Below the pieces are notes generated by a model. The model ran no database searches and was not told the DNA's origin. It saw only the letters and a program-made list of their open reading frames with translations. Shown piece by piece: positions 1-64,000 of a stretch of DNA of 64,000 nucleotides; position 1 is the stretch's first letter; every line of letters begins with the position of its first letter. The translations under genes and the position numbers were made by a program. The DNA is from Acidaminococcus fermentans DSM 20731 (GTDB lineage: Bacteria > Bacillota > Negativicutes > Acidaminococcales > Acidaminococcaceae), in contig NC_013740.1 in NCBI RefSeq assembly GCF_000025305.1, forward strand, positions 2,046,001 through 2,110,000. The letters run 5' to 3'.

Positions 1-1839
1 ATCCACCCGGTGGCTGCCGTCCAGGACCAGCCCGAACCCGCCGTTGATGGCCTTGCCGATGCCCACGCCGCCGCCGTTGTGGAGAGCGCACAGGCTCATG
101 CCTCTGGCTGCGTTCCCGGCGAAGCACTGGACTGCCATGTCAGCCATCACATTGGAGCCGTCCTTGATGTTGGAGGTTTCCCGGAACGGAGAGTCCGTAC
201 CGGATACGTCATGATGGTCACGGCCCATCATGACCGGTCCGATTTCTCCCTTGCGGACCAGTTCATTGAATTTCAGGGCGATGTTCACACGGCCCACTTC
301 ATCCTGGTACAGGATACGGGCCTGGGTGCCCACCACCAGTTTGTTCTTTTCCGCATCCCGGATCCAGTTGTAGTTGTCCCGATCCTGGTACCGGCGGTTC
401 ACGTCGATGCAGCTCATGGCTGCCATATCGGTCTTGTGCAGGTCTTCCGGCTTGCCGGACAGGCATACCCAGCGGAAAGGTCCATAGCCGTAGTCGAACA
501 GCTGGGGTCCCATGATGTCTTCCACGTAGGAAGGCCAGATGAACCCGTCTTTGTCGTCCACGCCGTTCTTGGAGATTTCCTTCACTCCGGAATCGAACAC
601 GGCTTTCATGAAGGAGTTGCCGTAATCGAAGAAGTACACGCCCCGGGCGGTAATCTTCTTCAGAGCTTCGAAGTGGGCATGGAGGGTCTTGTCCACCAGT
701 TCACGGAAATGGGCCGGATCTTCCGCCAGCATCCGGGTCCGTTCCTCAAAGGTCAGGCCCTGAGGGCAGTAGCCACCATTGTAGGCATTGTGGCAGGAAG
801 TCTGGTCAGATACCAGATCCACATGGATGTTGTGATCCACGATGTATTCCAGCAGGTCCACGATATTGCCGTGGTATGCGAAGGATTTGCCCTTCTTTTC
901 CGCCATGGATTTCTGGGCCATGGCGATGACTTCCGGCAGGGAATCAGATACGCCGGAGATCCATCCCTGATCCAGACGGGTCTTGATCCGGGAGTAGTCC
1001 ACTTCTGCCACGATGGCCGTGCAGTTGGCGATTTCCGCCGCTTTGCCCTGGGCACCGCTCATGCCGCCCAGACCGGAGGTGACGAACAGTTTGCCGCCCA
1101 GGTCCCCGTCTTCCGGAATCCCCAGTTTCATGCGGCCTGCGTTCAGGATGGTGTTGAAGGTCCCGTGGACGATGCCCTGGGGTCCAATGTACATCCAGCC
1201 GCCGGCGGTCATCTGACCATAGTTGGCCACGCCCATTTCTTCGGCGATTTCCCAGTCGTGGAGGTTGTCATATTCCCCGATCATCAGGCCGTTGGTGATG
1301 ATGACCCGGGGGGCTTCCGGTTTGGAATGGAACAGTCCCAGAGGATGGCCGGATTCCATGACCAGGGTCTGGTCCGGGGTGATTTCTTCCAGGTACCGTT
1401 TGATCAGCAGGTACTGCATCCAGTCATGGCACACGCTGCCGGTTTCCCCGTAGGTGACCAGTTCATAGGGGTACAGGGCCACTTCAAAATCCAGGTTGTT
1501 GTCGATCATTACCTGGAAGGCCTTGCCTTCAGTGCATTTGCCTTTGTATTCATCAATGGGTTTCCCGTAGATCCGGCCTTCCGGACGGAAACGGTAGCCG
1601 TAGATCCGGCCCCGGGTGGTCAGTTCTTCCAAAAATTCCGGGATCAGTTCTTCATGATATTCTTCTGGGATATAGCGCAGGGCGTTTTTCAGAGCAATTT
1701 CAGTCTGTGCCGGAGTCAGGCGGAAGCCACGGTCCGGAGCCCGGCGGATGCCTTCCTGGAAAGGTTTCGGTTTGGGCAGCCCGTTGGGGAATTCCAGTTT
1801 AATGGTCATGGCTTTTCCGATTTCTTCATTCTTCATCAT
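1..1839 (-). CDS. hutU: urocanate hydratase (C-terminus cut by window edge)
   Basis: Urocanate hydratase converts urocanate to imidazolone propionate, the second step of histidine degradation to glutamate, using tightly bound NAD in the cytosol. The minus-strand frame is open from the ATG at 1839 to the window edge: 613 codons with no stop. It contains glycine-rich urocanase blocks such as GGWMYIGPQGIVHGT, TSGLGGMSGAQ and, near the cut end, ALHNGGGVGIGKAINGG. At more than 613 residues it belongs to the long (about 670-aa) form rather than the 550-aa Bacillus form, so roughly 60 residues are probably missing. The ATG at 1839 was chosen because AAAGGAG lies at 1850-1856; a second ATG at 1836 is spaced less well. 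No other hut gene is visible; they may lie to the left. Confidence 0.95.
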   Translation of the reverse strand, partial: MMKNEEIGKAMTIKLEFPNGLPKPKPFQEGIRRAPDRGFRLTPAQTEIALKNALRYIPEEYHEELIPEFLEELTTRGRIYGYRFRPEGRIYGKPIDEYKGKCTEGKAFQVMIDNNLDFEVALYPYELVTYGETGSVCHDWMQYLLIKRYLEEITPDQTLVMESGHPLGLFHSKPEAPRVIITNGLMIGEYDNLHDWEIAEEMGVANYGQMTAGGWMYIGPQGIVHGTFNTILNAGRMKLGIPEDGDLGGKLFVTSGLGGMSGAQGKAAEIANCTAIVAEVDYSRIKTRLDQGWISGVSDSLPEVIAMAQKSMAEKKGKSFAYHGNIVDLLEYIVDHNIHVDLVSDQTSCHNAYNGGYCPQGLTFEERTRMLAEDPAHFRELVDKTLHAHFEALKKITARGVYFFDYGNSFMKAVFDSGVKEISKNGVDDKDGFIWPSYVEDIMGPQLFDYGYGPFRWVCLSGKPEDLHKTDMAAMSCIDVNRRYQDRDNYNWIRDAEKNKLVVGTQARILYQDEVGRVNIALKFNELVRKGEIGPVMMGRDHHDVSGTDSPFRETSNIKDGSNVMADMAVQCFAGNAARGMSLCALHNGGGVGIGKAINGGFGLVLDGSHRVD

Positions 1840-2019
1840 TGCAATACCACTCCTTTGCGTCATGCTTCGTGCAGGAATCTCATTTCCTCGACTTCATGGC
1901 TCCATTGTAAGAGATATTCATCTGAAAAACGTCTAATGACAGCGTCCATAAAAAATAAATTTCAGTTTTTTCCCGGAAATCCTATGGACGTTTTCACGGA
2001 ATTCCGTCAAAAGAGAATC

Positions 2020-2057
2020 AAAAAAGGGGGTGTGAATTTTTTCACACCCCCTTTTTG
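2020..2057. terminator. bidirectional intrinsic terminator
   Basis: A G+C-rich stem (GGGGGTGTGAA paired with TTCACACCCCC) is flanked by an A-run on the left and a T-run on the right, so it can end transcription in both directions. It lies downstream of hydE and upstream of hutU, so it most likely ends the hydE transcript. It is also the first part of composite repeat module A. Confidence 0.85.
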
Positions 2058-2106
2058 TCAGCGGCCGATGGCAATCAATTTTGCAAATTGATTTTGAATC
2101 AGCACA

Positions 2107-2260
2107 AACCGTAGGGGGCGCAGGCCCGGCGCCCCGCATAACATATGATCAACTGCTGATTTGGCGGGCGGCCGGGCCTGCCGCCCCTACGGGAACGATT
2201 GATACAACCATTCCCGTTGTCCAAAGCCAGCTTTGCTGGCTTCCTTCGGCTGTTGTCAGC
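2107..2260. repeat. palindromic intergenic repeat, copy A
   Basis: This copy opens with AACCGTAGGGG and contains the facing end CCCCTACGGG at about 2185, so the core is a large imperfect palindrome bounded by CCGTAGGGG and CCCCTACGG. It is followed by a small hairpin (AAAGCCAGC TTT GCTGGCTT). Near-identical copies in the same order lie at 20403-20556 and 57072-57235, each just after a terminator and a TCAATTT-TGC-AAATTGA hairpin. No coding capacity is evident. It resembles REP or MITE elements, but no mobilising gene is attached. Confidence 0.8.
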
Positions 2261-2271
2261 GCCGGGAAATG

Positions 2272-3381
2272 TCATTTCCCGGCGCCACCATGTTCCCGGA
2301 AATAATGGGGCGAATCCCCCCATTTCCCGAATCCCACCGTATCCCCTACGGAGGCCACCCGGGCGGACAGGCAGTTCCGGCACTGGTCCGGACTGTCTTC
2401 CACACAGGGTTTGTTGTCGTAGAGCAGGTAATCGGGCCGGAATTTGGGCAGGGTCACAATGGGCATCAGGATGTTGGCCCCGGCCTTCAGGCCCAGTTCC
2501 CGTCCCAGGGGATTCAGGGCCTGGAGGGCGGTGGTGGCGGCAATGTTCACGTCCTTCAGGAACAAGCGGGTCACCGCAATCATGTTCAGTCCCAGGATGA
2601 ACCGGTGCTGCTGGGCTTCCGGGGTATTTCCCCCTTCCGCCACCACCTGTTTCCCCAGGGGGGTGTTGTGATGGACCACATAGGGCCCCATGCCGATCAT
2701 GTCGATGTCCATGTCCCGGTAGAACAGAATGTCGTCCGCCAGGTCTTCCAGGGTCTGTCCCGGCAGGCCGATCATCACTCCGGTGCCCACCTGGTATCCC
2801 AGTTTCCGGAGAATTTCCAGGCAATGCTTCCGGACGGTCCATTCATGATGGCCGTCCCGGGGATGGAGGGTGGCATACAGCGCCGGATTGCTGGTTTCGA
2901 TCCGCAGCAGGTACCGGTGGGCCCCCGCCTCCAGCCACCGCCGGTAGGTCTCTTCCGTCTGTTCTCCCAGGCACAGGGTCAGCCCCAGCTTCCCGTCACT
3001 GAGCTTCTTGATGTCCCGGATCAGTCCTTCCACAAAGGTGATGAATTCCTCATCCTGCCGTTCCCCGGACTGGAGAGTCAGGGAACCGTACTGGTTGTCC
3101 AGGGCCCACCGGGCCATGGACAGGATGTCTTCCCGGGCGGTATCGAACCGTTCCACTTCCTCATTGTCCCGGCGGATGCCGCAGTAGAGGCAGTCTTTGA
3201 TGCACCGGTTGGAAAATTCCAGGAGCCCCCGGTAATAGGCCACCCGGCCCACCGAAGCGCTTTTCACCTGGTAGGCGGCATCGTACAGAGCTTTCCGGTC
3301 TTCCGGATCCGTCAGCCCCAGCAGGGTGACCAGATCCTCCCGGTCCAGATTTTCTTTATGCAGCAGAGTTTGGAGATCCAT
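2272..3381 (-). CDS. hydE: [FeFe]-hydrogenase maturation radical SAM protein HydE
   Basis: HydE is a cytosolic radical SAM enzyme that, with HydG and HydF, builds the di-iron subcluster of [FeFe]-hydrogenase. The 369-aa product carries the radical SAM CxxxCxxC motif as C60, C64 and C67 (RCIKDCLYCG). Further cysteines near the C-terminus (CVEDSPDQCRNC) fit the second cluster site seen in many HydE proteins. The ATG at 3381 has AAAGGAA upstream. It begins 13 bp after the MATE gene stop, so the two are probably co-transcribed. No hydF, hydG or hydrogenase gene is in the window. A perfect 13-bp-arm hairpin (2259-2285) spans the stop codon. The length and motif fit HydE better than BioB or PylB. 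Confidence 0.9.
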   Translation of the reverse strand: MDLQTLLHKENLDREDLVTLLGLTDPEDRKALYDAAYQVKSASVGRVAYYRGLLEFSNRCIKDCLYCGIRRDNEEVERFDTAREDILSMARWALDNQYGSLTLQSGERQDEEFITFVEGLIRDIKKLSDGKLGLTLCLGEQTEETYRRWLEAGAHRYLLRIETSNPALYATLHPRDGHHEWTVRKHCLEILRKLGYQVGTGVMIGLPGQTLEDLADDILFYRDMDIDMIGMGPYVVHHNTPLGKQVVAEGGNTPEAQQHRFILGLNMIAVTRLFLKDVNIAATTALQALNPLGRELGLKAGANILMPIVTLPKFRPDYLLYDNKPCVEDSPDQCRNCLSARVASVGDTVGFGKWGDSPHYFREHGGAGK

Positions 3382-3394
3382 AGCATTCCTTTCT

Positions 3395-4771
3395 TCAAAT
3401 CAGTTTGTGTTTCAGATAGGTCCCCTTCCGGTACCGGGGCACGTAAATCACGGCCCGGACGGCCCAGTCCAAGAACATGGCGATCCAGGCCCCGAACATG
3501 CCGCACCGGAGCGGCCCGCACAGGAGGTACGCGCCGCCCACCCGGACCAGCATCATGCTCAGCACCCCCACCACCATGGCGAACCGGGCGTCCCCCGCAC
3601 TGCGGAAGGTCACCGGCAGGGTAAAGGCCAGGGGCCAGACCAGGGTCTGGAGGGTGCCGTGCCAGAACATGATTTCCCAGACCATGTCCATGGTCTCCTG
3701 GGGAAACCGGTAGATCCACAGGATCAGGGGCCAGCCGGCAAAACTCAGCAGGGTCATGGTCAGGTTGGTGCCCATGATGAGGGCGATGATCTTCCGGGTG
3801 TAATACCGGCTCTGGGGCACGTTGCCGGCTCCCAGGCACCGGGCCACCACGGCGGTCATCCCCATGTTCATGGCCATCCCTGGCAGCACCTGGAAATTGG
3901 TGAACACGGTACCCACCGCATTGGCGGCAATGGCACTGGTGCCAAAAGTGGTGATCACGCTGACCACCACCACTTTTCCCAGCTGGAACAGGCCGTTTTC
4001 CACACTGAAGGGGATCCCCACCCGAAGAATCCGCCGGATCAGGTCCCCGTCCAGCCGGACCTTCCGGAGCGGCGGCACCTGGAGCAGGAACCGGGCATGT
4101 TCCGCACCGTACAGCACGATCAGGACGGACAGGATCCGGCTGATCAGGGTGGACAGGGCCGTGCCAAAGACTCCCCAGTGGAGGATGTAGATGGCTGTAT
4201 AGTTGCCGGCGATGTTGAAGATATCCGCCCCCAGCACAATGAGCATGGGGAACTTGGTGTTCCCGGCGGTGCGGAAGATCACACTGCCCGCCTGGAACAG
4301 GGCGATGAAGGGGATGGTCATTCCGATGACATCCAGATAGTCACTGGCGCTCCGGAGCACATCCGGGGCAATGTCCCCGTACAGCCGGTGCAGGATGAAG
4401 GACCGGCTGCCGTAGAAGATCCCCATGAGCACCAGGGAGATCAGCCCGGCCACCCAGATCAGCTGCCGCCCGGCTTCCCTGGCCCGTTCCTGTTCCCGGT
4501 GGCCCAGGTACTGGCCCATGATCACGGAGCCCCCGGTGGCCAGGGCCACGAACACCAGGATCAGCAGCACCATGATGTTGTCGATGAGCGAAATGCCGGA
4601 TACCGCCGCTTCCCCCAGGGCAGCCGCCATCAGGGAATCGGTGAACCCGGCCAGGACCACCAGGAACTGTTCGATGATGAGCGGCAGGAACAGCCTGAAC
4701 AGATCCCGGTTGGTGAAAAGGAGCCGTTGGCCCCCAGGAGGGGTCAGAAAACGCTTGAACAATGATACCAT
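3395..4771 (-). CDS. MATE-family efflux transporter
   Basis: The 458-residue hydrophobic product has about twelve predicted membrane segments in two six-helix halves, typical of the MATE (NorM/DinF-like) family of cation-coupled multidrug exporters of the inner membrane. Family-like stretches include LPLIIEQFLVVLAGFTDSLM near residue 30, with the next helices ending in GQYLGHREQERA. The ATG at 4771 is preceded by AAGGAGG. It lies 13 bp upstream of hydE and follows the hairpin after the permease gene at 4818. The substrate cannot be read from the sequence. The pairing with hydE is unusual and may simply be positional. Confidence 0.9.
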   Translation of the reverse strand: MVSLFKRFLTPPGGQRLLFTNRDLFRLFLPLIIEQFLVVLAGFTDSLMAAALGEAAVSGISLIDNIMVLLILVFVALATGGSVIMGQYLGHREQERAREAGRQLIWVAGLISLVLMGIFYGSRSFILHRLYGDIAPDVLRSASDYLDVIGMTIPFIALFQAGSVIFRTAGNTKFPMLIVLGADIFNIAGNYTAIYILHWGVFGTALSTLISRILSVLIVLYGAEHARFLLQVPPLRKVRLDGDLIRRILRVGIPFSVENGLFQLGKVVVVSVITTFGTSAIAANAVGTVFTNFQVLPGMAMNMGMTAVVARCLGAGNVPQSRYYTRKIIALIMGTNLTMTLLSFAGWPLILWIYRFPQETMDMVWEIMFWHGTLQTLVWPLAFTLPVTFRSAGDARFAMVVGVLSMMLVRVGGAYLLCGPLRCGMFGAWIAMFLDWAVRAVIYVPRYRKGTYLKHKLI

Positions 4772-4790
4772 AGAACCCTCCTTATGGAAA

Positions 4791-4815
4791 GGGGGTGCTG
4801 CCGGGCAGCACCCCT
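4791..4815 (-). terminator. hairpin after the APC permease gene
   Basis: GGGGTGCTGCC pairs with GGCAGCACCCC immediately downstream of the permease stop. In the minus direction the tail after the stem is only CTTTCC, so termination may be partial, with read-through into the MATE-hydE pair. Confidence 0.6.
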
Positions 4816-4817
4816 CT

Positions 4818-6122
4818 TTATTCTTCTTTCTCTTTGATCAGGCCCCGCTTCTTCTTGCTGGCGTAGACGAAGTAGTAGGGCAGAATCACCAGGCAGCCAC
4901 CCAGGCCCCAGACCAGCTGCATGGGTTTGGCGTTGGACAGCATCCACAGGCTGGTGACAATGGCAATCACCGGAATGGTGATGCCCCCGGGGATCTTGTA
5001 GGTCCGGGGACGGTCCGCCCACTTTTTCCGGAACACGATCACCGCCAGGCAGGTGGGCAGGTACTGGGTGAACCGGGACACGGCGCTGATGGCCGCCAGG
5101 GTGGTGAAGCTGCCGCTCCAGGCCAGGGCAATGCTCAGAATGGCAATGACGATACTGGCCACATAGGGAGTCCCCCAGGGAGTCCGTTTGGCCAGGATTT
5201 CCGGCAGCATCCCGTCTTCGGACAGGGAGGTGCAGGCCCGGGGCGCAATGAAGGCTTCCGCCATGTTGATGCCCCCCATGGAGAACAGGGTCCCCACCAG
5301 GATGATGTAGGCTCCCACCGGTCCCACGATCCGTCCGAAGGCGGTCTGGATGGGTGCCTTGTCGGCGGCCAGGTCCGGTCCCAGGATACCGATGGAAATG
5401 GCCACCACCAGCATGTAGATCACGGTCACCAGGAGCATGGTCAGAATGATGCCCCGGGGCAGGTTCTTCTTGGGATCCTTGAAGTCTTCGGCCCCCACCG
5501 CAATGGCTTCAAAACCGGTAAAGGCAAAGAACATGGTAATGGCCGCATTGGCAAAGGCTCCTTCTTCCAGGTGAACCGGCACAAAGGGGGTGAAGTTGCT
5601 GCCGTTGAGGAAGAAGATCCCCAGGGCAATGAACAGTACCAGGGGTACCAGTTTGGATACGGTCAGGATATTGTTCAGGTATTTGGTGGTCTTGACCCCG
5701 GCAATGTTCAGGGCACTGAGCCCCCCGATCAGCACCGCGGCAATGATGTCCTTGGCCTGTTCCCCGGAAAAGGCCGGGAAAGCGGCCCCCAGGGCGGTGG
5801 CAAAGCCCACGGCCATGGCGGCCCAGGCGATGATGGTCACCACCAGTTTCAGCACCCCGATCTCATAACCCCAGAAATCTCCGAAGGCGGCTTTGGCATA
5901 CAGATAAGGCCCCCCGTTCCGGGAAAAGAACCCGGCAGCTTCCGCAAAGCACAGGGCCAGGGCCCCGGCCAGGAAGGCGTCGAACAGCAGGATGCCCAGA
6001 GAAGCCGGACCCATCAGGGCATAGGCCCGGTTGGGCAAAAGGAAGATCCCGGTACCGATAATGGAATTGATGCCCAGCAGCACAATGCTGAACAGGCCGA
6101 ATTTCTCTTTTTTCTCCGTCAT
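4818..6122 (-). CDS. APC-family amino acid permease
   Basis: The 434-aa product is an integral inner-membrane amino acid/polyamine/organocation transporter. The first helix carries the family signature INSIIGTGIFLLP, and about twelve hydrophobic segments follow. The longer open frame starts upstream, but the ATG at 6122 (protein starting MTEKKEKFG) is preferred because AAAGGAG stands upstream of it and it begins 1 bp after the stop of the C26 hydrolase gene. Such tight pairing of an APC permease with a gamma-glutamyl hydrolase recalls puuP-puuD, so a role in uptake of gamma-glutamyl compounds, GABA or polyamines is plausible inference. The actual substrate is unknown. Confidence 0.88.
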   Translation of the reverse strand: MTEKKEKFGLFSIVLLGINSIIGTGIFLLPNRAYALMGPASLGILLFDAFLAGALALCFAEAAGFFSRNGGPYLYAKAAFGDFWGYEIGVLKLVVTIIAWAAMAVGFATALGAAFPAFSGEQAKDIIAAVLIGGLSALNIAGVKTTKYLNNILTVSKLVPLVLFIALGIFFLNGSNFTPFVPVHLEEGAFANAAITMFFAFTGFEAIAVGAEDFKDPKKNLPRGIILTMLLVTVIYMLVVAISIGILGPDLAADKAPIQTAFGRIVGPVGAYIILVGTLFSMGGINMAEAFIAPRACTSLSEDGMLPEILAKRTPWGTPYVASIVIAILSIALAWSGSFTTLAAISAVSRFTQYLPTCLAVIVFRKKWADRPRTYKIPGGITIPVIAIVTSLWMLSNAKPMQLVWGLGGCLVILPYYFVYASKKKRGLIKEKEE

Positions 6123-6123
6123 G

Positions 6124-6861
6124 TTATGCTTTCTCTCCTTTGGCTGCTGCAATGAAATCCGTAAAAATGGCTTTGGCCTGGTCATTGTTGATGGACATCA
6201 TTTCCGGATGGAACTGGTAGGCCATCAGGTAGGTTTCCCCGATGCCTTCCATGATTTCCACGGTGCCGTCCTTGGCCCGTCCGGTGACCTTCAGCCCTTC
6301 GCCCACCTGGTGCACAGTCTGGTGGTGATGGGTGTTGGTGACCCACTCCGTCCGGCCCAGGATCCGGGCGGCCCGGCTCCCTGCCTGGATTTCCACCGTA
6401 TGGGTGGGAGTGGCGGGATCCTGGTTCTGGGAATGCTTCACAAAGGAATTTTTGTCCAGGGACAGGTCCTGGTACAGGGTTCCCCCATGGGCCACATTGA
6501 TAATCTGGCAGCCCCGGCAGATGCCCATCACCGGGATCCCCCGCTTTTCCGCTTCCGCCAGCAGCAGCTGGTCGAACCGGTCCCGGGCCGGCCACACCGG
6601 ACCGATCTGCCGGCAGGGTTCTTCCCCGTACAGAAGGGGATACACATCATGGCCCCCGCTGAGCACCAGCCCGTCCACCCGGCTCATGATTTCCCGGGCG
6701 GCTTCCTCATCTTCCGTAAAGGGCACCAGGATGGCCACCCCTCCGGCTTCGTTCACGGAACGGATGTAGTCGTCATTCACATAGGAACGGTGGTACCCGG
6801 CAAAGGGTCCGTGGTCATCCACCATGTGGCTTCCAGAGACGCCGATCAAAGGTCTTTTCAT
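6124..6861 (-). CDS. peptidase C26 gamma-glutamyl hydrolase (PuuD-like)
   Basis: This is a class I glutamine-amidotransferase-fold hydrolase of 245 aa. The nucleophile elbow GICRGCQ places the catalytic Cys at 115, and QFHPEMM near the C-terminus supplies the His-Glu pair. Family members (PuuD, folylpoly-gamma-glutamate hydrolases) cleave gamma-glutamyl bonds and release glutamate in the cytosol. The ATG at 6861 was chosen because MKRPLIGVSG matches the family N-terminus; the frame extends upstream to 6924 without a good start. Only 28 bp separate it from metH and 1 bp from the permease gene, so all may lie on one transcript. The precise substrate (gamma-Glu-GABA or another conjugate) is open. 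Confidence 0.85.
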   Translation of the reverse strand: MKRPLIGVSGSHMVDDHGPFAGYHRSYVNDDYIRSVNEAGGVAILVPFTEDEEAAREIMSRVDGLVLSGGHDVYPLLYGEEPCRQIGPVWPARDRFDQLLLAEAEKRGIPVMGICRGCQIINVAHGGTLYQDLSLDKNSFVKHSQNQDPATPTHTVEIQAGSRAARILGRTEWVTNTHHHQTVHQVGEGLKVTGRAKDGTVEIMEGIGETYLMAYQFHPEMMSINNDQAKAIFTDFIAAAKGEKA

Positions 6862-6889
6862 GGTTGCATCGCTTCTTTCTGTATTGGAT

Positions 6890-9307
6890 TTATTTATGGA
6901 ACAACTGGTTGGCATAATGGACACTGGCTACGGCATTGGCTCCGTAGAAATCGGCACCGATGGTCCGGGCGTATTCTTCCGTCATCACGGCGCCCCCCAC
7001 CATCACCCGGCAGTCCGGCAGCGCCTGGCGGAGCTGGCGGATGGTTTCTTCCATGGAACCCACGGTGGTGGTCATGAGGGCACTGAGTCCCACCAGTCTG
7101 GCATCATGTTCCCGGGCGGCTTTCACCACTTCTTCCGGGGGCACATCCTTTCCCAGGTCGATGACCTGGTACCCGTAGTTTTCCAGCAGCACTTTCACGA
7201 TATTCTTGCCGATGTCATGGATATCCCCTTTTACGGTGCAGATCACAATGGGATCTCCTTTTTCCGTACTGGCTCCTTTGGCAATGGACTGCTTCAGGAT
7301 TTCGAATCCGGCTTTGGCCGCATCGGCGCTGACCAGCAGCTGGGGCAGGAACAGCTTCTTCTTTTCGAACAGGTCCCCCACGATGTTGAGGCCCGGGATC
7401 ATGGATTCATTGATGATGTCCAGAGCCGGTTTTCCTTCCGCCAGCTGCTTCCGTACCCCGTTTTCCACCTGGCTGGTGAGCCCTTTCACAATGGCCTCTT
7501 CCAGAGGATATTCCTTCTGGGGACCTTTGGCCGCCGGTTTGGCGCCCCCCTGGGATTTGGCCACAGCCACCATCTGGGGCGCGTCCGCAAAGTATTCCAC
7601 ATACTTCTTGCAGCCTTCATCCTTGCCGCTGAGGGCTCCGTAGGCAATGTAGGCTCCCATCATGGCTCCGCTGTTGGGATTGATGATCCCGGCGGAAAGC
7701 CCCGCCTCCATGGCCAGGGCGAAGAAGGCACTGTTCACCGCATCCCGGCTGGGAAGTCCGAAGGAGATGTTGGACACCCCCATGACGGTCTTGATGTTCC
7801 GGGCCTTCAGCTGCCGGATCACTTCCAGGTCGATCCGGGCATTCTGCCCTCCGGTGCTGATGGTCATGGCCAGGGGATCCATCACCATGTCCCTGGCCGG
7901 GATCCCGTACTTCCCGGCTTCGGCGATTACCTTGTCCGCCACTTCCAGCCGGCCTTTCGCGGTATCCGCAATGCCTCCCTCGTCCAGGCACAGCCCCACC
8001 AGGGCCGCCCCGTACTTTTTGGCCAGGGGCAGCACGTCCGCCATGTTTTCCGCCTTGCCGTTGACGGAATTCAGCAGGGGACGGCCGTTGTAGATCCGCA
8101 GGGCCCGTTCCATGGCTTCGATGTTGGAGGTGTCGATCTGGAGCGGGACGGAGGTGATGGACTGGAGGGTGAGGATCACCTTTTCAATCAGGGCCGGTTC
8201 ATCCACCCCGGGCACCCCCACGTTCACATCCAGTACCTGGGCGCCCTTGTCCAGCTGTTCCAGGGCCAGCTGGCATACATAGTCCATGTTCTGGGACTTC
8301 AGGGCCTCCTTCAGCCGGGGTTTCCCGGTGGGATTGATCCGTTCTCCGATGATCACCGGCATCCCTTCAAAATCCACCGCCCTGCCGTAACCGGCAATGG
8401 CGCAGGGAGCCCCGGACCGGGGTGCCGGCAGGGGAATGTCCCGGCAGGCTTCGATGAGCCGGGCAATGTGGTCCGGGGTGGTGCCGCAGCAACCTCCCAG
8501 CACGGAAACCCCGGCTTCTGCAAAGGGCACCATCAGCGGAGCGTACCCTTCCCCATCGATGTGGAACACGGTCTTCCCGTCCTTCTGGACCGGCAGCCCG
8601 GCATTGGGATTGGCCACCAGGGGGATATCCACCGCCTGGAGTGCCTGAGGCACCAGCTTCACCAGGGTGTCAGGACCCTGGCCGCAGTTGAACCCCACCG
8701 CAGAAACCCCCAGGGATTCTGCCATCACCAGGGCCGTGGTCACATCCGCCCCGTTCAGCAGCTTCCCATCCTCATCAAAGGTAAAGGTGCACACAATGGG
8801 CAGGTCTGCATTTTCCTTGGCTGCCAGGATGGCCGCTTTGGCTTCGTAACTGTCGCTCATGGTTTCGATCAGGATCAGGTCCGCTCCCGCAGCGGCTCCT
8901 GCCTTCACCTGGGCGGCGTACAAAGCCACCGCCTCTGCAAAGGGCAGGTCCCCGAAAGGCTGGAGCAGTTTCCCGGTGGGGCCCAGATCCAGGGCCACAA
9001 ATCCGTCCCGGACTTCTGCAGCAAACGCCGCCCGGGCATTTTCCACCCCGGCCCGGACCAGTTCTTCCACTTCCGGCTGGCCGTGGGCTGCCCCGAACTT
9101 CAGCCCGTTGGCTCCGAAGGTATTGGTTTTCAGGATATCCACTCCGGCCCGTACATAGGCCTGGTGGATGGCCCGGACCTTCTCCGGATGGAGCAGGTTC
9201 CAGGTTTCCGGCAGTTCTCCCGGCTGCAGGCCGGCTTCCTGGAGCATGGTCCCCATGGCTCCGTCAAAGAACAGTCGTCTGGTATGCAAAGCTTCTGTAA
9301 AATTCAT
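6890..9307 (-). CDS. metH: cobalamin-dependent methionine synthase lacking the reactivation domain
   Basis: MetH transfers a methyl group from methyltetrahydrofolate through cobalamin to homocysteine. The 805-aa product has the homocysteine-binding domain (residues about 1-300, zinc cysteines in GFNCGQ and GGCCGTT), the pterin-binding domain (about 310-590, from VIIGERINPTG), and the B12 cap and binding domains (about 600-805, with DIHDIG and cobalt-ligand His at 697). The C-terminal AdoMet reactivation domain of the 1200-aa E. coli enzyme is absent and is supplied by the adjacent gene at 9304-10005. ATG 9307 overlaps that gene's stop as ATGA and follows AGGAGG. With metF upstream this forms a methionine-synthesis operon. 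Confidence 0.95.
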   Translation of the reverse strand: MNFTEALHTRRLFFDGAMGTMLQEAGLQPGELPETWNLLHPEKVRAIHQAYVRAGVDILKTNTFGANGLKFGAAHGQPEVEELVRAGVENARAAFAAEVRDGFVALDLGPTGKLLQPFGDLPFAEAVALYAAQVKAGAAAGADLILIETMSDSYEAKAAILAAKENADLPIVCTFTFDEDGKLLNGADVTTALVMAESLGVSAVGFNCGQGPDTLVKLVPQALQAVDIPLVANPNAGLPVQKDGKTVFHIDGEGYAPLMVPFAEAGVSVLGGCCGTTPDHIARLIEACRDIPLPAPRSGAPCAIAGYGRAVDFEGMPVIIGERINPTGKPRLKEALKSQNMDYVCQLALEQLDKGAQVLDVNVGVPGVDEPALIEKVILTLQSITSVPLQIDTSNIEAMERALRIYNGRPLLNSVNGKAENMADVLPLAKKYGAALVGLCLDEGGIADTAKGRLEVADKVIAEAGKYGIPARDMVMDPLAMTISTGGQNARIDLEVIRQLKARNIKTVMGVSNISFGLPSRDAVNSAFFALAMEAGLSAGIINPNSGAMMGAYIAYGALSGKDEGCKKYVEYFADAPQMVAVAKSQGGAKPAAKGPQKEYPLEEAIVKGLTSQVENGVRKQLAEGKPALDIINESMIPGLNIVGDLFEKKKLFLPQLLVSADAAKAGFEILKQSIAKGASTEKGDPIVICTVKGDIHDIGKNIVKVLLENYGYQVIDLGKDVPPEEVVKAAREHDARLVGLSALMTTTVGSMEETIRQLRQALPDCRVMVGGAVMTEEYARTIGADFYGANAVASVHYANQLFHK

Positions 9308-10005
9308 GATTCCTCCTGACGAAAAGGACAATCCACATTGCCGCAGGCGGCACATTTGTTTTTCTTCCCGCAGCGGCCCATTTCCGTTTCCCGGGGCTCT
9401 TTCCCGCTCCGGTCGATGCCGATCACCGCCGTGACGCTTTTGGTGGGGGCCATGATGCCCCCGGCGGTCAGGGTCAGTCCGATGGTCTTGGGACAGTTGA
9501 GGAGACGGAAGATCTTCTGCTGTTCCCCCAGATCCCAGTCCCCGTATCCGGGAGAAAACCGGCTCCGGTACTGCCAGGTGTCCGGCAGGTCCTCTTTCCA
9601 CAGGATCTCCTGCTGATCCAGGTAGCTTTCGATCAGGGAAGAGGCCACCGCCTGGGCCGCCGCTCCTTCCGCAATGCTCCGGATGCTGATCCGGCGCAGG
9701 GCCGTATCCACCCGGGCTCCCAGGGTGGCCCCGAACAGCAGCAGGGCATCACAGCCTTCCAGATGCCGGGCCAGGCCCGAACTGACAAATTCCGTGCCGT
9801 TCTCCAAAATCACCCGGCCCTTTTCCCGCTCCGTTCCCTGGATCACCCGGCAGCTCCACTGCTGGAGGATGTTCCGGGGCTGGACTTCGTTGCGCAGCTG
9901 GAGAAAGGCCCGGTCCACGGTGACTTTCGCCTGGTCATCCCCCGGCCGAGCCCCGAAATACCGGAGAGCCTCTTTTTCATCAAACTGGATCCGCAGATTC
10001 CCCAT
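9304..10005 (-). CDS. stand-alone methionine synthase reactivation (AdoMet-binding) domain protein
   Basis: The 233-aa product corresponds to the C-terminal activation domain of MetH, which binds AdoMet and re-methylates cobalamin after it oxidises to cob(II)alamin. SRFSPGYGDW carries the RxxPGY AdoMet-binding motif of that domain. A C-terminal cysteine cluster (CGKKNKCAACGNVDC) could bind a metal or Fe-S centre and is not part of the E. coli domain. It starts at the ATG at 10005 behind AAAGGAG, 13 bp after metF, and its stop overlaps the metH start by 4 bp. That coupling supports work as a separate subunit of the MetH beside it. Confidence 0.88.
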   Translation of the reverse strand: MGNLRIQFDEKEALRYFGARPGDDQAKVTVDRAFLQLRNEVQPRNILQQWSCRVIQGTEREKGRVILENGTEFVSSGLARHLEGCDALLLFGATLGARVDTALRRISIRSIAEGAAAQAVASSLIESYLDQQEILWKEDLPDTWQYRSRFSPGYGDWDLGEQQKIFRLLNCPKTIGLTLTAGGIMAPTKSVTAVIGIDRSGKEPRETEMGRCGKKNKCAACGNVDCPFRQEES

Positions 10006-10018
10006 GGCCCGTCTCCTT

Positions 10019-10882
10019 TCAGCAGCGGATGATTTCCGACAGATTGCTGCGGATGCCGCCGATGATTTCCGGCTTGTTCATGGTGTAGATATGGATATTG
10101 GTAAAGCCGTTGGCGATCAGGTCCACGATCTGGCCAATGGCATAGGCCATACCCGCCTGTTTCAGGGCCGCCGGATGGTCGGCGAACCGTTCCGCCATGG
10201 CCCGGAGAGGCGCCGGCACCGGGGTACCGCTGAGGGTGAAGATCTTTTCGATCTGCTTCAGATTGGTCACCGGCATAATCCCGGCCACCACCGGCACCTG
10301 GATGCCCTTGGCCAGCAGCCGGTACATGAAGTTGTAGAACATGCTGTTGTCGAAGAACATCTGGGTCACCAGGAAATCGCAGCCGGCTTCCACCTTCATT
10401 TTGGTGTGTTCCAGGTCTTCATCCAGCCCGGCGGCTTCCGGATGGCCTTCCGGATAGGTGGCGCCTCCCACACAGAAATCCCCGTAGCTTTTGATTTTTT
10501 TCACCAGGTCGCTGGCATGGGCATAATCTCCCAGAGGATGGTCCTGGCCCTGGGGCAGGTCGCCCCGGAGCGCCAGTACATTTTCCACATGGGCATCTTT
10601 CAGCTGGTCCAATACTCCTTCGATTTTCCCTTCATCGGCTCCCACACAGGTGAGATGGGCCAGGGCCGGCACCCCGCACCGTTCGATTTCGGACACCAGG
10701 GCCACACTTTTGCCCACAGCCGTCCCGCCGGCTCCATAGGTGACACTCATGTAATCCACTCCCTGGATGGCAATGGTCCGGACGATTTCCTGGGCATGTT
10801 CCAGTTCACTGCCCTTTTTGGGCGGGAACAGTTCGCAGGATACGCAGACCTTGGGACTCTTTAACAGGTCTATGATTTTCAA
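10019..10882 (-). CDS. metF: 5,10-methylenetetrahydrofolate reductase
   Basis: MetF reduces methylenetetrahydrofolate to methyltetrahydrofolate, the methyl donor for MetH. The protein shows CELFPPKKGSE near the N-terminus, DYMSVTYGAGG, and GGATYPEGHPEA with DFLVTQMFFD, all typical of the FAD-dependent TIM-barrel reductase. At about 287 aa it matches bacterial MetF. The frame extends to a TTG at 10909, but the TTG at 10882 (MKIIDLLKSP) is favoured: GAGGGGG lies 8 bp upstream of it. It heads the run metF, activation-domain gene, metH. No B12 or S-box riboswitch was recognised in the 94 bp upstream. Confidence 0.93.
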   Translation of the reverse strand: MKIIDLLKSPKVCVSCELFPPKKGSELEHAQEIVRTIAIQGVDYMSVTYGAGGTAVGKSVALVSEIERCGVPALAHLTCVGADEGKIEGVLDQLKDAHVENVLALRGDLPQGQDHPLGDYAHASDLVKKIKSYGDFCVGGATYPEGHPEAAGLDEDLEHTKMKVEAGCDFLVTQMFFDNSMFYNFMYRLLAKGIQVPVVAGIMPVTNLKQIEKIFTLSGTPVPAPLRAMAERFADHPAALKQAGMAYAIGQIVDLIANGFTNIHIYTMNKPEIIGGIRSNLSEIIRC

Positions 10883-10976
10883 AGAAGCTACCCCCTCATG
10901 CAAAAGCAAAAGTATATCGTTTCATTTTACCCCAGAAAGGACTGAAAAAGCAAAGCCTTTTTCCGTTCCGGCCGCC

Positions 10977-12383
10977 CTATTTCTCTTTCTTTCCCCGGAT
11001 CCAGTCCCGAAGCCGGACCAACCCCTGTTCCAGCCGGACAATGTCCGGTTCCGTGGAAAGAGCCACCCGGAGATAGGCCTGGAGCCCCCGTTTGCCGCAA
11101 AGGAACCGGTCCGAATGATAGACCCGGATCCCCTGCTGCTGGAGGTCCTGCTCCACTTCCGCCCCGCTGCGGGTATCCGGAATGGGCAGCCACCGGTAGA
11201 AGCTGAGGGGATGGCCCTGGCCTTCCAGTTCCGGGAAATACCGGAAAAACAGCCGGTTCCGTTCGGCCGCCAGTTCCTGTTTTTTCCGTACCATGGCGGT
11301 AGCGGTACCGGTGAGGATCAGTTCCGTAATGATTTCTCCATCCAGGGAAGAAGTCTTCACATTCACATTGAACAGGGCCTGGAGCAGGGGCTCCCGGAAC
11401 CGGTCCGGGAAAACCAGGTAGGCCACCCGGAGCCCGGCGCACAAAGGTTTGGAGGTGCCGCTCACATACAGGCTCTGTTCCGGAACCAGCCGGGCCAGGG
11501 GGCCCTGGTAATCGGCTACGGTGCCGGCGGTGAAGAAGGCGTGGATGTCATCCTCCACCAGGATCAGCTGTTCCTTCCGGATCACCTGGGCCAGGGCCTG
11601 TTTCCGCCGTTCCGAGATCATCCGGGTGGTGGGATTGCAGCAGCTGGGCATCAGGAATACACCCTTCAGGGCGTTGAGCCGGTGCTGCCGTTCCAGGAGA
11701 TCCGCCCGCATTCCCTCTTCATCACTGCCAATGGCCACCAGCTGGAGATGGTGGAGCCGGGCCAGCTCGATGAAATTGGCATAGGTATAGGTATCCACCC
11801 CGATCCGGTCCCCCGGGTCGAAGAGGGCCAGCAGCGCCAGGGCCAGGCCGTTCTGGGTGCCGGATACCAGCACCAGATGGTCCGGGTCCGTTTCCAGCCC
11901 GATGTTCTTCAGCCAGTTGACTCCGGCCGCCTTCTGATGGGGCATGCCGGTGGGACAGGCGTAATCCAGCAGCCGGGGAAAAGTCTTCCGCCCGGCGATT
12001 TCCCGGGCCAGATTCCGGATCTGATCCGGCAGCACCTGGAAGGGATTCTCGAACCCCAGATCGATCAGCGCCGGCCGGGCCGCTTCCGTGGAAATGGTCA
12101 CGGACCGGGCCGCACTGGACGACACAAAAGTGCCGCTGCCGGTAACCGCCTGGAGCAGGCCCTTCAGTTCGCACAGCTTGTAAGCCCGGGTCACCGTGGT
12201 GAAATTGATGCCCAGGAACCGGGCCAGTTCCCGCTGGGGAGGCAGACGGGTGCCCGGAGCCAGGGTACCGGAAGCAATGGCTTCCTTCAGCTGCCGGGCC
12301 AGGGACAGATAGATGGGACGGGTAAGGGTTTCCCGGTCCGGTTTCCAGGATAGCGGATAGGTAAGAAATGAATTGACGGCCAT
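10977..12383 (-). CDS. MocR/PdxR-type GntR-HTH aminotransferase-like regulator
   Basis: This 468-aa protein joins an N-terminal GntR winged helix (residues about 15-85, including LPPQRELARFLGINFTTVTRAYK) to a fold-type I aminotransferase domain. The PLP-binding lysine lies in SGTSKPLCAG, and EDDIHAFF supplies the ring-nitrogen aspartate. Such MocR proteins act as PLP- or amino-acid-responsive regulators of neighbouring genes rather than enzymes. The start at 12383 has AGGAGG seven bases upstream. It is divergent from azlCD, and a perfect 13-bp inverted repeat lies next to its start, so control of azlCD and of itself is likely. The effector is unknown. Confidence 0.88.
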   Translation of the reverse strand: MAVNSFLTYPLSWKPDRETLTRPIYLSLARQLKEAIASGTLAPGTRLPPQRELARFLGINFTTVTRAYKLCELKGLLQAVTGSGTFVSSSAARSVTISTEAARPALIDLGFENPFQVLPDQIRNLAREIAGRKTFPRLLDYACPTGMPHQKAAGVNWLKNIGLETDPDHLVLVSGTQNGLALALLALFDPGDRIGVDTYTYANFIELARLHHLQLVAIGSDEEGMRADLLERQHRLNALKGVFLMPSCCNPTTRMISERRKQALAQVIRKEQLILVEDDIHAFFTAGTVADYQGPLARLVPEQSLYVSGTSKPLCAGLRVAYLVFPDRFREPLLQALFNVNVKTSSLDGEIITELILTGTATAMVRKKQELAAERNRLFFRYFPELEGQGHPLSFYRWLPIPDTRSGAEVEQDLQQQGIRVYHSDRFLCGKRGLQAYLRVALSTEPDIVRLEQGLVRLRDWIRGKKEK

Positions 12384-12401
12384 AAATACCTCCTGCAATT
12401 G

Positions 12402-12437
12402 TATTCCATACAATTATACTGATTATTGTATGGAATA
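12402..12437. promoter_or_regulatory. perfect 13-bp inverted repeat, probable regulator operator
   Basis: The arms TATTCCATACAAT (12402-12414) and ATTGTATGGAATA (12425-12437) are exact reverse complements separated by 10 bp, so their centres lie 23 bp apart, about two helical turns. The site is 19 bp upstream of the MocR-type regulator start and between it and azlC. This placement suits autoregulation. It lies about 110 bp upstream of the predicted azlC promoter. Confidence 0.75.
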
Positions 12438-12547
12438 TCAATCATTTTGTTGGCTTTTTTCCCTGTTTCCCTTCTTTTTTCTGGTTTTATGAAAAGAATA
12501 CCGGGATTGTTTTTTCAAACAATTTTGTAATGCATACATTTTCCTGA

Positions 12548-12576
12548 TTGATTGTACGTATTTTCCATGATATGCT
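12548..12576 (+). promoter_or_regulatory. predicted sigma-70-type promoter of azlCD
   Basis: TTGATT (12548-12553) and TATGCT (12571-12576) are spaced by 17 bp, 35 bp upstream of the azlC start. The hexamers match the consensus reasonably well. This is predicted by eye. Confidence 0.55.
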
Positions 12577-12610
12577 GATGGTGCAAATGATACGAATTGG
12601 AGGTACCGTC

Positions 12611-13372
12611 ATGAAGCCAAGCTCTCTTTCCCTTTCCCGTCCCTGCATCGCCAGCCTGCCTTCCCTTGTCCGGGACCGGCGGATCCAGGCCCTGCGCTGT
12701 GCCTTTCCCCATACTCTGCCCATCCTGGCCGGCTTCCTGTTCCTGGGGCTCACCTATGGAATCTGGATGCATGCTGCCGGGTTCCCCTTCTGGTACCCCA
12801 TGTTCATGAGTCTCCTGATTTTTTCCGGTTCCGTGGAATTCGTCCTGGTAAACCTGATGGTGGGAGTCTTCGATCCCGCCCAGGTCTTCCTGGTGAGCCT
12901 GATGATCAATGCCCGGCATCTATTCTACGGTCTGTCCATGCTGGACCGGTACAAGGGCACCGGCTGGAAAAAGCTCTACCTGATTTTCGGGCTCTGCGAT
13001 GAAACCTTTTCCATCAACTATACCGCCCGGATCCCGGAAAATGTGGACCGTGGCTGGTTCCTGTTCTTCATCACCTTCCTGGACCATATGTACTGGTTCA
13101 TCGGTGCCACCCTGGGCGGCCTGTTCGGTGGCTGTCTACGGTTCGACACCCGGGGGCTGGGGTTCGTCCTGACCGCCATGTTCGTGGTGATTTTCCTGGA
13201 ACAGTGGCTGAAGGAAGACAGCCATGTAAGCTCCCTTTTGGGACTGGGGATTGCCCTGGTGATGCTGAACCTGACCGGCTCGCAGCACTTCCTGCTGCCG
13301 TCCCTGGGGGCCATCCTGGCCGTCCTGCTGCTGCTTCAGAAGAACCTGGAACAGAAAGGAGCCCGGCCATGA
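12611..13372 (+). CDS. azlC: AzlC-family branched-chain amino acid exporter large subunit
   Basis: The 253-aa membrane protein matches the AzlC/YgaZ family, which with small AzlD/YgaH exports branched-chain amino acids or related compounds. Family-like segments are [18 protein letters not shown] in the first helices and [20 protein letters not shown] followed by [13 protein letters not shown]. The ATG at 12611 is preceded by TGGAGGT; the frame runs upstream without a better start. Its stop overlaps the azlD start by 4 bp. It lies divergent from the MocR-type regulator, which probably controls it. Confidence 0.9.
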
Positions 13373-13701
13373 GCTTCTTCCAGCATCTTGCCATCCTGTT
13401 CCTGGCCATCATCAGCACCCAGCTGACCCGGTTCCTGCCCTTCCTGCTGTTCCCGGCAGGGAAACCCACCCCGGCCCGGGTCCGGTACCTGGGCACGGTG
13501 CTGCCATCGGCAGTATTCGGTCTCCTGGTGATCTACTGCCTCAAGGACGTTTCCTTCACCACTGGTACCCACGGACTTCCGGAACTGCTGTCCATGGGCG
13601 TGGTGATCCTGCTCCACCTGTGGAAGCGCCAGTTTCTCCTCTCCATGGCCGGAGGGACTCTGTGCTATATGGTGATGGTGCAGATGGGGGCCTTTACCTG
13701 A
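13369..13701 (+). CDS. azlD: AzlD-family small subunit of branched-chain amino acid exporter
   Basis: This 110-aa protein has about four hydrophobic segments and the AzlD-like stretch [17 protein letters not shown] 13369 overlaps the azlC stop as ATGA, so the longer frame beginning at 13204 is not the real start. AzlD proteins pair with AzlC in the inner membrane. An 11-bp-arm hairpin (13684-13715) spans the stop codon, and 7-bp tandem repeats follow. Confidence 0.88.
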
Positions 13702-13715
13702 ATGAAGGCCCCCAT
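13684..13715 (+). terminator. hairpin across the azlD stop codon
   Basis: ATGGGGGCCTT pairs with AAGGCCCCCAT around the azlD stop at 13699-13701. There is no T-run after it, so it may protect the mRNA end rather than terminate. The stronger terminator is at 13831-13867. Confidence 0.4.
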
Positions 13716-13719
13716 CGTG

Positions 13720-13740
13720 GTCAGTTGTCAATGGTCAATT
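13720..13740. repeat. 7-bp tandem repeat (three units)
   Basis: The units GTCAGTT, GTCAATG and GTCAATT follow each other and then GCCGAATGA. The same layout with different bases recurs at 26144-26164, which also ends in GCCGAATGA. A second array of 7-bp units lies at 13870-13890. Confidence 0.6.
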
Positions 13741-13830
13741 GCCGAATGATAAAATTTGCAAGCAAATTTTTAATTAACAGTAAAAAATATAATTATTGCC
13801 ATATCAGACACAATATGGATTTTGCATAAT

Positions 13831-13867
13831 AAAAGAACCCGTCCATTCAGGCGGGTTCTTTCCTTTG
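13831..13867. terminator. bidirectional terminator between azlD and the phosphoribosyltransferase gene
   Basis: GAACCCG pairs with CGGGTTC around a 10-base loop. A T-rich tail follows on the plus strand and TTTTATTAT follows on the minus strand. It can serve both azlCD and the convergent phosphoribosyltransferase gene. Confidence 0.75.
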
Positions 13868-13899
13868 GCCATTGACATTTAACCATTGACAGACCAACT

Positions 13900-14451
13900 T
13901 CACTCCGCCTCAAACAGCGGCAGATTGGCCAGGACGGTGATGTCCTTCCGTCCCATGGAGTCTCCTTCGGCCAGGATGGCCATTTTTCCGTTCACCGTGC
14001 CTCCGGCTTTGGCCACCAGTTCTTCCAGGGCCTTCATGGAGCCTCCGGTGCTGATCACATCGTCCACCAGGGTCACTTTGTGGCCCCGGACCCGGTCGAT
14101 GTCCTCATCCTGGAGGCAGAGCATCTGCTTGCCCTGGGTGGTGATGGATTCATCCTCCACAATCAGGGGATGTTCCATATAGGCCTTGATGGATTTCCGG
14201 GCCACGATGTACCGGGGCATGCCCAGGATCCGGGCCATGGCCTGGACCAGGGGAATCCCCTTGGTCTCTGCCGCCATCAGGATGTCCGTCCCCTCCGGCA
14301 CCTTTTTGGCCAGCTCTGCCGCGGTCTTTTCCACGATTTCCGTATCCCCCAGGATCACGAATCCGGCAATGGCCAGGGTATCCGAAATATTGATTACCGG
14401 CAGGGACCGTTTCACCCCTGCCACTTCCAGTTCATAAAAGCGCTTTGCCAC
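13900..14451 (-). CDS. phosphoribosyltransferase, adenine phosphoribosyltransferase-like
   Basis: The 183-aa protein has the type I phosphoribosyltransferase PRPP-binding loop VTLVDDVISTGGSM, with the acidic pair and TGG(S)M typical of Apt-like enzymes, and a GTDILMAAETKGIPL segment for pyrophosphate contacts. It probably converts a purine base and PRPP to the nucleotide. Substrate specificity within the Apt/Xpt group is not certain. The start is GTG at 14451 with GGGAGGG seven bases upstream. The DnaA-box-like cluster lies directly upstream (14488-14596), which could bear on its expression. Confidence 0.8.
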   Translation of the reverse strand: MAKRFYELEVAGVKRSLPVINISDTLAIAGFVILGDTEIVEKTAAELAKKVPEGTDILMAAETKGIPLVQAMARILGMPRYIVARKSIKAYMEHPLIVEDESITTQGKQMLCLQDEDIDRVRGHKVTLVDDVISTGGSMKALEELVAKAGGTVNGKMAILAEGDSMGRKDITVLANLPLFEAE

Positions 14452-14487
14452 CTTGGCACCCTCCCCATTTTACTTTTCGATGCCTGT

Positions 14488-14596
14488 TTATCCACAGGCG
14501 GGATCCCCGCTGGTACACGGTTTTCTCCCGTTCAGGCTTCGGTTATCCACACTATCCACAGCACAGATGTTCATAAGTGGATAACTCTGTGCATAA
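14488..14596. promoter_or_regulatory. cluster of five DnaA-box-like 9-mers
   Basis: TTATCCACA occurs at 14488-14496 and 14543-14551 and CTATCCACA at 14552-14560 on the plus strand. TTATCCACT (14576-14584) and TTATGCACA (14588-14596) are on the minus strand. Three match the E. coli consensus TTWTNCACA exactly and two differ at one base. They fill the 146-bp gap between two minus-strand genes. No dnaA gene or clear AT-rich unwinding element is next to them, so this may be a DnaA titration or regulatory site rather than an origin. Confidence 0.7.
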
Positions 14597-14597
14597 C

Positions 14598-14915
14598 TTA
14601 CAGATCGTTGGTCATACGGGGCGGCATGCTCCATTCCACCAGCACCCCGGTATTCACCCACAGCCGGGTAAGCGCCTGCTGGCAGTCTTCCCAGCTTTTC
14701 CGGGGATCCACGGTGATTTCCCCGAAATGGTAGGTGCATTCGTCCGTAGGGACTTCCAGTTTCCGGGGCTGGTTCAAAAAGTCCCGTACTTTCTGGGCCG
14801 CTGCTTCCCCATCCGGAATGAAAACCGTCATTTCATGGGTTTCTTCGTTGTAATCCAGATATCCATAATGTCCATTGTAGTTTAAGGTAACACTTTGCAC
14901 TGCCATTTCTCGCAC
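14598..14915 (-). CDS. hypothetical protein, about 100 aa
   Basis: I do not recognise this family. The product is acidic and soluble, with no signal peptide or membrane segment. It contains a tyrosine-rich N-terminal strand region (LNYNGHYGYLDYNEETHEMTV) and ends in VEWSMPPRMTNDL. The frame starts at a GTG (14915) four bases after GAGAGG; the ATG at 14906 is the alternative but is spaced 13 bases from it. The stop falls 2 bp from the last DnaA-box-like site. The gene follows ppk1 by 49 bp on the opposite side of the polyphosphate block and is transcribed in the same direction. Confidence 0.65.
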   Translation of the reverse strand: MREMAVQSVTLNYNGHYGYLDYNEETHEMTVFIPDGEAAAQKVRDFLNQPRKLEVPTDECTYHFGEITVDPRKSWEDCQQALTRLWVNTGVLVEWSMPPRMTNDL

Positions 14916-14964
14916 CGCACCTCTCTTTATGATAAGCCATTATATCACAAAAACGGTGCCGCCG

Positions 14965-17073
14965 TCATTCTTCCCTGCGGACCATGGGCTTCAGCCGCTG
15001 TTCCATGGGCATGGATTTTTTGGGCGCATGGGATTTGGCCCGCTGCATCATGGCCGCCTGGACGCTGATCCGCTTCCGGCCGTGGGGATAGGCCCGGCGC
15101 CAGGTCCCGTTGGCCAGCATGCCATGGGCTCCCACATTGTCCTTCAGGCACAGGTCCAGGAATTCCTTCACCCGGTCGATATGGGCCTTCCGTTCCACCG
15201 GGAACAGCAGTTCCACCCGGTCGTTCAGGTTCCGGGGCATCATGTCCGCACTGGACAGGTACAATTCCTCATTGCCGTTGTTGGCAAAATAGTACACCCG
15301 GCTGTGTTCCAGGAACCGCCCGATGATGGACCGGACGGTGATGTTTTCGCTGACCCCTTTGATCCCGGGCCGCAGGCCGCAGATGCCCCGGACGATCAGG
15401 TCGATTTTCACCCCGGCCTGGGACGCTTCGTAGAACTTCCGGATCACCGGCTGGTCGATGAGGGAATTCATCTTGGCGGCAATGTACCCGGTGCCCCCGG
15501 CTTTCACATGGGCGATTTCCCGGTCCACCAGTTCGTAGATCTTTTCCCGGAGGCCGATGGGAGCCATCACCAGCTTGTTGAACACCGGCGGTTCAGAATA
15601 ACCGCTGAGCACATTGAAGAAGGCGGAAGCATCCTGGCCGTACTGGTCGTTGGCGGTGAGCAGCCCCAGGTCCGTGTACAGCTTGGCGGTCTTGTCGTTG
15701 TAGTTCCCGGTGCCCAGATGCACATACCGTTTGATCCCGTCCGCTTCCTTCCGAACGATCAGGATGATCTTGGAATGGGTCTTCAGTCCCATGAGCCCGT
15801 AGATCACGTGACAGCCGGCCTTTTCCAGCCGCCGGGCCCAGACGATGTTGTTTTCTTCGTCGAACCGGGCTTTCAGTTCCACCAGGGCAGTCACCTGCTT
15901 GCCGTTTTCCGCCGCCCGGGCCAGGGCCGCCACCAGGGGAGAATTGCCGCTGACCCGGTACAGGGTCTGTTTGATGGCCAGCACCTGGGGGTCTTCCGCC
16001 GCTTCCGACACCAGCTTCACAATGGGGTCGAAGCTTTCATAGGGATGATGGAGCAGGATGTCATGTTCCCGGATCTTCCCGAACAGATCCTCATAATCCG
16101 GCAGTTCTTCCGGCTGCTGTCCGGTGTAGGGAGTGAACTTCCACTGGTCCATCCCCGGCTGGTCGATGAATTTGTTCAGGAAGGTCAGATCCAGAGGCCC
16201 CTGGATTTCATATACATCCCGGGGTTCCAGATCCAGATTCTCCACCAGGAAATCCTTCAGGTACTTGTCATCGGTGGCGTTGATTTCCAGCCGCACCGCA
16301 GCCCCCCGCTTCCGTTTCCGCAGGGACCGTTCGATTTCCTTCATCAGATCCCGGGTGGCGTCTTCCTCCACTTCCAGGTCGCTGTCCCGGGTGATCCGGA
16401 AGGAAACCATGTCCACGATGGTGAGCCCTTTGAAAAGGTCCTGGCAGTGTTCCATGATCAGGTCTTCCAGGAACACATAGGACCGTTCCCCATCCCGGCC
16501 CATCAGGGAAATGAACCGGGGCAGCACCGAAGGCACCTGAACGAAGGCGATTTTCTGTTCTCCCTTCTGGTCCCGGAGCTCCACGGCAATGTTCAGGGAT
16601 TTGTTGGCCAGGAAGGGGAAGGGACGGGCCGCATCCACCGCCATGGGTGTCAGCACCGGAAAGACCATTTCCTGGTAGTAGTTTTCCAGTTCTCTCCGCT
16701 GGTCCGGTTCCACGTCCTTCACCCGGGAAAACCGGATGGCATATTTTTCCAGTTCATTGACCAGAGCAAAGAAGTACCGGTACTTCAGCTTCATCTGGTT
16801 GTGGGCGGACAGGGCGATGTTCCGCAGCTGGTCCTCTACATTCAGGCCTGCCGCATCCACATGGTCCACTCCTGCCGCTTTCTGTTCGATCAGCCCGGCC
16901 ACCCGGACCATGAAGAATTCATCCAGGTTGGACGCAGAAATAGCCACGAACCGCAGCCGCTCCAGCAGGGGCAGGTTCCGCACTCCGGCCTCCCGCAGTA
17001 CCCGCAGGTTGAATTTCAGCCAGCTCAGTTCCCGGTTCACGTAATATTCTGGTTTGTTCAGATCGATTTTCAT
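14965..17073 (-). CDS. ppk1: polyphosphate kinase 1
   Basis: Ppk1 reversibly polymerises the gamma-phosphate of ATP into inorganic polyphosphate. The 702-aa length is normal. The N-terminal domain shows NRELSWLKFNLRVL and SASNLDEFFMVRVAG. The phospholipase-D-like catalytic domains contain GLKTHSKIILI (the autophosphorylated histidine) and HSRVYYFANNGNEELYLSSAD (the second catalytic histidine). An ATG at 17076 overlaps the upstream stop as ATGA, while the ATG at 17073 sits five bases from GGAG and is slightly preferred. It is translationally coupled to the Ppx/GppA-like gene upstream, so synthesis and sensing or breakdown of polyphosphate are probably co-regulated. Confidence 0.95.
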   Translation of the reverse strand: MKIDLNKPEYYVNRELSWLKFNLRVLREAGVRNLPLLERLRFVAISASNLDEFFMVRVAGLIEQKAAGVDHVDAAGLNVEDQLRNIALSAHNQMKLKYRYFFALVNELEKYAIRFSRVKDVEPDQRRELENYYQEMVFPVLTPMAVDAARPFPFLANKSLNIAVELRDQKGEQKIAFVQVPSVLPRFISLMGRDGERSYVFLEDLIMEHCQDLFKGLTIVDMVSFRITRDSDLEVEEDATRDLMKEIERSLRKRKRGAAVRLEINATDDKYLKDFLVENLDLEPRDVYEIQGPLDLTFLNKFIDQPGMDQWKFTPYTGQQPEELPDYEDLFGKIREHDILLHHPYESFDPIVKLVSEAAEDPQVLAIKQTLYRVSGNSPLVAALARAAENGKQVTALVELKARFDEENNIVWARRLEKAGCHVIYGLMGLKTHSKIILIVRKEADGIKRYVHLGTGNYNDKTAKLYTDLGLLTANDQYGQDASAFFNVLSGYSEPPVFNKLVMAPIGLREKIYELVDREIAHVKAGGTGYIAAKMNSLIDQPVIRKFYEASQAGVKIDLIVRGICGLRPGIKGVSENITVRSIIGRFLEHSRVYYFANNGNEELYLSSADMMPRNLNDRVELLFPVERKAHIDRVKEFLDLCLKDNVGAHGMLANGTWRRAYPHGRKRISVQAAMMQRAKSHAPKKSMPMEQRLKPMVRREE

Positions 17074-18632
17074 CATTTCTCCTCTGCTTTCTCCAAAACC
17101 GGCCGCAGGCCGAATACTTCTTCAAAGAAACCGCTCCGTTTGCTGAAGATCCACTCTTCCAGGGACAGGTTTTCCCGGCTTTTGGCCCGGACCCGCAGTT
17201 CGTTGCCCCGGATGGCCACTTTGCAGTCCCTGATCTTCTGCCGGCCGCTGATGTCCAGGGAATCCGCCAGCCGCAAAATGCCGGCCAGTTTGGCCACCAG
17301 AGGCGGGATCCCGCTGCCAAAATCTTTGGGCTCGCTGCCGTTCAGTTCCGGCCGTTCCAGAGTATACAGATAGGAAATCTGTGCGATGGTGTGGCACTGT
17401 TCCTCACTGAACCCCAGCAGGTCCGCGCTGTCGATCAGATAGTAGTTGTACCGGTCGTAGGTCCGCATGGACGCGTATTTCCCGATATTGTGCAGATAGG
17501 CTGCCGCCCGGAGCAGGATCTTATCTTCCTCATCCAGTCCCTGGGAAGGAGCCAGAGCATCAAACAGCCGGCAGCTCATGGTTTCCACCCAGGCTGCATG
17601 GGGGGCATCGTAATGGAACCGGTTCCCGATGCTCCGGACCAGGCTCATCTGGATATCCAGCATCTCTTCCAGGAATTTCCGGTCCAGCTGCCGGGCGATG
17701 TAGAGGATCTTCATCCCGTCCACAAACCGGTCCACGGGCATCTGGATCTTTTCCGCCCGGGACATTTCCATCAGCAGCTGGCAAAGGGTCACAGCCGGCA
17801 GGGCCACTTCCGTTTCTTCCGGATTCAGGCGGAACAGCTTTTCCAGCTGGCTTTCCTTCAGCCGGTGGATCCGGTGGTAAAATTCTTCCACTTCCCCGGC
17901 CGAAAAGGAAATGTTTTCCTTCCGGTCCCGCTCCTTCCCGAACAGATCCAGCAGCACCTGGCTTTCCGTCCCGGTAAGCACCAGCATGCCGATGGTTTCA
18001 TCGGCCAGTTCTTCCGCCACCACGCCGATCCGGTCCTGGAGATATTCCTTCAGGGCCTGTTCGAAATGGATGCTGGACCGCTCATTCCGGGTGAACTGTT
18101 CCTTCAGCCGGACCAGCCCCACATGGAGGTTCTGCTGGAACTTCACTTCCCGGTCCTTCACATAGGTGAGCCCCAGGCCACCGGAGGAAATATCCGCCAG
18201 CAGCACCCCTTCCCGGGGCAGGGGCATGTTTCCGTGGGTCTCCAGGGTCCGCAGCAGGGATGCCATCTTGGTGTAGATTTCCCGGGACATGTTCACCACT
18301 TCGATCTGGAACCCGGTTTTCACCAGCACCTGGTCCAGGAAATACTGCCGGTTTTCCGCTTCCCGGACAGCAGTGGTGGCCTGGAGGATATAGGATTTGA
18401 TTCCGTATTCCCGCATCACCTGCCGGTAGCCTTTCAGGATTTCCACAATCTGGAGCATGGTTCCAAAAGAAATTTTCCGGGTCTGGAAGGTTTCTTCTCC
18501 CAGCCGGACCCTGCTGCGCAGTTCCGTAATGATCCGGATGTCATCCAGACCGGTATATTCCATCAGCTGCATGGTGATGTTCTCTGACCCCAGATGGATC
18601 ACCGCTGCAGACCGCAATTTTTTCCTGGCCAT
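17073..18632 (-). CDS. Ppx/GppA-like protein with degenerate catalytic motifs
   Basis: This 519-aa protein has the Ppx/GppA layout: an actin-like ATPase-fold N-terminal half (about 1-310) and an HD-type helical C-terminal half. The motifs are eroded. The DxGSNSxR loop reads IHLGSENIT, the DxGGxSxE loop reads DISSGGLGL, the GGT loop reads LTGTES, and the HD pair is HN (AAYLHNIGKYAS). The family hydrolyses polyphosphate or pppGpp, but these losses suggest a binding or regulatory role. AGGAGG precedes the ATG at 18632. It is coupled to ppk1 by a 4-bp overlap and divergent from a canonical Ppx at 18787. Polyphosphate control is inferred. Confidence 0.8.
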   Translation of the reverse strand: MARKKLRSAAVIHLGSENITMQLMEYTGLDDIRIITELRSRVRLGEETFQTRKISFGTMLQIVEILKGYRQVMREYGIKSYILQATTAVREAENRQYFLDQVLVKTGFQIEVVNMSREIYTKMASLLRTLETHGNMPLPREGVLLADISSGGLGLTYVKDREVKFQQNLHVGLVRLKEQFTRNERSSIHFEQALKEYLQDRIGVVAEELADETIGMLVLTGTESQVLLDLFGKERDRKENISFSAGEVEEFYHRIHRLKESQLEKLFRLNPEETEVALPAVTLCQLLMEMSRAEKIQMPVDRFVDGMKILYIARQLDRKFLEEMLDIQMSLVRSIGNRFHYDAPHAAWVETMSCRLFDALAPSQGLDEEDKILLRAAAYLHNIGKYASMRTYDRYNYYLIDSADLLGFSEEQCHTIAQISYLYTLERPELNGSEPKDFGSGIPPLVAKLAGILRLADSLDISGRQKIRDCKVAIRGNELRVRAKSRENLSLEEWIFSKRSGFFEEVFGLRPVLEKAEEK

Positions 18633-18786
18633 AAATACCTCCTTGCCCCGGGTATAACTCTGTTTCTCCTACCCTCAGTGCAGCAATCGTGTTATACTAG
18701 TTTTAGTTTAACACTTCTATTATAAGAAAAAAACAGCGTTCGGGGAGTATAGTTTTTTTATATACACCTGTGAATCGGGGGATTTT

Positions 18787-20316
18787 ATGAAACGCATTGC
18801 CATTATCGACGTGGGCTCCAACTCAGCCCGCCTGGTCATCATGGAAGTCCATACGTCCCATGCCTGCAACCTGGTCTATAACCAGAAGGACCCGCTGCGG
18901 CTGGCACTCAAGACGGACCGGAAAGGCTATCTGACGGAAGAAGCCTTTGCCGCCACCACCAACTGCCTGAAGAATTTCGCCTCCATGTGCCGGATTTTCC
19001 ATGTGGACGAGACCATTGCGGTGGCCACCGCCGCCATCCGGAACGCTCCAAACGGGGCCAAGCTGGCCAAAGCCGCTTCCCAGGCTTCCGGCATCAATCT
19101 GGAAATCATCTCCGGGAAAACGGAAGCCTATCTCAGCTATCTGGGTGTCATCAACACCATCGCCGTCAATGACGCAGTGATCTTCGACCTGGGAGGTGCC
19201 TCCACGGAAGTGATCCTGGTCCGGGACCGGAAACTGGTGGAAAGCGTCAGCCTGCCCATCGGCTGCGTAAACCTGACCAAGAACTTCAAACTGAACAACA
19301 TGGCGGATCCGGCTGCTCTGAACAAAATGCGCCGGGCCATCAACGACCAGATGCAGAAGGCGCCCTGGATCGCCGGCTGCGGCCTGCCTCTCATCGGAGT
19401 AGGAGGCACCGCCCGTTCCGTTGGGAAGATCGAGCAGAAACGGACCAAATACTTTACGTCCAAGCTCCACAATTACCAGTTCGCCGTCCAGGACTTCAAG
19501 GAATGGTACAAGACCCTGCCGGGCACCACCCTGGCCACCCGGCGCCGGATCCCCGGCCTGTCCAACGACCGGGCGGACGTGATCATTGCCGGTTCCTCCA
19601 TCATCAAGGCCCTGGCGGACCGGAGCAAAGCCCGGAAACTGATTGTCTCCGGCTGCGGGCTCCGGGAAGGCCTGTTCTCCCAATATCTCCACGAACACAC
19701 GGACCGGCCTCTGATTGTCCCGGATATCCTGGCAACGGCCCGGGAAAACATGATCCACCTCTATTCCCCTGATGAAGAACACTGCCGGCTGGTGGCCCGG
19801 TATGCTCTTCAGCTGTTCCAGGGCTGGCAGTCCCTCCACAAACTGGAAGCAGCCCGGTGGGAACCCTTGCTGGAAACCGCCGCCCTGCTCCATGATACAG
19901 GGATCACCATCAACTACTACAATCACACCCGGCACAGCGGGTACCTGATCGAAAACGGGAAGCTGTTCGGGCTGAACCACCTGGATGTGGTGTACACCGC
20001 CATCCTGGCCGCCTGGCATCATGGAGTGAACCGGGGCTACCTGCGGAACCGTCCCTACCGGAAGCTGATCCCGGAAGCGGATATGAAACGGCTGAGCAAC
20101 GGGGCCCTGCTCCTGGCTCTGGCAGAATGCCTGGATTACACCCAGACCGGAGCCATCCAGTCCATCGAGCCTGCCATCCTGGGAGGCAGTGCCGTACTGA
20201 CCATCACTGCCAGCCGGACTCCCTCCGTGGAACTCCAGCAGCTCCATACCCTGACCAAGTGGTTCCGGAAGAACATGGGCTGTCCCCTGACCGTTGTGGT
20301 AAAAGAAATCGGATAA
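18787..20316 (+). CDS. ppx: exopolyphosphatase / pppGpp phosphohydrolase (Ppx/GppA family)
   Basis: The 509-aa protein keeps all Ppx/GppA motifs: IIDVGSNSARL at residues 5-15, ATAAIRNAPNG, the catalytic glutamate in GKTEAYLSYLG, DLGGASTEVI, GVGGTARSVG, and an intact HD pair in ALLHDTGITINYY. It should release phosphate from polyphosphate, or from pppGpp, in the cytosol. Sequence alone does not separate the two. ATG 18787 is preceded by a GGGGG stretch. A 154-bp region separates it from the degenerate paralogue on the other strand and must hold both promoters. A strong terminator follows directly. Confidence 0.9.
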   Translation: MKRIAIIDVGSNSARLVIMEVHTSHACNLVYNQKDPLRLALKTDRKGYLTEEAFAATTNCLKNFASMCRIFHVDETIAVATAAIRNAPNGAKLAKAASQASGINLEIISGKTEAYLSYLGVINTIAVNDAVIFDLGGASTEVILVRDRKLVESVSLPIGCVNLTKNFKLNNMADPAALNKMRRAINDQMQKAPWIAGCGLPLIGVGGTARSVGKIEQKRTKYFTSKLHNYQFAVQDFKEWYKTLPGTTLATRRRIPGLSNDRADVIIAGSSIIKALADRSKARKLIVSGCGLREGLFSQYLHEHTDRPLIVPDILATARENMIHLYSPDEEHCRLVARYALQLFQGWQSLHKLEAARWEPLLETAALLHDTGITINYYNHTRHSGYLIENGKLFGLNHLDVVYTAILAAWHHGVNRGYLRNRPYRKLIPEADMKRLSNGALLLALAECLDYTQTGAIQSIEPAILGGSAVLTITASRTPSVELQQLHTLTKWFRKNMGCPLTVVVKEIG

Positions 20317-20363
20317 AAAAGAGCTGTGAAAAAATGATGTCTCATTTTTTCACAGCTCTTTTT
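20317..20363. terminator. strong bidirectional terminator after ppx
   Basis: The stem AAAGAGCTGTGAAAAAATGA pairs with its full complement around TGTC and is flanked by A- and T-runs. The same design, with slightly different bases, occurs at 56949-56999, where it also begins a composite repeat module. Confidence 0.9.
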
Positions 20364-20402
20364 GTTCAAAATCAATTTTGCAAATTGCTTTTGAACAAAA
20401 TA

Positions 20403-20556
20403 AACCGTAGGGGACGCAGGCCCGGCGCCCCGCACAACACATGGACAACCGCTGATTTGACGGGCAGCCGGGCCTGCTGCCCCTACGGGAGTGATTGATA
20501 CAACTGTTGCCGTTGTTCAAAGCCAGTTTTACTGGCTTCCTTTGGCCGTTGACAGC
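20403..20556. repeat. palindromic intergenic repeat, copy B
   Basis: This has the same order as copy A: AACCGTAGGGG, a G+C-rich palindrome, CCCCTACGGG, then the AAAGCCAG hairpin and two 7-bp units (GTTGACA, GCTGACC). It follows the ppx terminator and a TCAATTT-TGC-AAATTG element at about 20370-20390. It lies between convergent genes. Confidence 0.8.
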
Positions 20557-20583
20557 TGACCAGGGGGGGATTTTTCACTCCCC

Positions 20584-22179
20584 CTATTTTTGATGCTCAT
20601 GGATCACATCCAGGAAATTGGCGAAATCCAGTGTCCTTTTCTTCAGCAGCACATCCACCCGCAGCTTCAGCAGGGGATGCTGGCTCATTTCCCTTGCCTT
20701 CACCAGGGCCAGCCGCATCCGGGGTGACCAGTTCTTATCCGGCCAGCTGTCCAGCACGCTGAGAGCCTCATTCCTGCAGGAATCATAAATGGATGTCAGG
20801 GCCTCTTCCAGAAGGTCCTCCCCTTCCCCCGGGTGCTCTCCCAGAGCCTGGAGCAGGGGCTCCATGACATATTCCTCCTGCAGGTATTCGTCCGCGTGTT
20901 CCCGGGCGAACTTCATCACCCGGTTGAACCGCCGTTTGTCATCGGTGTCCAGCAGGAAACCGTACAGTTCCGTCCGTTTGGGATCTTTTTTCAGCAGGTC
21001 CCACAGTTCCCGATGGATATCCAGGTCCAGGGCATAGGCCATCTGGACCACCAGCAGGTTCACCTGCCCGTCTTCTTCCAGCAGGTTGGCCTTGATCCTG
21101 GGCAGCCAGTCCTGGGAGAACACCAGGGCTTCCATATCGCTGATCAGGATATGGCACTGGTTCATGGTGAGATAATCCCAGCATTCATCCTCCACCATGG
21201 TCCGGATTCCTCCCACCATGTTGATGAGAGCCGCCCCGTCTGTCAGGTCCGTATGGTATTCCCGGGCGTGTTTCAGCAACTTCTTCATTACCGAGAACAG
21301 GTCGATGACCGGCAGCTTGCCGTCCTCCGGTGCCTCCAGCTGCTGGAATCCCAGCAGAAACGCCAGATAGTTCAGCAGGATATGGCAGATGCCCTGGAAC
21401 TGGATATGTTCCAGATGGGGTTCATCCAGCAGGGCCGGGATATTCACCCGGGAAAAGACCATCAGGGATACCGCCGGATAGTCAATGGTCAGTTCGCAGC
21501 CGTGGATCACCAGCCAGGCCTGGTCTTCCGGAGCGGAAAAATCATAAGCCTGCATGGCGCAGAGTTTGCCCCAGCCAGAGGTGTGCTGGAGCATGTCCCA
21601 CAGGTCTTTCTGTTCCAGCTGATGGCTCAGTTCCAGGGCATAGATCACGAAACTGGTGAATTCCTCGCACCGGGCCAGGAGCAGGAGATCCCGTTTCAGC
21701 TGCCAGTTCACCGACAAGTCCTGCTCATTGAGCATGTACAGCCCGCAGATCACAATGGCCAGCTTCACCGTTTCCCGGCTGGAAGCCTCGTACATCCATT
21801 CCCGGGCCAGTTCCCACAACGGCTGGGGAATTCGTTCTTCACTGAGGGCATCCACCAGTGGTTCATAATAAAGGATACAGGGGGTGGAAGAGATCCCCAT
21901 GTACAGCATGGTGGCGTTTTCCGGGGTAGGGTCTTCCGCATAGGCCCGGAGCACCTGATAAATCTGGTTCCCCACAGCTCCCACTGCTTCCTCCCCCTGG
22001 CTGTTGCTGGCCAGATAGGCGTCCGCCGCCCCGGGCTGCAGCAGTACATCACTGTCCCCGGTCACCACTGCCCGGTCCTCCAGGGTGCCCCGGATAAAAA
22101 AGCCGTCCTTGTCCAGGTTGCTTTTGACATAATCAAAGATACTTTTTCCCTGTTTCCAGGGTTTCGTGCGTGTTTCCAT
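20584..22179 (-). CDS. unknown 531-aa mostly helical protein
   Basis: I do not recognise the family. The product is soluble, acidic and leucine-rich, with no signal peptide, membrane segment or known catalytic motif. Long runs of helix-forming residues and repeated short charged helices suggest an alpha-solenoid or scaffold-like fold. The frame is open upstream to 22485, but the ATG at 22179 (METRTKPWKQ) is favoured because AGG lies nine bases before it and an A+T-rich promoter-like stretch precedes it. It stands alone between repeat copy B and the ftsH terminator. Codon use matches its neighbours, so there is no sign of recent transfer. Confidence 0.75.
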   Translation of the reverse strand: METRTKPWKQGKSIFDYVKSNLDKDGFFIRGTLEDRAVVTGDSDVLLQPGAADAYLASNSQGEEAVGAVGNQIYQVLRAYAEDPTPENATMLYMGISSTPCILYYEPLVDALSEERIPQPLWELAREWMYEASSRETVKLAIVICGLYMLNEQDLSVNWQLKRDLLLLARCEEFTSFVIYALELSHQLEQKDLWDMLQHTSGWGKLCAMQAYDFSAPEDQAWLVIHGCELTIDYPAVSLMVFSRVNIPALLDEPHLEHIQFQGICHILLNYLAFLLGFQQLEAPEDGKLPVIDLFSVMKKLLKHAREYHTDLTDGAALINMVGGIRTMVEDECWDYLTMNQCHILISDMEALVFSQDWLPRIKANLLEEDGQVNLLVVQMAYALDLDIHRELWDLLKKDPKRTELYGFLLDTDDKRRFNRVMKFAREHADEYLQEEYVMEPLLQALGEHPGEGEDLLEEALTSIYDSCRNEALSVLDSWPDKNWSPRMRLALVKAREMSQHPLLKLRVDVLLKKRTLDFANFLDVIHEHQK

Positions 22180-22237
22180 TTTTCTCATCCTGTTTCTAAA
22201 AATTGTAGCATTCTGCAGAGAGTCCATTATATCATAG

Positions 22238-22275
22238 AAAAAGGGCTGTTGCACGTTTTGTGCAGCAGCCCTTTT
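22238..22275 (-). terminator. intrinsic terminator of ftsH
   Basis: AAAAGGGCTGCTGCAC pairs with GTGCAACAGCCCTTTTT around a short loop, 95 bp beyond the ftsH stop. The T-run is on the minus-strand transcript. Confidence 0.85.
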
Positions 22276-22369
22276 GGGCATTTGAAGCATTTTGCGGACT
22301 ACCCGGATGGACGGGCGGCTCTGGCGACAGCCCCCTACAACCACCATGAAAGCCCCGGCGGCCGGCCCT

Positions 22370-24277
22370 CTAGGCTTCCGGCTCCTGGCCTTGTTCCACT
22401 TGTGCCGTTTCCGGAACAGCGGTGGTTTCCACCGTCTCCGGTTCTGCCTGCTCCATAGTCCCGTGGAGGATGGCCATGAATTCATCCCCGGTGATGGTTT
22501 CCTTCTTCAGCAGATACTGGGCCAGCTCGTCCATTTTTTCCCGATGGGCTTCCAGGATCTCCCGGGCCTCCTTGTGGGCTTTCTTCACCAGGTCGAACAC
22601 CGCCCCATCGATCCGGGCTGCCGTTTCCGGCGCACAGGACAGGGAGGTATCCCCGCTCAGATAGGCATTGTTCACTGTTTCCAGGGCGACCATGTCAAAT
22701 TCCTCCGTCATGCCGAACCGGGTGATCATGGCCCGTGCCAGCTTGGTGGCCTGTTCGATGTCGTTGGAGGCACCGCTGGTCACCAGGTTGAACACCACTT
22801 CTTCTGCAGACCGTCCCCCGGTCAGGGTAACGATCTTGTTGTACAGTTCTTCCCGGCTCATGAGCACCTTTTCCTGGGTGTCCACCTGCATGGTGTAGCC
22901 CAGAGCCCCGGAAGTCCGGGGGATGATGGTGATCTTGTGGACCGGAGCCGAATCCTTCTGGCAGGCCGCCACCAGGGCATGGCCGATTTCGTGGTAGGCA
23001 ATGACCTTCTTTTCTTCCGGAGAAATCACTGCGCCCTTTCTCTGGGCCCCGGCAATGACCACTTCCACGCTTTCTTCCAGGTCTTCCTGGATCACTTCCG
23101 ACCGGCCCATCCGCACGGCCCGCAAAGCGGCTTCGTTGACGATGTTGGCCAGTTCTGCCCCGGAGGCACCGCTGGTGGCCAGGGCGATGGTATGGAAATC
23201 CACCTGAGGATCCATCTTCACATCATGGGAATGGACCTTCAGGATGGCTTCCCGACCCTGGAGATCCGGCAGTTCCACCGGTACCCGCCGGTCAAACCGG
23301 CCCGGCCGGAGCAGCGCCTTGTCCAGGACTTCCGGACGGTTGGTGGCGGCCAGGATGATGACCCCCTTGCTGCCGTCGAACCCGTCCATTTCAGAAAGCA
23401 GCTGGTTCAGGGTCTGCTCCCGTTCGTCGTTGCTGCCAAAGGCACCGTTGTCCCGCTTCTTGCCGATGGCATCGATTTCATCGATGAACACGATGCAGGG
23501 CGCTTTTTCCTGAGCCTGTTTGAACAGATCCCGGACCCGGGCAGCCCCCATGCCCACGAACATTTCAATGAATTCGGAACCGGAGATGGAGAAGAAGGGC
23601 ACCTTGGCTTCCCCGGCTACAGCCTTGGCCAGCAGGGTTTTCCCGGTGCCGGGAGGCCCCACCAGCAGCACGCCCTTGGGCATCACCGCACCAATGGCCT
23701 TGTATCTGGCCGGGTTGTGCAGATAATTGACGATTTCCTGAAGGGCTTCCTTGGCTTCATCCTGACCGGCCACATCCTTGAAGGTCTTGCCGGTCTGGGC
23801 GGCAATGTACACTTTGGCATTGCTCTTGCCGAAGCTCATCATGTTGCCTCCGCCCAGCTTGGGCCCAAGATAGCGCATGATCAGCTGGCCGATCACCATG
23901 AACAGCAGGAAGGGCAGGATCCAGTTGTTGAAGAAACTCATAATGGGAGATTCCTGTTTGGGGATGACCTGGGAAAATTCCACTTTGGCCTTCACCAGAC
24001 GGCTGACCAGTTCCGGATCATCCACCCGTCCGGTCACATAGATCTGTTCCTTGCCTTCCTGGTTGCACAGGAGAGCAATCCGGTCCTTGGTGATTTCCAC
24101 CTTGGTGGCCTTCCCCTCATCCACCATGCTCAGGAAATTGGTATAGCTGACTTCATGGACTTTCGGCTGAAAGAACATGGGGCTGATGATCGTATTGATA
24201 ACCAGGATCAGCAAAATGGCTGCAATATAATACAGTCGGACACGCTTGGACTGTTTGTCGGGATTCTTGTCATCCAT
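22370..24277 (-). CDS. ftsH: ATP-dependent zinc metalloprotease FtsH
   Basis: FtsH is a hexameric inner-membrane AAA+ protease that degrades misfolded membrane and regulatory proteins. The 635-aa product has two membrane segments (about 15-35 and 115-135) around an extracytoplasmic domain. The AAA module follows, with Walker A GPPGTGKT at 207-214, Walker B VFIDEID at 263-269 and the second region of homology ending RPGRFDRR. The zinc motif is HEIGH at 429-433, with Ile where HEAGH is usual. The tail is rich in Glu and Pro. An extended -10 promoter (TGCTATAAT) lies at 24321-24326. The usual tilS-hpt neighbours are absent; here ftsH stands alone. Confidence 0.95.
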
Positions 24278-24320
24278 AGTAGTTCATCCTTTCTGCAGGG
24301 ATTCTGCATGCTTTCCTATG

Positions 24321-24329
24321 ATTATAGCA
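24321..24329 (-). promoter_or_regulatory. extended -10 promoter of ftsH
   Basis: On the minus strand TGCTATAAT is a perfect extended -10 element, 44 bp upstream of the ftsH start. The -35 region 17 bp upstream is weak (TTATTT). Confidence 0.5.
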
Positions 24330-24537
24330 CAAACCATTGTGAAAAATAACAGAAATCGGTTTTCCGTTTGATACTCTGACTGTTTTGTATCATTGTCCGT
24401 AATTCACAGACATTTTCGTCTTTTTGGCTATCTTTTTTATTTGCTTTTTGTTAAAATAGTCATAGTATTCAGTCCGTTGTGCTTTTCATTTCTACCCAAT
24501 TCACACCCTGTTTGTTATCCAAAAGGAGGCACCATCC

Positions 24538-26085
24538 ATGACCAACCCGACCCAGAAGAAAAATCCCCAGGAAATCGGAGGTTTCCTGAAAGGAGTGGAA
24601 ATCATCGGCAACAAACTGCCCCACCCTGCGATCCTTTTCTTCATCCTCTCCCTCATCGTCATCGTTGTTTCCCACATTGCCGCATCCCAGGGCATGACCG
24701 TCACCTATTTCGACGCCCGGGCCAAAGCGGAAGTCACCAAAAAAGCCGTTTCCCTGCTGAACGGGGACGGTCTCCGGTACATGTTCGATTCCGCCACCAA
24801 AAACTATACCGGATTCGCTCCCCTGGGCACCGTACTGGTGGCCATGCTGGGGGTGGGTGTGGCCGAATGGTCCGGCCTGTTCAACACTTCCCTGAAAAAA
24901 CTCCTGATGAACGCCAATCCCCGGTTCCTGACCCCCATTGTGGTGTTTGCCGGGGTCATGTCCAACATAGCTTCTGATGCCGGCTATGTAATCGTGGTAC
25001 CCATCGGGGCCATGATCTTCGCCATGGCCGGACGGCATCCTCTGGCCGGCATGGCCGCCGCCTTTGCCGGAGTATCCGGCGGTTTCTCCGCCAACCTGCT
25101 GATCGGCACCACTGACCCTCTGCTCACCGGGATTACCAACCAGGCCCTGATTGCCGCCGGCATCGACATGGTCCTGGATCCCACCTGCAACTGGTACTTC
25201 CTGGCCGTGTCCACCATCCTGCTGACCGTTGTGGGAACCTTTGTCACCGACAGGATCGTGGAGAAGAACCTGGGCACCTACACCGGGGTCTACAAACCGG
25301 ACAACCAGCCGGTGACTCCCCTGGAAAACAAAGCCCTGGGCCAGGCCACCCTGGCTCTGCTGGCTTATGTGGTCCTGATGGCCTTCCTCATGTTCCCGGA
25401 AAACGCCGTCTTCCGGACTCTGGAAAAAGCCACCGGGGAATATACCCTGAAGGCCTTCATGCACAACGGACTGATTCCCGCCATCCTGCTCCTGTTCCTG
25501 ATCCCCGGCCTGGTGTACGGAAAAATCGTGGGAAAAATCAACAACTCCCATGATCTGGTCACCGCCATGACCGCCGCCATGAAATCCCTGGGCGGCTACA
25601 TGGTCCTGGCCTTCTTTGCCTCTCAGTTCATTGCCTATTTTGGAAAAACCAATCTGGGGATCATCGTTTCCTTCAAAGGAGCCGATGCCCTGGAAGCCGC
25701 CGGCCTCACCGGACTGCCACTGATCATCCTGTTCATCTTCCTGTCCGCCTTCCTGAACCTGTTCATGGGATCCGCCTCTGCCAAATGGGCCATTATGGCG
25801 CCCATCTTCGTGCCCATGATGTACCGGCTGGGCCTGTCCCCCGCCCTTACCCAAGTAGCCTACCGGATCGGGGATTCTTCCACCAACATCATCACCCCTC
25901 TCATGAGCTATTTCGCCATGATCGTGGTGTTCATGCAGAAATACAAGGAAGATGCCGGTCTGGGGACCCTGATCTCCATGATGCTCCCTTATTCCATCAC
26001 CTTCCTGATCTCCTGGAGCATCCTCATGGGCATCTGGATCCTGCTGGGCCTGCCCATCGGCCCGGGAGCCGGACTGTTCCTGTAA
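24538..26085 (+). CDS. abgT: AbgT-family transporter (p-aminobenzoyl-glutamate type)
   Basis: The 515-aa inner-membrane protein matches the AbgT/MtrF family throughout. The N-terminal helix contains LPHPAILFFILSLIVIVVS, followed by GFAPLGTVLVAMLGVGVAEWSGLF, ASDAGYVIVVPIGA and the re-entrant hairpin segments GGFSANLLIGTTDPLL and SASAKWAIMAPIFVP. Family members import p-aminobenzoyl-glutamate, a folate breakdown product, or export sulfonamides. The ATG at 24538 follows AAAGGAGG. No abgAB hydrolase genes are adjacent. An M20 peptidase related to carboxypeptidase G2 lies 7 kb away and might act on similar substrates; that link is inference. Confidence 0.88.
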   Translation: MTNPTQKKNPQEIGGFLKGVEIIGNKLPHPAILFFILSLIVIVVSHIAASQGMTVTYFDARAKAEVTKKAVSLLNGDGLRYMFDSATKNYTGFAPLGTVLVAMLGVGVAEWSGLFNTSLKKLLMNANPRFLTPIVVFAGVMSNIASDAGYVIVVPIGAMIFAMAGRHPLAGMAAAFAGVSGGFSANLLIGTTDPLLTGITNQALIAAGIDMVLDPTCNWYFLAVSTILLTVVGTFVTDRIVEKNLGTYTGVYKPDNQPVTPLENKALGQATLALLAYVVLMAFLMFPENAVFRTLEKATGEYTLKAFMHNGLIPAILLLFLIPGLVYGKIVGKINNSHDLVTAMTAAMKSLGGYMVLAFFASQFIAYFGKTNLGIIVSFKGADALEAAGLTGLPLIILFIFLSAFLNLFMGSASAKWAIMAPIFVPMMYRLGLSPALTQVAYRIGDSSTNIITPLMSYFAMIVVFMQKYKEDAGLGTLISMMLPYSITFLISWSILMGIWILLGLPIGPGAGLFL

Positions 26086-26106
26086 TAAAAACCGCATAAC
26101 GGACGT

Positions 26107-26143
26107 AAAAGAGGGGCTGTTGCTGTGGCAACAGCCCCTCTTT
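26107..26143 (+). terminator. intrinsic terminator of abgT
   Basis: AGAGGGGCTGTTGC pairs with GCAACAGCCCCTCT around a 4-base loop and is followed by TTT. It is 22 bp beyond the abgT stop. Confidence 0.85.
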
Positions 26144-26235
26144 GTCAGCTGTCAGCTGTCAACTGCCGAATGAAATCAATACGGGCTGCCCGGCGTGCAG
26201 CCCCTACGGGTCCGAGTGACCGTTGACCAATGACA
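26144..26235. repeat. 7-bp tandem repeats and short palindromic repeat (copy G)
   Basis: GTCAGCT, GTCAGCT and GTCAACT (26144-26164) are followed by GCCGAATGA. A short form of the palindromic repeat (ACGGGCTGCCCGGCG... CCCCTACGGG, 26181-26210) comes next, and then three more 7-bp units at 26215-26235 (AGTGACC, GTTGACC, AATGACA). The block sits between the abgT and rRNA terminators. Confidence 0.6.
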
Positions 26236-26239
26236 TACA

Positions 26240-26272
26240 CAAAAACGCCTGCATCTTTCGATGCAGGCGTTC
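26240..26272 (-). terminator. rRNA operon terminator
   Basis: AACGCCTGCATC pairs with GATGCAGGCGTT around TTTC. On the minus strand it is followed by TTTTTGTG, just past the 5S rRNA. Confidence 0.9.
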
Positions 26273-26278
26273 TCTCTT

Positions 26279-26395
26279 AACCGGCAGCTCCCTATCCTCC
26301 CGGACCGTTTCCAGTCGAGTACTTTCGGCGTATAAGGGCTTAACTGCTGTGTTCGGCATGGGAACAGGTGGATCCCCTTAGCTATCGCCACCGGA
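26279..26395 (-). rRNA. rrf: 5S ribosomal RNA
   Basis: On the minus strand the sequence starts CCGGTGGCGATAGC and contains the conserved CCCATGCCGAACAC block and GAAAGTACTCGACTGG, with ends that pair. It is about 117 nt. It is the last gene of the rRNA operon, 230 bp after 23S; that gap holds no tRNA. The ends are estimated from the terminal helix. Confidence 0.93.
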
Positions 26396-26624
26396 TTTTC
26401 AATTGAAGGCATGAGCCCTCAAAACTTCATGAAGAGACATATACGTTCTTTCGGACGTAACGTTACGAGCTTCTTTCGCTCACTTACTCTCTTATTTCGT
26501 ATGCCTCAGCCGCTTCGCGGTAGAGGATACTCACGGATGCTCCTTTTCGTCGCATCCTTCTGAGTAAGTTCGCTGGCACGATTCTTTGCTGCGCTTCCGC
26601 TTGCAAACAATCGGCGACTCACTT

Positions 26625-29530
<2,906 letters not shown>

Positions 29531-29827
29531 AAATTGCTTCGATAAATTGTCTGCTCCTTTGTCGCTCGTCGTTCGCCACCCTCGACATACTGGAGTATAG
29601 TCTCCGGTGGCTCTCTTTCTCGCTTCGCGGATCAGAGCAATTTCTCTTCGCAATTTTCCGGATTCTAAATTGCTTTAAAATCCCGGTTCTCATTACTAAG
29701 GAACTTACGTTCCCTGGTATTCTCGTTACTCGTTTCTAAATTCGCATTTAGATCAGAGGTGCTTATCTGATCATCACATCAGATAAGACTTTGTTTTGTC
29801 TCTTCTATGAAGTTTTCAAGGTTCATG

Positions 29828-29903
29828 TGGTGGAGACGAGGAGAATCGAACTCCTGACCCCCTGCTTGCAAGGCAGGTGCTCTCCCAGCTGAGCTACGCC
29901 CCC
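29828..29903 (-). tRNA. tRNA-Ala (anticodon TGC)
   Basis: This is a 76-nt cloverleaf beginning GGGGGCGTAGCTCAGCTGGG, with anticodon loop CTTGCAA and an encoded CCA end. It lies in the 16S-23S spacer downstream of tRNA-Ile. Confidence 0.95.
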
Positions 29904-29969
29904 GCTATATTTCAGCTGTTCAGAAGAACAGATGAAAACTATTTCAACAATCCATTTCAATTCAAAAAT

Positions 29970-30046
<77 letters not shown>

Positions 30047-30147
30047 ATGGATTGCCTGAGGGTAAAACCCTCAAAACCAAATATTGTTTTGACAGATGTG
30101 CGTCGACGAGAATAGAAGTGAGTCCTTGGACTCCTTCGGTTCTCCAT

Positions 30148-31706
<1,559 letters not shown>

Positions 31707-31872
31707 AGGTATTTTGAAGAGCCGCTTGGCTCTTGAAAAACTAGCTTTGATTTTTTAACCTGGTTGTCATCCAGGTGACTCGATCTCATCACTAAAAGTG
31801 ACTTGACCCGCACATCTGTCAACAATATTCAGTTTTCAGGGTTCCAACCTCGCTGTTTGTAACAGCTCATTT

Positions 31873-31901
31873 ATATTAACAAATCATTTGGAATTTGTCA
31901 A
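31873..31901 (-). promoter_or_regulatory. rRNA operon promoter P2
   Basis: On the minus strand TTGACA (31901-31896) and TAATAT (31878-31873) are spaced by exactly 17 bp. It lies about 170 bp upstream of 16S. Confidence 0.8.
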
Positions 31902-31964
31902 CAACTTTTTTCTTTGTTCTCAATTCCTCTGACTTGTCTGCTTCCTCAAAGAGAAAGCTTGTAT

Positions 31965-31993
31965 ATAATATCAAACCTTCTCATTTCTGTCAA
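31965..31993 (-). promoter_or_regulatory. rRNA operon promoter P1, overlapping the end of mutY
   Basis: On the minus strand TTGACA (31993-31988) and TATTAT (31970-31965) are spaced by 17 bp. The -35 box lies inside the last codons of mutY and the -10 box directly follows its stop codon. The tandem arrangement with P2, 92 bp apart, is typical of rRNA operons. Confidence 0.8.
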
Positions 31994-33029
31994 CAGTTTT
32001 TTTCAGCCAATCGGCCAATTTGGCATGGGGACCGGCCAGCGGGACCTTTTCCCACTCTTCCGGGCTGAACCAGGACCACTCTCCCCCCGGGACTTCCGCT
32101 CTTTCCATCACATAGGCAGTCATGTTCCAGATCTGATGGGTAAACACATGGCGATGCTGCCACACGGCAGGACCAGCTTCCGTTTCCAGCAGTTTTACCA
32201 GGCTGCTCCGGGCCTTTTCTGCCCCAGGCTCCAGTACCATGGGAAATTCCCACATGGAGGCCAGCATCCCTTTGGCCGGCCGCTTGTGGAACAGATACCG
32301 ACCCTCCCGGACCACCAGTCCGCAGGCCGCAGCCAGTTCCTTCTGCGGAGCCTTGGGCTTTTTAACGGGAAGGGTTTCTGTCTTCCCCTCTTTCCAGGCC
32401 TGACAGAAAGCGGTCAGGGGACAGGCTTCACACCGGGGATGCCGGGGGATGCACACTTCCGCTCCCAGATCCATCAGGGCTTCGTTGAAATCTCCCGGCC
32501 GGTCCCCGGGAATGGCTTCTTCCGCCAGGGCCGTGATGGTTTTCTTCCCTTGGGTCCCGGAAATGTCCTCTTCCACCCCGTACAGCCGGGACAGCACCCG
32601 GAGCAGATTCCCGTCCACCGCCGGGATCTTCTCTCCAAAGGCCATGGAAAGGATGGCGCCCACCGTATAGGCCCCGATGCCCGCCAGACTCCCCAGAGCC
32701 TTCCGTTCCCGGGGAAGCTGACCACCCCATTCCGCCATCACCTGCCGGGCCGCCTTGTGGAGATTCCGGGCCCGGCTGTAATAGCCCAGGCCCTGCCAGG
32801 CCCGGAGTACCTGTTCTTCCGGGGCCTGGGCCAGATCCCGGATGGTGGGAAACTGTTCCATCCACCGCTGGAAATATCCTTTTACCGTTTCGGTCCGGGT
32901 CTGCTGGAGCATGATTTCCGACACCCATACATGGTAGGGATTCCGGGGATGCTCCTCCCGCCAGGGCAGCGCCCGCCGACTGCCGTCGAACCAGGCCAGC
33001 AGGGTTTCCGGCCAGTCATTTCTTTTCAT
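31971..33029 (-). CDS. mutY: A/G-specific adenine DNA glycosylase
   Basis: MutY removes adenine mispaired with 8-oxoguanine. The 352-aa protein has SEIMLQQT with catalytic Glu38, the helix-hairpin-helix region LAGIGAYTVGAILS, catalytic Asp139 in AVDGNLLRVL, and the [4Fe-4S] ligands Cys193, 200, 203 and 209 (spacing 6-2-5). A Nudix-like C-terminal recognition domain follows from about residue 225. It overlaps the upstream Nudix hydrolase gene by 14 bp. No terminator separates it from the rRNA promoters, so transcription from this unit may enter the rRNA operon. Confidence 0.95.
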   Translation of the reverse strand: MKRNDWPETLLAWFDGSRRALPWREEHPRNPYHVWVSEIMLQQTRTETVKGYFQRWMEQFPTIRDLAQAPEEQVLRAWQGLGYYSRARNLHKAARQVMAEWGGQLPRERKALGSLAGIGAYTVGAILSMAFGEKIPAVDGNLLRVLSRLYGVEEDISGTQGKKTITALAEEAIPGDRPGDFNEALMDLGAEVCIPRHPRCEACPLTAFCQAWKEGKTETLPVKKPKAPQKELAAACGLVVREGRYLFHKRPAKGMLASMWEFPMVLEPGAEKARSSLVKLLETEAGPAVWQHRHVFTHQIWNMTAYVMERAEVPGGEWSWFSPEEWEKVPLAGPHAKLADWLKKTVDRNEKV

Positions 33030-33501
33030 CCAGATGGACCTCCTGAAAAATTGATTGGATCACATGATCCCCGTCCGGAGCAAAGAGGATGGTCCCCCGG
33101 AGCTGTTTCCCCGCCAGCAGCTGGGGCAGCCAGATCCGGTCGGCCTCCCACATTTCCTCATAAGGCAGCTGGTCCAGAGAGAACCACCGGGGTTCCATTT
33201 CTTCCGACAGATGGGGCTCGCCCTGCCATTTCCGGACAAAATACACCATGCCCCCGTGGGACCAGCGGCCATCAGAAGGCTGATCGAAATACAGGTCCGC
33301 CGCCAGATCCAGATCTTCCGGCCGGACGGTGATGCCGCTTTCTTCCCGGAGCTCCCGGGCGGCACACTGGCGCATGGTCTCTCCCGGTTCGATCTTGCCC
33401 CCGAACCCGTTCCATTTTCCCACGCCCATACCCCGGCGCTTCCGCCCCAGCAGCACCCGGCCGGCACCATCCAGCAGGTACACCAGCGATGTATCCCTCA
33501 T
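33016..33501 (-). CDS. Nudix hydrolase, MutT/MTH1-like 8-oxo-dGTP diphosphatase
   Basis: The 161-aa protein carries a complete Nudix box (GKIEPGETMRQCAARELREE followed by SGI; GX5EX7REUXEEXGU pattern). Together with KWNGFGGKIEPGE this resembles the MTH1/MutT group that hydrolyses oxidised purine nucleotides. The ATG at 33501 overlaps the stop of the M20 peptidase gene as ATGA; the longer frame to 33681 is not used. Its stop overlaps mutY by 14 bp. Coupling of a MutT-like sanitiser with MutY suggests a compact 8-oxoguanine defence unit. The exact substrate is inferred. Confidence 0.85.
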   Translation of the reverse strand: MRDTSLVYLLDGAGRVLLGRKRRGMGVGKWNGFGGKIEPGETMRQCAARELREESGITVRPEDLDLAADLYFDQPSDGRWSHGGMVYFVRKWQGEPHLSEEMEPRWFSLDQLPYEEMWEADRIWLPQLLAGKQLRGTILFAPDGDHVIQSIFQEVHLDEKK

Positions 33502-34619
33502 TTTCTGAGCACCGCTTCCACCAGGGCCTTCAGGAACCGGAACCGGGGCTCCAGGCTGCTGATCACCCCATATTCCGTCACTGCATGGCCGTTGCCGCCC
33601 ACAGGGCCCAGTCCATCCAGGGTGGGAATGCCCAGGGCGGAGGTAAAGTTGCCGTCGCTGCCCCCGCCGGCGGCCTGCCACTGGAAGGACACCCCTTCTT
33701 TCCGGCCCACTTCTTCCGCCAGACGGCAGAAAGCCAGCGTCTTTTCAGAAGGCATCATGGGCGGCCGGGCCACCCCTCCTTCCACCCGGACCTTCACCCG
33801 GGGATCGAAGGGATGGGCTTCCAGCTCCCGGATGGCCCGGTCGATCCGATCTCCTTCGCTGTTTTTTTCAATCCGCACATCGATGACGCACCGGCACTGG
33901 GCCGGCACCACATTGGCAGCAGTGCCTCCCTGGACCAGACCGATGTTCACCGTGGTCCCGGCTGCCCGGTCTGCCAGAGGAATGATTTTTTCTCCCCAGC
34001 GGATGAATTCGTTGATGGCGCTGGCCCCCTTGTCCGGATTCACCCCGGCATGGGAGGCGATGCCTTCAAAGGTCAGGGTGTACTTGCAGATTCCCTTCCG
34101 CTGGTTCACCAAATCCCCGTTGGGCCGGGCGCTTTCCATGATCAGGGCATGGGCGGCCTTCCGGGCTTCCCGTTCAATCACCGGCCGGGAGTACCGGGAG
34201 CTGATTTCCTCATCCGGGTTGAACAGCAGGCAGAGGTTCCCCTGGAGGTTTTTCCGGCTGACGGCTTCCGCCAGATACACCATGAACAGGTCTCCGCATT
34301 TCATGTCCGCGGAACCGGGGCCTTTGTAATGGTCCCCTTCGATGGAAAAGGGACGGTCCTTCACGGTCCCCATGGGGAACACCGTATCCATGTGGCCCAG
34401 GAGGATCACGTCATAATGGTCCGGATTTCCCCACACGGCCTTCAGGCAGGGCCCCACCTGGTCCCCCACGGAAATCAGTTCTGTCTGCCAGCCGGCCCCA
34501 TCAAGCCGCCGGCGGATCCAGTCCGCCACCCGGGCCGTGCCTTCCGGACAGGTGCTGAAACTGTCCATGTTCACCAGGGTTTCCAGATCTTTCAAATAGT
34601 CCTTCACAGCAAAAGTCAT
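33498..34619 (-). CDS. M20 family metallopeptidase, carboxypeptidase G2-like
   Basis: The 373-aa cytosolic dipeptidase/carboxypeptidase-type protein has LLGHMDTVFP (zinc His and the Asp two residues on), GPGSADMKCG (bridging Asp), FNPDEEISS (catalytic Glu pair) and GGGSDGNFTSALGIPTLDGLG, plus a dimerisation domain around residues 180-285. The order fits the CPG2 branch, which cuts C-terminal glutamate from folates and similar compounds. The start at 34619 has AGGAGG eight bases upstream. It leads a three-gene run with the Nudix hydrolase and mutY. No signal peptide is visible. Substrate is not certain. Confidence 0.88.
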   Translation of the reverse strand: MTFAVKDYLKDLETLVNMDSFSTCPEGTARVADWIRRRLDGAGWQTELISVGDQVGPCLKAVWGNPDHYDVILLGHMDTVFPMGTVKDRPFSIEGDHYKGPGSADMKCGDLFMVYLAEAVSRKNLQGNLCLLFNPDEEISSRYSRPVIEREARKAAHALIMESARPNGDLVNQRKGICKYTLTFEGIASHAGVNPDKGASAINEFIRWGEKIIPLADRAAGTTVNIGLVQGGTAANVVPAQCRCVIDVRIEKNSEGDRIDRAIRELEAHPFDPRVKVRVEGGVARPPMMPSEKTLAFCRLAEEVGRKEGVSFQWQAAGGGSDGNFTSALGIPTLDGLGPVGGNGHAVTEYGVISSLEPRFRFLKALVEAVLRK

Positions 34620-34684
34620 GTCCAATTCCTCCTTCTGCCGGTCCGACGCCGGACCATATCGGTTCTATTATACAGGAAAAAAGA

Positions 34685-34712
34685 AAGGACTGCACGCTGG
34701 GTACAGTCCCTT
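34685..34712 (-). terminator. terminator of the pxp cluster
   Basis: GGACTG pairs with CAGTCC around an 11-base loop and is followed by TTTCTTTTTT on the minus strand, 11 bp after the pxpC stop. Confidence 0.8.
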
Positions 34713-34722
34713 CCGGATTTTT

Positions 34723-35709
34723 TTACCGTTTCACCATTTTCGCCGCATCCGTCAGGAAATCCGCCTGCCGGGCCAGGGCTTCTTCCGCCTGGGTCAGTGT
34801 CACCGGTTGGAAGTAAATGGTCTGACCGGGCTTCATCTGGGCCAGACGGGACAGATCCGCCTGGATTACCTGGCCGATCTTGGCGTAGCCCCCGGTGGTC
34901 TGCCGGTCCGCCATCAGGATGATGGGATTCCCGTCCGCCGGCACCTGGATGGATCCGAAGGTCACCGGTTCAGAAATCATCTCCAGGCTGCTGTCCTTAT
35001 AGGGCAGCGGTGTCCCGCTGAGCCGGTACCCCATCCGGTCTGACTGGGCCGTAATGGTGTAGCCGCTGCGGAAAAAGGCATGGAGGGTGGCATTGGAGAA
35101 CCAGTCTGCCTGGAGTCCCTGGGTCACCCGGATGGGTTCCCCGGCAAACAGGCTTTCCGTCCCCACGGACCAGCCCAGGGTACTGAAGGGCTTGCCCCCC
35201 AGTCCGGCCAGGGCTGCCGCCAGTTTTTCCTGTTCCGCCGTCAGGTCCCCCGTTTCCAGTTCCGTGCCGTCCGCCAGGGGAGCGCCTCCCACCCCGCCGA
35301 TTTTGGCCCGGAGATAGGTACTCTTGCTGTTCATCACTTCCGGCACTGCAAAGCCCCCAGCCACCGTCAGATAGCCCCGGGCGCCTTTTGCCGCAAAACC
35401 GAAGGACAGGGCACTGTCTTCCTTCACATACACCGCCCGGTTGAGAGGCACGGGTTTGCCCCCCAGTTTGGCTCCCAGGTCCGCCCCGGTCAGGGCAAAA
35501 ACCAGGCCAGCCGGCAGTTTCAGGAAAGGCCCGCTCATGGTCATTTCCAGGGCCCCTTCGCTTTCTTTGTTGCCCACCAGGATATTTCCCAGCTTCAGGC
35601 TGAACAGGTCCATGGCCCCACTGACCAGGACCCCGTACTTCTGGAATCCGTACCGCCCCGTATCCTGCAGCGTGGTGAGAGGGCCGCCTTTTTTCACGAT
35701 GATCTTCAT
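34723..35709 (-). CDS. pxpC: 5-oxoprolinase subunit C (biotin-dependent carboxyltransferase-like, KipA family)
   Basis: PxpC with PxpA and PxpB forms the prokaryotic ATP-dependent 5-oxoprolinase, which opens 5-oxoproline to glutamate. The 328-aa protein begins with the typical GPLTTLQDTGRYGFQKYGV and contains LALTGADLGA-like and DRMGYRL-like blocks (AQSDRMGYRLSGTPL) and MADRQTTGGYAKIG. It overlaps pxpB by 4 bp and ends before a terminator. The family was earlier called KipA, a sporulation kinase regulator in Bacillus, but with all three subunits here the oxoprolinase role is favoured. Confidence 0.92.
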   Translation of the reverse strand: MKIIVKKGGPLTTLQDTGRYGFQKYGVLVSGAMDLFSLKLGNILVGNKESEGALEMTMSGPFLKLPAGLVFALTGADLGAKLGGKPVPLNRAVYVKEDSALSFGFAAKGARGYLTVAGGFAVPEVMNSKSTYLRAKIGGVGGAPLADGTELETGDLTAEQEKLAAALAGLGGKPFSTLGWSVGTESLFAGEPIRVTQGLQADWFSNATLHAFFRSGYTITAQSDRMGYRLSGTPLPYKDSSLEMISEPVTFGSIQVPADGNPIILMADRQTTGGYAKIGQVIQADLSRLAQMKPGQTIYFQPVTLTQAEEALARQADFLTDAAKMVKR

Positions 35710-36476
35710 TTTTGGGCACCTTCCTTCTCTTTCGCTGCCAGTTCCTTATATTCTTCCGGAGTGATGCTGACAAATTCCAGACGGTCCCCGGCCTGGAGCA
35801 GGCTGGGGTGTTCCAGATCCCAGGGCCGGAACAGGGCCAGGGGCGTCCGGCCGATCAGCTGCCAGCCTCCGGGGGTTTCCAGAGGGTAGGCCCCGGTCTG
35901 GGACCCGGCAATACCTACGGATCCGGCCGGGATCACCAGCCGGGGAGTTTTCTTCCGAGGGGTGGCGATTTCCGGCGGCAGTCCTCCCACATAGGGGAAG
36001 CCCGGAGCAAATCCGATCATGTACACCAGATAATCCCCGCCGGTGTGGATTTTCACCACTTCTTCCGGGGTCAGGTGATGATACTCCGCCACTTCTTCCA
36101 GATCCGGTCCGTATTCACCTCCGTAGCACACCGGGATCCGGATCTTGTCCCGTTCCGCTTCCGCAGTGAACCGGATCCCTTCCAGCAGGGTCTTTACCCG
36201 GGCCGCCGCTTCCCGATATCCTTTGGACAGCCAGTGATCTTCCGGCAGGGAAGATTCCCGGGCCAGCACCAGGGGATCGTAGAACACCGTCACCCCGGTA
36301 TAGGAAGCTTCAAATTCCAGGAGTCCCGGAAACGGATGCTGTTCCAGTTCTGTAACCAGTGCCCGGGCGCAGCGCAGGATCTCCGGATCGATGGTACTGC
36401 CGAAAGAGACCATCAGGGCTCCTTCTCCCACCGGACGGATCTGGGCTGCCTGTAAATATTCTGCAGCTTTTTCCAT
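35706..36476 (-). CDS. pxpB: 5-oxoprolinase subunit B (KipI family)
   Basis: The 256-aa protein contains the allophanate-hydrolase subunit 1 fold, with VGEGALMVSFG near the N-terminus and IGFAPGFPYVGGLPPEIATPRK and SVGIAGSQTGAYPLETPGGW in the C-terminal domain. The ATG at 36476 is favoured since AGGTGG lies seven bases upstream; another ATG at 36482 is too close. It overlaps pxpC by 4 bp and follows the NRAMP-like gene by 16 bp, so these three are one transcript. Confidence 0.92.
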   Translation of the reverse strand: MEKAAEYLQAAQIRPVGEGALMVSFGSTIDPEILRCARALVTELEQHPFPGLLEFEASYTGVTVFYDPLVLARESSLPEDHWLSKGYREAAARVKTLLEGIRFTAEAERDKIRIPVCYGGEYGPDLEEVAEYHHLTPEEVVKIHTGGDYLVYMIGFAPGFPYVGGLPPEIATPRKKTPRLVIPAGSVGIAGSQTGAYPLETPGGWQLIGRTPLALFRPWDLEHPSLLQAGDRLEFVSITPEEYKELAAKEKEGAQK

Positions 36477-36492
36477 GGTCATTCCACCTTTT

Positions 36493-37683
36493 CTATCCCA
36501 ACAGTTTGGGCAGTAATTTGCTTGCGGTTTCCACTGCCAGGCAGAGCATTACGGCAAAGATGATCCAGCCGGTGACGGTGAGGAACTGGGGATGATGATA
36601 ATCCCCCACCACGGTCTTCTTCCGGGCGGCCAGGAGCAGAGCCCCCAGCACCAGCGGCAGGATCAGCCCGTTCAGGGCCCCGGCCAGGATCAGCACCTTC
36701 ACCGGTTTGCCGATGAAGGCAAAGACGGCAGCAGAAAAAATGATAAATCCAATGATCAGATACCGGTAATTTTTGTTCAGGCCTTCACTGAAGGTCCGGA
36801 TGAAAGAAACAGAGGTGTAGGCGCAGCCGATGACGGAAGTGATGGCCGCGGACCACATGACCACCCCGAAGATCTTGTAGCCCACTTCCCCTACGGCCAG
36901 TTTGAACACAGAGGCCGGCGGGTTGGCCGGATCCAGGGTATAGCCCTGGCTGATGACCCCCAGAGCCGCCAGGAACAGGAACACCCGCATGACACTGGTG
37001 ATCCCGATGCCCGTCAGAGAACTGCGGTTCACTTCGTCCAGCTTGTCCACCCCGCAGATGCCCGCATCCAGCAGCCGGTGGCCGCCGGCGAAGGTGATGT
37101 AGCCGCCCACGCTGCCCCCTACCAGGGTCACAATGGACATCAGGTCGATATGGTCAGGCACAAAAGTCTTGGTCACTGCTTCCCCCACCGGAGGATGGGA
37201 AGTGACCGCCACATAGATGGTCAGGAGCACCATGACACCTCCGGCGATCTGGGCGAACTTGTCCATCAGAGTGCCGGCTTCCTTGCTGGAAAAAATGAAG
37301 ATGGCAATGGCCGCGCTGATCAAAGCCCCCACAATGGGAGAGATCCCGAACAGCACATTCAGCCCCAGGCCGGCACCCCCCAGGTTGCCGATGTTGAAGG
37401 CCAGGCCCCCGAACACCACAAAGGCGGACACCAGATAGCCCAGGCCCGGCAGCACCATGTTGGCAATGTCCTGGCCGGGCTTTTTGGCCACAGCAATCAC
37501 CCGCCACACATTCAGCTGGGCAATGGCATCGATGATGATCATGGCCAGGATGGCAAAGCCGAAGCTGGCCCCCAGCTGGCCGGTAAATACCGTAGTCTGG
37601 GTCAGGAAGCCCGGTCCGATGGCGGATGTGGCCATCAGGAAGGCAGCACCCAGCAGTACGCTGATGTTGGATTCTTTTTTCAT
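36493..37683 (-). CDS. NRAMP-fold transporter without metal motifs, copy 1 (YcsG-like)
   Basis: This 396-aa protein with about eleven membrane segments has the NRAMP fold and is closely similar to the product at 38751-39926. In place of the metal-binding DPGN of helix 1 it reads IGPGF, and the helix 6 MPH motif is missing (GGYITFAGGH in that region). A transition-metal substrate is therefore doubtful. Members of this group (YcsG in Bacillus) sit beside pxpABC, so 5-oxoproline or a related organic acid is the likelier cargo; that is inference from context. The ATG at 37683 is preceded by GAGGGGG. It lies between pxpA and pxpB. Confidence 0.82.
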   Translation of the reverse strand: MKKESNISVLLGAAFLMATSAIGPGFLTQTTVFTGQLGASFGFAILAMIIIDAIAQLNVWRVIAVAKKPGQDIANMVLPGLGYLVSAFVVFGGLAFNIGNLGGAGLGLNVLFGISPIVGALISAAIAIFIFSSKEAGTLMDKFAQIAGGVMVLLTIYVAVTSHPPVGEAVTKTFVPDHIDLMSIVTLVGGSVGGYITFAGGHRLLDAGICGVDKLDEVNRSSLTGIGITSVMRVFLFLAALGVISQGYTLDPANPPASVFKLAVGEVGYKIFGVVMWSAAITSVIGCAYTSVSFIRTFSEGLNKNYRYLIIGFIIFSAAVFAFIGKPVKVLILAGALNGLILPLVLGALLLAARKKTVVGDYHHPQFLTVTGWIIFAVMLCLAVETASKLLPKLLG

Positions 37684-37835
37684 AACAAACTTCCCCCTCA
37701 TTTGGATCCTGTTATGGTTTTTTCTGGAACGGTCGGGTCCCGTGCTTTTTCTCTTTTTTTACAGCACGCTCAGATCCGCGTTCTTTACAATGGGTACCCC
37801 GTGGACATTAGCCATCCGGCATGGACCCTCACCTG

Positions 37836-38603
37836 TTATTTCAGGAAGGTTCCGGCAGCAGCGATTTCCACCCCGTTTTCCTGGAGGGCCTTCCGGATTT
37901 TCTGGGTGAACAGCAGTGCCTTTTCCCCATCCCCATGGACGCAGATGGTATCCGCCTTCACCGGGATCACCTTGCCGCTGAGGGTGGTCACCTGGCCCTT
38001 CAGCACCATGGACAGCACCTGGGCAATGGAAGCATCCTCATCCGTGATCATGGCACCGGGCTGGGTCCGGGGCGTCAGGGAACCGTCTTCCTGATAGCTC
38101 CGGTCCGCAAACACTTCCGAAGCCACCTTCAGACCGATCTTTTCCGCAGCCTTGACGCTTTCGCTGCCGGCCAGGGCAAACAGGATGATTTCCGGATCCA
38201 CATCATAAATGGCCTGGGCAATGGCTTCCGCCAGGGCCGGATCCTTGGCCGCCATATTGTACATGGCTCCGTGGGGCTTTACATGCTGGAGCCGGGTGCC
38301 CGCCGCTTTGGCAAAAGCACTGAGCGCCCCCACCTGATACACCACCATGGCATACACATCTGCCGGAGAAACGGCCATTTTCCGACGGCCGAAACCCACC
38401 AGGTCCGGGTATCCGGGATGAGCCCCCAGGGCTGCGCCGCTCTTTACCGCCAGATCCACCGTCTTTTTCATCACGGAAGGATCCCCTGCATGGAATCCGC
38501 AGGCAATGTTGGCGGAAGTCACCAGCGGCAGGACCTTGTCATCCATGCCGATTTTGTAGGCGCCGAAACTTTCTCCCAGATCAGAGTTTAAATCAATTTT
38601 CAT
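37836..38603 (-). CDS. pxpA: 5-oxoprolinase subunit A (LamB/YcsF family)
   Basis: The 255-aa protein is a clear LamB/YcsF member: DLNSDLGESFGAYKIG at residues 4-19, SANIACGFHAGDP, GAHPGYPDLVGFGRR, HVKPHGAMYNMA and ICVHGDGEKAL. PxpA carries the hydrolase part of ATP-dependent 5-oxoprolinase. The ATG at 38603 has AAGGGG upstream. The region before it holds TTGACA and TATAAT on the minus strand, but 20 bp apart, so the promoter call is weak. It is separated from copy 1 of the transporter by 152 bp that hold no recognisable gene. Confidence 0.93.
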   Translation of the reverse strand: MKIDLNSDLGESFGAYKIGMDDKVLPLVTSANIACGFHAGDPSVMKKTVDLAVKSGAALGAHPGYPDLVGFGRRKMAVSPADVYAMVVYQVGALSAFAKAAGTRLQHVKPHGAMYNMAAKDPALAEAIAQAIYDVDPEIILFALAGSESVKAAEKIGLKVASEVFADRSYQEDGSLTPRTQPGAMITDEDASIAQVLSMVLKGQVTTLSGKVIPVKADTICVHGDGEKALLFTQKIRKALQENGVEIAAAGTFLK

Positions 38604-38750
38604 AATATTACCCCTTTCCTTTGCTACATACCGAACATTTAGGATATTACCATGATTCTCGTTATTAATTAACTACGTCACATTTTCTTCACATTATACT
38701 GTATACACACCTCCAGCCTGTCAAATTTGTTATAAAGTCCTCCCCTTCTG

Positions 38751-39926
38751 TCAGCCCAGCATCTTCAGGATGGTCTGGAGGCTCATGTACAGCATCACTG
38801 CAAAGACCAGCCAGCCTGTATAGAACAGGAAGGAGGAATGACGGTAGGCCCCCACGATTTTTTCCTTCTTGGCCGCCAGCAGCAGAGAGCCCAGCACAAT
38901 GGGCAGGATCAGCCCGTTGAGAGCCCCCACCACCACCAGCACCATTACCGGTTTGCCGATGAAGGAGAAAATGAAGGAGGAGAACAGGATGAAGCCGATA
39001 ATCAGATACCGGTGATATTTTTCCAGGGTGGGGCTGAAGGTCCGGATAAAGGAAACAGAGGTATAGGCACAGCCCACCACGGAGGTAATGGCCGCAGACC
39101 ACATGACCAGACCGAAGATCTTGTAGCCCAGGTCACCGGCTGCCAGTTTGAACACAGAAGCCGGCGGGTTGGCCGGATCCAGGGTCAGCCCCTGGGAAAT
39201 GACCCCCAGTGTGGCCAAAAACAGCAGGATCCGCATCAGGCTGGTGATGCCGATGCCCATGGCCGAGCTCTTGTTGACCTCCTTCATGTTTTCCACCCCG
39301 GTGATCCCCGCATCCAGCAGCCGGTGGCCGCCGGCGAAGGTGATGTAGCCGCCCACACTGCCCCCTACCAGGGTCACGATGGACATCACATCCACCGTAT
39401 CCGGCATGACGGTTTTGGCCAGAGCCAGCCCCACCGGAGGATGGGAGGTAACGGCCACATAGATGGTCAGGAGCACCATGAAGCCCCCCACGATCTGGGC
39501 GAACCGGTCCATGAGGGCCCCGGCACTTTTATTCAGGAAGATGAACACAGCAATCACCGTGCTGATGAGAGCCCCGGTCACCGGGGACACCCCCAGCAGC
39601 ACATTGAGCCCCAGGCCCGCGCCCCCTACATTGCCGATGTTGAAGGCCAGGCCCCCGGCCACCACCAGAGCCGATACGAAATACCCCAGCCCGGGCAAGA
39701 GGGCGTTGGCAATATCCTGGCCGGGCTTTTTGGCCGCCGCAATGATCCGCCACACATTCAGCTGAGTAATGGCGTGGATCAGGATGGTGGCCAGGATCAC
39801 AAAACCGAAGCTGGCCCCCAGCTTGCCGGTGAACACGGTGGTCTGGGTCAGGAACCCCGGTCCGATGGCCGAGGTGGCCATCAGGAAGGCCGCCCCCAGC
39901 AGTACACTCCAGTTGGATTCTTTCAT
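38751..39926 (-). CDS. NRAMP-fold transporter without metal motifs, copy 2
   Basis: The 391-aa protein is a close paralogue of the one at 36493-37683, with long identical stretches such as GAAFLMATSAIGPGFLTQTT and GGSVGGYITFAGGHRLLDAG. It also lacks the DPGN and MPH metal motifs. The frame extends to 40130, but the ATG at 39926 (MKESNWSVLLG) aligns with copy 1 and follows GGAGG. It lies upstream of pxpA. Two near-copies flanking pxpA suggest a local duplication with later specialisation, for instance in affinity or in the isomer transported. Confidence 0.82.
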   Translation of the reverse strand: MKESNWSVLLGAAFLMATSAIGPGFLTQTTVFTGKLGASFGFVILATILIHAITQLNVWRIIAAAKKPGQDIANALLPGLGYFVSALVVAGGLAFNIGNVGGAGLGLNVLLGVSPVTGALISTVIAVFIFLNKSAGALMDRFAQIVGGFMVLLTIYVAVTSHPPVGLALAKTVMPDTVDVMSIVTLVGGSVGGYITFAGGHRLLDAGITGVENMKEVNKSSAMGIGITSLMRILLFLATLGVISQGLTLDPANPPASVFKLAAGDLGYKIFGLVMWSAAITSVVGCAYTSVSFIRTFSPTLEKYHRYLIIGFILFSSFIFSFIGKPVMVLVVVGALNGLILPIVLGSLLLAAKKEKIVGAYRHSSFLFYTGWLVFAVMLYMSLQTILKMLG

Positions 39927-40105
39927 GATGGGTTGTTCCTCCAATCTTTGTCGTTTAATTCTGTAAATTCTGATACAAAAAAAATCGAACTGCTGAACCT
40001 TCGCTACCCTCCTTTCCAATTGTACCGTAGTAAAGTGCACGGTTTCATTATAACTGAAAATTAACCGCTTGTTGAAGGGAATTCTTGGATAATTTATGCA
40101 GAAAG

Positions 40106-40139
40106 AAAAAGGCGTCAGACACGTGTCCAACGCCTTTTC
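40106..40139 (-). terminator. terminator of the adhesin gene
   Basis: AAAAGGCGT pairs with ACGCCTTTT, with a second inner stem around ACACGTGT. A T-run follows on the minus strand. It lies 268 bp after the adhesin stop, beyond repeat D. Confidence 0.75.
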
Positions 40140-40362
40140 ATAGAGCCCGCCGGGCGGACGCTTGTCCCTGTACAGCAGGAGGGGCGCCGGGCCTGCGTCC
40201 CCTACGGTTTTTTTCAGAAGTCTCTCTGTAATCTGGCGGGTCTCCCGGCGGTGAGGCCCCTACGGACCCGTGCATATCCTGCCGTTGCCTGTTGCGGGCG
40301 CACCGGGCGGCACGGCTCCGCCGGCCTTGGTGACGCCCCTACGATTCCGCAATGGATTCTCC
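40140..40362. repeat. palindromic repeat, copy D, with a 128-bp block shared with copy E
   Basis: The left half (40140-40207) ends GGCCTGCGTCCCCTACGG and belongs to the CCGTAGGGG/CCCCTACGG family. The right half (40235-40362) is almost identical to 45328-45454, including about 100 bp from GGACCCGTGCATATCC to GGATTCTCC. No coding signal is visible. Confidence 0.75.
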
Positions 40363-40407
40363 AGTCAAACCATTCCACTCTTCACTCTTTCCTCTGCTCT
40401 ATCCCCC

Positions 40408-42939
40408 TTATCCTCTTCCTTTGATCACCCGTACCCGCTGGATGGTGGGATTCCCTTTGCTGTCTTTGGCAATGGTATCCACCCGGATCCGTTCCAGTTC
40501 CGGTTCGAATTCGTTGAGGATCCGTTCGCTGAGCCGGGCGCCTTTCTGCATTTCCCGATAGACGATCATGGCGAATTCATACCGGGTCATCATCCGGTCG
40601 CCTTTGAATTCTCCATCCGGATACCCTTCCATGATGCCGTTCCCGTAGAGCTGGGCGATTTCGTTGTAGGCCCAGTGGTTCTTTTCCACATCCGGGAACA
40701 GTTTGGTCAGAGTGGGATCCAGCTTCCGTCCGGCGGCCACATCGGCCAGGGCGCCCCGGAGGTTTTCCACTTCCTTCCGCAGATCTTTCAGTTCCTTGGC
40801 CATGGCCACCCGGCTGTTGGACACATGGTTGTGCTGACCCAGTTTGAAGGTGGCACCCACATTCACCATGTTTTCTCCGCCGCCCACGCTGCCGCCCAGG
40901 CTGAACATCACATCCTCATTGGGCCGGTAGAAGGCCCCCAGGGCCACGGCATTGGCCCCGCTGTAGCTGCCGGCCCCCACCGCAAAGTCCAGTTTGTCAT
41001 CCGGATCGAAATCCAGAGGATGGAGAGCCGCCAGGGCTGCCGCATTGGCCCCCACCCGGTCCACCCGGGCATCCAGTTTGGTGATGGAACGGCTCATGTT
41101 CTGGACATCTCCAGAAAGATTCCTGATATCTCCCGTGTTTTTCTCCACCTCTTTCTGGATGCCATAGATCTGGCCCCCATTGACAGCTTCTTTGGAACCT
41201 GCTGCAATGGTCCCATCTCCCACATACGCTTTCTGGGCAGTAATGGTGTCCACGGCAATGTCTTTTTTCATCGACACCTGATAATTGGCTGCTTCTCCGG
41301 CACCCGCAGTATTCTGCACCTGGATATTGTCCCCTGCCGAAACAGTGGAATGTTTCCCTGCTTCTGCTGCTGCCTGGTTCAGTACCGCGCTGACTTTTTT
41401 CAACTGGGCCACATTGACGGCATCCGTATCCTGGGTCCCGGCGGCCACACTGGTGATCTGCCGGGTCAGCTCCGTTCCGCTGCCCACGGCCACTGCGGCT
41501 CCCGTCGCCACCCAGGTGGAGGAGGTATCCGTGGAAGCCTGTTTGGTGGAGGGATCATAGCCGGCTTCCCCGGCTCCCACCGATGCCAGGGAACCGCTTC
41601 CCAGGGCCACTCCCCCTTCTGCAGTAGCGTTGGCATTGTGCCCCAGGATCACCACATTCTTCTGGTCCGTGGTGGTCATATTATCTGCTGACCCCAGCAC
41701 AACGCTGTTGGTGGCCCCGGACAAAGTCCTTTTGTCCCCCAGCAGCAACGCCGTATTCGTATCTTTCACCGTATTGCCGGACCCGATTACGGACACATGC
41801 TGGACATTGGAAGCGGTATTCTTGTATCCGGATACCATATTGTGGCTGCTGACGGCTGCGCTGGCCCCGGTCACCTGGTTTCCCACCCCGATGATAGCCG
41901 TCTTCTCGGTGTAATCTGCCTTGTTCCCACCACCGATGGCCAGGGTGGCGCCGCCGCTGTCAGAAGCGGCAATGGCGGTCCTCAGTTTTTCCGCAAATTC
42001 TTTGGCGGAAGCTCCGCTGTCTGAAGGGACACCACTCAGACTTGTTACCGAATTGGTGATTTCATTCCCCGCCCCGTAAATCAGGGCCCCGTTGGAATTG
42101 AAAGCCCGGTTGGCCACCCCGCTGATGGTATTGGCAATCCCTGAGTAATAGCTTCCCGTTTTGGATTCAATGCTGTTCAGGGCTCCGTTGATGGTGGCCC
42201 CCAGGTTCTTTACCGGATTGGCCAGCCGCCCACCGTTATACTCACTGGAAATGATGTTGTACACACCGGTACTGGTGGTGAACGCCCCATTGCTGAAGCT
42301 GTTGGCCCCGATGGTGGTGGCATAAACGTTCAGGGCATCAGTCCGGGTGGAAGCACTGTCCACCGTGGTATCTCCCAGCTCTCCCTTGTAATTGTGGGAC
42401 CCGATCATGGTACTGCCGGTACGGGCAAAGGTATTGTCCCCGATGGCGATACTGCCGACGACTTTTGTAGGGTCAGCAGGGATCCGTGGGGAAGAGAACC
42501 AGCTGCCGCTGTAGGTGGTCTGCCCGAAGGCAAAACTGGCTTCCCCTCCGCCGGCCATGTTTTCCACTTTGGCATTTTTGCCGATGGCGATGCTGCCCCC
42601 CTGGCTGGCATAGTTGTTGATGTTGGCTCCATTGCCCACCACAATATCCCCGGTGGCATTGCTGGCGCCATTGGAATAGGAAATCCCCGCCCCCTTCCCA
42701 ATGGCCACATTCTCAGCTTTGGGGGCATTGCTCCCTGTGCCATATGCAACACCGTTTCCCGCTCCCGTTGCAGTGTCTGCCGCATAGGTGCAATTGCCAA
42801 GAGCCGAAAGGATCAGCAGGGTCAAAGCGGCACTCCGCAGCTTTTTCCCCTTTCCCTCTGGTCCGGCTGCCACCTGTTCCGGCACAACCCTACGGCCCTT
42901 TTCCGTCTGCTTCCGTACTGCCTGATTGATTCTTTTCAT
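40408..42939 (-). CDS. YadA-type trimeric autotransporter adhesin with C-terminal SLH domain
   Basis: The 843-aa product has a long basic signal sequence (cleavage near TYAAD, residue about 54) and a head rich in YadA beta-roll units (SIAIGKNAKV, SIAIGDNTFA, NVAIGKGAG). A YadA stalk/neck motif follows (GTQDTDAVNVAQLKK, about 535), then a membrane anchor from about residue 640 to 705 (LDFAVGAGSYSGANAVALGA...VGATFKLG). After the anchor come a coiled coil (KELKDLRKEVENLRG) and one SLH domain (about 745-800, LFPDVEKNHWAYNEIAQL). The SLH tail would lie in the periplasm and bind peptidoglycan, so the adhesin may also tether the outer membrane. AAGGAG precedes the ATG at 42939. Confidence 0.9.
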   Translation of the reverse strand: MKRINQAVRKQTEKGRRVVPEQVAAGPEGKGKKLRSAALTLLILSALGNCTYAADTATGAGNGVAYGTGSNAPKAENVAIGKGAGISYSNGASNATGDIVVGNGANINNYASQGGSIAIGKNAKVENMAGGGEASFAFGQTTYSGSWFSSPRIPADPTKVVGSIAIGDNTFARTGSTMIGSHNYKGELGDTTVDSASTRTDALNVYATTIGANSFSNGAFTTSTGVYNIISSEYNGGRLANPVKNLGATINGALNSIESKTGSYYSGIANTISGVANRAFNSNGALIYGAGNEITNSVTSLSGVPSDSGASAKEFAEKLRTAIAASDSGGATLAIGGGNKADYTEKTAIIGVGNQVTGASAAVSSHNMVSGYKNTASNVQHVSVIGSGNTVKDTNTALLLGDKRTLSGATNSVVLGSADNMTTTDQKNVVILGHNANATAEGGVALGSGSLASVGAGEAGYDPSTKQASTDTSSTWVATGAAVAVGSGTELTRQITSVAAGTQDTDAVNVAQLKKVSAVLNQAAAEAGKHSTVSAGDNIQVQNTAGAGEAANYQVSMKKDIAVDTITAQKAYVGDGTIAAGSKEAVNGGQIYGIQKEVEKNTGDIRNLSGDVQNMSRSITKLDARVDRVGANAAALAALHPLDFDPDDKLDFAVGAGSYSGANAVALGAFYRPNEDVMFSLGGSVGGGENMVNVGATFKLGQHNHVSNSRVAMAKELKDLRKEVENLRGALADVAAGRKLDPTLTKLFPDVEKNHWAYNEIAQLYGNGIMEGYPDGEFKGDRMMTRYEFAMIVYREMQKGARLSERILNEFEPELERIRVDTIAKDSKGNPTIQRVRVIKGRG

Positions 42940-43181
42940 AAGTTCTCCTTTTCCCCAGCAAATTTTTCGTTGTTTGCTTTTTTATCCTATCAATCAGGCA
43001 TTTTATTTACAATATGTATATATTATAAATAAATTATATTGCATTTTGTATATCTTTATTGAACATCAGCCTATATATCAACTACTCTCTACGGTTTGCT
43101 GTTTATATTATATTTGTTCTGCTGTTTTTCTTCCGCCCGTCTTTCCTCATTTCATTTCCTCACGCTGTTTTCTTCTGTCCA
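42940..43181 (-). promoter_or_regulatory. A+T-rich upstream region of the adhesin gene
   Basis: This stretch is far richer in A+T than the rest of the window. On the minus strand it contains TATAAT-like boxes (AATATAATTTATTTATAATATATA region, about 43020-43045) in a long 5' untranslated region. Such A+T-rich stretches often give curved DNA or H-NS/Lsr2-like binding. No gene is visible, and several candidate promoters are possible. Confidence 0.4.
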
Positions 43182-43218
43182 AACAAATACCCTGCTGGCC
43201 AGCAGCAGGGTATTTGTT
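43182..43218. terminator. terminator of niaR
   Basis: A 16-bp perfect stem (AACAAATACCCTGCTG with its complement) surrounds the loop GCCAG, 84 bp beyond the niaR stop. T-rich flanks on both sides are short. Confidence 0.65.
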
Positions 43219-43240
43219 GTCTATGGATTGAGTACCTGTC

Positions 43241-43260
43241 AGTTCAACAGCTGTTGAACT
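43241..43260. repeat. perfect 20-bp palindrome
   Basis: AGTTCAACAGCTGTTGAACT is fully self-complementary without a spacer. It lies between the niaR stop and its terminator. No T-run follows it, so it is not itself a terminator. It could bind a dimeric protein. Confidence 0.6.
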
Positions 43261-43301
43261 ATTCGGACATTTCATGATGTGAACCATAGGGGATCTTTTC
43301 T

Positions 43302-43823
43302 TTATTCCAACACCCCCAGTTCCTTCAATCCCTCTTCCAGGGCATCCATATCCTCGTCATTCCGGGTTTCCACCAGCAGGGTATGACGGCCCTGGGTCAG
43401 TGTTACGATCAGAGGACCTTTTTCTTCCCGGAGCCGGTCCATGTACTGCCGCACATCCCGCCGGCTGTACAGTTTCATGGGCACCTGGATCACCCCGTAG
43501 ACCTCATGGGACAGGACCAGACCATGGACGATGCCCCCATTGTCCACCACCACATTCAGTTCGGCTTCCAGTTCTCCGTCATCCATGGCCCGGCTCTGGC
43601 AGTGGATTTCCTGATGGAACCCTTTTTCCTGTGCTTCTCCTGCCAGCTGATACCCCCGGGCAGTGGAAATGATTTTTTTCCCGCTGCTCCGGAGCAGGGC
43701 CACATCGCTTACAATAATCTGCCTTGTCACATTCAGGGCTTTGGACAGAACCACTCCGGTCAGGGGTTCTTCCGCATTTTCCAGCATCTCATACAGTTTT
43801 TCTCTTCTCATCTGATTGTCCAT
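43302..43823 (-). CDS. niaR: NiaR-type transcriptional repressor (HTH plus 3H domain)
   Basis: The 173-aa protein joins an N-terminal helix-turn-helix (about 1-55, LSKALNVTRQIIVSDVALLRSSG) to a 3H domain with histidines at 70, 74, 100 and 106, expected to bind a metal and nicotinic acid. NiaR represses NAD synthesis and niacin uptake genes in Firmicutes. The ATG at 43823 follows AAAGG. No nad gene is next to it, so its targets lie elsewhere. Two exact 12-bp direct repeats just downstream of its -10 box suggest autoregulation. Confidence 0.85.
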   Translation of the reverse strand: MDNQMRREKLYEMLENAEEPLTGVVLSKALNVTRQIIVSDVALLRSSGKKIISTARGYQLAGEAQEKGFHQEIHCQSRAMDDGELEAELNVVVDNGGIVHGLVLSHEVYGVIQVPMKLYSRRDVRQYMDRLREEKGPLIVTLTQGRHTLLVETRNDEDMDALEEGLKELGVLE

Positions 43824-43901
43824 GTTTTTACCTTTCCTGCTTTCTTTTCCAAGGATCTCGTTTGTTCAGGACGTCCACATTCTCAGCACGGTTTACTGCT
43901 T

Positions 43902-43942
43902 AAGAACATTTATTTTTTACAGAAGAACATTTATGTATTATA
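43902..43942 (-). promoter_or_regulatory. niaR promoter with 12-bp direct repeats
   Basis: AAGAACATTTAT occurs exactly twice, at 43902-43913 and 43923-43934, with a 21-bp period (two helical turns). On the minus strand TATAAT (43942-43937) lies directly upstream of the repeats. The repeats would cover the transcription start, a typical repressor position. Confidence 0.6.
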
Positions 43943-44091
43943 CCACACTTTTTGATACAAATCATGAATATTTCATTCTTTTTATCTCATAATTATGTAA
44001 ATACCTTTGTCCATTTTTGTGCTTGCAACTGCCCGTTTTCCTGTTTCCTGGTCCGCATTTGTATAGATACGGGACAGAAACGGCGATATGC
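43943..44091. other. A+T-rich spacer between niaR and the LysR terminator
   Basis: Apart from the niaR promoter on its left edge this spacer holds no recognisable gene, repeat or RNA. Confidence 0.4.
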
Positions 44092-44154
44092 AAAAAAATC
44101 CATTTCACTGCATCCTTTATCCAACTAAAGGATACCAGTAAAATGGACTTTTTC
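44092..44154 (-). terminator. terminator of LysR-type gene
   Basis: A long interrupted stem (TCCATTTTACTG... paired with CAGTGAAATGGA, plus inner TATCCTTT/AAAGGATG) is followed by TTTTTTT on the minus strand. Confidence 0.85.
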
Positions 44155-44205
44155 GAAATATATTTTTATTAAGAGCTATATTTAAAAACTAAAAGGCTTT
44201 CTCCT

Positions 44206-45138
44206 TTACAATCTTCCGGCCATGATTTCCAGCCCTCTCTTTTTCAGCATTTCCATCATGTCCTCCATGTACCGGGGCACTTTTTCCCGGCGGTGGAAGG
44301 CGGCCACCACTTTTCGCCGGTGTTCCGGCACGTCCAGCTGATACAGGTTCACCGGTTTGGCATACCGGAAAGTTTTGGTGTAGGCTTCCCGGACCAGGGT
44401 GATGCCGAATCCTTCCGCCACCATCTGGAGGATCAGTTCGATGCTCCGGATGGTATAAATATGGCTGGGACGGATCTGGTGCTTCCGGAAGATCCTGTCC
44501 TGGAGGTCCCGGGAAGATTGTTCCTGGGTGGTGGACAGGAGCACCTGGCCGTTCAGGGCTTCCGGTGCCAGGATCCCGTAGGGATGGCCTTCCCGGAACA
44601 CCGCCTGGCTGTTGAGAGGATGGCCCTGGGGTACGGCCACCAGGAATTCTTCCTCGAACAGTTCCCGGAACTCCATGGTCCGGTCCCAGTTTTCCCCGTT
44701 GACGATGATCATGTCCAGTTCATGGTTGTTCAGCAGTTCATTCAGGAACATGATGTTCCCCTGACGCAGGGTCAGTTCCACATGGGGCCATTTTTCCCCG
44801 AAGGCCTTCAGCACCCGGGGCAGCAGCCAGGGACCCCGGAGCAGGGATATCCCCAGCCGCAGACGGCCTACTTCGTCACTGAGGATCATGTTCAGTTCTT
44901 CATTGAACTGGTTGGATTCTTCCAGGATTTTCCGGGCATGGAGGACATACCGTTCCCCAGCCTTGGTCAGTTCGAATTTTTTGCCTTCCCGGTCGAAAAG
45001 AGGGGTCCCCAGATGTTTTTCCAAATTGCTGATGTAGATGCTCAGGGCCGGCTGGGAAATATACAGCCGGTCCGCCGCCCGGGTCAGGTTTCCGTATTCC
45101 GCCAGCGTACACACATACCGCTGTTCTTTCAGTTCCAT
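44206..45138 (-). CDS. LysR-family transcriptional regulator 1
   Basis: The 310-aa protein has the LysR winged helix at residues 1-60 (TLAEYGNLTRAADRLYISQPALSIYISNLEKHLG) and a two-lobed periplasmic-binding-type effector domain from about 90. The ATG at 45138 aligns with family starts and sits five bases from GGGAG; the frame to 45228 is longer than needed. Its target and effector cannot be read. No divergent partner gene remains: upstream lie repeat E and an insertion sequence, which may have separated it from its original neighbour. Confidence 0.88.
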   Translation of the reverse strand: MELKEQRYVCTLAEYGNLTRAADRLYISQPALSIYISNLEKHLGTPLFDREGKKFELTKAGERYVLHARKILEESNQFNEELNMILSDEVGRLRLGISLLRGPWLLPRVLKAFGEKWPHVELTLRQGNIMFLNELLNNHELDMIIVNGENWDRTMEFRELFEEEFLVAVPQGHPLNSQAVFREGHPYGILAPEALNGQVLLSTTQEQSSRDLQDRIFRKHQIRPSHIYTIRSIELILQMVAEGFGITLVREAYTKTFRYAKPVNLYQLDVPEHRRKVVAAFHRREKVPRYMEDMMEMLKKRGLEIMAGRL

Positions 45139-45327
45139 TGCGTCTCCCACCTTGTGCTGTGTCTCCCTTTTGTTTTCCTCATGAGGCGTATTGATTTCCT
45201 TTATGATTCCATGAGAGCTATTATACAATAAAGCAGGAAATATGGCAAAATTTGTGCAATTTGTTACACATATATGGATATATGTATTGATTTGATGTAT
45301 AGTATCTTTATCTGTCGGCTATGATGA

Positions 45328-45454
45328 GGCGGGTCTCCCGGCGTGAAGCCCCAGGGGACCCGTGCATATCCTGCCGTTGCCTGTTGCGGGCGCACCGGGC
45401 GGCACGGCTCCGCCGGCCTTGGTGACGCCCCTACGGTTCCGCAATGGATTCTCC
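45328..45454. repeat. repeat copy E, near-identical to the right half of copy D
   Basis: The block GGCGGGTCTCCCGGCG to GGATTCTCC matches 40235-40362 with few differences. The insertion sequence begins 11 bp to its right. The sequence to the right of the insertion sequence (TCAAAC... CACTCTTCACTC) resembles what follows copy D, so the element seems to have landed in or next to a copy of this repeat. Confidence 0.7.
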
Positions 45455-45630
45455 GTTCTATACTGTACCCATAAGTGTGGACACTTTTTAAGAGTAGCAC
45501 CTGCCCATAAAATTGGACAGGCTACAATTTGAATCCTTTAAAATTGACGTGCTCATTTTGGACCCAACCTATTGAACACAATCATATGTATGTGGTATCC
45601 TCAAATCCAATAAAGCCAAGGAGAATCCAC

Positions 45631-46035
45631 ATGAGCAGAAAACTTTTTACTGAGGAACAGATTGCAGCGTTGCGTCAGAACCCTTATGTGTATAGCGTAA
45701 GCCGCTCTACCCTGGTCCTGAGGAAGTCCTTTAAAGAAATCTTTTACACCGAATATATGGAAGGAGTCTATCCTAAAGACATCTTCAAAAAATACGGCTT
45801 TGACCCTGCTGTGCTGGGCGAAAGACGCATTGGCGGTGCTCTCCAGCATATCAAAGAGGAATATGCCAAATATGGTTGTTTCTATGAAGGCAGGAGACCC
45901 GCCGACAGGTCTGACACCGCCGCCAAGGTCAAGCCTGAAGATGACATTAAGGCCCTCAGACATGAAGTTGAATACTTGCGGCAGGAAGTGGAATATTTAA
46001 AAAAAATTTCCGCGATCAAGAACACAAAAAGGTAG
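45631..46035 (+). CDS. IS3-type transposase OrfA (HTH protein)
   Basis: The 134-aa protein has a helix-turn-helix region (DIFKKYGFDPAVLGERRIGGALQHI) and a C-terminal leucine/glutamate-rich coiled coil (DIKALRHEVEYLRQEVEYLKK). It starts at the ATG at 45631 behind AAGGAG. An A8 run at 45999-46006 lies just before its end. Slipping back one base there would continue into the orfB frame without a stop, as in IS3 elements that make an OrfAB fusion by programmed -1 frameshifting. Confidence 0.8.
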   Translation: MSRKLFTEEQIAALRQNPYVYSVSRSTLVLRKSFKEIFYTEYMEGVYPKDIFKKYGFDPAVLGERRIGGALQHIKEEYAKYGCFYEGRRPADRSDTAAKVKPEDDIKALRHEVEYLRQEVEYLKKISAIKNTKR

Positions 46036-46046
46036 GTTCTCTGCTC

Positions 46047-47047
46047 ATGAACGATTCCTCTTGTGTGTTCGAAATCATAGAAAAGACGGTAAGTACCAGC
46101 GAGAACAGACTTTCCATCAGCAGTTTATGCAAGATGGCAGGCGTGTCCCGAAGCGGTTATTATGCCTGGGTAAAGGCGGAAGCATTTCGGCAGGCCCAGC
46201 AAGAACAGGACCGCAAGGACTTTGAACTGATCCTTGCCGCTTACAAAAGACGAGGGTACAAGAAGGGGCGCCCGCAGCATCTATATGGAGCTGCTCCACA
46301 TGGGATCCGCCCGTCATTATGAATGTGAAGAAAATCCGTCGTCTGATGAAAAAGTTCCACCTGCTTTGCCCCATCAGGAAGGCGAATCCCTATCGGCAGC
46401 TGGCGAAAGCCCTGAAGACCAATACGGTGGCCGATAATCTGCTGCAGCGCCAGTTTGAGGACTATGGTCCTCGCATGGTACTGCTGACAGATATTACCTA
46501 TCTTCCTTACAATGGGATCTTTGCTTATCTTTCCACCATACTGGATGCCTATACCAAGCAGATTCTGGCGTATGTCCTCAGCGATTCTTTGGAGGTGGAT
46601 TTCGTGGTAGAAACGGTGAACAACCTGATTCGAGATCACGGCGTCTCACTGCATGCTGAAACCATCGTGCATTCTGACCAGGGTTGCCATTACACGAGTC
46701 ACAGCTTCATCGATATCCTCCATGACAAGGATCTCAGACAATCCATGTCACGGCGGGGGAATTGCTGGGACAATGCGCCGCAGGAAAGCTTCTTCGGCCG
46801 TATGAAAGACCATGTGAAAAAGAAAATTGCAGCAGCAGTGAGCTTTGGGGAGGTGAAGGCCATCGTAGATGATTACATGGATTATTACAACAACGAGCGC
46901 TACCAGTGGGAACTGGCGAAACTGTCGCCAAACGAGTTCTACCAATTTGTAACAACAGGGGTTTATCCGCTCGATATTCCCAAGATGCCCGAGGTTCCTA
47001 CATTGAAGCGGAGAGCCTGTGAGCTGGGGAACCAGCTCACCTCATAA
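46047..47047 (+). pseudogene. IS3-type transposase OrfB with two internal frame breaks
   Basis: The N-terminal part (46047 to about 46265) carries the HTH region SISSLCKMAGVSRSGYYAWVK. The rve/DDE integrase part lies from 46319 to 47047, with Asp in LLTDITYLPYNG, Asp in VHSDQGCHYTS and Glu in NAPQESFFGRMK. Between them the reading frame shifts twice, near 46265 (extra G in a GGGG run) and near 46310. The middle segment KGARSIYMELLHMG is readable only in the third frame. The catalytic triad is intact, but no full-length protein can be made without two corrections. A sequencing error is possible but would have to occur twice. Confidence 0.75.
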
Positions 47048-47072
47048 AATGGCAAAAGCAGCCATTTTATGA
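47040..47072 (+). terminator. hairpin after transposase orfB
   Basis: CTCATAAAATGGC and GCCATTTTATGAG form a 13-bp perfect stem around AAAAGCA, overlapping the orfB stop. There is no T-run. It may limit read-through out of the element. Confidence 0.5.
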
Positions 47073-47234
47073 GTAAGGAGCCAGTGCATAAGATTGGATG
47101 GTTAGGGGCCTTCTGATAGACAATTACCAAACGTCCATTTTAAAGGTACCAGGATTGTTGAACTGTCTAAAACAAGGGGTCCTACTTTTAGAAACTGTCC
47201 TTGACAAGGGGTACGGTTTATTCAAACTGACCCG

Positions 47235-47262
47235 CACTTCACTCTTCACTCTGCACTCTTCA
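47235..47262. repeat. 7-bp tandem repeat (four units)
   Basis: CACTTCA, CTCTTCA, CTCTGCA and CTCTTCA follow each other without gaps. The array reaches a few bases into the 3' end of the LysR 2 gene. Confidence 0.55.
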
Positions 47263-48181
47263 CTGTTTTCTCCCCCACCTGCCCTGCGATATACCGCTCC
47301 AGGGCCTCCACATAGGCCTTACCCAGGCGGCTGAGATGGGTCTGTTTGTGGGTCAGGAGGCCGATGTGCATGTCCCCTTCTTTCTGGAGGGGCACGGCGA
47401 TGATGCTGGCTCCGTTCAGTTTCTGGTCGATGACCCCGCTGCACACGGTATAGCCGTTGAGCCCGATCAGCAGGTTGAACAGGGTGGCCCGGTCAGTGAC
47501 CCGGATGTTTTTGCTGCGGACCAGGGTGCTGAAGATCTCTTCGGAAAAATAGAAGGCGTTGTGGTCTCCCTGGATGTAGGACAGATAGGGATAGGGAGCC
47601 AGTTCTTCCATGGAAACGCTGTCCCGTCCCGCCAGGGGGTGGGACGCGTTGAGGAACACATGGGGCCGGGCCACGAACAGTTCCCGGAACACCAGGTCGT
47701 TGGCCTTGAAGATTTTCTGGAGGACGGCTTTGTTGAAAGCATTGTAGTACAGGATGCCGATTTCACTGCGCATGTGGGCCACATCGTCGATGATGGTGTA
47801 GGTCTGGGTCTCCTGGAGGCTGAAATCGTAGGTATCGCCCCCGTACTGTTTGATCAGATCCACAAAGGCGTTCACCGCAAAGGAATAGTGCTGTGTGGAC
47901 ACGGTGAATTCCTGCTTGCCCCCGGCCTGTTTCTTGTACCGGGATTCCAGGAGATCTGCCTGTTCCAGCACCTGCCGGGCATAGCCCAGGAAGATTTCCC
48001 CGTCCCGGGACAGGTGGACCCCCTTGTTGGTCCGTTCAAAGATCTGGATGCCCATTTCCCGTTCCAGTTCCCGGACCATCTTGGTGAGGCTGGGCTGGGT
48101 GATGAACAGGGTCTTGGCCGCTCCGCTGAAGGTTCCGGCTTCGGCAATGGCCACAATATAGCGCAATTGTTGTAAAGTCAT
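47246..48181 (-). CDS. LysR-family transcriptional regulator 2
   Basis: The 311-aa protein has the LysR helix-turn-helix at residues 1-60 (AIAEAGTFSGAAKTLFITQPSLTKMVRELEREMG) and an effector-binding domain from about 90 to 295. The CysB/CbbR-like stretch GVHLSRDGEIFLGYARQVL is typical. The ATG at 48181 follows AGGAAAAA. It lies 61 bp downstream of the ABC permease gene on the same strand. Its C-terminal codons overlap a 7-bp tandem repeat, and the right end of the insertion sequence is 31 bp away, so the C-terminus may have been remodelled. Confidence 0.87.
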   Translation of the reverse strand: MTLQQLRYIVAIAEAGTFSGAAKTLFITQPSLTKMVRELEREMGIQIFERTNKGVHLSRDGEIFLGYARQVLEQADLLESRYKKQAGGKQEFTVSTQHYSFAVNAFVDLIKQYGGDTYDFSLQETQTYTIIDDVAHMRSEIGILYYNAFNKAVLQKIFKANDLVFRELFVARPHVFLNASHPLAGRDSVSMEELAPYPYLSYIQGDHNAFYFSEEIFSTLVRSKNIRVTDRATLFNLLIGLNGYTVCSGVIDQKLNGASIIAVPLQKEGDMHIGLLTHKQTHLSRLGKAYVEALERYIAGQVGEKTVKSAE

Positions 48182-48242
48182 GGTTTTTCCTGCTTTCTTT
48201 CGATTTCTTCCGTCCGTATGGTTCTCATTATACCATAGCCCC

Positions 48243-49436
48243 TCAGAGATACGGGGCAATATCCTTCTTCCGCAGCAGCCACAGGGGGACCAGCCCTCCC
48301 AGGGTCCCGGCGCCCAAAAGGAGCGCCGGGGCCAGGAATCCCTGCCACAGGGGAACCCAGCTCATCTGCACCGCCGCCTGCTGCCCGATGCCTTCTGCCG
48401 CCAGCAGGCTGCCGCCCCATCCCAGGCACCAGCCCAGGGTGCTGCCCAGAAGGAGCAGCAGGAATTGTTCCAGCAGCAGCAGAGCCTGGGTTTTCCGGCG
48501 GCTGGCTCCCAGGGCCCGGAGCAGGGCCCATTCTTCCATCCGGGAAGTCCCGTCCCAATACAGGGCCAGCAGGGTCACCAGGGTGGCCGCCCCCAAAAGG
48601 CCCAGGGACAGAGTGATCCAGAACTGCCGGCTCTGGCCCACCATCCCATAGAGGGCGATCAGACTCTGGGCCGGGAACAGCAGCTGGGAGGGGCCGCCTT
48701 TTTTCCGCTGCCAGGCGGCCAGCAGCGCCATGGCCTGACCATACCCCTTGGGCCGGACCAGGATGGCAGTCACTTCCCCCTTCTGGCCGGAGACCAGGGC
48801 GGCTCCATGACCGGCATGGGCTTCCCAGATGTCTTTCAGAGGAACCAGGATGGCTTTGTCATAGGGTCCCTGGACCGGAGCCAGGATTCCCACCACCCGG
48901 TAGGGATGATGGTGGGCTTTTCCTTTGCCAATGAACCCGTGGCTGGACTGGAACACATCTCCCACCTGGAGCCCGGTGAGCCGGGCGGTTTCCGCTCCCA
49001 GCACCGCTTCCCCGGTACCGGCAAAGCTCCGTCCCCGGGCAGGCCGCAGCCAGGGCTTGTGTTCCCCGGGCACCACATAGGAAAAGATTTCCGGTTCCGT
49101 GCCGCAGAGCCGGAACCCCCGGTAGCTGTCCCCGAAAGCCAGGGGCAGCACCCTGTCGGCTTTGCCGCTCTGCCGCAGGTCATCCACTTCCCCATAAGGG
49201 ATGTTCCCGATGGGCCGGTCCCGCAAAAATACCGTATTCAGCACCAGCTGGTAGGGAGACCCTTTGGCCCCTGCCAGGATGGGAAAGGGAGCCGCCGCCC
49301 GGTTCAGGCCCTGGCACAGGCCCCCGGCCATCTGGATCACAAACACCGGCAGGGCACAGGCCACCGCCGTCAGAAGAATCAGCAGCCCGTACCGGAGGGG
49401 CCGCCGCCACAAAGAAAGAAAAGCCAGACAGAGCAT
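48243..49436 (-). CDS. ABC transporter permease, FtsX/MacB type
   Basis: The 397-aa protein has one N-terminal membrane segment (LRYGLLILLTAVACALPVFVI), a large extracytoplasmic domain (about 40-265) and three C-terminal helices. This is the FtsX/LolC/MacB layout of mechanotransmission ABC exporters in the inner membrane. The ATG at 49436 overlaps the stop of the ATPase gene by one base (TGATG) and is seven bases from GGAGG; a GTG at 49439 is the alternative. With the LolD-like ATPase it should form one exporter. The cargo is not evident; an exported CPFC protein is encoded just upstream. Confidence 0.82.
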   Translation of the reverse strand: MLCLAFLSLWRRPLRYGLLILLTAVACALPVFVIQMAGGLCQGLNRAAAPFPILAGAKGSPYQLVLNTVFLRDRPIGNIPYGEVDDLRQSGKADRVLPLAFGDSYRGFRLCGTEPEIFSYVVPGEHKPWLRPARGRSFAGTGEAVLGAETARLTGLQVGDVFQSSHGFIGKGKAHHHPYRVVGILAPVQGPYDKAILVPLKDIWEAHAGHGAALVSGQKGEVTAILVRPKGYGQAMALLAAWQRKKGGPSQLLFPAQSLIALYGMVGQSRQFWITLSLGLLGAATLVTLLALYWDGTSRMEEWALLRALGASRRKTQALLLLEQFLLLLLGSTLGWCLGWGGSLLAAEGIGQQAAVQMSWVPLWQGFLAPALLLGAGTLGGLVPLWLLRKKDIAPYL

Positions 49437-50092
49437 CACGCTTCCTCCTTCCGCAGTTCCAGCTTCCGGGCAAACCGGGCCTGGACCGCCGGATCATGGC
49501 TGGCGCACAGGAGCAGACAGCCGCTCCGGGCCTGATACCCCAGGAGCAGCTCCAGGATCCGCCGGCTGTTTTTTACATCCAGACTGGCGGTGGGTTCATC
49601 CGCCAGGAGCAGCCGGGGCCGCCGGACAATGGCCCGGACGAAAGCCGCCCGCTGCCGTTCGCCCCCACTGAGCTGCCGGGGAAACCGCCCGGCGCAGTCT
49701 GGCAGATCCACCTGAGCCAGAAGTTCCCGGATCTGCCCGGAAGAAACGGTTTGCCCGGCCAGCCGGCCGCTGAGCCGGATGTTTTCTTCCAGGGTCAGGA
49801 AGGGCAGCAGTTTGGGTTCCTGGAACACATAACCCAGGTTCTTTCCCCGCCACCGGGCCCGTTCCGGTTCAGAAAGGCCGGTCAGCTCCACCCCGTCCAG
49901 GACAATCCGCCCCCGGGTAGGCGTCAGGAGCCCGGCCAGACAGTGGAACAGGGTGGTCTTGCCGCTGCCGGAGGGTCCTTCCACCCCCCAGGCTTCCCCT
50001 TCGTCCATCTGAAAAGAAGGCAGGGTCAGTCCCCGGACCGTCCTGCCCCCTTCTTCCGGGTAATCACAGATCAGATTTTCCACTTCCAGCAT
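49436..50092 (-). CDS. ABC transporter ATP-binding protein, LolD/MacB type
   Basis: The 218-aa protein has Walker A GPSGSGKTTL, a Q-loop (GYVFQEPKLLPFL), the signature LSGGERQRAA, Walker B LLLADEPTASLD and the H-loop SHDP. Its closest pattern is LolD/MacB ATPases paired with FtsX-type permeases. The ATG at 50092 follows AGGAGG. A terminator at 50111-50152 separates it from the phoA unit, so the exporter probably has its own promoter or depends on read-through. Confidence 0.87.
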   Translation of the reverse strand: MLEVENLICDYPEEGGRTVRGLTLPSFQMDEGEAWGVEGPSGSGKTTLFHCLAGLLTPTRGRIVLDGVELTGLSEPERARWRGKNLGYVFQEPKLLPFLTLEENIRLSGRLAGQTVSSGQIRELLAQVDLPDCAGRFPRQLSGGERQRAAFVRAIVRRPRLLLADEPTASLDVKNSRRILELLLGYQARSGCLLLCASHDPAVQARFARKLELRKEEA

Positions 50093-50110
50093 ATTTCCAT
50101 CCTCCTGCGC

Positions 50111-50152
50111 AAAAAAGGAGGGGCCGGCCGCCGCTGCGGCCGGGAGCCTCCC
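50111..50152 (-). terminator. terminator after the phoA-linked gene
   Basis: GGAGG and an inner CCGGCCGC stem pair around CGCT and are followed by TTTTTT on the minus strand. Confidence 0.75.
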
Positions 50153-50160
50153 TTCCTGCC

Positions 50161-50592
50161 TTATTCATCTATGGAGTCCGCCACGATCCGCAGCTGGCTC
50201 ACAAATCCTGTTTCTTCATCGGTTTCACTGCCTGTCTCCAGGATTCCGGTCACCGTAATGGGGGTATCATAGGGCAGGGCCGTTACCGGATCGGACAGTT
50301 TCACCACCACAATGTTGTCCGGCCAGTCCGCATCCGTGGAGCAGAAGGGACAGACGGACATGGGCACTTCCGTCAGCACAAAGAACCGGATGGTGGGCGT
50401 AAGGGGCGGAGCCATGTAGCCTGTCATGGTCACCGTGCCCCCCGCCAGGTTCTGGACTTTATCCGAAAAGGTCAGTCCTTCGGAGGAATAGCCGCTGTAC
50501 AGCTCTCCGAAAGACAGCTCCTCCGCTGCAGCCGGCAGGGCCAGGGACAGGGTCAGCACCAGGGCCAGGAGCCCCCGCTTCAGCCAGGCCAT
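50161..50592 (-). CDS. exported 143-aa protein with CPFC motif
   Basis: The product has a clear signal peptide (basic MAWLKRG, then a Leu/Ala core, cleavage near AAA-EE at about residue 23). The mature part has about 120 residues with a beta-rich GGTVTMTGYMAPP segment and a CxxC motif in SVCPFCSTDADWP, which could bind a metal or be redox-active. It resembles small periplasmic proteins of the DUF3299 kind, but I am not certain. It starts 1 bp after the phoA stop, so it is probably co-translated with phoA and shares its Pho-type control. It precedes the ABC exporter. Confidence 0.75.
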   Translation of the reverse strand: MAWLKRGLLALVLTLSLALPAAAEELSFGELYSGYSSEGLTFSDKVQNLAGGTVTMTGYMAPPLTPTIRFFVLTEVPMSVCPFCSTDADWPDNIVVVKLSDPVTALPYDTPITVTGILETGSETDEETGFVSQLRIVADSIDE

Positions 50593-50593
50593 G

Positions 50594-52459
50594 TCACTTC
50601 CTGGCCTGGGTCAGGTGGACTTTGGTTTTGTTGCCGTCGATACCCAGGGCCCGCAGCATCCCGAAGAACACTTCCGTGTTGTCCATGGTGCCCTTGAAGT
50701 ATTCGGAACCGGGACCGCCGGCGTTCAGCAGAATATCATCGGCGCTGTGGCATTCCTGGGGATCGTCCTTGGGAGTGTTGGCAGGCATCAGTTCCGCCGG
50801 GTCTCCCGGATGGATCCGGGCCGGGTTGGCCTTGGAGCTGGCCTTGGTCACCTGATGGAATTCCACCTTGTCCCCGATGGCGGACTGTTCCTGTTTGGTT
50901 TCCGTTACGGACAGGGCCGGCGGGGTGGGTTTCTTCATGAAGTGGTAGTTTTCGTAGTATTCCGGATGGTTGGCGTACTGGACGGCCAGGGTCACATCCG
51001 GATCCGGATTGTCCGGGAATCCGTCATGATTTTCATCCTTGAAGGTGGGGAATACGGAATTCTGGTACACCCGGACGGCTTCCGTGCCTTTCTTCCCATC
51101 CCGTTCATGGTAAGTGCCGCTGATGGAAACCCCATGGGCATGGTCGGCCAGAACGATGATCAGGGTATCGTTCCCCCGTTTCCTGTTCCAGTCTTCCGCA
51201 TACTGGATGGCCTTGTCGAATTCAATGGTATCATAGGCTGCCCGCTGCCAGTCCATCACATGGAGCTGCTTGTCGATGGAAGCCCCTTCGATCATGGCGA
51301 AAAAGCCGTTGGGATTCTTGGACAGGATGTCCAGGGATTTTTTGGTCATGTCCATCAGGTTGGGCTGGTCGGTGAACCCTTTCAGCACCTGGGGATCCTT
51401 CAGCATTTCCCGGTCCAGGTACACGTTCATGGTACCGGTGTGGAACAGCCCCAGCAGCGGTTTGTCGCTGGGCGCCGCTTTCATTTCCGTGGAAGTGCCC
51501 ACAAAGGTGTAGCCCAGGTCCTTGAATTCCTGGATTACGTTTTCATCGTCCTTCCGTTTGGATCCCGGGGTGCTCTTGGGCAGGTACCGGGCAGAGCCTC
51601 CGCCCATGATCACATCGGGACGGTGGTACTGGTCCAGGTAGCTGCTGGCCAGCCAGTCCTGTCTGGCCCGGCGGCGGGTATGGCCGATCATGGCAGCCGG
51701 GGTGGCGTCGGTGGATTCGGCCTGGGTGACGACCCCCACGGACATGCCCCGGGTCCGTTTCACGATTTCGGAGATATTTTCCACTTTGGGGTCATCAAAA
51801 GGATCCTTGGTGGAATCTTCATAGACCCCCATGGCGTTCACCACGGATTTGTGGCCGGTGGCATAGGCGGAAGCGGAGTTGGCACTGTCGGTGACCAGGG
51901 AATCATAGCCGCTGGTGGTGATCACCGCATTGTGCTCCAGTTTTTCCATGGCCAGAAGATCATTGTATTTCCCGTTGGTCAGACCCTTGGACAGGATCCG
52001 GGCGATTTCCCGGGCCTGGAGGCTCATGCCGTCCCCCACGAACAGGATCACGTTCTTGGCCCGTTTGGGCGCCTTTTCGCTGACCACGGTATAACCGGCG
52101 GCGGAAACCCCTTTGCCGGCCCCGTCCTGGGCGGTGACCTTCACTTCATAAGCACCGGTCTTGGGGAAGGTGACCTGGTCAGCCCGGTAGGAAGTGACCC
52201 CGTTGCCCAGATCCTTCTTCACCAGTTTCTGCCCGAAGAATTTGTCCGCAGGCTGGCCGTTGACGGTGATGGCCACGTCCTTCAGCTGCTGGTCCCCTTT
52301 GACTTCCACATCGAAGTCAAATTTGGCTCCGGCCCAGAATTTGGCCCGGTCCACCGGCAGGATGCGGACTTCCGCCGCTTCCACAGAGGGCAGCAGGCCC
52401 AGGAAGGAACTTCCCAGCACCGCTGACAGGATCGCTCGTTTCAGCCACTTTTTTTCCAT
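50594..52459 (-). CDS. phoA: alkaline phosphatase, PhoA type
   Basis: The 621-aa exported phosphomonoesterase has a signal peptide (cleavage near VEA-AE, about 28), a 100-residue Ig-like N-terminal extension, and then the catalytic domain. VTDSANSASAYATG carries the nucleophile Ser192 beside Asp191. FVGDGM supplies a metal Asp (143), and FAMIEGASIDKQLH and LADHAHG supply further metal ligands. It should release phosphate from organic esters in the periplasm. The ATG at 52459 follows AGGAGG. Four Pho-box-like half-sites lie 90-135 bp upstream, and the pst-phoU operon is next to it. Confidence 0.93.
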   Translation of the reverse strand: MEKKWLKRAILSAVLGSSFLGLLPSVEAAEVRILPVDRAKFWAGAKFDFDVEVKGDQQLKDVAITVNGQPADKFFGQKLVKKDLGNGVTSYRADQVTFPKTGAYEVKVTAQDGAGKGVSAAGYTVVSEKAPKRAKNVILFVGDGMSLQAREIARILSKGLTNGKYNDLLAMEKLEHNAVITTSGYDSLVTDSANSASAYATGHKSVVNAMGVYEDSTKDPFDDPKVENISEIVKRTRGMSVGVVTQAESTDATPAAMIGHTRRRARQDWLASSYLDQYHRPDVIMGGGSARYLPKSTPGSKRKDDENVIQEFKDLGYTFVGTSTEMKAAPSDKPLLGLFHTGTMNVYLDREMLKDPQVLKGFTDQPNLMDMTKKSLDILSKNPNGFFAMIEGASIDKQLHVMDWQRAAYDTIEFDKAIQYAEDWNRKRGNDTLIIVLADHAHGVSISGTYHERDGKKGTEAVRVYQNSVFPTFKDENHDGFPDNPDPDVTLAVQYANHPEYYENYHFMKKPTPPALSVTETKQEQSAIGDKVEFHQVTKASSKANPARIHPGDPAELMPANTPKDDPQECHSADDILLNAGGPGSEYFKGTMDNTEVFFGMLRALGIDGNKTKVHLTQARK

Positions 52460-52535
52460 GGATATGCCTCCTAAACCTTTCCCTGCTGGTTGGTGCAGGG
52501 AAAGCAAAAATGAACTTGTTGTCTGCACAGGTATA

Positions 52536-52593
52536 ACTATAGGCGGTCTCTGTCAGATTCCAGTCAACGGTTTGTCAAATTTGTGTCAAATTT
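52536..52593 (-). promoter_or_regulatory. Pho-box array and -10 box of phoA
   Basis: Read on the plus strand, four 11-bp units stand in register: CTGTCAGATTC (52550), CAGTCAACGGT (52561), TTGTCAAATTT (52572) and GTGTCAAATTT (52583). Each begins with a 7-bp TGTCA-type half-site plus a 4-bp spacer, the form of E. coli Pho boxes. TATAGT on the minus strand (52541-52536) lies 8 bp from the nearest unit and lacks a good -35 box, as expected for an activator-dependent promoter. Confidence 0.75.
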
Positions 52594-52619
52594 TAAGGGT
52601 GCTGCTGAAGCAGCCCCCT

Positions 52620-52643
52620 GGTCACGGGTCGCGACCCGCGACC
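52620..52643. repeat. 24-bp near-perfect palindrome
   Basis: GGTCACGGGTCGCGACCCGCGACC is self-complementary apart from one base pair. It lies between the phoU terminator and the phoA Pho boxes. Confidence 0.5.
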
Positions 52644-52679
52644 AAAAAAAGGACTGCTGCGCACGCAGCAGTCCTTTTT
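52644..52679 (-). terminator. terminator of the pst-phoU operon
   Basis: AGGACTGCTGCG pairs with CGCAGCAGTCCT and is followed by TTTTTTT on the minus strand, directly after the phoU stop. Confidence 0.9.
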
Positions 52680-52681
52680 CC

Positions 52682-53350
52682 TCAGTCCATCGTAAACCCG
52701 TTGTCCCCTTTCAACAGGTTCTTTTTCATGTACAGCACCCAGTTGCCGATGTTGGTGCCGTGGTCGGCGGTCCGTTCCATGTATTTCAGGAGCAGCACGT
52801 AATCCACGTAGGAGGCCACATCTGCCGGGTCATCCTTGATGGCGTCGGTGAGCCGGGGCAGCAGACGCTCGAAATCCGCGTCCACGATATCGTCCTTGTC
52901 CCCGATGTACCGGGCCTTTTCGTCGTCCCCTTCCAGGTAGCACCGGAAGCTTTCTTCCAGCAGGGACTGCATATCCTCGTACATCTCTTTAAACCCTTCC
53001 GGAGGCTTCACCACCGGATTCCGTTCCAAAATCCGGGCAATGTACAGGGCCATGTCGGAGCAGTGGTCCGCAATCCGTTCCAGTTCGCTGAGCACCCGGA
53101 AAGTCCCCATCAGGCTCCGCCAGTCGGAAGCCACCGGAGACTGGAGCACCTGGACGGTCAGGTCCTTCCGCATGATCCCCCGGATCTGTTCGTCGAACTG
53201 ATCGTCCCCATCCCGGACAATCCGGGCTTTGTCCAGATTCTGGGTGAACAGGGCCGTCTTGGTTTCCTCCAGGGTCTTTTCCAGATTGCCGATGAGCACC
53301 CGCACATCGTCCTGGATTTCCACCAGGGTCTTTACATAGGCATCTCTCAT
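52682..53350 (-). CDS. phoU: phosphate signalling protein PhoU
   Basis: The 222-aa all-helical protein has two PhoU repeats with the metal-binding pattern (ELERIADHCSDMA at about 90, and YMERTADHGTNIGNWV at about 190). PhoU links the Pst transporter to the Pho two-component system and restrains it when phosphate is plentiful. The ATG at 53350 follows GAGGAG. It is the last gene of the pst operon, 13 bp after pstB. No phoR/phoB-type genes are seen in the window. Confidence 0.95.
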   Translation of the reverse strand: MRDAYVKTLVEIQDDVRVLIGNLEKTLEETKTALFTQNLDKARIVRDGDDQFDEQIRGIMRKDLTVQVLQSPVASDWRSLMGTFRVLSELERIADHCSDMALYIARILERNPVVKPPEGFKEMYEDMQSLLEESFRCYLEGDDEKARYIGDKDDIVDADFERLLPRLTDAIKDDPADVASYVDYVLLLKYMERTADHGTNIGNWVLYMKKNLLKGDNGFTMD

Positions 53351-53363
53351 AATGGCTCCTCTC

Positions 53364-54149
53364 TCAGCCGAACCGGCCGGTGATATAAGATTCCGTCCGA
53401 GGTTCGGAAGGATTGGTGAACAGGGTTTCCGTATCGTTCATTTCCACCAGTTCACCCAGGTAGAAGAAGGCCGTTTTGTCGGAAATCCGGCTGGCCTGCT
53501 GCATGTTGTGAGTGACGATGACGATGGTGTAGTCCTTTTTCAATTCCAGGGCCAGGTCTTCGATTTTCTGGGTGGAAATGGGATCCAGGGCGGAGGTGGG
53601 TTCGTCCATGAGGATCACCGAAGGCTGGGCCGCCAGGGTCCGGGCGATGCACAGACGCTGCTGCTGCCCGCCGGAGAGCCCCAGGGCGCTTTTGTCCAGC
53701 CGGTCCTTCAGTTCGTCCCAGATGGCCGCCTGGCGCAGGCTCTTTTCCACGATGTCCGCCAGCTGGGCCTTGTTGGTGATGCCCTGGACCCGGGGCCCGT
53801 AGGCCACGTTGTCAAAAATGCTCTTGGGAAAAGGAGAAGGCTGCTGGAACACCATGCCCACCCGATACCGGAGGGCCAGAGGGTCCACTTCCTTGAAAAT
53901 ATCCTTTCCTTCGAACAGGATCTGTCCTTCCACCCGGCACCCGGATACCCAGTCGTTCATCCGGTTCAGGGTCTTGAGCAGGGTACTTTTGCCGCACCCG
54001 GAAGGCCCGATCAGGGCGGTGATTTCATTGCGTTTCACTTGCATATTGATATCCTTCAGAGCCTGATGTTTTCCGTAAAACAGGTTCAGGTGCCGGATAT
54101 CGAAGACCAGGGTTTCCGGAGAAACCGGTCCGTTTCCTTGTTCAGTCAT
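53364..54149 (-). CDS. pstB: phosphate ABC transporter ATP-binding protein
   Basis: The 261-aa ATPase has Walker [18 protein letters not shown] (the NRM continuation is typical of PstB), signature [13 protein letters not shown], Walker [16 protein letters not shown] and H-loop THNMQQ. It powers high-affinity phosphate import with PstA and PstC. It overlaps pstA by 8 bp and starts at the ATG at 54149 behind GGAGG. Confidence 0.96.
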
Positions 54150-55014
54150 CTGCAGTTCCCTCCATCTTCTTTTCCAGCCGCCAGCTGATATACCGGGCCA
54201 GTACGTTGAACAGCACCACCACTAGCATCAGGATGGCAGAGGTGACCCCGGCGATTTTCGCCGCATCCGGGCTCAGGGCTTCCGTCCGCATGACCCACAC
54301 ATGGAGAGCCAGGGTTTCCCCGGGGCGGAAAGGATTCAAAGGACAGGTGGTGGAACTCATATTCCAGTTCCCCCAGTCGATGTCCGTGGACATGCCGGCG
54401 GTGAACATCAGCGCGGCAGCTTCCCCGAAGCCCCGGCCGGCGGCCAGAATCAGGCCGGTCATGATCCGGGGCAGACAGGCCGGCAGCAGCACGTTCCAGA
54501 TGGTCTGCCATTTGGAGGCCCCCAGCCCCAGGCTGCCCAGGGTGTATTCCGGCGGCAGGTCCTTCAGGGCGTTTTCCGTCACCGACACCATAAGGGGCAG
54601 GGTCAGGATGGACACGGACAGGGCGCCGGCCATCAGGTTCCACTGGGAACCGGTCATGACGATGAACACCAGGTAGCCGAACAGGCCCACCACGATGGAC
54701 GGCAGGGAGGACAGGGTCTCCACCGCCATCCGCACCCAGTTGGTCAGCTTCCCGTCCCGGGCGTATTCCGCCAGATAGATCCCGGCGGGGATGCCCCACA
54801 GGGCACTGATCACCAGGGCCAGGAACACCAGATACAGGGTGTTGAAGAACATGTCCCGGAGGCTCAGCAGGATATCTGCCGTAAGGGCCCCCAGGCCCTG
54901 TCCCACCACATCCAGGATAAAGGCGAAGAGCAGGATGGCGGAACCGGCCGCCCCGGCTGTAAAGAGCAGGCTCATGAACCGGTCCATGGCTTTTTTCTGT
55001 GCAAGGTCTCCCAT
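54142..55014 (-). CDS. pstA: phosphate ABC transporter permease PstA
   Basis: The 290-aa inner-membrane permease has six predicted helices and the EAA-type cytoplasmic loop ([19 protein letters not shown]). [13 protein letters not shown]-like sequence ([19 protein letters not shown]) marks the PstA family. The ATG at 55014 follows AGGAGG, 3 bp after the pstC stop. It pairs with PstC, whose gene here is frameshifted. Confidence 0.95.
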
Positions 55015-55017
55015 GGC

Positions 55018-55943
55018 TCACTCCTCCTCTTTCAGCTTCAGGGGATCTTTCCCAAAAGTGTGGATGATAAAGATCAGGATAAAGGAAATCACGAACAGCA
55101 GCAGGCCCAGGGTCCACAGGGCTGCACTGTATTCCCCGCCTTCCATGGCGCCCCCCATGTCGTTGGCGATCACCGTGGTCATGGTGGAAGCCGGCATGAA
55201 CAGGGAAGTGGGGAACCGTTTCATCTGGCCGATGACCATGGCCACCGCCAGGGCTTCTCCCAGGGCACGAGGCCCAGCACCACGCCGGTGAAGATGCCCC
55301 GCTGGGCTGCCGGCAGGATCACGTTCCGGATGGTTTCCCACCGGGTGGCCCCCAGGCCATAGGAGGCATCCCTCCAGCTTTTGGGCACCGCCAGCATGGC
55401 ATCAGCGGCCATGGTGGTGATCACCGGGAAGATCATCACCGCCAGTACCAGGGCTGCGGCCAGTACCGAGAACCCGAAGGGCATGGGGAAGATTTTCCGC
55501 AGGAAGGGCACCAGCACGGTAAGCCCCACCCAGCCGTAAATGACGGAAGGGATCCCGGTGAACATTTCCACAATGGGACGGATCAGCCGCTGGACTCCGG
55601 GAGAAGCCATTTCCGACATATAAATGGCCGCCGCCAGGCTCACCGGCAGGGCAAACACCAGGGACAGGAAGCAGGTAACCAGGGAACCGCTGATGAACAT
55701 GGCGGCCCCTACCTGGCCCCCGCCCTCCATGGTGTCACTGGGCTTCCACTGGGCGGAAAACAGGAATTCGGTTATGTTGTGGCCGAAATCCCAAAAGGTG
55801 CCGCTTCCCTTCACAAGAAGGAAAGCGGCCATCAGGAAAGGCAGCAGGGCCGCTGCAATGCCGCAGGCCGTGATCACGGACTGTGACAGGGACTCTTTGC
55901 GGTGTACCTGCACCAGTTTTTTTGAAACCTTTTCGTTAATCAT
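55018..55943 (-). pseudogene. pstC: phosphate ABC transporter permease PstC, frameshifted
   Basis: The first frame (55943 to about 55270) gives 224 aa of normal PstC, ending at the EAA loop (GLGATRWETIRNVILPAAQRGIFTGVVLGL), then runs into unrelated sequence and stops at 55221. The rest of PstC (RALGEALAVAMVIGQM... HTFGKDPLKLKEEE) continues in another frame to 55018. The usual VLGLGRALGEA would be restored by four extra bases near 55268. The last two helices are lost unless the shift is a sequencing error or is bypassed. The neighbours pstS, A, B and phoU are intact. The start overlaps pstS by 8 bp. Confidence 0.85.
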
Positions 55944-56838
55944 GAGCGGTATCTTTGACCTGCATCTTGCTGCTTACACCATACCCCAGTTCTTCGATCC
56001 GTTTGCCGTAATCGGCGGACAGCAGGTAATCCAGGAAGGCTTTTACAGCCGCTTTCGGATTTTTACCGGTGTAAACATGTTCATAACCCCATACATTGTA
56101 CTTGCCGGAATAGGTGTTTTCCAGAGTGGGAGCCACGCCGTCGATGGCAACGGTGGCCACCGTGTCGTTCTTGGTCAGGTAGGGCAGGGCCACATACCCG
56201 ATGGCCCCTTTGTTCTGGGCTACGCTCTGGACCAGCAGACCGGAGTTATCGGTTTCCAGGGATTTGTTGGCGGCTTCTTCCGCACCGCCCATGGCGTATT
56301 TGCTGAACAGGGCACGGGTGCCGGAAGTCTTGGGCCGGGTCACCAGGGTGATGGGTTCATCCGGGCCGCCCACTTCTTTCCAGTTGGTGATCTTGGCGGT
56401 GAAGATGTCGGTGAGCTGCTGTTTGGTCAGGCTCTTGACTTTTTCCGCCACATCCTTGTTGACGATGGTGGCCACGGTCATGACGCAGATTTTGTGGTCC
56501 ACCAGTTTATCCGCTTTTTCCTTGGGCAGTTTGGAAGCGGCCGGCACGTCGGAGTTCCCCATATCCACGGAACCGTCGGATACCTGTTTCAGGCCCATGC
56601 CGGATCCTCCGGCGTTCAGGCTGATGCTGACTTCCTTGTGCTGCTTCTTGAAGCTTTCGGCGGCATCCTTCACCAGCGGCAGCAGAGCGGAAGAACCGGA
56701 TCCGGTGATGTTGCCGCTGACCGCAGCCGGTTTCTTGGTGTCAGCGGCTTTCTGCCCGCCGCAGCCCAGGGCTCCCATGACCATCATCCCTGCCAGGACC
56801 GTCACAGCCAGCTTTTTCCATTTGTTTTTCAAGATCAT
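55936..56838 (-). CDS. pstS: phosphate-binding lipoprotein PstS
   Basis: The 300-aa solute-binding protein has a lipoprotein signal with lipobox ALGC at Cys26 and then the PstS/PBP-like domain (ITGSGSSALLPLVKDAAESF, GSGMGLKQVSDGSVDMGNSD, TRPKTSGTRALF). It captures phosphate outside the inner membrane and hands it to PstCA. The ATG at 56838 is eight bases from GGGGAG; an ATG at 56844 is too near. Repeated TTGTAAA motifs at about 56935-56955 (plus strand) could be a weaker Pho-type control site. Confidence 0.92.
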   Translation of the reverse strand: MILKNKWKKLAVTVLAGMMVMGALGCGGQKAADTKKPAAVSGNITGSGSSALLPLVKDAAESFKKQHKEVSISLNAGGSGMGLKQVSDGSVDMGNSDVPAASKLPKEKADKLVDHKICVMTVATIVNKDVAEKVKSLTKQQLTDIFTAKITNWKEVGGPDEPITLVTRPKTSGTRALFSKYAMGGAEEAANKSLETDNSGLLVQSVAQNKGAIGYVALPYLTKNDTVATVAIDGVAPTLENTYSGKYNVWGYEHVYTGKNPKAAVKAFLDYLLSADYGKRIEELGYGVSSKMQVKDTAHD

Positions 56839-56948
56839 CTTCATCGCTCCCCTTACAGAATTTCCTTGATGACAGTATTGCTTTTGTCTATGGCTATAAG
56901 ATACCAGAGTCATGTAAAAAGTAAGGGCAGGGTTTTGTAAAGAATTGT

Positions 56949-56999
56949 AAAAAAGAGATGTGAAAAAATGATTTCTCATTTTTTCACATCTCTTTTTTT
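56949..56999. terminator. bidirectional terminator between pstS and the polyamine genes
   Basis: AAAGAGATGTGAAAAAATGA and its complement form a long stem around TTTC, flanked by A- and T-runs. It is the sister of the terminator at 20317-20363 and starts composite module C. Confidence 0.9.
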
Positions 57000-57027
57000 G
57001 TCAGCTGTCAACGGTCAGCGGTCAGCA
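57000..57027. repeat. 7-bp tandem repeat (four units)
   Basis: GTCAGCT, GTCAACG, GTCAGCG and GTCAGCA, then GCCGATGG. Directly follows the terminator. Confidence 0.6.
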
Positions 57028-57071
57028 GCCGATGGAAATCAATTTTTGCAAATTGATTTTGAAACAGCATA

Positions 57072-57238
57072 AACCGTAGGGGGCGCAGGCCCGGCGCCCC
57101 GCAAAACACATGGTCAGCTGCTGATTTGGCGGGCGGCCGGGCCTGCCGCCCCTACAGGAACGATTTATATAACGGTTGCCGTTGTTCAAAGCCAGCTTTG
57201 CTGGCTTCCTTTGGCCGTTGACTGTTGACAGTTGACAG
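57072..57238. repeat. palindromic intergenic repeat, copy C, with 7-bp units at its end
   Basis: It has the same order as copies A and B: AACCGTAGGGG, palindrome, CCCCTACAGG, AAAGCCAGC hairpin, and then TTGACTG, TTGACAG, TTGACAG (57218-57238). One arm carries a T-to-A type variation (CCCCTACAGG instead of CCCCTACGGG). Confidence 0.8.
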
Positions 57239-57255
57239 GTAAAGGGCTGAGCTCT

Positions 57256-58470
57256 TTACCTCCCCAATCTCATCTTGAAATCTTCGTATCCGAACTTTTT
57301 CAGCACCTTTACCGAGCCGTCCTCTTCCAGCACGTCGATGTCCGGCAGAGGCATGCCGTTGAAGGTGTTGTTCTTGCAGGTGGTGTAGATGGCCATGTCT
57401 CCGAAAAGCAGCATGTCCCCCACTTCCAGGTCCCCGTCGAAGCTGTAGTCTCCGGCCACATCCCCAGACAGGCAGGTGCCGCTGCCCAGGCGCCAGGTCA
57501 CCGCCCGTTCTCCCGGTTCCCCGGCTCCGTACAGAGGGGGCCGGTAGGGCATTTCCAGCACGTCCGGCATATGGCAGGCAGCGCTGGTGTCCAGGATGGC
57601 GATCTTCACATCCCCGTTTTCCACCACATCCAGCACCCGGGTGGCCAGGTAGCCGGCATTCAGGGCACAGGCCTCTCCCGGTTCCAGGTACACGGTCACA
57701 TCCCAGGCCTTCTGGGCCCGGCGGATGCATTCTTCCAGCAGGGGGATATGGTAGCCCGGACGGGTAATGTGGTGCCCACCCCCCATGTTCACCCATTTCA
57801 TTTTGGGCAGCACATCCCCGAACTTCTCTTCCACCGCATCCAGGGTCTTTTTCAGATCATCCGCATCCTGTTCGCACAGGGTGTGGAAATGGATCCCGTC
57901 CAGGAGCTCCACCAGATCCGGAGTCATCCAGGCATCCCACTGGGCCCGGGTGGTCCCCATCCGGCTGCCGGGGGCACAGGGATCATAGATGGCGTGGCCT
58001 TCCTGGGTGGAACATTCCGGATTGATCCGGAGCCCCACGCTTTTCCCGGCCTTTTTGGCCATGGGGCCATAGGTTTTCAGCTGCCGGGGCGAATTGAACA
58101 CAATGTGATCCGCCACCTGGCAGACTTCTTCCATCTGGTCGGCCCGGTAGGCCCCGCAGAACACGTGGACTTCCTTCCCCGGCATGGCTTCCCGGCCCAG
58201 CTTCGCCTCATAGAGGCCGCTGGCTTCGGTGCCCGCCAGGTACGGTTCCAGCACCGGGTACAGGTCGTAGTTGGAAAAAGCCTTCTGGGCCAGGAGGATC
58301 CGGCAGCCCGTCCGGTCCTGTACCCCTTTCAGGATCTCCCCGTTCCGGCGGAGGGCCGCCTTGTCCAGGATGTAGCAGGGGGTGCCCAGCCGGCCGAAAG
58401 CGGCCTCCGGTGTTTTCCCCTGCAGGCCCGCAAAGGCGGGACGGTCCTCCCGCACCTTGTTCCAGTCCAT
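57256..58470 (-). CDS. nspC: carboxynorspermidine / carboxyspermidine decarboxylase
   Basis: This 404-aa PLP enzyme of the alanine-racemase-fold group decarboxylates carboxy(nor)spermidine, the last step of the aspartate-semialdehyde route to (nor)spermidine. Family features include LLAQKAFSNYDLYPVL (PLP Lys), SGLYEAKLGRE, GIHFHTLCEQDADDL, NMGGGHHITRPGY and LEPGEACALNAGYL. The start overlaps the stop of the dehydrogenase gene by one base (TAATG), showing coupling. It is the last gene of the polyamine block and ends before repeat C. Confidence 0.93.
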   Translation of the reverse strand: MDWNKVREDRPAFAGLQGKTPEAAFGRLGTPCYILDKAALRRNGEILKGVQDRTGCRILLAQKAFSNYDLYPVLEPYLAGTEASGLYEAKLGREAMPGKEVHVFCGAYRADQMEEVCQVADHIVFNSPRQLKTYGPMAKKAGKSVGLRINPECSTQEGHAIYDPCAPGSRMGTTRAQWDAWMTPDLVELLDGIHFHTLCEQDADDLKKTLDAVEEKFGDVLPKMKWVNMGGGHHITRPGYHIPLLEECIRRAQKAWDVTVYLEPGEACALNAGYLATRVLDVVENGDVKIAILDTSAACHMPDVLEMPYRPPLYGAGEPGERAVTWRLGSGTCLSGDVAGDYSFDGDLEVGDMLLFGDMAIYTTCKNNTFNGMPLPDIDVLEEDGSVKVLKKFGYEDFKMRLGR

Positions 58471-59729
58471 TATTTCACCAGCGCCGGATCATGGGATTCG
58501 CTCCGGGGCAGGCCGTGCTTGTCCAGGGCATCCAGGAAGGGATCCGGATCGAATTCTTCCACCGTATGGACGCCGGGAGTGGTCCATTTGCCGGTGAGCA
58601 GCATCAGGGCACCGCACATGGCCGGTACGCCGGTGGTGTAGCTGATGGCCTGGCTGCCCACTTCCCGGTAGCAGGCCTGGTGGTCGCACACGTTGTAGAT
58701 GTAATAGGTCTTGTCCTTCCCGTCCTTCTTCCCGGTGAAGATGCAGCCGATGTTGGTCTTGCCCTTGGTCCGGGGACCCAGGCTGGCGGGATCCGGCAGC
58801 AGGGCCTTGAGGAATTTGATGGGAACGATTTCGTGGCCTTCAAAGTTGATGGGGGTAGTGGACAGCATGCCCACATCCTCCAGGCAGCGCATATGGTCCA
58901 GGTAGCTCTGGCCGAAGGTCATGAAGAACCGGATCCGTTTCACCCCGGGGATGTTCTTGGCCAGGCTTTCGATTTCTTCGTGGTGGAGCAGGTACATATC
59001 CTTTTCGCCCACCTGGTCGAAATCATATTCCCGTTTGATGCTCATAGCCGGGATTTCCACCCAGTGGCCGTTTTCCCAGTAGCTGCCAGGGGCGGACACT
59101 TCCCGCAGGTTCACTTCCGGGTTGAAGTTGGTGGCAAAGGCATACCCATGGTCCCCGCCGTTGCAGTCCAGGATGTCGATGGTGTCGATGGTGTCGAATT
59201 CATGCTTCTGGGCATAGGCGCAGTAAGCCTGGGTCACCCCGGGATCGAACCCGCAGCCCAGCAGGGCGGTGAGGCCGGCTTTTTCGAATTTTTCCTTGTA
59301 GGCCCACTGCCAGCTGTAATCGAAGTAGGCGGAGAACCCTTCTTCCTTGCAGCGTTTTTCGTAGATGGCCCTCCATTGGGGATCATCGGTGTCTTCCGGT
59401 TCGTAGTTGGCGGTATCCATGTAGTTCACCCCGCAGGCCAGGCAGGCGTCCATGATGGTCAGATCCTGGTAGGGCAGGGCGATGTTCATCACCAGATCCG
59501 GTTTGTAGCTTTTGATGAGGGCGATCACCTGATCCACCTGGTCCGCATCCACCTGGGCAGTGGTGACTTTGGTGGCGGTTTTTCCCTTCAGTTTTTCCGC
59601 CAGGGCATCGCATTTGGATTTGGTCCGGCTGGCAATGCACAGTTCGGTGAACACATCGCTGACCTGACAGCATTTCTGGATGGCCACGGAAGCAACCCCG
59701 CCGCAGCCGATAACAAGGACTCTGCTCAT
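58470..59729 (-). CDS. carboxynorspermidine / carboxyspermidine synthase (saccharopine-dehydrogenase family)
   Basis: The 419-aa NADPH-dependent enzyme condenses a diamine (putrescine or diaminopropane) with aspartate semialdehyde. It has the Rossmann start VLVIGCGGVASVAIQKC and the LYS1-type blocks GVNYMDTANYEPEDTD and GCGFDPGVTQAYCAYA. Coupling to nspC identifies it as the carboxy(nor)spermidine synthase rather than a lysine-pathway saccharopine dehydrogenase. The ATG at 59729 follows GGAGG. A 221-bp gap with repeat F separates it from speB, so a separate promoter is possible. Confidence 0.9.
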   Translation of the reverse strand: MSRVLVIGCGGVASVAIQKCCQVSDVFTELCIASRTKSKCDALAEKLKGKTATKVTTAQVDADQVDQVIALIKSYKPDLVMNIALPYQDLTIMDACLACGVNYMDTANYEPEDTDDPQWRAIYEKRCKEEGFSAYFDYSWQWAYKEKFEKAGLTALLGCGFDPGVTQAYCAYAQKHEFDTIDTIDILDCNGGDHGYAFATNFNPEVNLREVSAPGSYWENGHWVEIPAMSIKREYDFDQVGEKDMYLLHHEEIESLAKNIPGVKRIRFFMTFGQSYLDHMRCLEDVGMLSTTPINFEGHEIVPIKFLKALLPDPASLGPRTKGKTNIGCIFTGKKDGKDKTYYIYNVCDHQACYREVGSQAISYTTGVPAMCGALMLLTGKWTTPGVHTVEEFDPDPFLDALDKHGLPRSESHDPALVK

Positions 59730-59768
59730 AGTATTTTCCTCCTTGACTTCTTGTATTCTCAGATAAAA

Positions 59769-59852
59769 CCGTAGGGGCCGCAGGCCTGACGGCCCGCTTG
59801 CTGCACATACTGTCTGTAATTCGGCGGGCTCCCCGGCGTGGAGCCCCTACGG
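59769..59852. repeat. palindromic intergenic repeat, copy F
   Basis: This is bounded by CCGTAGGGG (59769) and CCCCTACGG (ending 59852), with inner GGCCGCAGGCC-type stems. It is a compact form of the family in copies A-C. Confidence 0.75.
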
Positions 59853-59902
59853 ATCCGGTTTACACGTTTAAAAATTTTACCTGCAAATTTATCCTTCGGC
59901 CC

Positions 59903-59930
59903 GAGACCCGTGACTCGAGACTCGAGACCG
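59903..59930. repeat. 7-bp tandem repeat (four units)
   Basis: GAGACCC, GTGACTC, GAGACTC and GAGACCG lie between repeat F and the end of speB. Confidence 0.55.
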
Positions 59931-59950
59931 AGGTTGCCCTCCGGGCAGCC

Positions 59951-60805
59951 TTACAACAGCGCCAGCAGCAGTTCCCGGACCACTTTGCAGGCCACGGCGG
60001 TGGAGGCGCCGCTGGCATCCAGCATGGGTGCCAGTTCGTTCACGTCGGCGGCCACCACATTTGTCCGGGCCACCAGCCGCAGGGCGTTCAGCAGCGCCAT
60101 GAAGGTGACGCCCCCGGCTTCCGGGGTACCGGTCCCCGGGAACACCGAAGGATCCAGGCAGTCCAGGTCGATGGTGAAGTACACCGGAACCTGACTCTTT
60201 TCCAGATTCCGGACCAGCTGTTCCAGCCCTCCGAAGCTGAAGGGATGCAGGTCCGTGTGCTGCCGGGCGAACTGCCATTCCGCCTTTTCCCCGCTGCGGA
60301 TGCAGAACTGATGGATCTTTCCGTCCCCGATCAGGTCGTGGCACCGGCGGATTACGCAGGCATGGCTCAGTTTGACCCCCAGGTAATCGTCCCGCAGGTC
60401 CGTGTGGGCATCGAAGTGGATGATCTGGACATCCGGGTACTTTTTCAGCACTGCCCGGAAAGCCCCCAGGGTCACCAGGTGCTCGCCCCCCACCATGAAA
60501 GGCAGTTTCCCGTCCTGGAGGATGGTGGCCGTCCGTTCCTCAATGTCCTGGAGGGCCATTTCCGAACTGCCGAAGCACAGTTCCAGATCCCCGCTGTCAA
60601 AAACGGCGTACTCTTCCAGATCCTTGTCCTGGTAGGGGCTGTAAGTTTCCAGCCCGAAGCTTTCGTGGCGGATGGCAGAAGACCCGAACCGGGTCCCGGG
60701 CCGGAAGCTGGTGGTGGAATCAAAGGGCGCCCCGAACAGGACGATTTTGGCGTCCTCATAGGGAGCATCACAGGCCAGGAAGGTTTCCACGTTATTTTTC
60801 AGCAT
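59951..60805 (-). CDS. speB: agmatinase
   Basis: The 284-aa ureohydrolase splits agmatine to putrescine and urea. Manganese ligands appear in VGGEHLVTLGAF, HFDAHTDLRDDYLG and FTIDLDCLDPSVFPG. GTGTPEAGGVTF follows, typical of agmatinases. The ATG at 60805 overlaps speE by 14 bp and follows AAGGG. The order speA-speE-speB places it in an arginine-to-putrescine route. An arginase or guanidinobutyrase role is less likely given speA. Confidence 0.92.
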   Translation of the reverse strand: MLKNNVETFLACDAPYEDAKIVLFGAPFDSTTSFRPGTRFGSSAIRHESFGLETYSPYQDKDLEEYAVFDSGDLELCFGSSEMALQDIEERTATILQDGKLPFMVGGEHLVTLGAFRAVLKKYPDVQIIHFDAHTDLRDDYLGVKLSHACVIRRCHDLIGDGKIHQFCIRSGEKAEWQFARQHTDLHPFSFGGLEQLVRNLEKSQVPVYFTIDLDCLDPSVFPGTGTPEAGGVTFMALLNALRLVARTNVVAADVNELAPMLDASGASTAVACKVVRELLLALL

Positions 60806-61673
60806 TTTGGCACCCTTCTTCCGTTTCCACTTCCTTCAGCATCTCCTCCAGGAAGGCCGGCAGCCAGAAGGCTCCCACATGGAGCCGGGTGGTGTAGTAC
60901 CGGGTGTGCATGTTCAGGGCTTCCCAGGCCGGAGCATCCAGGTCGTTGATGGGATGGTACTTTTTGCTGGCGAAGCCGAAGGTCCAGTAGCCCGCCGCAT
61001 AGGTGGGGATATGGGCCTGGTACACCTTGCTGATGGGGAAGGTACTGACGATCCGCTGGTGGCTCCGCTGCATGGCGATGGCGTCTTCCTTGTAGAAGGG
61101 GCTCCCCTGCTGGTTCACCATGATCCCGTCTTCCCGGAGGGCGTTGTAGCAGCTGCCGTAGAATTCCCGGGTAAAGAACCCTTCGGAAGGACCGAAAGGA
61201 TCCACGGAATCCACAATGATCAGGTCATAGGAATTTTCCCGGTGGCGGATGAATTTCAGGGCATTTTCAAAATAGATGTGCACCCGCCGGTCATCCATCC
61301 GGCAGGCGTTCCCGGGCAGATAGTTCCGGCAGGCTTCCACCACCATGGGGTCCATTTCCACCAGATCGATTTTCTCCACCCGGTCGTACCGGGTCAGTTC
61401 CCGGACCACGCCCCCGTCCCCGGCGCCGATCACCAGGATGTCCTTGATGCCCTTGTGGACCGCCATGGGTACATGGGTCATCATTTCGTCGTAAATGAAT
61501 TCGTCCCGTTCCGTCAGCATCACATTGCCGTCCAGTGTCAGGACCCGGCCGAATTCCGGCGTTTCGAAAATATCGATCCGCTGGAAGTCACTCTGTTTGG
61601 AGAACAGGTGACGGTTCACCCGGAGGCTGTGTTTCACATCCGGTGTATGGAATTCGCTGAACCACATTTCCAT
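60792..61673 (-). CDS. speE: spermidine synthase (polyamine aminopropyltransferase)
   Basis: The 293-aa protein has the aminopropyltransferase core: LTERDEFIYDEMMTHVPM, VIGAGDGGVVREL at 82-94 (decarboxylated-AdoMet loop), VEMDPMVVEACRNYLP, and YDLIIVDSVDPFGP with the catalytic Asp. It would transfer an aminopropyl group to putrescine. The ATG at 61673 sits nine bases from AGGGGG. It needs decarboxylated AdoMet from SpeD, which is not in the window. The dehydrogenase/nspC pair next door is a second route to spermidine-like products. Confidence 0.92.
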   Translation of the reverse strand: MEMWFSEFHTPDVKHSLRVNRHLFSKQSDFQRIDIFETPEFGRVLTLDGNVMLTERDEFIYDEMMTHVPMAVHKGIKDILVIGAGDGGVVRELTRYDRVEKIDLVEMDPMVVEACRNYLPGNACRMDDRRVHIYFENALKFIRHRENSYDLIIVDSVDPFGPSEGFFTREFYGSCYNALREDGIMVNQQGSPFYKEDAIAMQRSHQRIVSTFPISKVYQAHIPTYAAGYWTFGFASKKYHPINDLDAPAWEALNMHTRYYTTRLHVGAFWLPAFLEEMLKEVETEEGCQNAEK

Positions 61674-61689
61674 TGGTTGTATCCCCCTC

Positions 61690-63147
61690 TTATGCCAGTA
61701 CATTCAGGTGCTTCAGTTCCGGATCTTCTGAACCGGTCATGCTGCAGCCCTTTTCTTTGGCGTACCGGATATGTTCCAGTACGGTTTTGGTGATTTTTTC
61801 GCCCGGTGCCAGCAGCGGGATCCCCGGCGGATAGCACATGACGAATTCGCTGCACACCCGGCCTTCGCACTGCTCCAGGGGCAGGCTGATCTTGTCCGCA
61901 TAGAAGGCTTCCTGGGGACTGGTGACCACCACCGGTTCCACATATTCCTGGGTAAGCATGCCGGTGGGATCCTTCTGGTACCGGCGGCGGATTTCCGCCA
62001 GGGCGCTGACCAGCCGTTCCAGATCCTGGATCCGGTCCCCCATGGACAGGTAGGCCAGGATGTTGCCGATATCCCCGAACTCGATCTGGATGTCGTAGTC
62101 ATCCCGGAGGATGTCGTACACTTCGATGCCGGCCAGGCCGATGTCCAGGGTGTGGATGCTCAGTTTTGTGTTGTCGAAATCAAAGACGGAATCCCCGTTC
62201 ATCAGTTCCCGGCCGAAGGCGTAGTAGCCCCCGATGTTGTTGATTTCCTGCCGGGCGTATTCCGCCATATCCACCACTTTGTGGAAGATCTCCCGGCCGT
62301 GGAGGGCCAGCCGCCGGCGGCTGATGTCCAGGCTGGACATCAGCAGGTAGCTGCCGGAGGTGGTCTGGGTCAGGTTGATGATCTGCCGCACATACCCGGC
62401 GTGGACCTTGGGCCCGGTGAGCAGGAAGCTGGACTGGGTCAGGCTGCCCCCGCTTTTGTGCATGGAGATGGCGGCCATGTCGGCGCCGGCGGCCATGGCG
62501 GATACGGGCAGGCCGCTGCCGAAGTAGAAGTGGGTGCCGTGGGCTTCATCCGCCAGGCACAGCATCCCCGCGTCATGGGCCATTTTCACAATGGCCCGGA
62601 GATCGCTGCACACCCCGTAATAGGTGGGGTTGTTCACCACCACCGCCACCGCGTCCGGATTTTCCCGGATGGCCTTGGCCACTGCATCCCGTTTCATCCC
62701 CAGGCTGATTCCCAGCCGCTTGTCCACATCCGGGTTCACGTACACCGGGATGGCCCCGCAGAGCACCAGGGCGTTGATCATGCTTTTGTGGACATTCCGG
62801 GGCAGGATGATCTTGTCCCCCCGTTTGCAGGCGGACAGGATCATGGACTGGACAGCGCTGGTGGTCCCCCCCACCATCAGGAAAGCCTGGCTGGCCCCAA
62901 AGGCGTCGGCGGCCAGCTGTTCCGCCTCCCGGATCACCGACACCGGATGGCACAGGTTGTCCAGGGGCTTCATGCTGTTTACATCCACCCCCACGCATTT
63001 TTCTCCCAGAAAATCCGTCAGTTCCGGATTTCCCCGGCCCCGTTTGTGGCCGGGCACGTCAAAGGGCACCACCCGCATCTTCCGGAACCGTTCCAGGGCC
63101 TCATAGATGGGGGCCCGATCCTGCTTCAACCGATATTGTTTTTCCAA
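61690..63147 (-). CDS. speA: Orn/Lys/Arg decarboxylase, probably arginine decarboxylase
   Basis: The 485-aa fold-type I PLP enzyme matches the short Bacillus SpeA type. The PLP lysine is K231 in SMHKSGGSLTQSS, with D200-EAH before it and GGTTSAVQSM for phosphate binding. Arginine is the likely substrate because agmatinase follows. Lysine or ornithine cannot be excluded, and the product cadaverine would matter for the Negativicute cell wall. The TTG start at 63147 is favoured since GGAGG lies eight bases upstream; the frame runs on to 63237 across the leader terminator and is not used there. It heads speA-speE-speB and is preceded by a structured leader. Confidence 0.88.
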   Translation of the reverse strand: MEKQYRLKQDRAPIYEALERFRKMRVVPFDVPGHKRGRGNPELTDFLGEKCVGVDVNSMKPLDNLCHPVSVIREAEQLAADAFGASQAFLMVGGTTSAVQSMILSACKRGDKIILPRNVHKSMINALVLCGAIPVYVNPDVDKRLGISLGMKRDAVAKAIRENPDAVAVVVNNPTYYGVCSDLRAIVKMAHDAGMLCLADEAHGTHFYFGSGLPVSAMAAGADMAAISMHKSGGSLTQSSFLLTGPKVHAGYVRQIINLTQTTSGSYLLMSSLDISRRRLALHGREIFHKVVDMAEYARQEINNIGGYYAFGRELMNGDSVFDFDNTKLSIHTLDIGLAGIEVYDILRDDYDIQIEFGDIGNILAYLSMGDRIQDLERLVSALAEIRRRYQKDPTGMLTQEYVEPVVVTSPQEAFYADKISLPLEQCEGRVCSEFVMCYPPGIPLLAPGEKITKTVLEHIRYAKEKGCSMTGSEDPELKHLNVLA

Positions 63148-63189
63148 GCTCTTTCCCTCCCCAGTATTGCTGCTGTCTCTGCTTCCTGC

Positions 63190-63224
63190 AAAAAAAACGC
63201 AAGCTGCCTCTTTGCAGCTTGCGT
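63190..63224 (-). terminator. leader terminator upstream of speA
   Basis: ACGCAAGCTGC pairs with GCAGCTTGCGT around AAAGAG, followed by eight T residues on the minus strand. It stands 43 bp before the speA start, so full expression requires read-through or antitermination. Confidence 0.85.
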
Positions 63225-63505
63225 AATAAGGTCTCATCCGGTATGGCGGTTTGCTTCTTTTCAGGGAATCTCCCCGTTACGAACGACTCTTATTGACCGT
63301 TTCACAAGTCTGCGCACAGACGCATTGCGGTTATGAAGTAACCAACTTATAAAAGTTGAACCCACAGGTTCAATCAATAAGGCTGCAAACCAGTTGCCGC
63401 CAGTTCGGCAGTGGACCCGGCTGTCCGTATGGCCTTGACCGGACAGCCGTCCCGAAAGACGTAATCTTGTCCAGTGGTCCGATGAAGGTTTTGAAAACAC
63501 GTGAC
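63225..63505 (-). ncRNA. structured 5' leader of speA, candidate riboswitch or attenuator
   Basis: On the minus strand this 280-nt region folds into many perfect helices: CGGCTGTCCG with CGGACAGCCG, TGCCG with CGGCA, TTGAACC with GGTTCAA, GGTTA with TAACC, and GTCTG with CAGAC. Two long-range pairs, TTATTGA with TCAATAA and GGTTTGC with GCAAACC, close multi-helix junctions. A terminator follows. An arginine-rich reading frame (RRLVKRSIRVVRNGEIP) runs through its last third. It lacks the T-box sequence and the lysine-riboswitch core. The class is unknown to me. Confidence 0.65.
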
Positions 63506-63622
63506 CGAATTTTCAAATCGTAAAAATTTTAACATACCCCCACCCCGTTGTCAATTTCATCTTGTCTTTCTCCCTTCCCCCGTGCTACCATGGGGACAGA
63601 CTTTTTGAAGGGAGCTGGTTGG
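63506..63622. other. divergent promoter region between speA leader and membrane-protein gene
   Basis: An A+T-rich stretch (TTTTGAAAACAC to TAAAAATTTTAACATACC) on the left should hold the speA promoter. No repeat or further gene is visible. Confidence 0.4.
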
Positions 63623-64000
63623 ATGACACGGGAGGAATGGATACGGGCCCAGGTGCGGAACCCCTGGCACTGGGGGAGCCTGCTGGCCCTGTGGGGACTG
63701 GGGTATTACACCCTGGGCTGGGCGGGCCGGGGCCACTATACCGCCGCCATTGCGGGCTGGGTGCTGTTCCTTCTGGTGGAAACCGCCCCCATGCTCTGGA
63801 CCATGCTGGTCTTCACCGGGGCCATCCTGTTCCTGTCCCGGTTCTTTCCTCCGGCGGCCCTGATTTTCCTCATCATCGGCATCGTGTTCTTCATCCTCCG
63901 GATCCGGTACGTGATCCAGAACGCCCAGCTGCTGGCCAGCGGCTTCCTGGTCTATCTGCTGTACTACCATCTGTTTGCCGACCGGATGCGGCTGGGCTGG
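63623..64000 (+). CDS. membrane protein of unknown function (cut by window edge)
   Basis: The frame is open for 126 codons from the ATG at 63623 to the window end. GGGAG lies eight bases upstream. After a basic, Trp-containing N-terminus (MTREEWIRAQVRNPWHWGSL), it shows at least three to four hydrophobic segments (LALWGLGYYTLGW, AAIAGWVLFLLVE, MLVFTGAILFLSRFF, ALIFLIIGIVFFILR). I do not recognise the family, and the C-terminal part is missing. It is divergent from the polyamine block. Confidence 0.7.
   Translation, partial: MTREEWIRAQVRNPWHWGSLLALWGLGYYTLGWAGRGHYTAAIAGWVLFLLVETAPMLWTMLVFTGAILFLSRFFPPAALIFLIIGIVFFILRIRYVIQNAQLLASGFLVYLLYYHLFADRMRLGW

Follow-up and report, generated by a model that had tools for sequence, protein, structure and literature searches.

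The only polyamine riboswitch proven so far is a spermidine-binding variant of the SAM-I riboswitch with 13 reported representatives (Salvail et al. 2023, PMC10853860). It is an OFF switch that uses a terminator and an antiterminator and lies before ldcC, speE, and speB, and its authors stated that further classes are surely still to be discovered (PMC10853860). The leader described here lies in a stretch of 64,000 nucleotides from Acidaminococcus fermentans DSM 20731 (hereafter the window). It shares with the SAM-I variant the association with polyamine genes, but its fold is unrelated and no SAM-I match was obtained at E values up to 10. Lysine, T-box, guanidine, SAM, and cobalamin RNAs also form large 5' leaders with terminators, but the Rfam scan, carried to E values of 10, matched none of them, as a preliminary description made from the sequence alone had judged. 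Identity with a known riboswitch or T-box was thus rejected, since only RF02440 (SpF59_sRNA or ldcC RNA) reached its cut-off. This entry of Rfam 15 covers 54 positions, is typed as sRNA, and carries no stated function.

The Rfam search of the minus strand, which the preliminary description had proposed, placed RF02440 at 63405-63480 with 62 bits against a gathering cut-off of 37.2. The match comprises P1, P1a, P2, and the invariant core AAGGCCAUACGGACAGCCGGGUC, so that P1/P1a and the core sequence are common to both RNAs. The leader had been called unclassified; since the match formally assigns it to a known RNA family, this designation was abandoned. The downstream decarboxylase implied by the alias ldcC is also found in the window as a speA/ldcC-type gene. 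The RF02440 model has no 3' half and stops where the bulk of the structure starts, whereas conservation in the aligned leaders runs ~150 nt past its end. We built a model of 197 positions (R1) without the sequences of the subclade to which the window belongs; it matched 63265-63480 on the minus strand with 131.2 bits (E 1.4e-36), and the 5' module P1-P8 is thereby present in the window (131 bits). Comparison of more than 100 related leaders indicated a full RNA of ~200-290 nt that contains nine helices or more, together with a covarying helix that links both ends. Judged from these aligned leaders, RF02440 is a fragment of about a quarter of the real RNA, and the window leader represents an extended ldcC RNA that consists of RF02440 and about 150-200 further nt. 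The extended RNA is ~4 times longer than the Rfam model, from which its most widespread part, the P9 module, is missing. The family label was already known; the architecture, the gene set, and the candidate switch were worked out here by sequence comparison. The full RNA is not described in the literature searched (full text and motif surveys, with the 224-motif survey of 2017 outside this scope). The alias 'ldcC RNA' implies that someone named the RNA, and an earlier publication is possible.

Promoter and terminator positions define a structured leader transcript of about 63520-63190 on the minus strand. A strong promoter (TTGACA-17-TAAAAT with TG ahead of the -10 element, 11 of 12 matches) occupies 63554-63526, and the aligned promoter is also present in the four nearest relatives. 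Because this promoter puts the transcription start near 63520, the leader is ~330 nt long, and the earlier figure of about 280 nt was too short; the coordinates and strand given with it were correct. Sequence inspection located an intrinsic terminator (ACGCAAGCTGC-6-GCAGCTTGCGT followed by U8) at 63190-63224 (minus strand), with a stem of 11 bp, 7 of them GC, at 63224-63197 and a U-tract that reaches 63190. The speA gene starts with TTG at 63147, preceded by GGAGGG, which confirms the reported distance of 43 bp between terminator and gene. The 316-nt segment folded with -114.5 kcal/mol, compared with -91.3 +/- 5.0 kcal/mol for shuffled sequences (z -4.6; 0 of 100 shuffles). A 79-aa ORF at 63261-63500 was considered as a leader peptide and rejected as a by-product of frame, with no start codon conserved in the alignment. 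The operon that follows has the order speA-speE-speB-CANSDH-nspC. NCBIfam identified its first gene as a speA/ldcC-type Orn/Lys/Arg decarboxylase (61690-63147, minus strand), followed by spermidine synthase (speE, 60792-61703), agmatinase (speB, 59951-60805), carboxynorspermidine synthase (CANSDH, 58470-59729), and carboxynorspermidine decarboxylase (nspC, 57256-58470). The proposal of a structured leader that acts in cis and carries a terminator ahead of polyamine genes was thus borne out. Further downstream, at 54142-56979 on the minus strand, the translations alone suggest phosphate ABC transporter-like ORFs (a binding protein and two permeases).

The structure consists of P1, P1a, P2-P8, P9, and P9b and was counted on 77 sequences. 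RNAalifold on the raw alignment recovered the helices in part; the structure was set by hand before counting, and the count therefore leans towards it. We checked this bias by sliding controls and energy permutations. In the count, 92.7% of the cells were paired and 30 of the 57 pairs were changed on both sides, whereas only 32-46% of the cells were paired when the partners were slid by 1-3 columns. The covariation score was 0.191 against 0.099 for shuffles, none of which (0 of 500) scored as high. In the window, where all helices are on the minus strand, P1 (GGACC/GGTCC) pairs 63480-63476 with 63417-63413, and its outer pair occurs as G-C, U-A, C-G, or A-U. Inside P1 lie P1a (63475-63468 with 63445-63438), with both-side changes in all five pairs, and P2 (GGC/GCC, 63434-63432 with 63421-63419), the middle pair of which is C-G in place of G-C in a divergent clade. 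P3 is a hairpin (GGCGGCA/TGCAGCC, 63381-63401) with both-side changes in 5/5 pairs. A multibranch region is closed by P4 (TTATTGA/TCAATAA, 63380-63374 with 63296-63290), a pairing that had been noticed in the window and proved genuine, with ~95-98% paired cells across the family. It encloses the hairpin P5 (TTGAACC/GGTTCAA, 63356-63373; both-side changes in 4/5 pairs) and the nearly invariant P6 (TTTATAAGT/ACTTGTGAA, 63353-63345 with 63309-63301). P7 (63343-63339 with 63333-63329; 3/5 pairs compensatory) and P8 (63324-63321 with 63314-63311; variable, still pairing) are inside P6. Compensatory changes were clear in P1a, P3, P5, P7, and P8; P4, P6, and P9 hardly vary and are supported by conservation more than by covariation. 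The covariation test in homologous leaders that had been suggested thus backed most helices. A pseudoknot between CGG of the core and CCG of TGCCG, invariant in the family, is possible.

The helix linking both ends is formed by the sequence that precedes P1 and by the tail that surrounds and follows GACTC. In 62 non-redundant loci, cognate strands paired with -13.5 kcal/mol and swapped strands with -10.6 kcal/mol (0/20000 permutations). The tail after GACTC alone still gave 0/20000, and a control taken 30-51 nt further along was not significant (1423/20000). Alignment also placed a 5' hairpin, P0 (TTTGAAAA..TTTTCAAA), at 63490-63517 (minus strand); its loop in the wider family carries the 5' strand of this closing helix, a strand that is lost in the window.

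In samples of 250 genomes from the class and 398 from the phylum, RF02440 matched 21 and 18, respectively; R1 matched 25 of the same 398. An exact 20-mer of the core occurred in at least 118 stretches, with Paenibacillus, Bacillus, Neobacillus, Clostridia, Negativicutes, and one Synergistota contig among the matches listed. The RF02440 RNA is single-copy in the window genome, and two ~99% complete genomes of the same genus (G048 and G114) had no match to RF02440 or to the extended model. A copy at 2204050-2204200 of NZ_CP054613.1, a 2.7-Mb replicon of Paenibacillus cellulosilyticus listed as a plasmid, has no annotated feature underneath. The downstream ORFs of 124 readable sampled loci were classed by clustering, and representatives were identified with NCBIfam. 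This assigned 46 ORFs to speA/ldcC, 31 to speD, 29 to carboxynorspermidine synthase, and 17 to potA; the remaining one was left unclassified by the clustering and resembles out-of-frame speD. All 123 classifiable genes downstream of the sampled loci are thus polyamine genes. The divergent copies found only by R1 that were inspected also precede speA or speD.

Of 142 loci, 123 had a detectable terminator, and complementarity between its 5' arm and the P8/P6 3' strand recurs among them. In the window this strand (GCAGaCUUGUG, 63303-63313, minus strand) is complementary, with one bulge, to the 5' arm of the window terminator (63214-63223), and we propose it as the antiterminator strand; in the window, GCAG-a-CUUGUG pairs with CGCAAGCUGC by 10 bp and one bulge. 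Cognate duplexes of antiterminator strand and terminator arm had -10.7 kcal/mol compared with -9.1 kcal/mol for swapped ones (0/20000, also when permuted within gene classes), and the values in a strict non-redundant set (n = 43) were -11.5 and -9.2 kcal/mol (0/20000). Individual compensations were seen in L152 (UGCUUG with CAAGCA), L097, L049, and L082. Cognate and swapped duplexes did not differ within the potA class alone or within the carboxynorspermidine-synthase class alone, and most of the support is therefore due to the speA and speD classes and to differences between classes. The site was the best partner of the terminator arm in 49 of 85 loci. The preliminary description had favored a different switching helix, TGGCGG with CCGCCA. 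This helix exists in the window sequence, but CCGCCA is replaced by CCGAAA in 3/3 nearest relatives; it was rejected because the partner is not conserved, and the comparison favors the P6/P8 3' strand with the terminator arm. Calculated for the window without ligand or tertiary energy, the family fold with terminator had -105.7 against -123.8 for the thermodynamic minimum, which is a different structure. When the terminator arm has just been made, the antiterminator fold (-98.5) is favored over the family fold (-86.7); the unconstrained minimum at this stage (-104.8) contains neither.

Sequence comparison establishes a shared RNA with its helices, its association with polyamine genes, and covariation between antiterminator and terminator. 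An aptamer-like conserved domain, an expression platform, and a coherent gene set, by which a riboswitch is recognized, are all found. We consider it probable that the RNA is a transcription-terminating OFF switch, which would act when polyamines are abundant, and a candidate riboswitch for spermidine or a close polyamine. When the P4-P6-P8 domain is stable, the 3' strand of P8/P6 would be occupied, the terminator would form, and the polyamine operon would be off. When the domain is open, this strand would pair with the 5' arm of the terminator, and transcription would continue. The OFF direction follows from the antiterminator strand also being used inside the folded domain, so that a stabilized domain would free the terminator. 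The stabilizing signal would most likely be spermidine or a close end-product polyamine acting directly on the RNA, since two synthesis routes and uptake have only that product in common. The idea of a polyamine-type sensor in the preliminary description is supported as a probable one.

The 3' part of the RNA, the P9 module (GAGTAGTAAAAGTA..TTGCTATATAGACTC), was covered by a model of 55 positions (R2). R2 and R1 matched the same 25 of the 398 genomes; the window scored 32 bits, from the flank only, and the other 24 scored at least 47.9 bits. The P9 module is thus absent from the window. The converse was found in compact forms from other lineages (L196-L199, at 1600-1707 in L196 and 1570-1678 in L198), all upstream of speD or speA. 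In these the Rfam core is missing, as is most of the 5' module, and ACTTGTGAA..TCAATAAGAGTAGTAAAAGTA..TTGCTATATAGACTC is retained. The stand-alone copies of the 3' module had no Rfam match. Compact 3'-only copies together with the 5'-only copy of the window, which has the module known to Rfam, indicate two separable modules. It is a serious possibility, judged from these leaders, that they represent a large two-module class of polyamine riboswitches that is unrelated in fold to the SAM-I-derived switch and controls both the making and the import of polyamines across Bacillota. A lineage may keep either module alone, the 3' one in the compact copies L196-L199 and the 5' one in the window copy, which has its own core-masking hairpin. 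The 3' module is also missing, shortened, or degenerate in L030, L077, L137, and L006, yet terminators or polyamine genes follow; L030 is additionally without the antiterminator strand.

The window and three relatives (L013-L015) form a subclade in which the near-universal P9 module is replaced, as seen in the alignment and with R2, by a specific 3' part (CGTTCGTAACG, GGGGA..TCCC, and GCAAACCG; 63241-63289, minus strand). GAGTC of the closing helix is lost together with P9 in all four, whereas L002 of the same genus retains both. Instead of GAGTC/GACTC, CGRTTTG at the transcript start could pair with CAAACCG (7/7 in L013 and 6/7 in the window; four sequences only). GCAAACCG was gained in all four leaders and has two potential partners, the P3 loop and the transcript start. 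GGTTTGC/GCAAACC, the second long-range pairing of the preliminary description, is indeed present in the window and its three nearest relatives but is unproven, the four copies being identical and without covariation. In the sister species L002, GGTTTGC is present but its partner GCAAACC is not. As a family feature the pairing was rejected, because it is seen in four near-identical sequences only and clashes with the covarying P3. In the window, moreover, 63449-63440 and 63427-63418 can form a perfect hairpin of 10 bp in which the 3' strand of P1a would mask the otherwise invariant core (CGGCTGTCCG with CGGACAGCCG, 10/10). This complementarity is confined to the subclade; the hairpin is shorter in L013-L015, and GCTGTCCG is common to all four. 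The window copy, being without P9, may respond differently from canonical members. It could even be decaying or rewired, with speA constitutive or controlled by the masking hairpin and GGTTTGC/GCAAACC; besides the loss of P9 in a subclade whose congener retains it and the masking hairpin, the lack of a normal P9 in L006 and L077 points in this direction. We nevertheless regard decay or rewiring as unlikely, because the near-identity of 63401-63284 between two subclades of the genus argues for continued selection and both promoter and terminator are retained. We infer that the window copy continues to switch.

The same RNA and switch might respond to another ligand of the pathway, such as decarboxylated SAM, MTA, agmatine, cadaverine, arginine, or lysine. 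A decarboxylase is the commonest first gene (46/124) and speD the next (31), and MTA was seriously considered for the SAM-I-type variant until spermidine was shown (PMC10853860). From what is known of the pathway, however, carboxynorspermidine synthase (29 loci) and the importer potA (17) handle neither decarboxylated SAM nor MTA, and speD handles neither agmatine nor lysine. Spermidine-like products alone connect all four gene classes, which makes one of these other ligands rather improbable. That a protein reads the leader, as an attenuator or antiterminator, is very unlikely. RNA-binding proteins also use leaders with antiterminator and terminator, but here the near-invariant positions that are unpaired or in loops number in the dozens over ~200 nt, the fold is much larger than usual protein-binding leaders, the carriers (Bacilli, Clostridia, Negativicutes, and one Synergistota contig) have no evident common regulator, and the alignment conserves no leader-peptide start codon. 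That the terminated product acts elsewhere as a trans-acting small RNA, as the name SpF59 sRNA and the sRNA type of RF02440 imply and as a terminator releasing a discrete ~330-nt RNA would allow, is highly improbable given the position immediately upstream of co-directional polyamine genes and the covariation of the end-to-end helix and the antiterminator, which are cis features.

The candidate spermidine-type OFF switch differs from the SAM-I variant also in its distribution. The extended ldcC RNA, with more than 100 loci against 13 representatives, is far more widespread and in our sample accompanies polyamine genes exclusively. Its specific predicted antiterminator is open to a simple termination assay, and the extended RNA would show that the Rfam entry is a fragment from which the best conserved part is missing. 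Gut bacteria, in which polyamine output matters to the host, contribute many of the loci.
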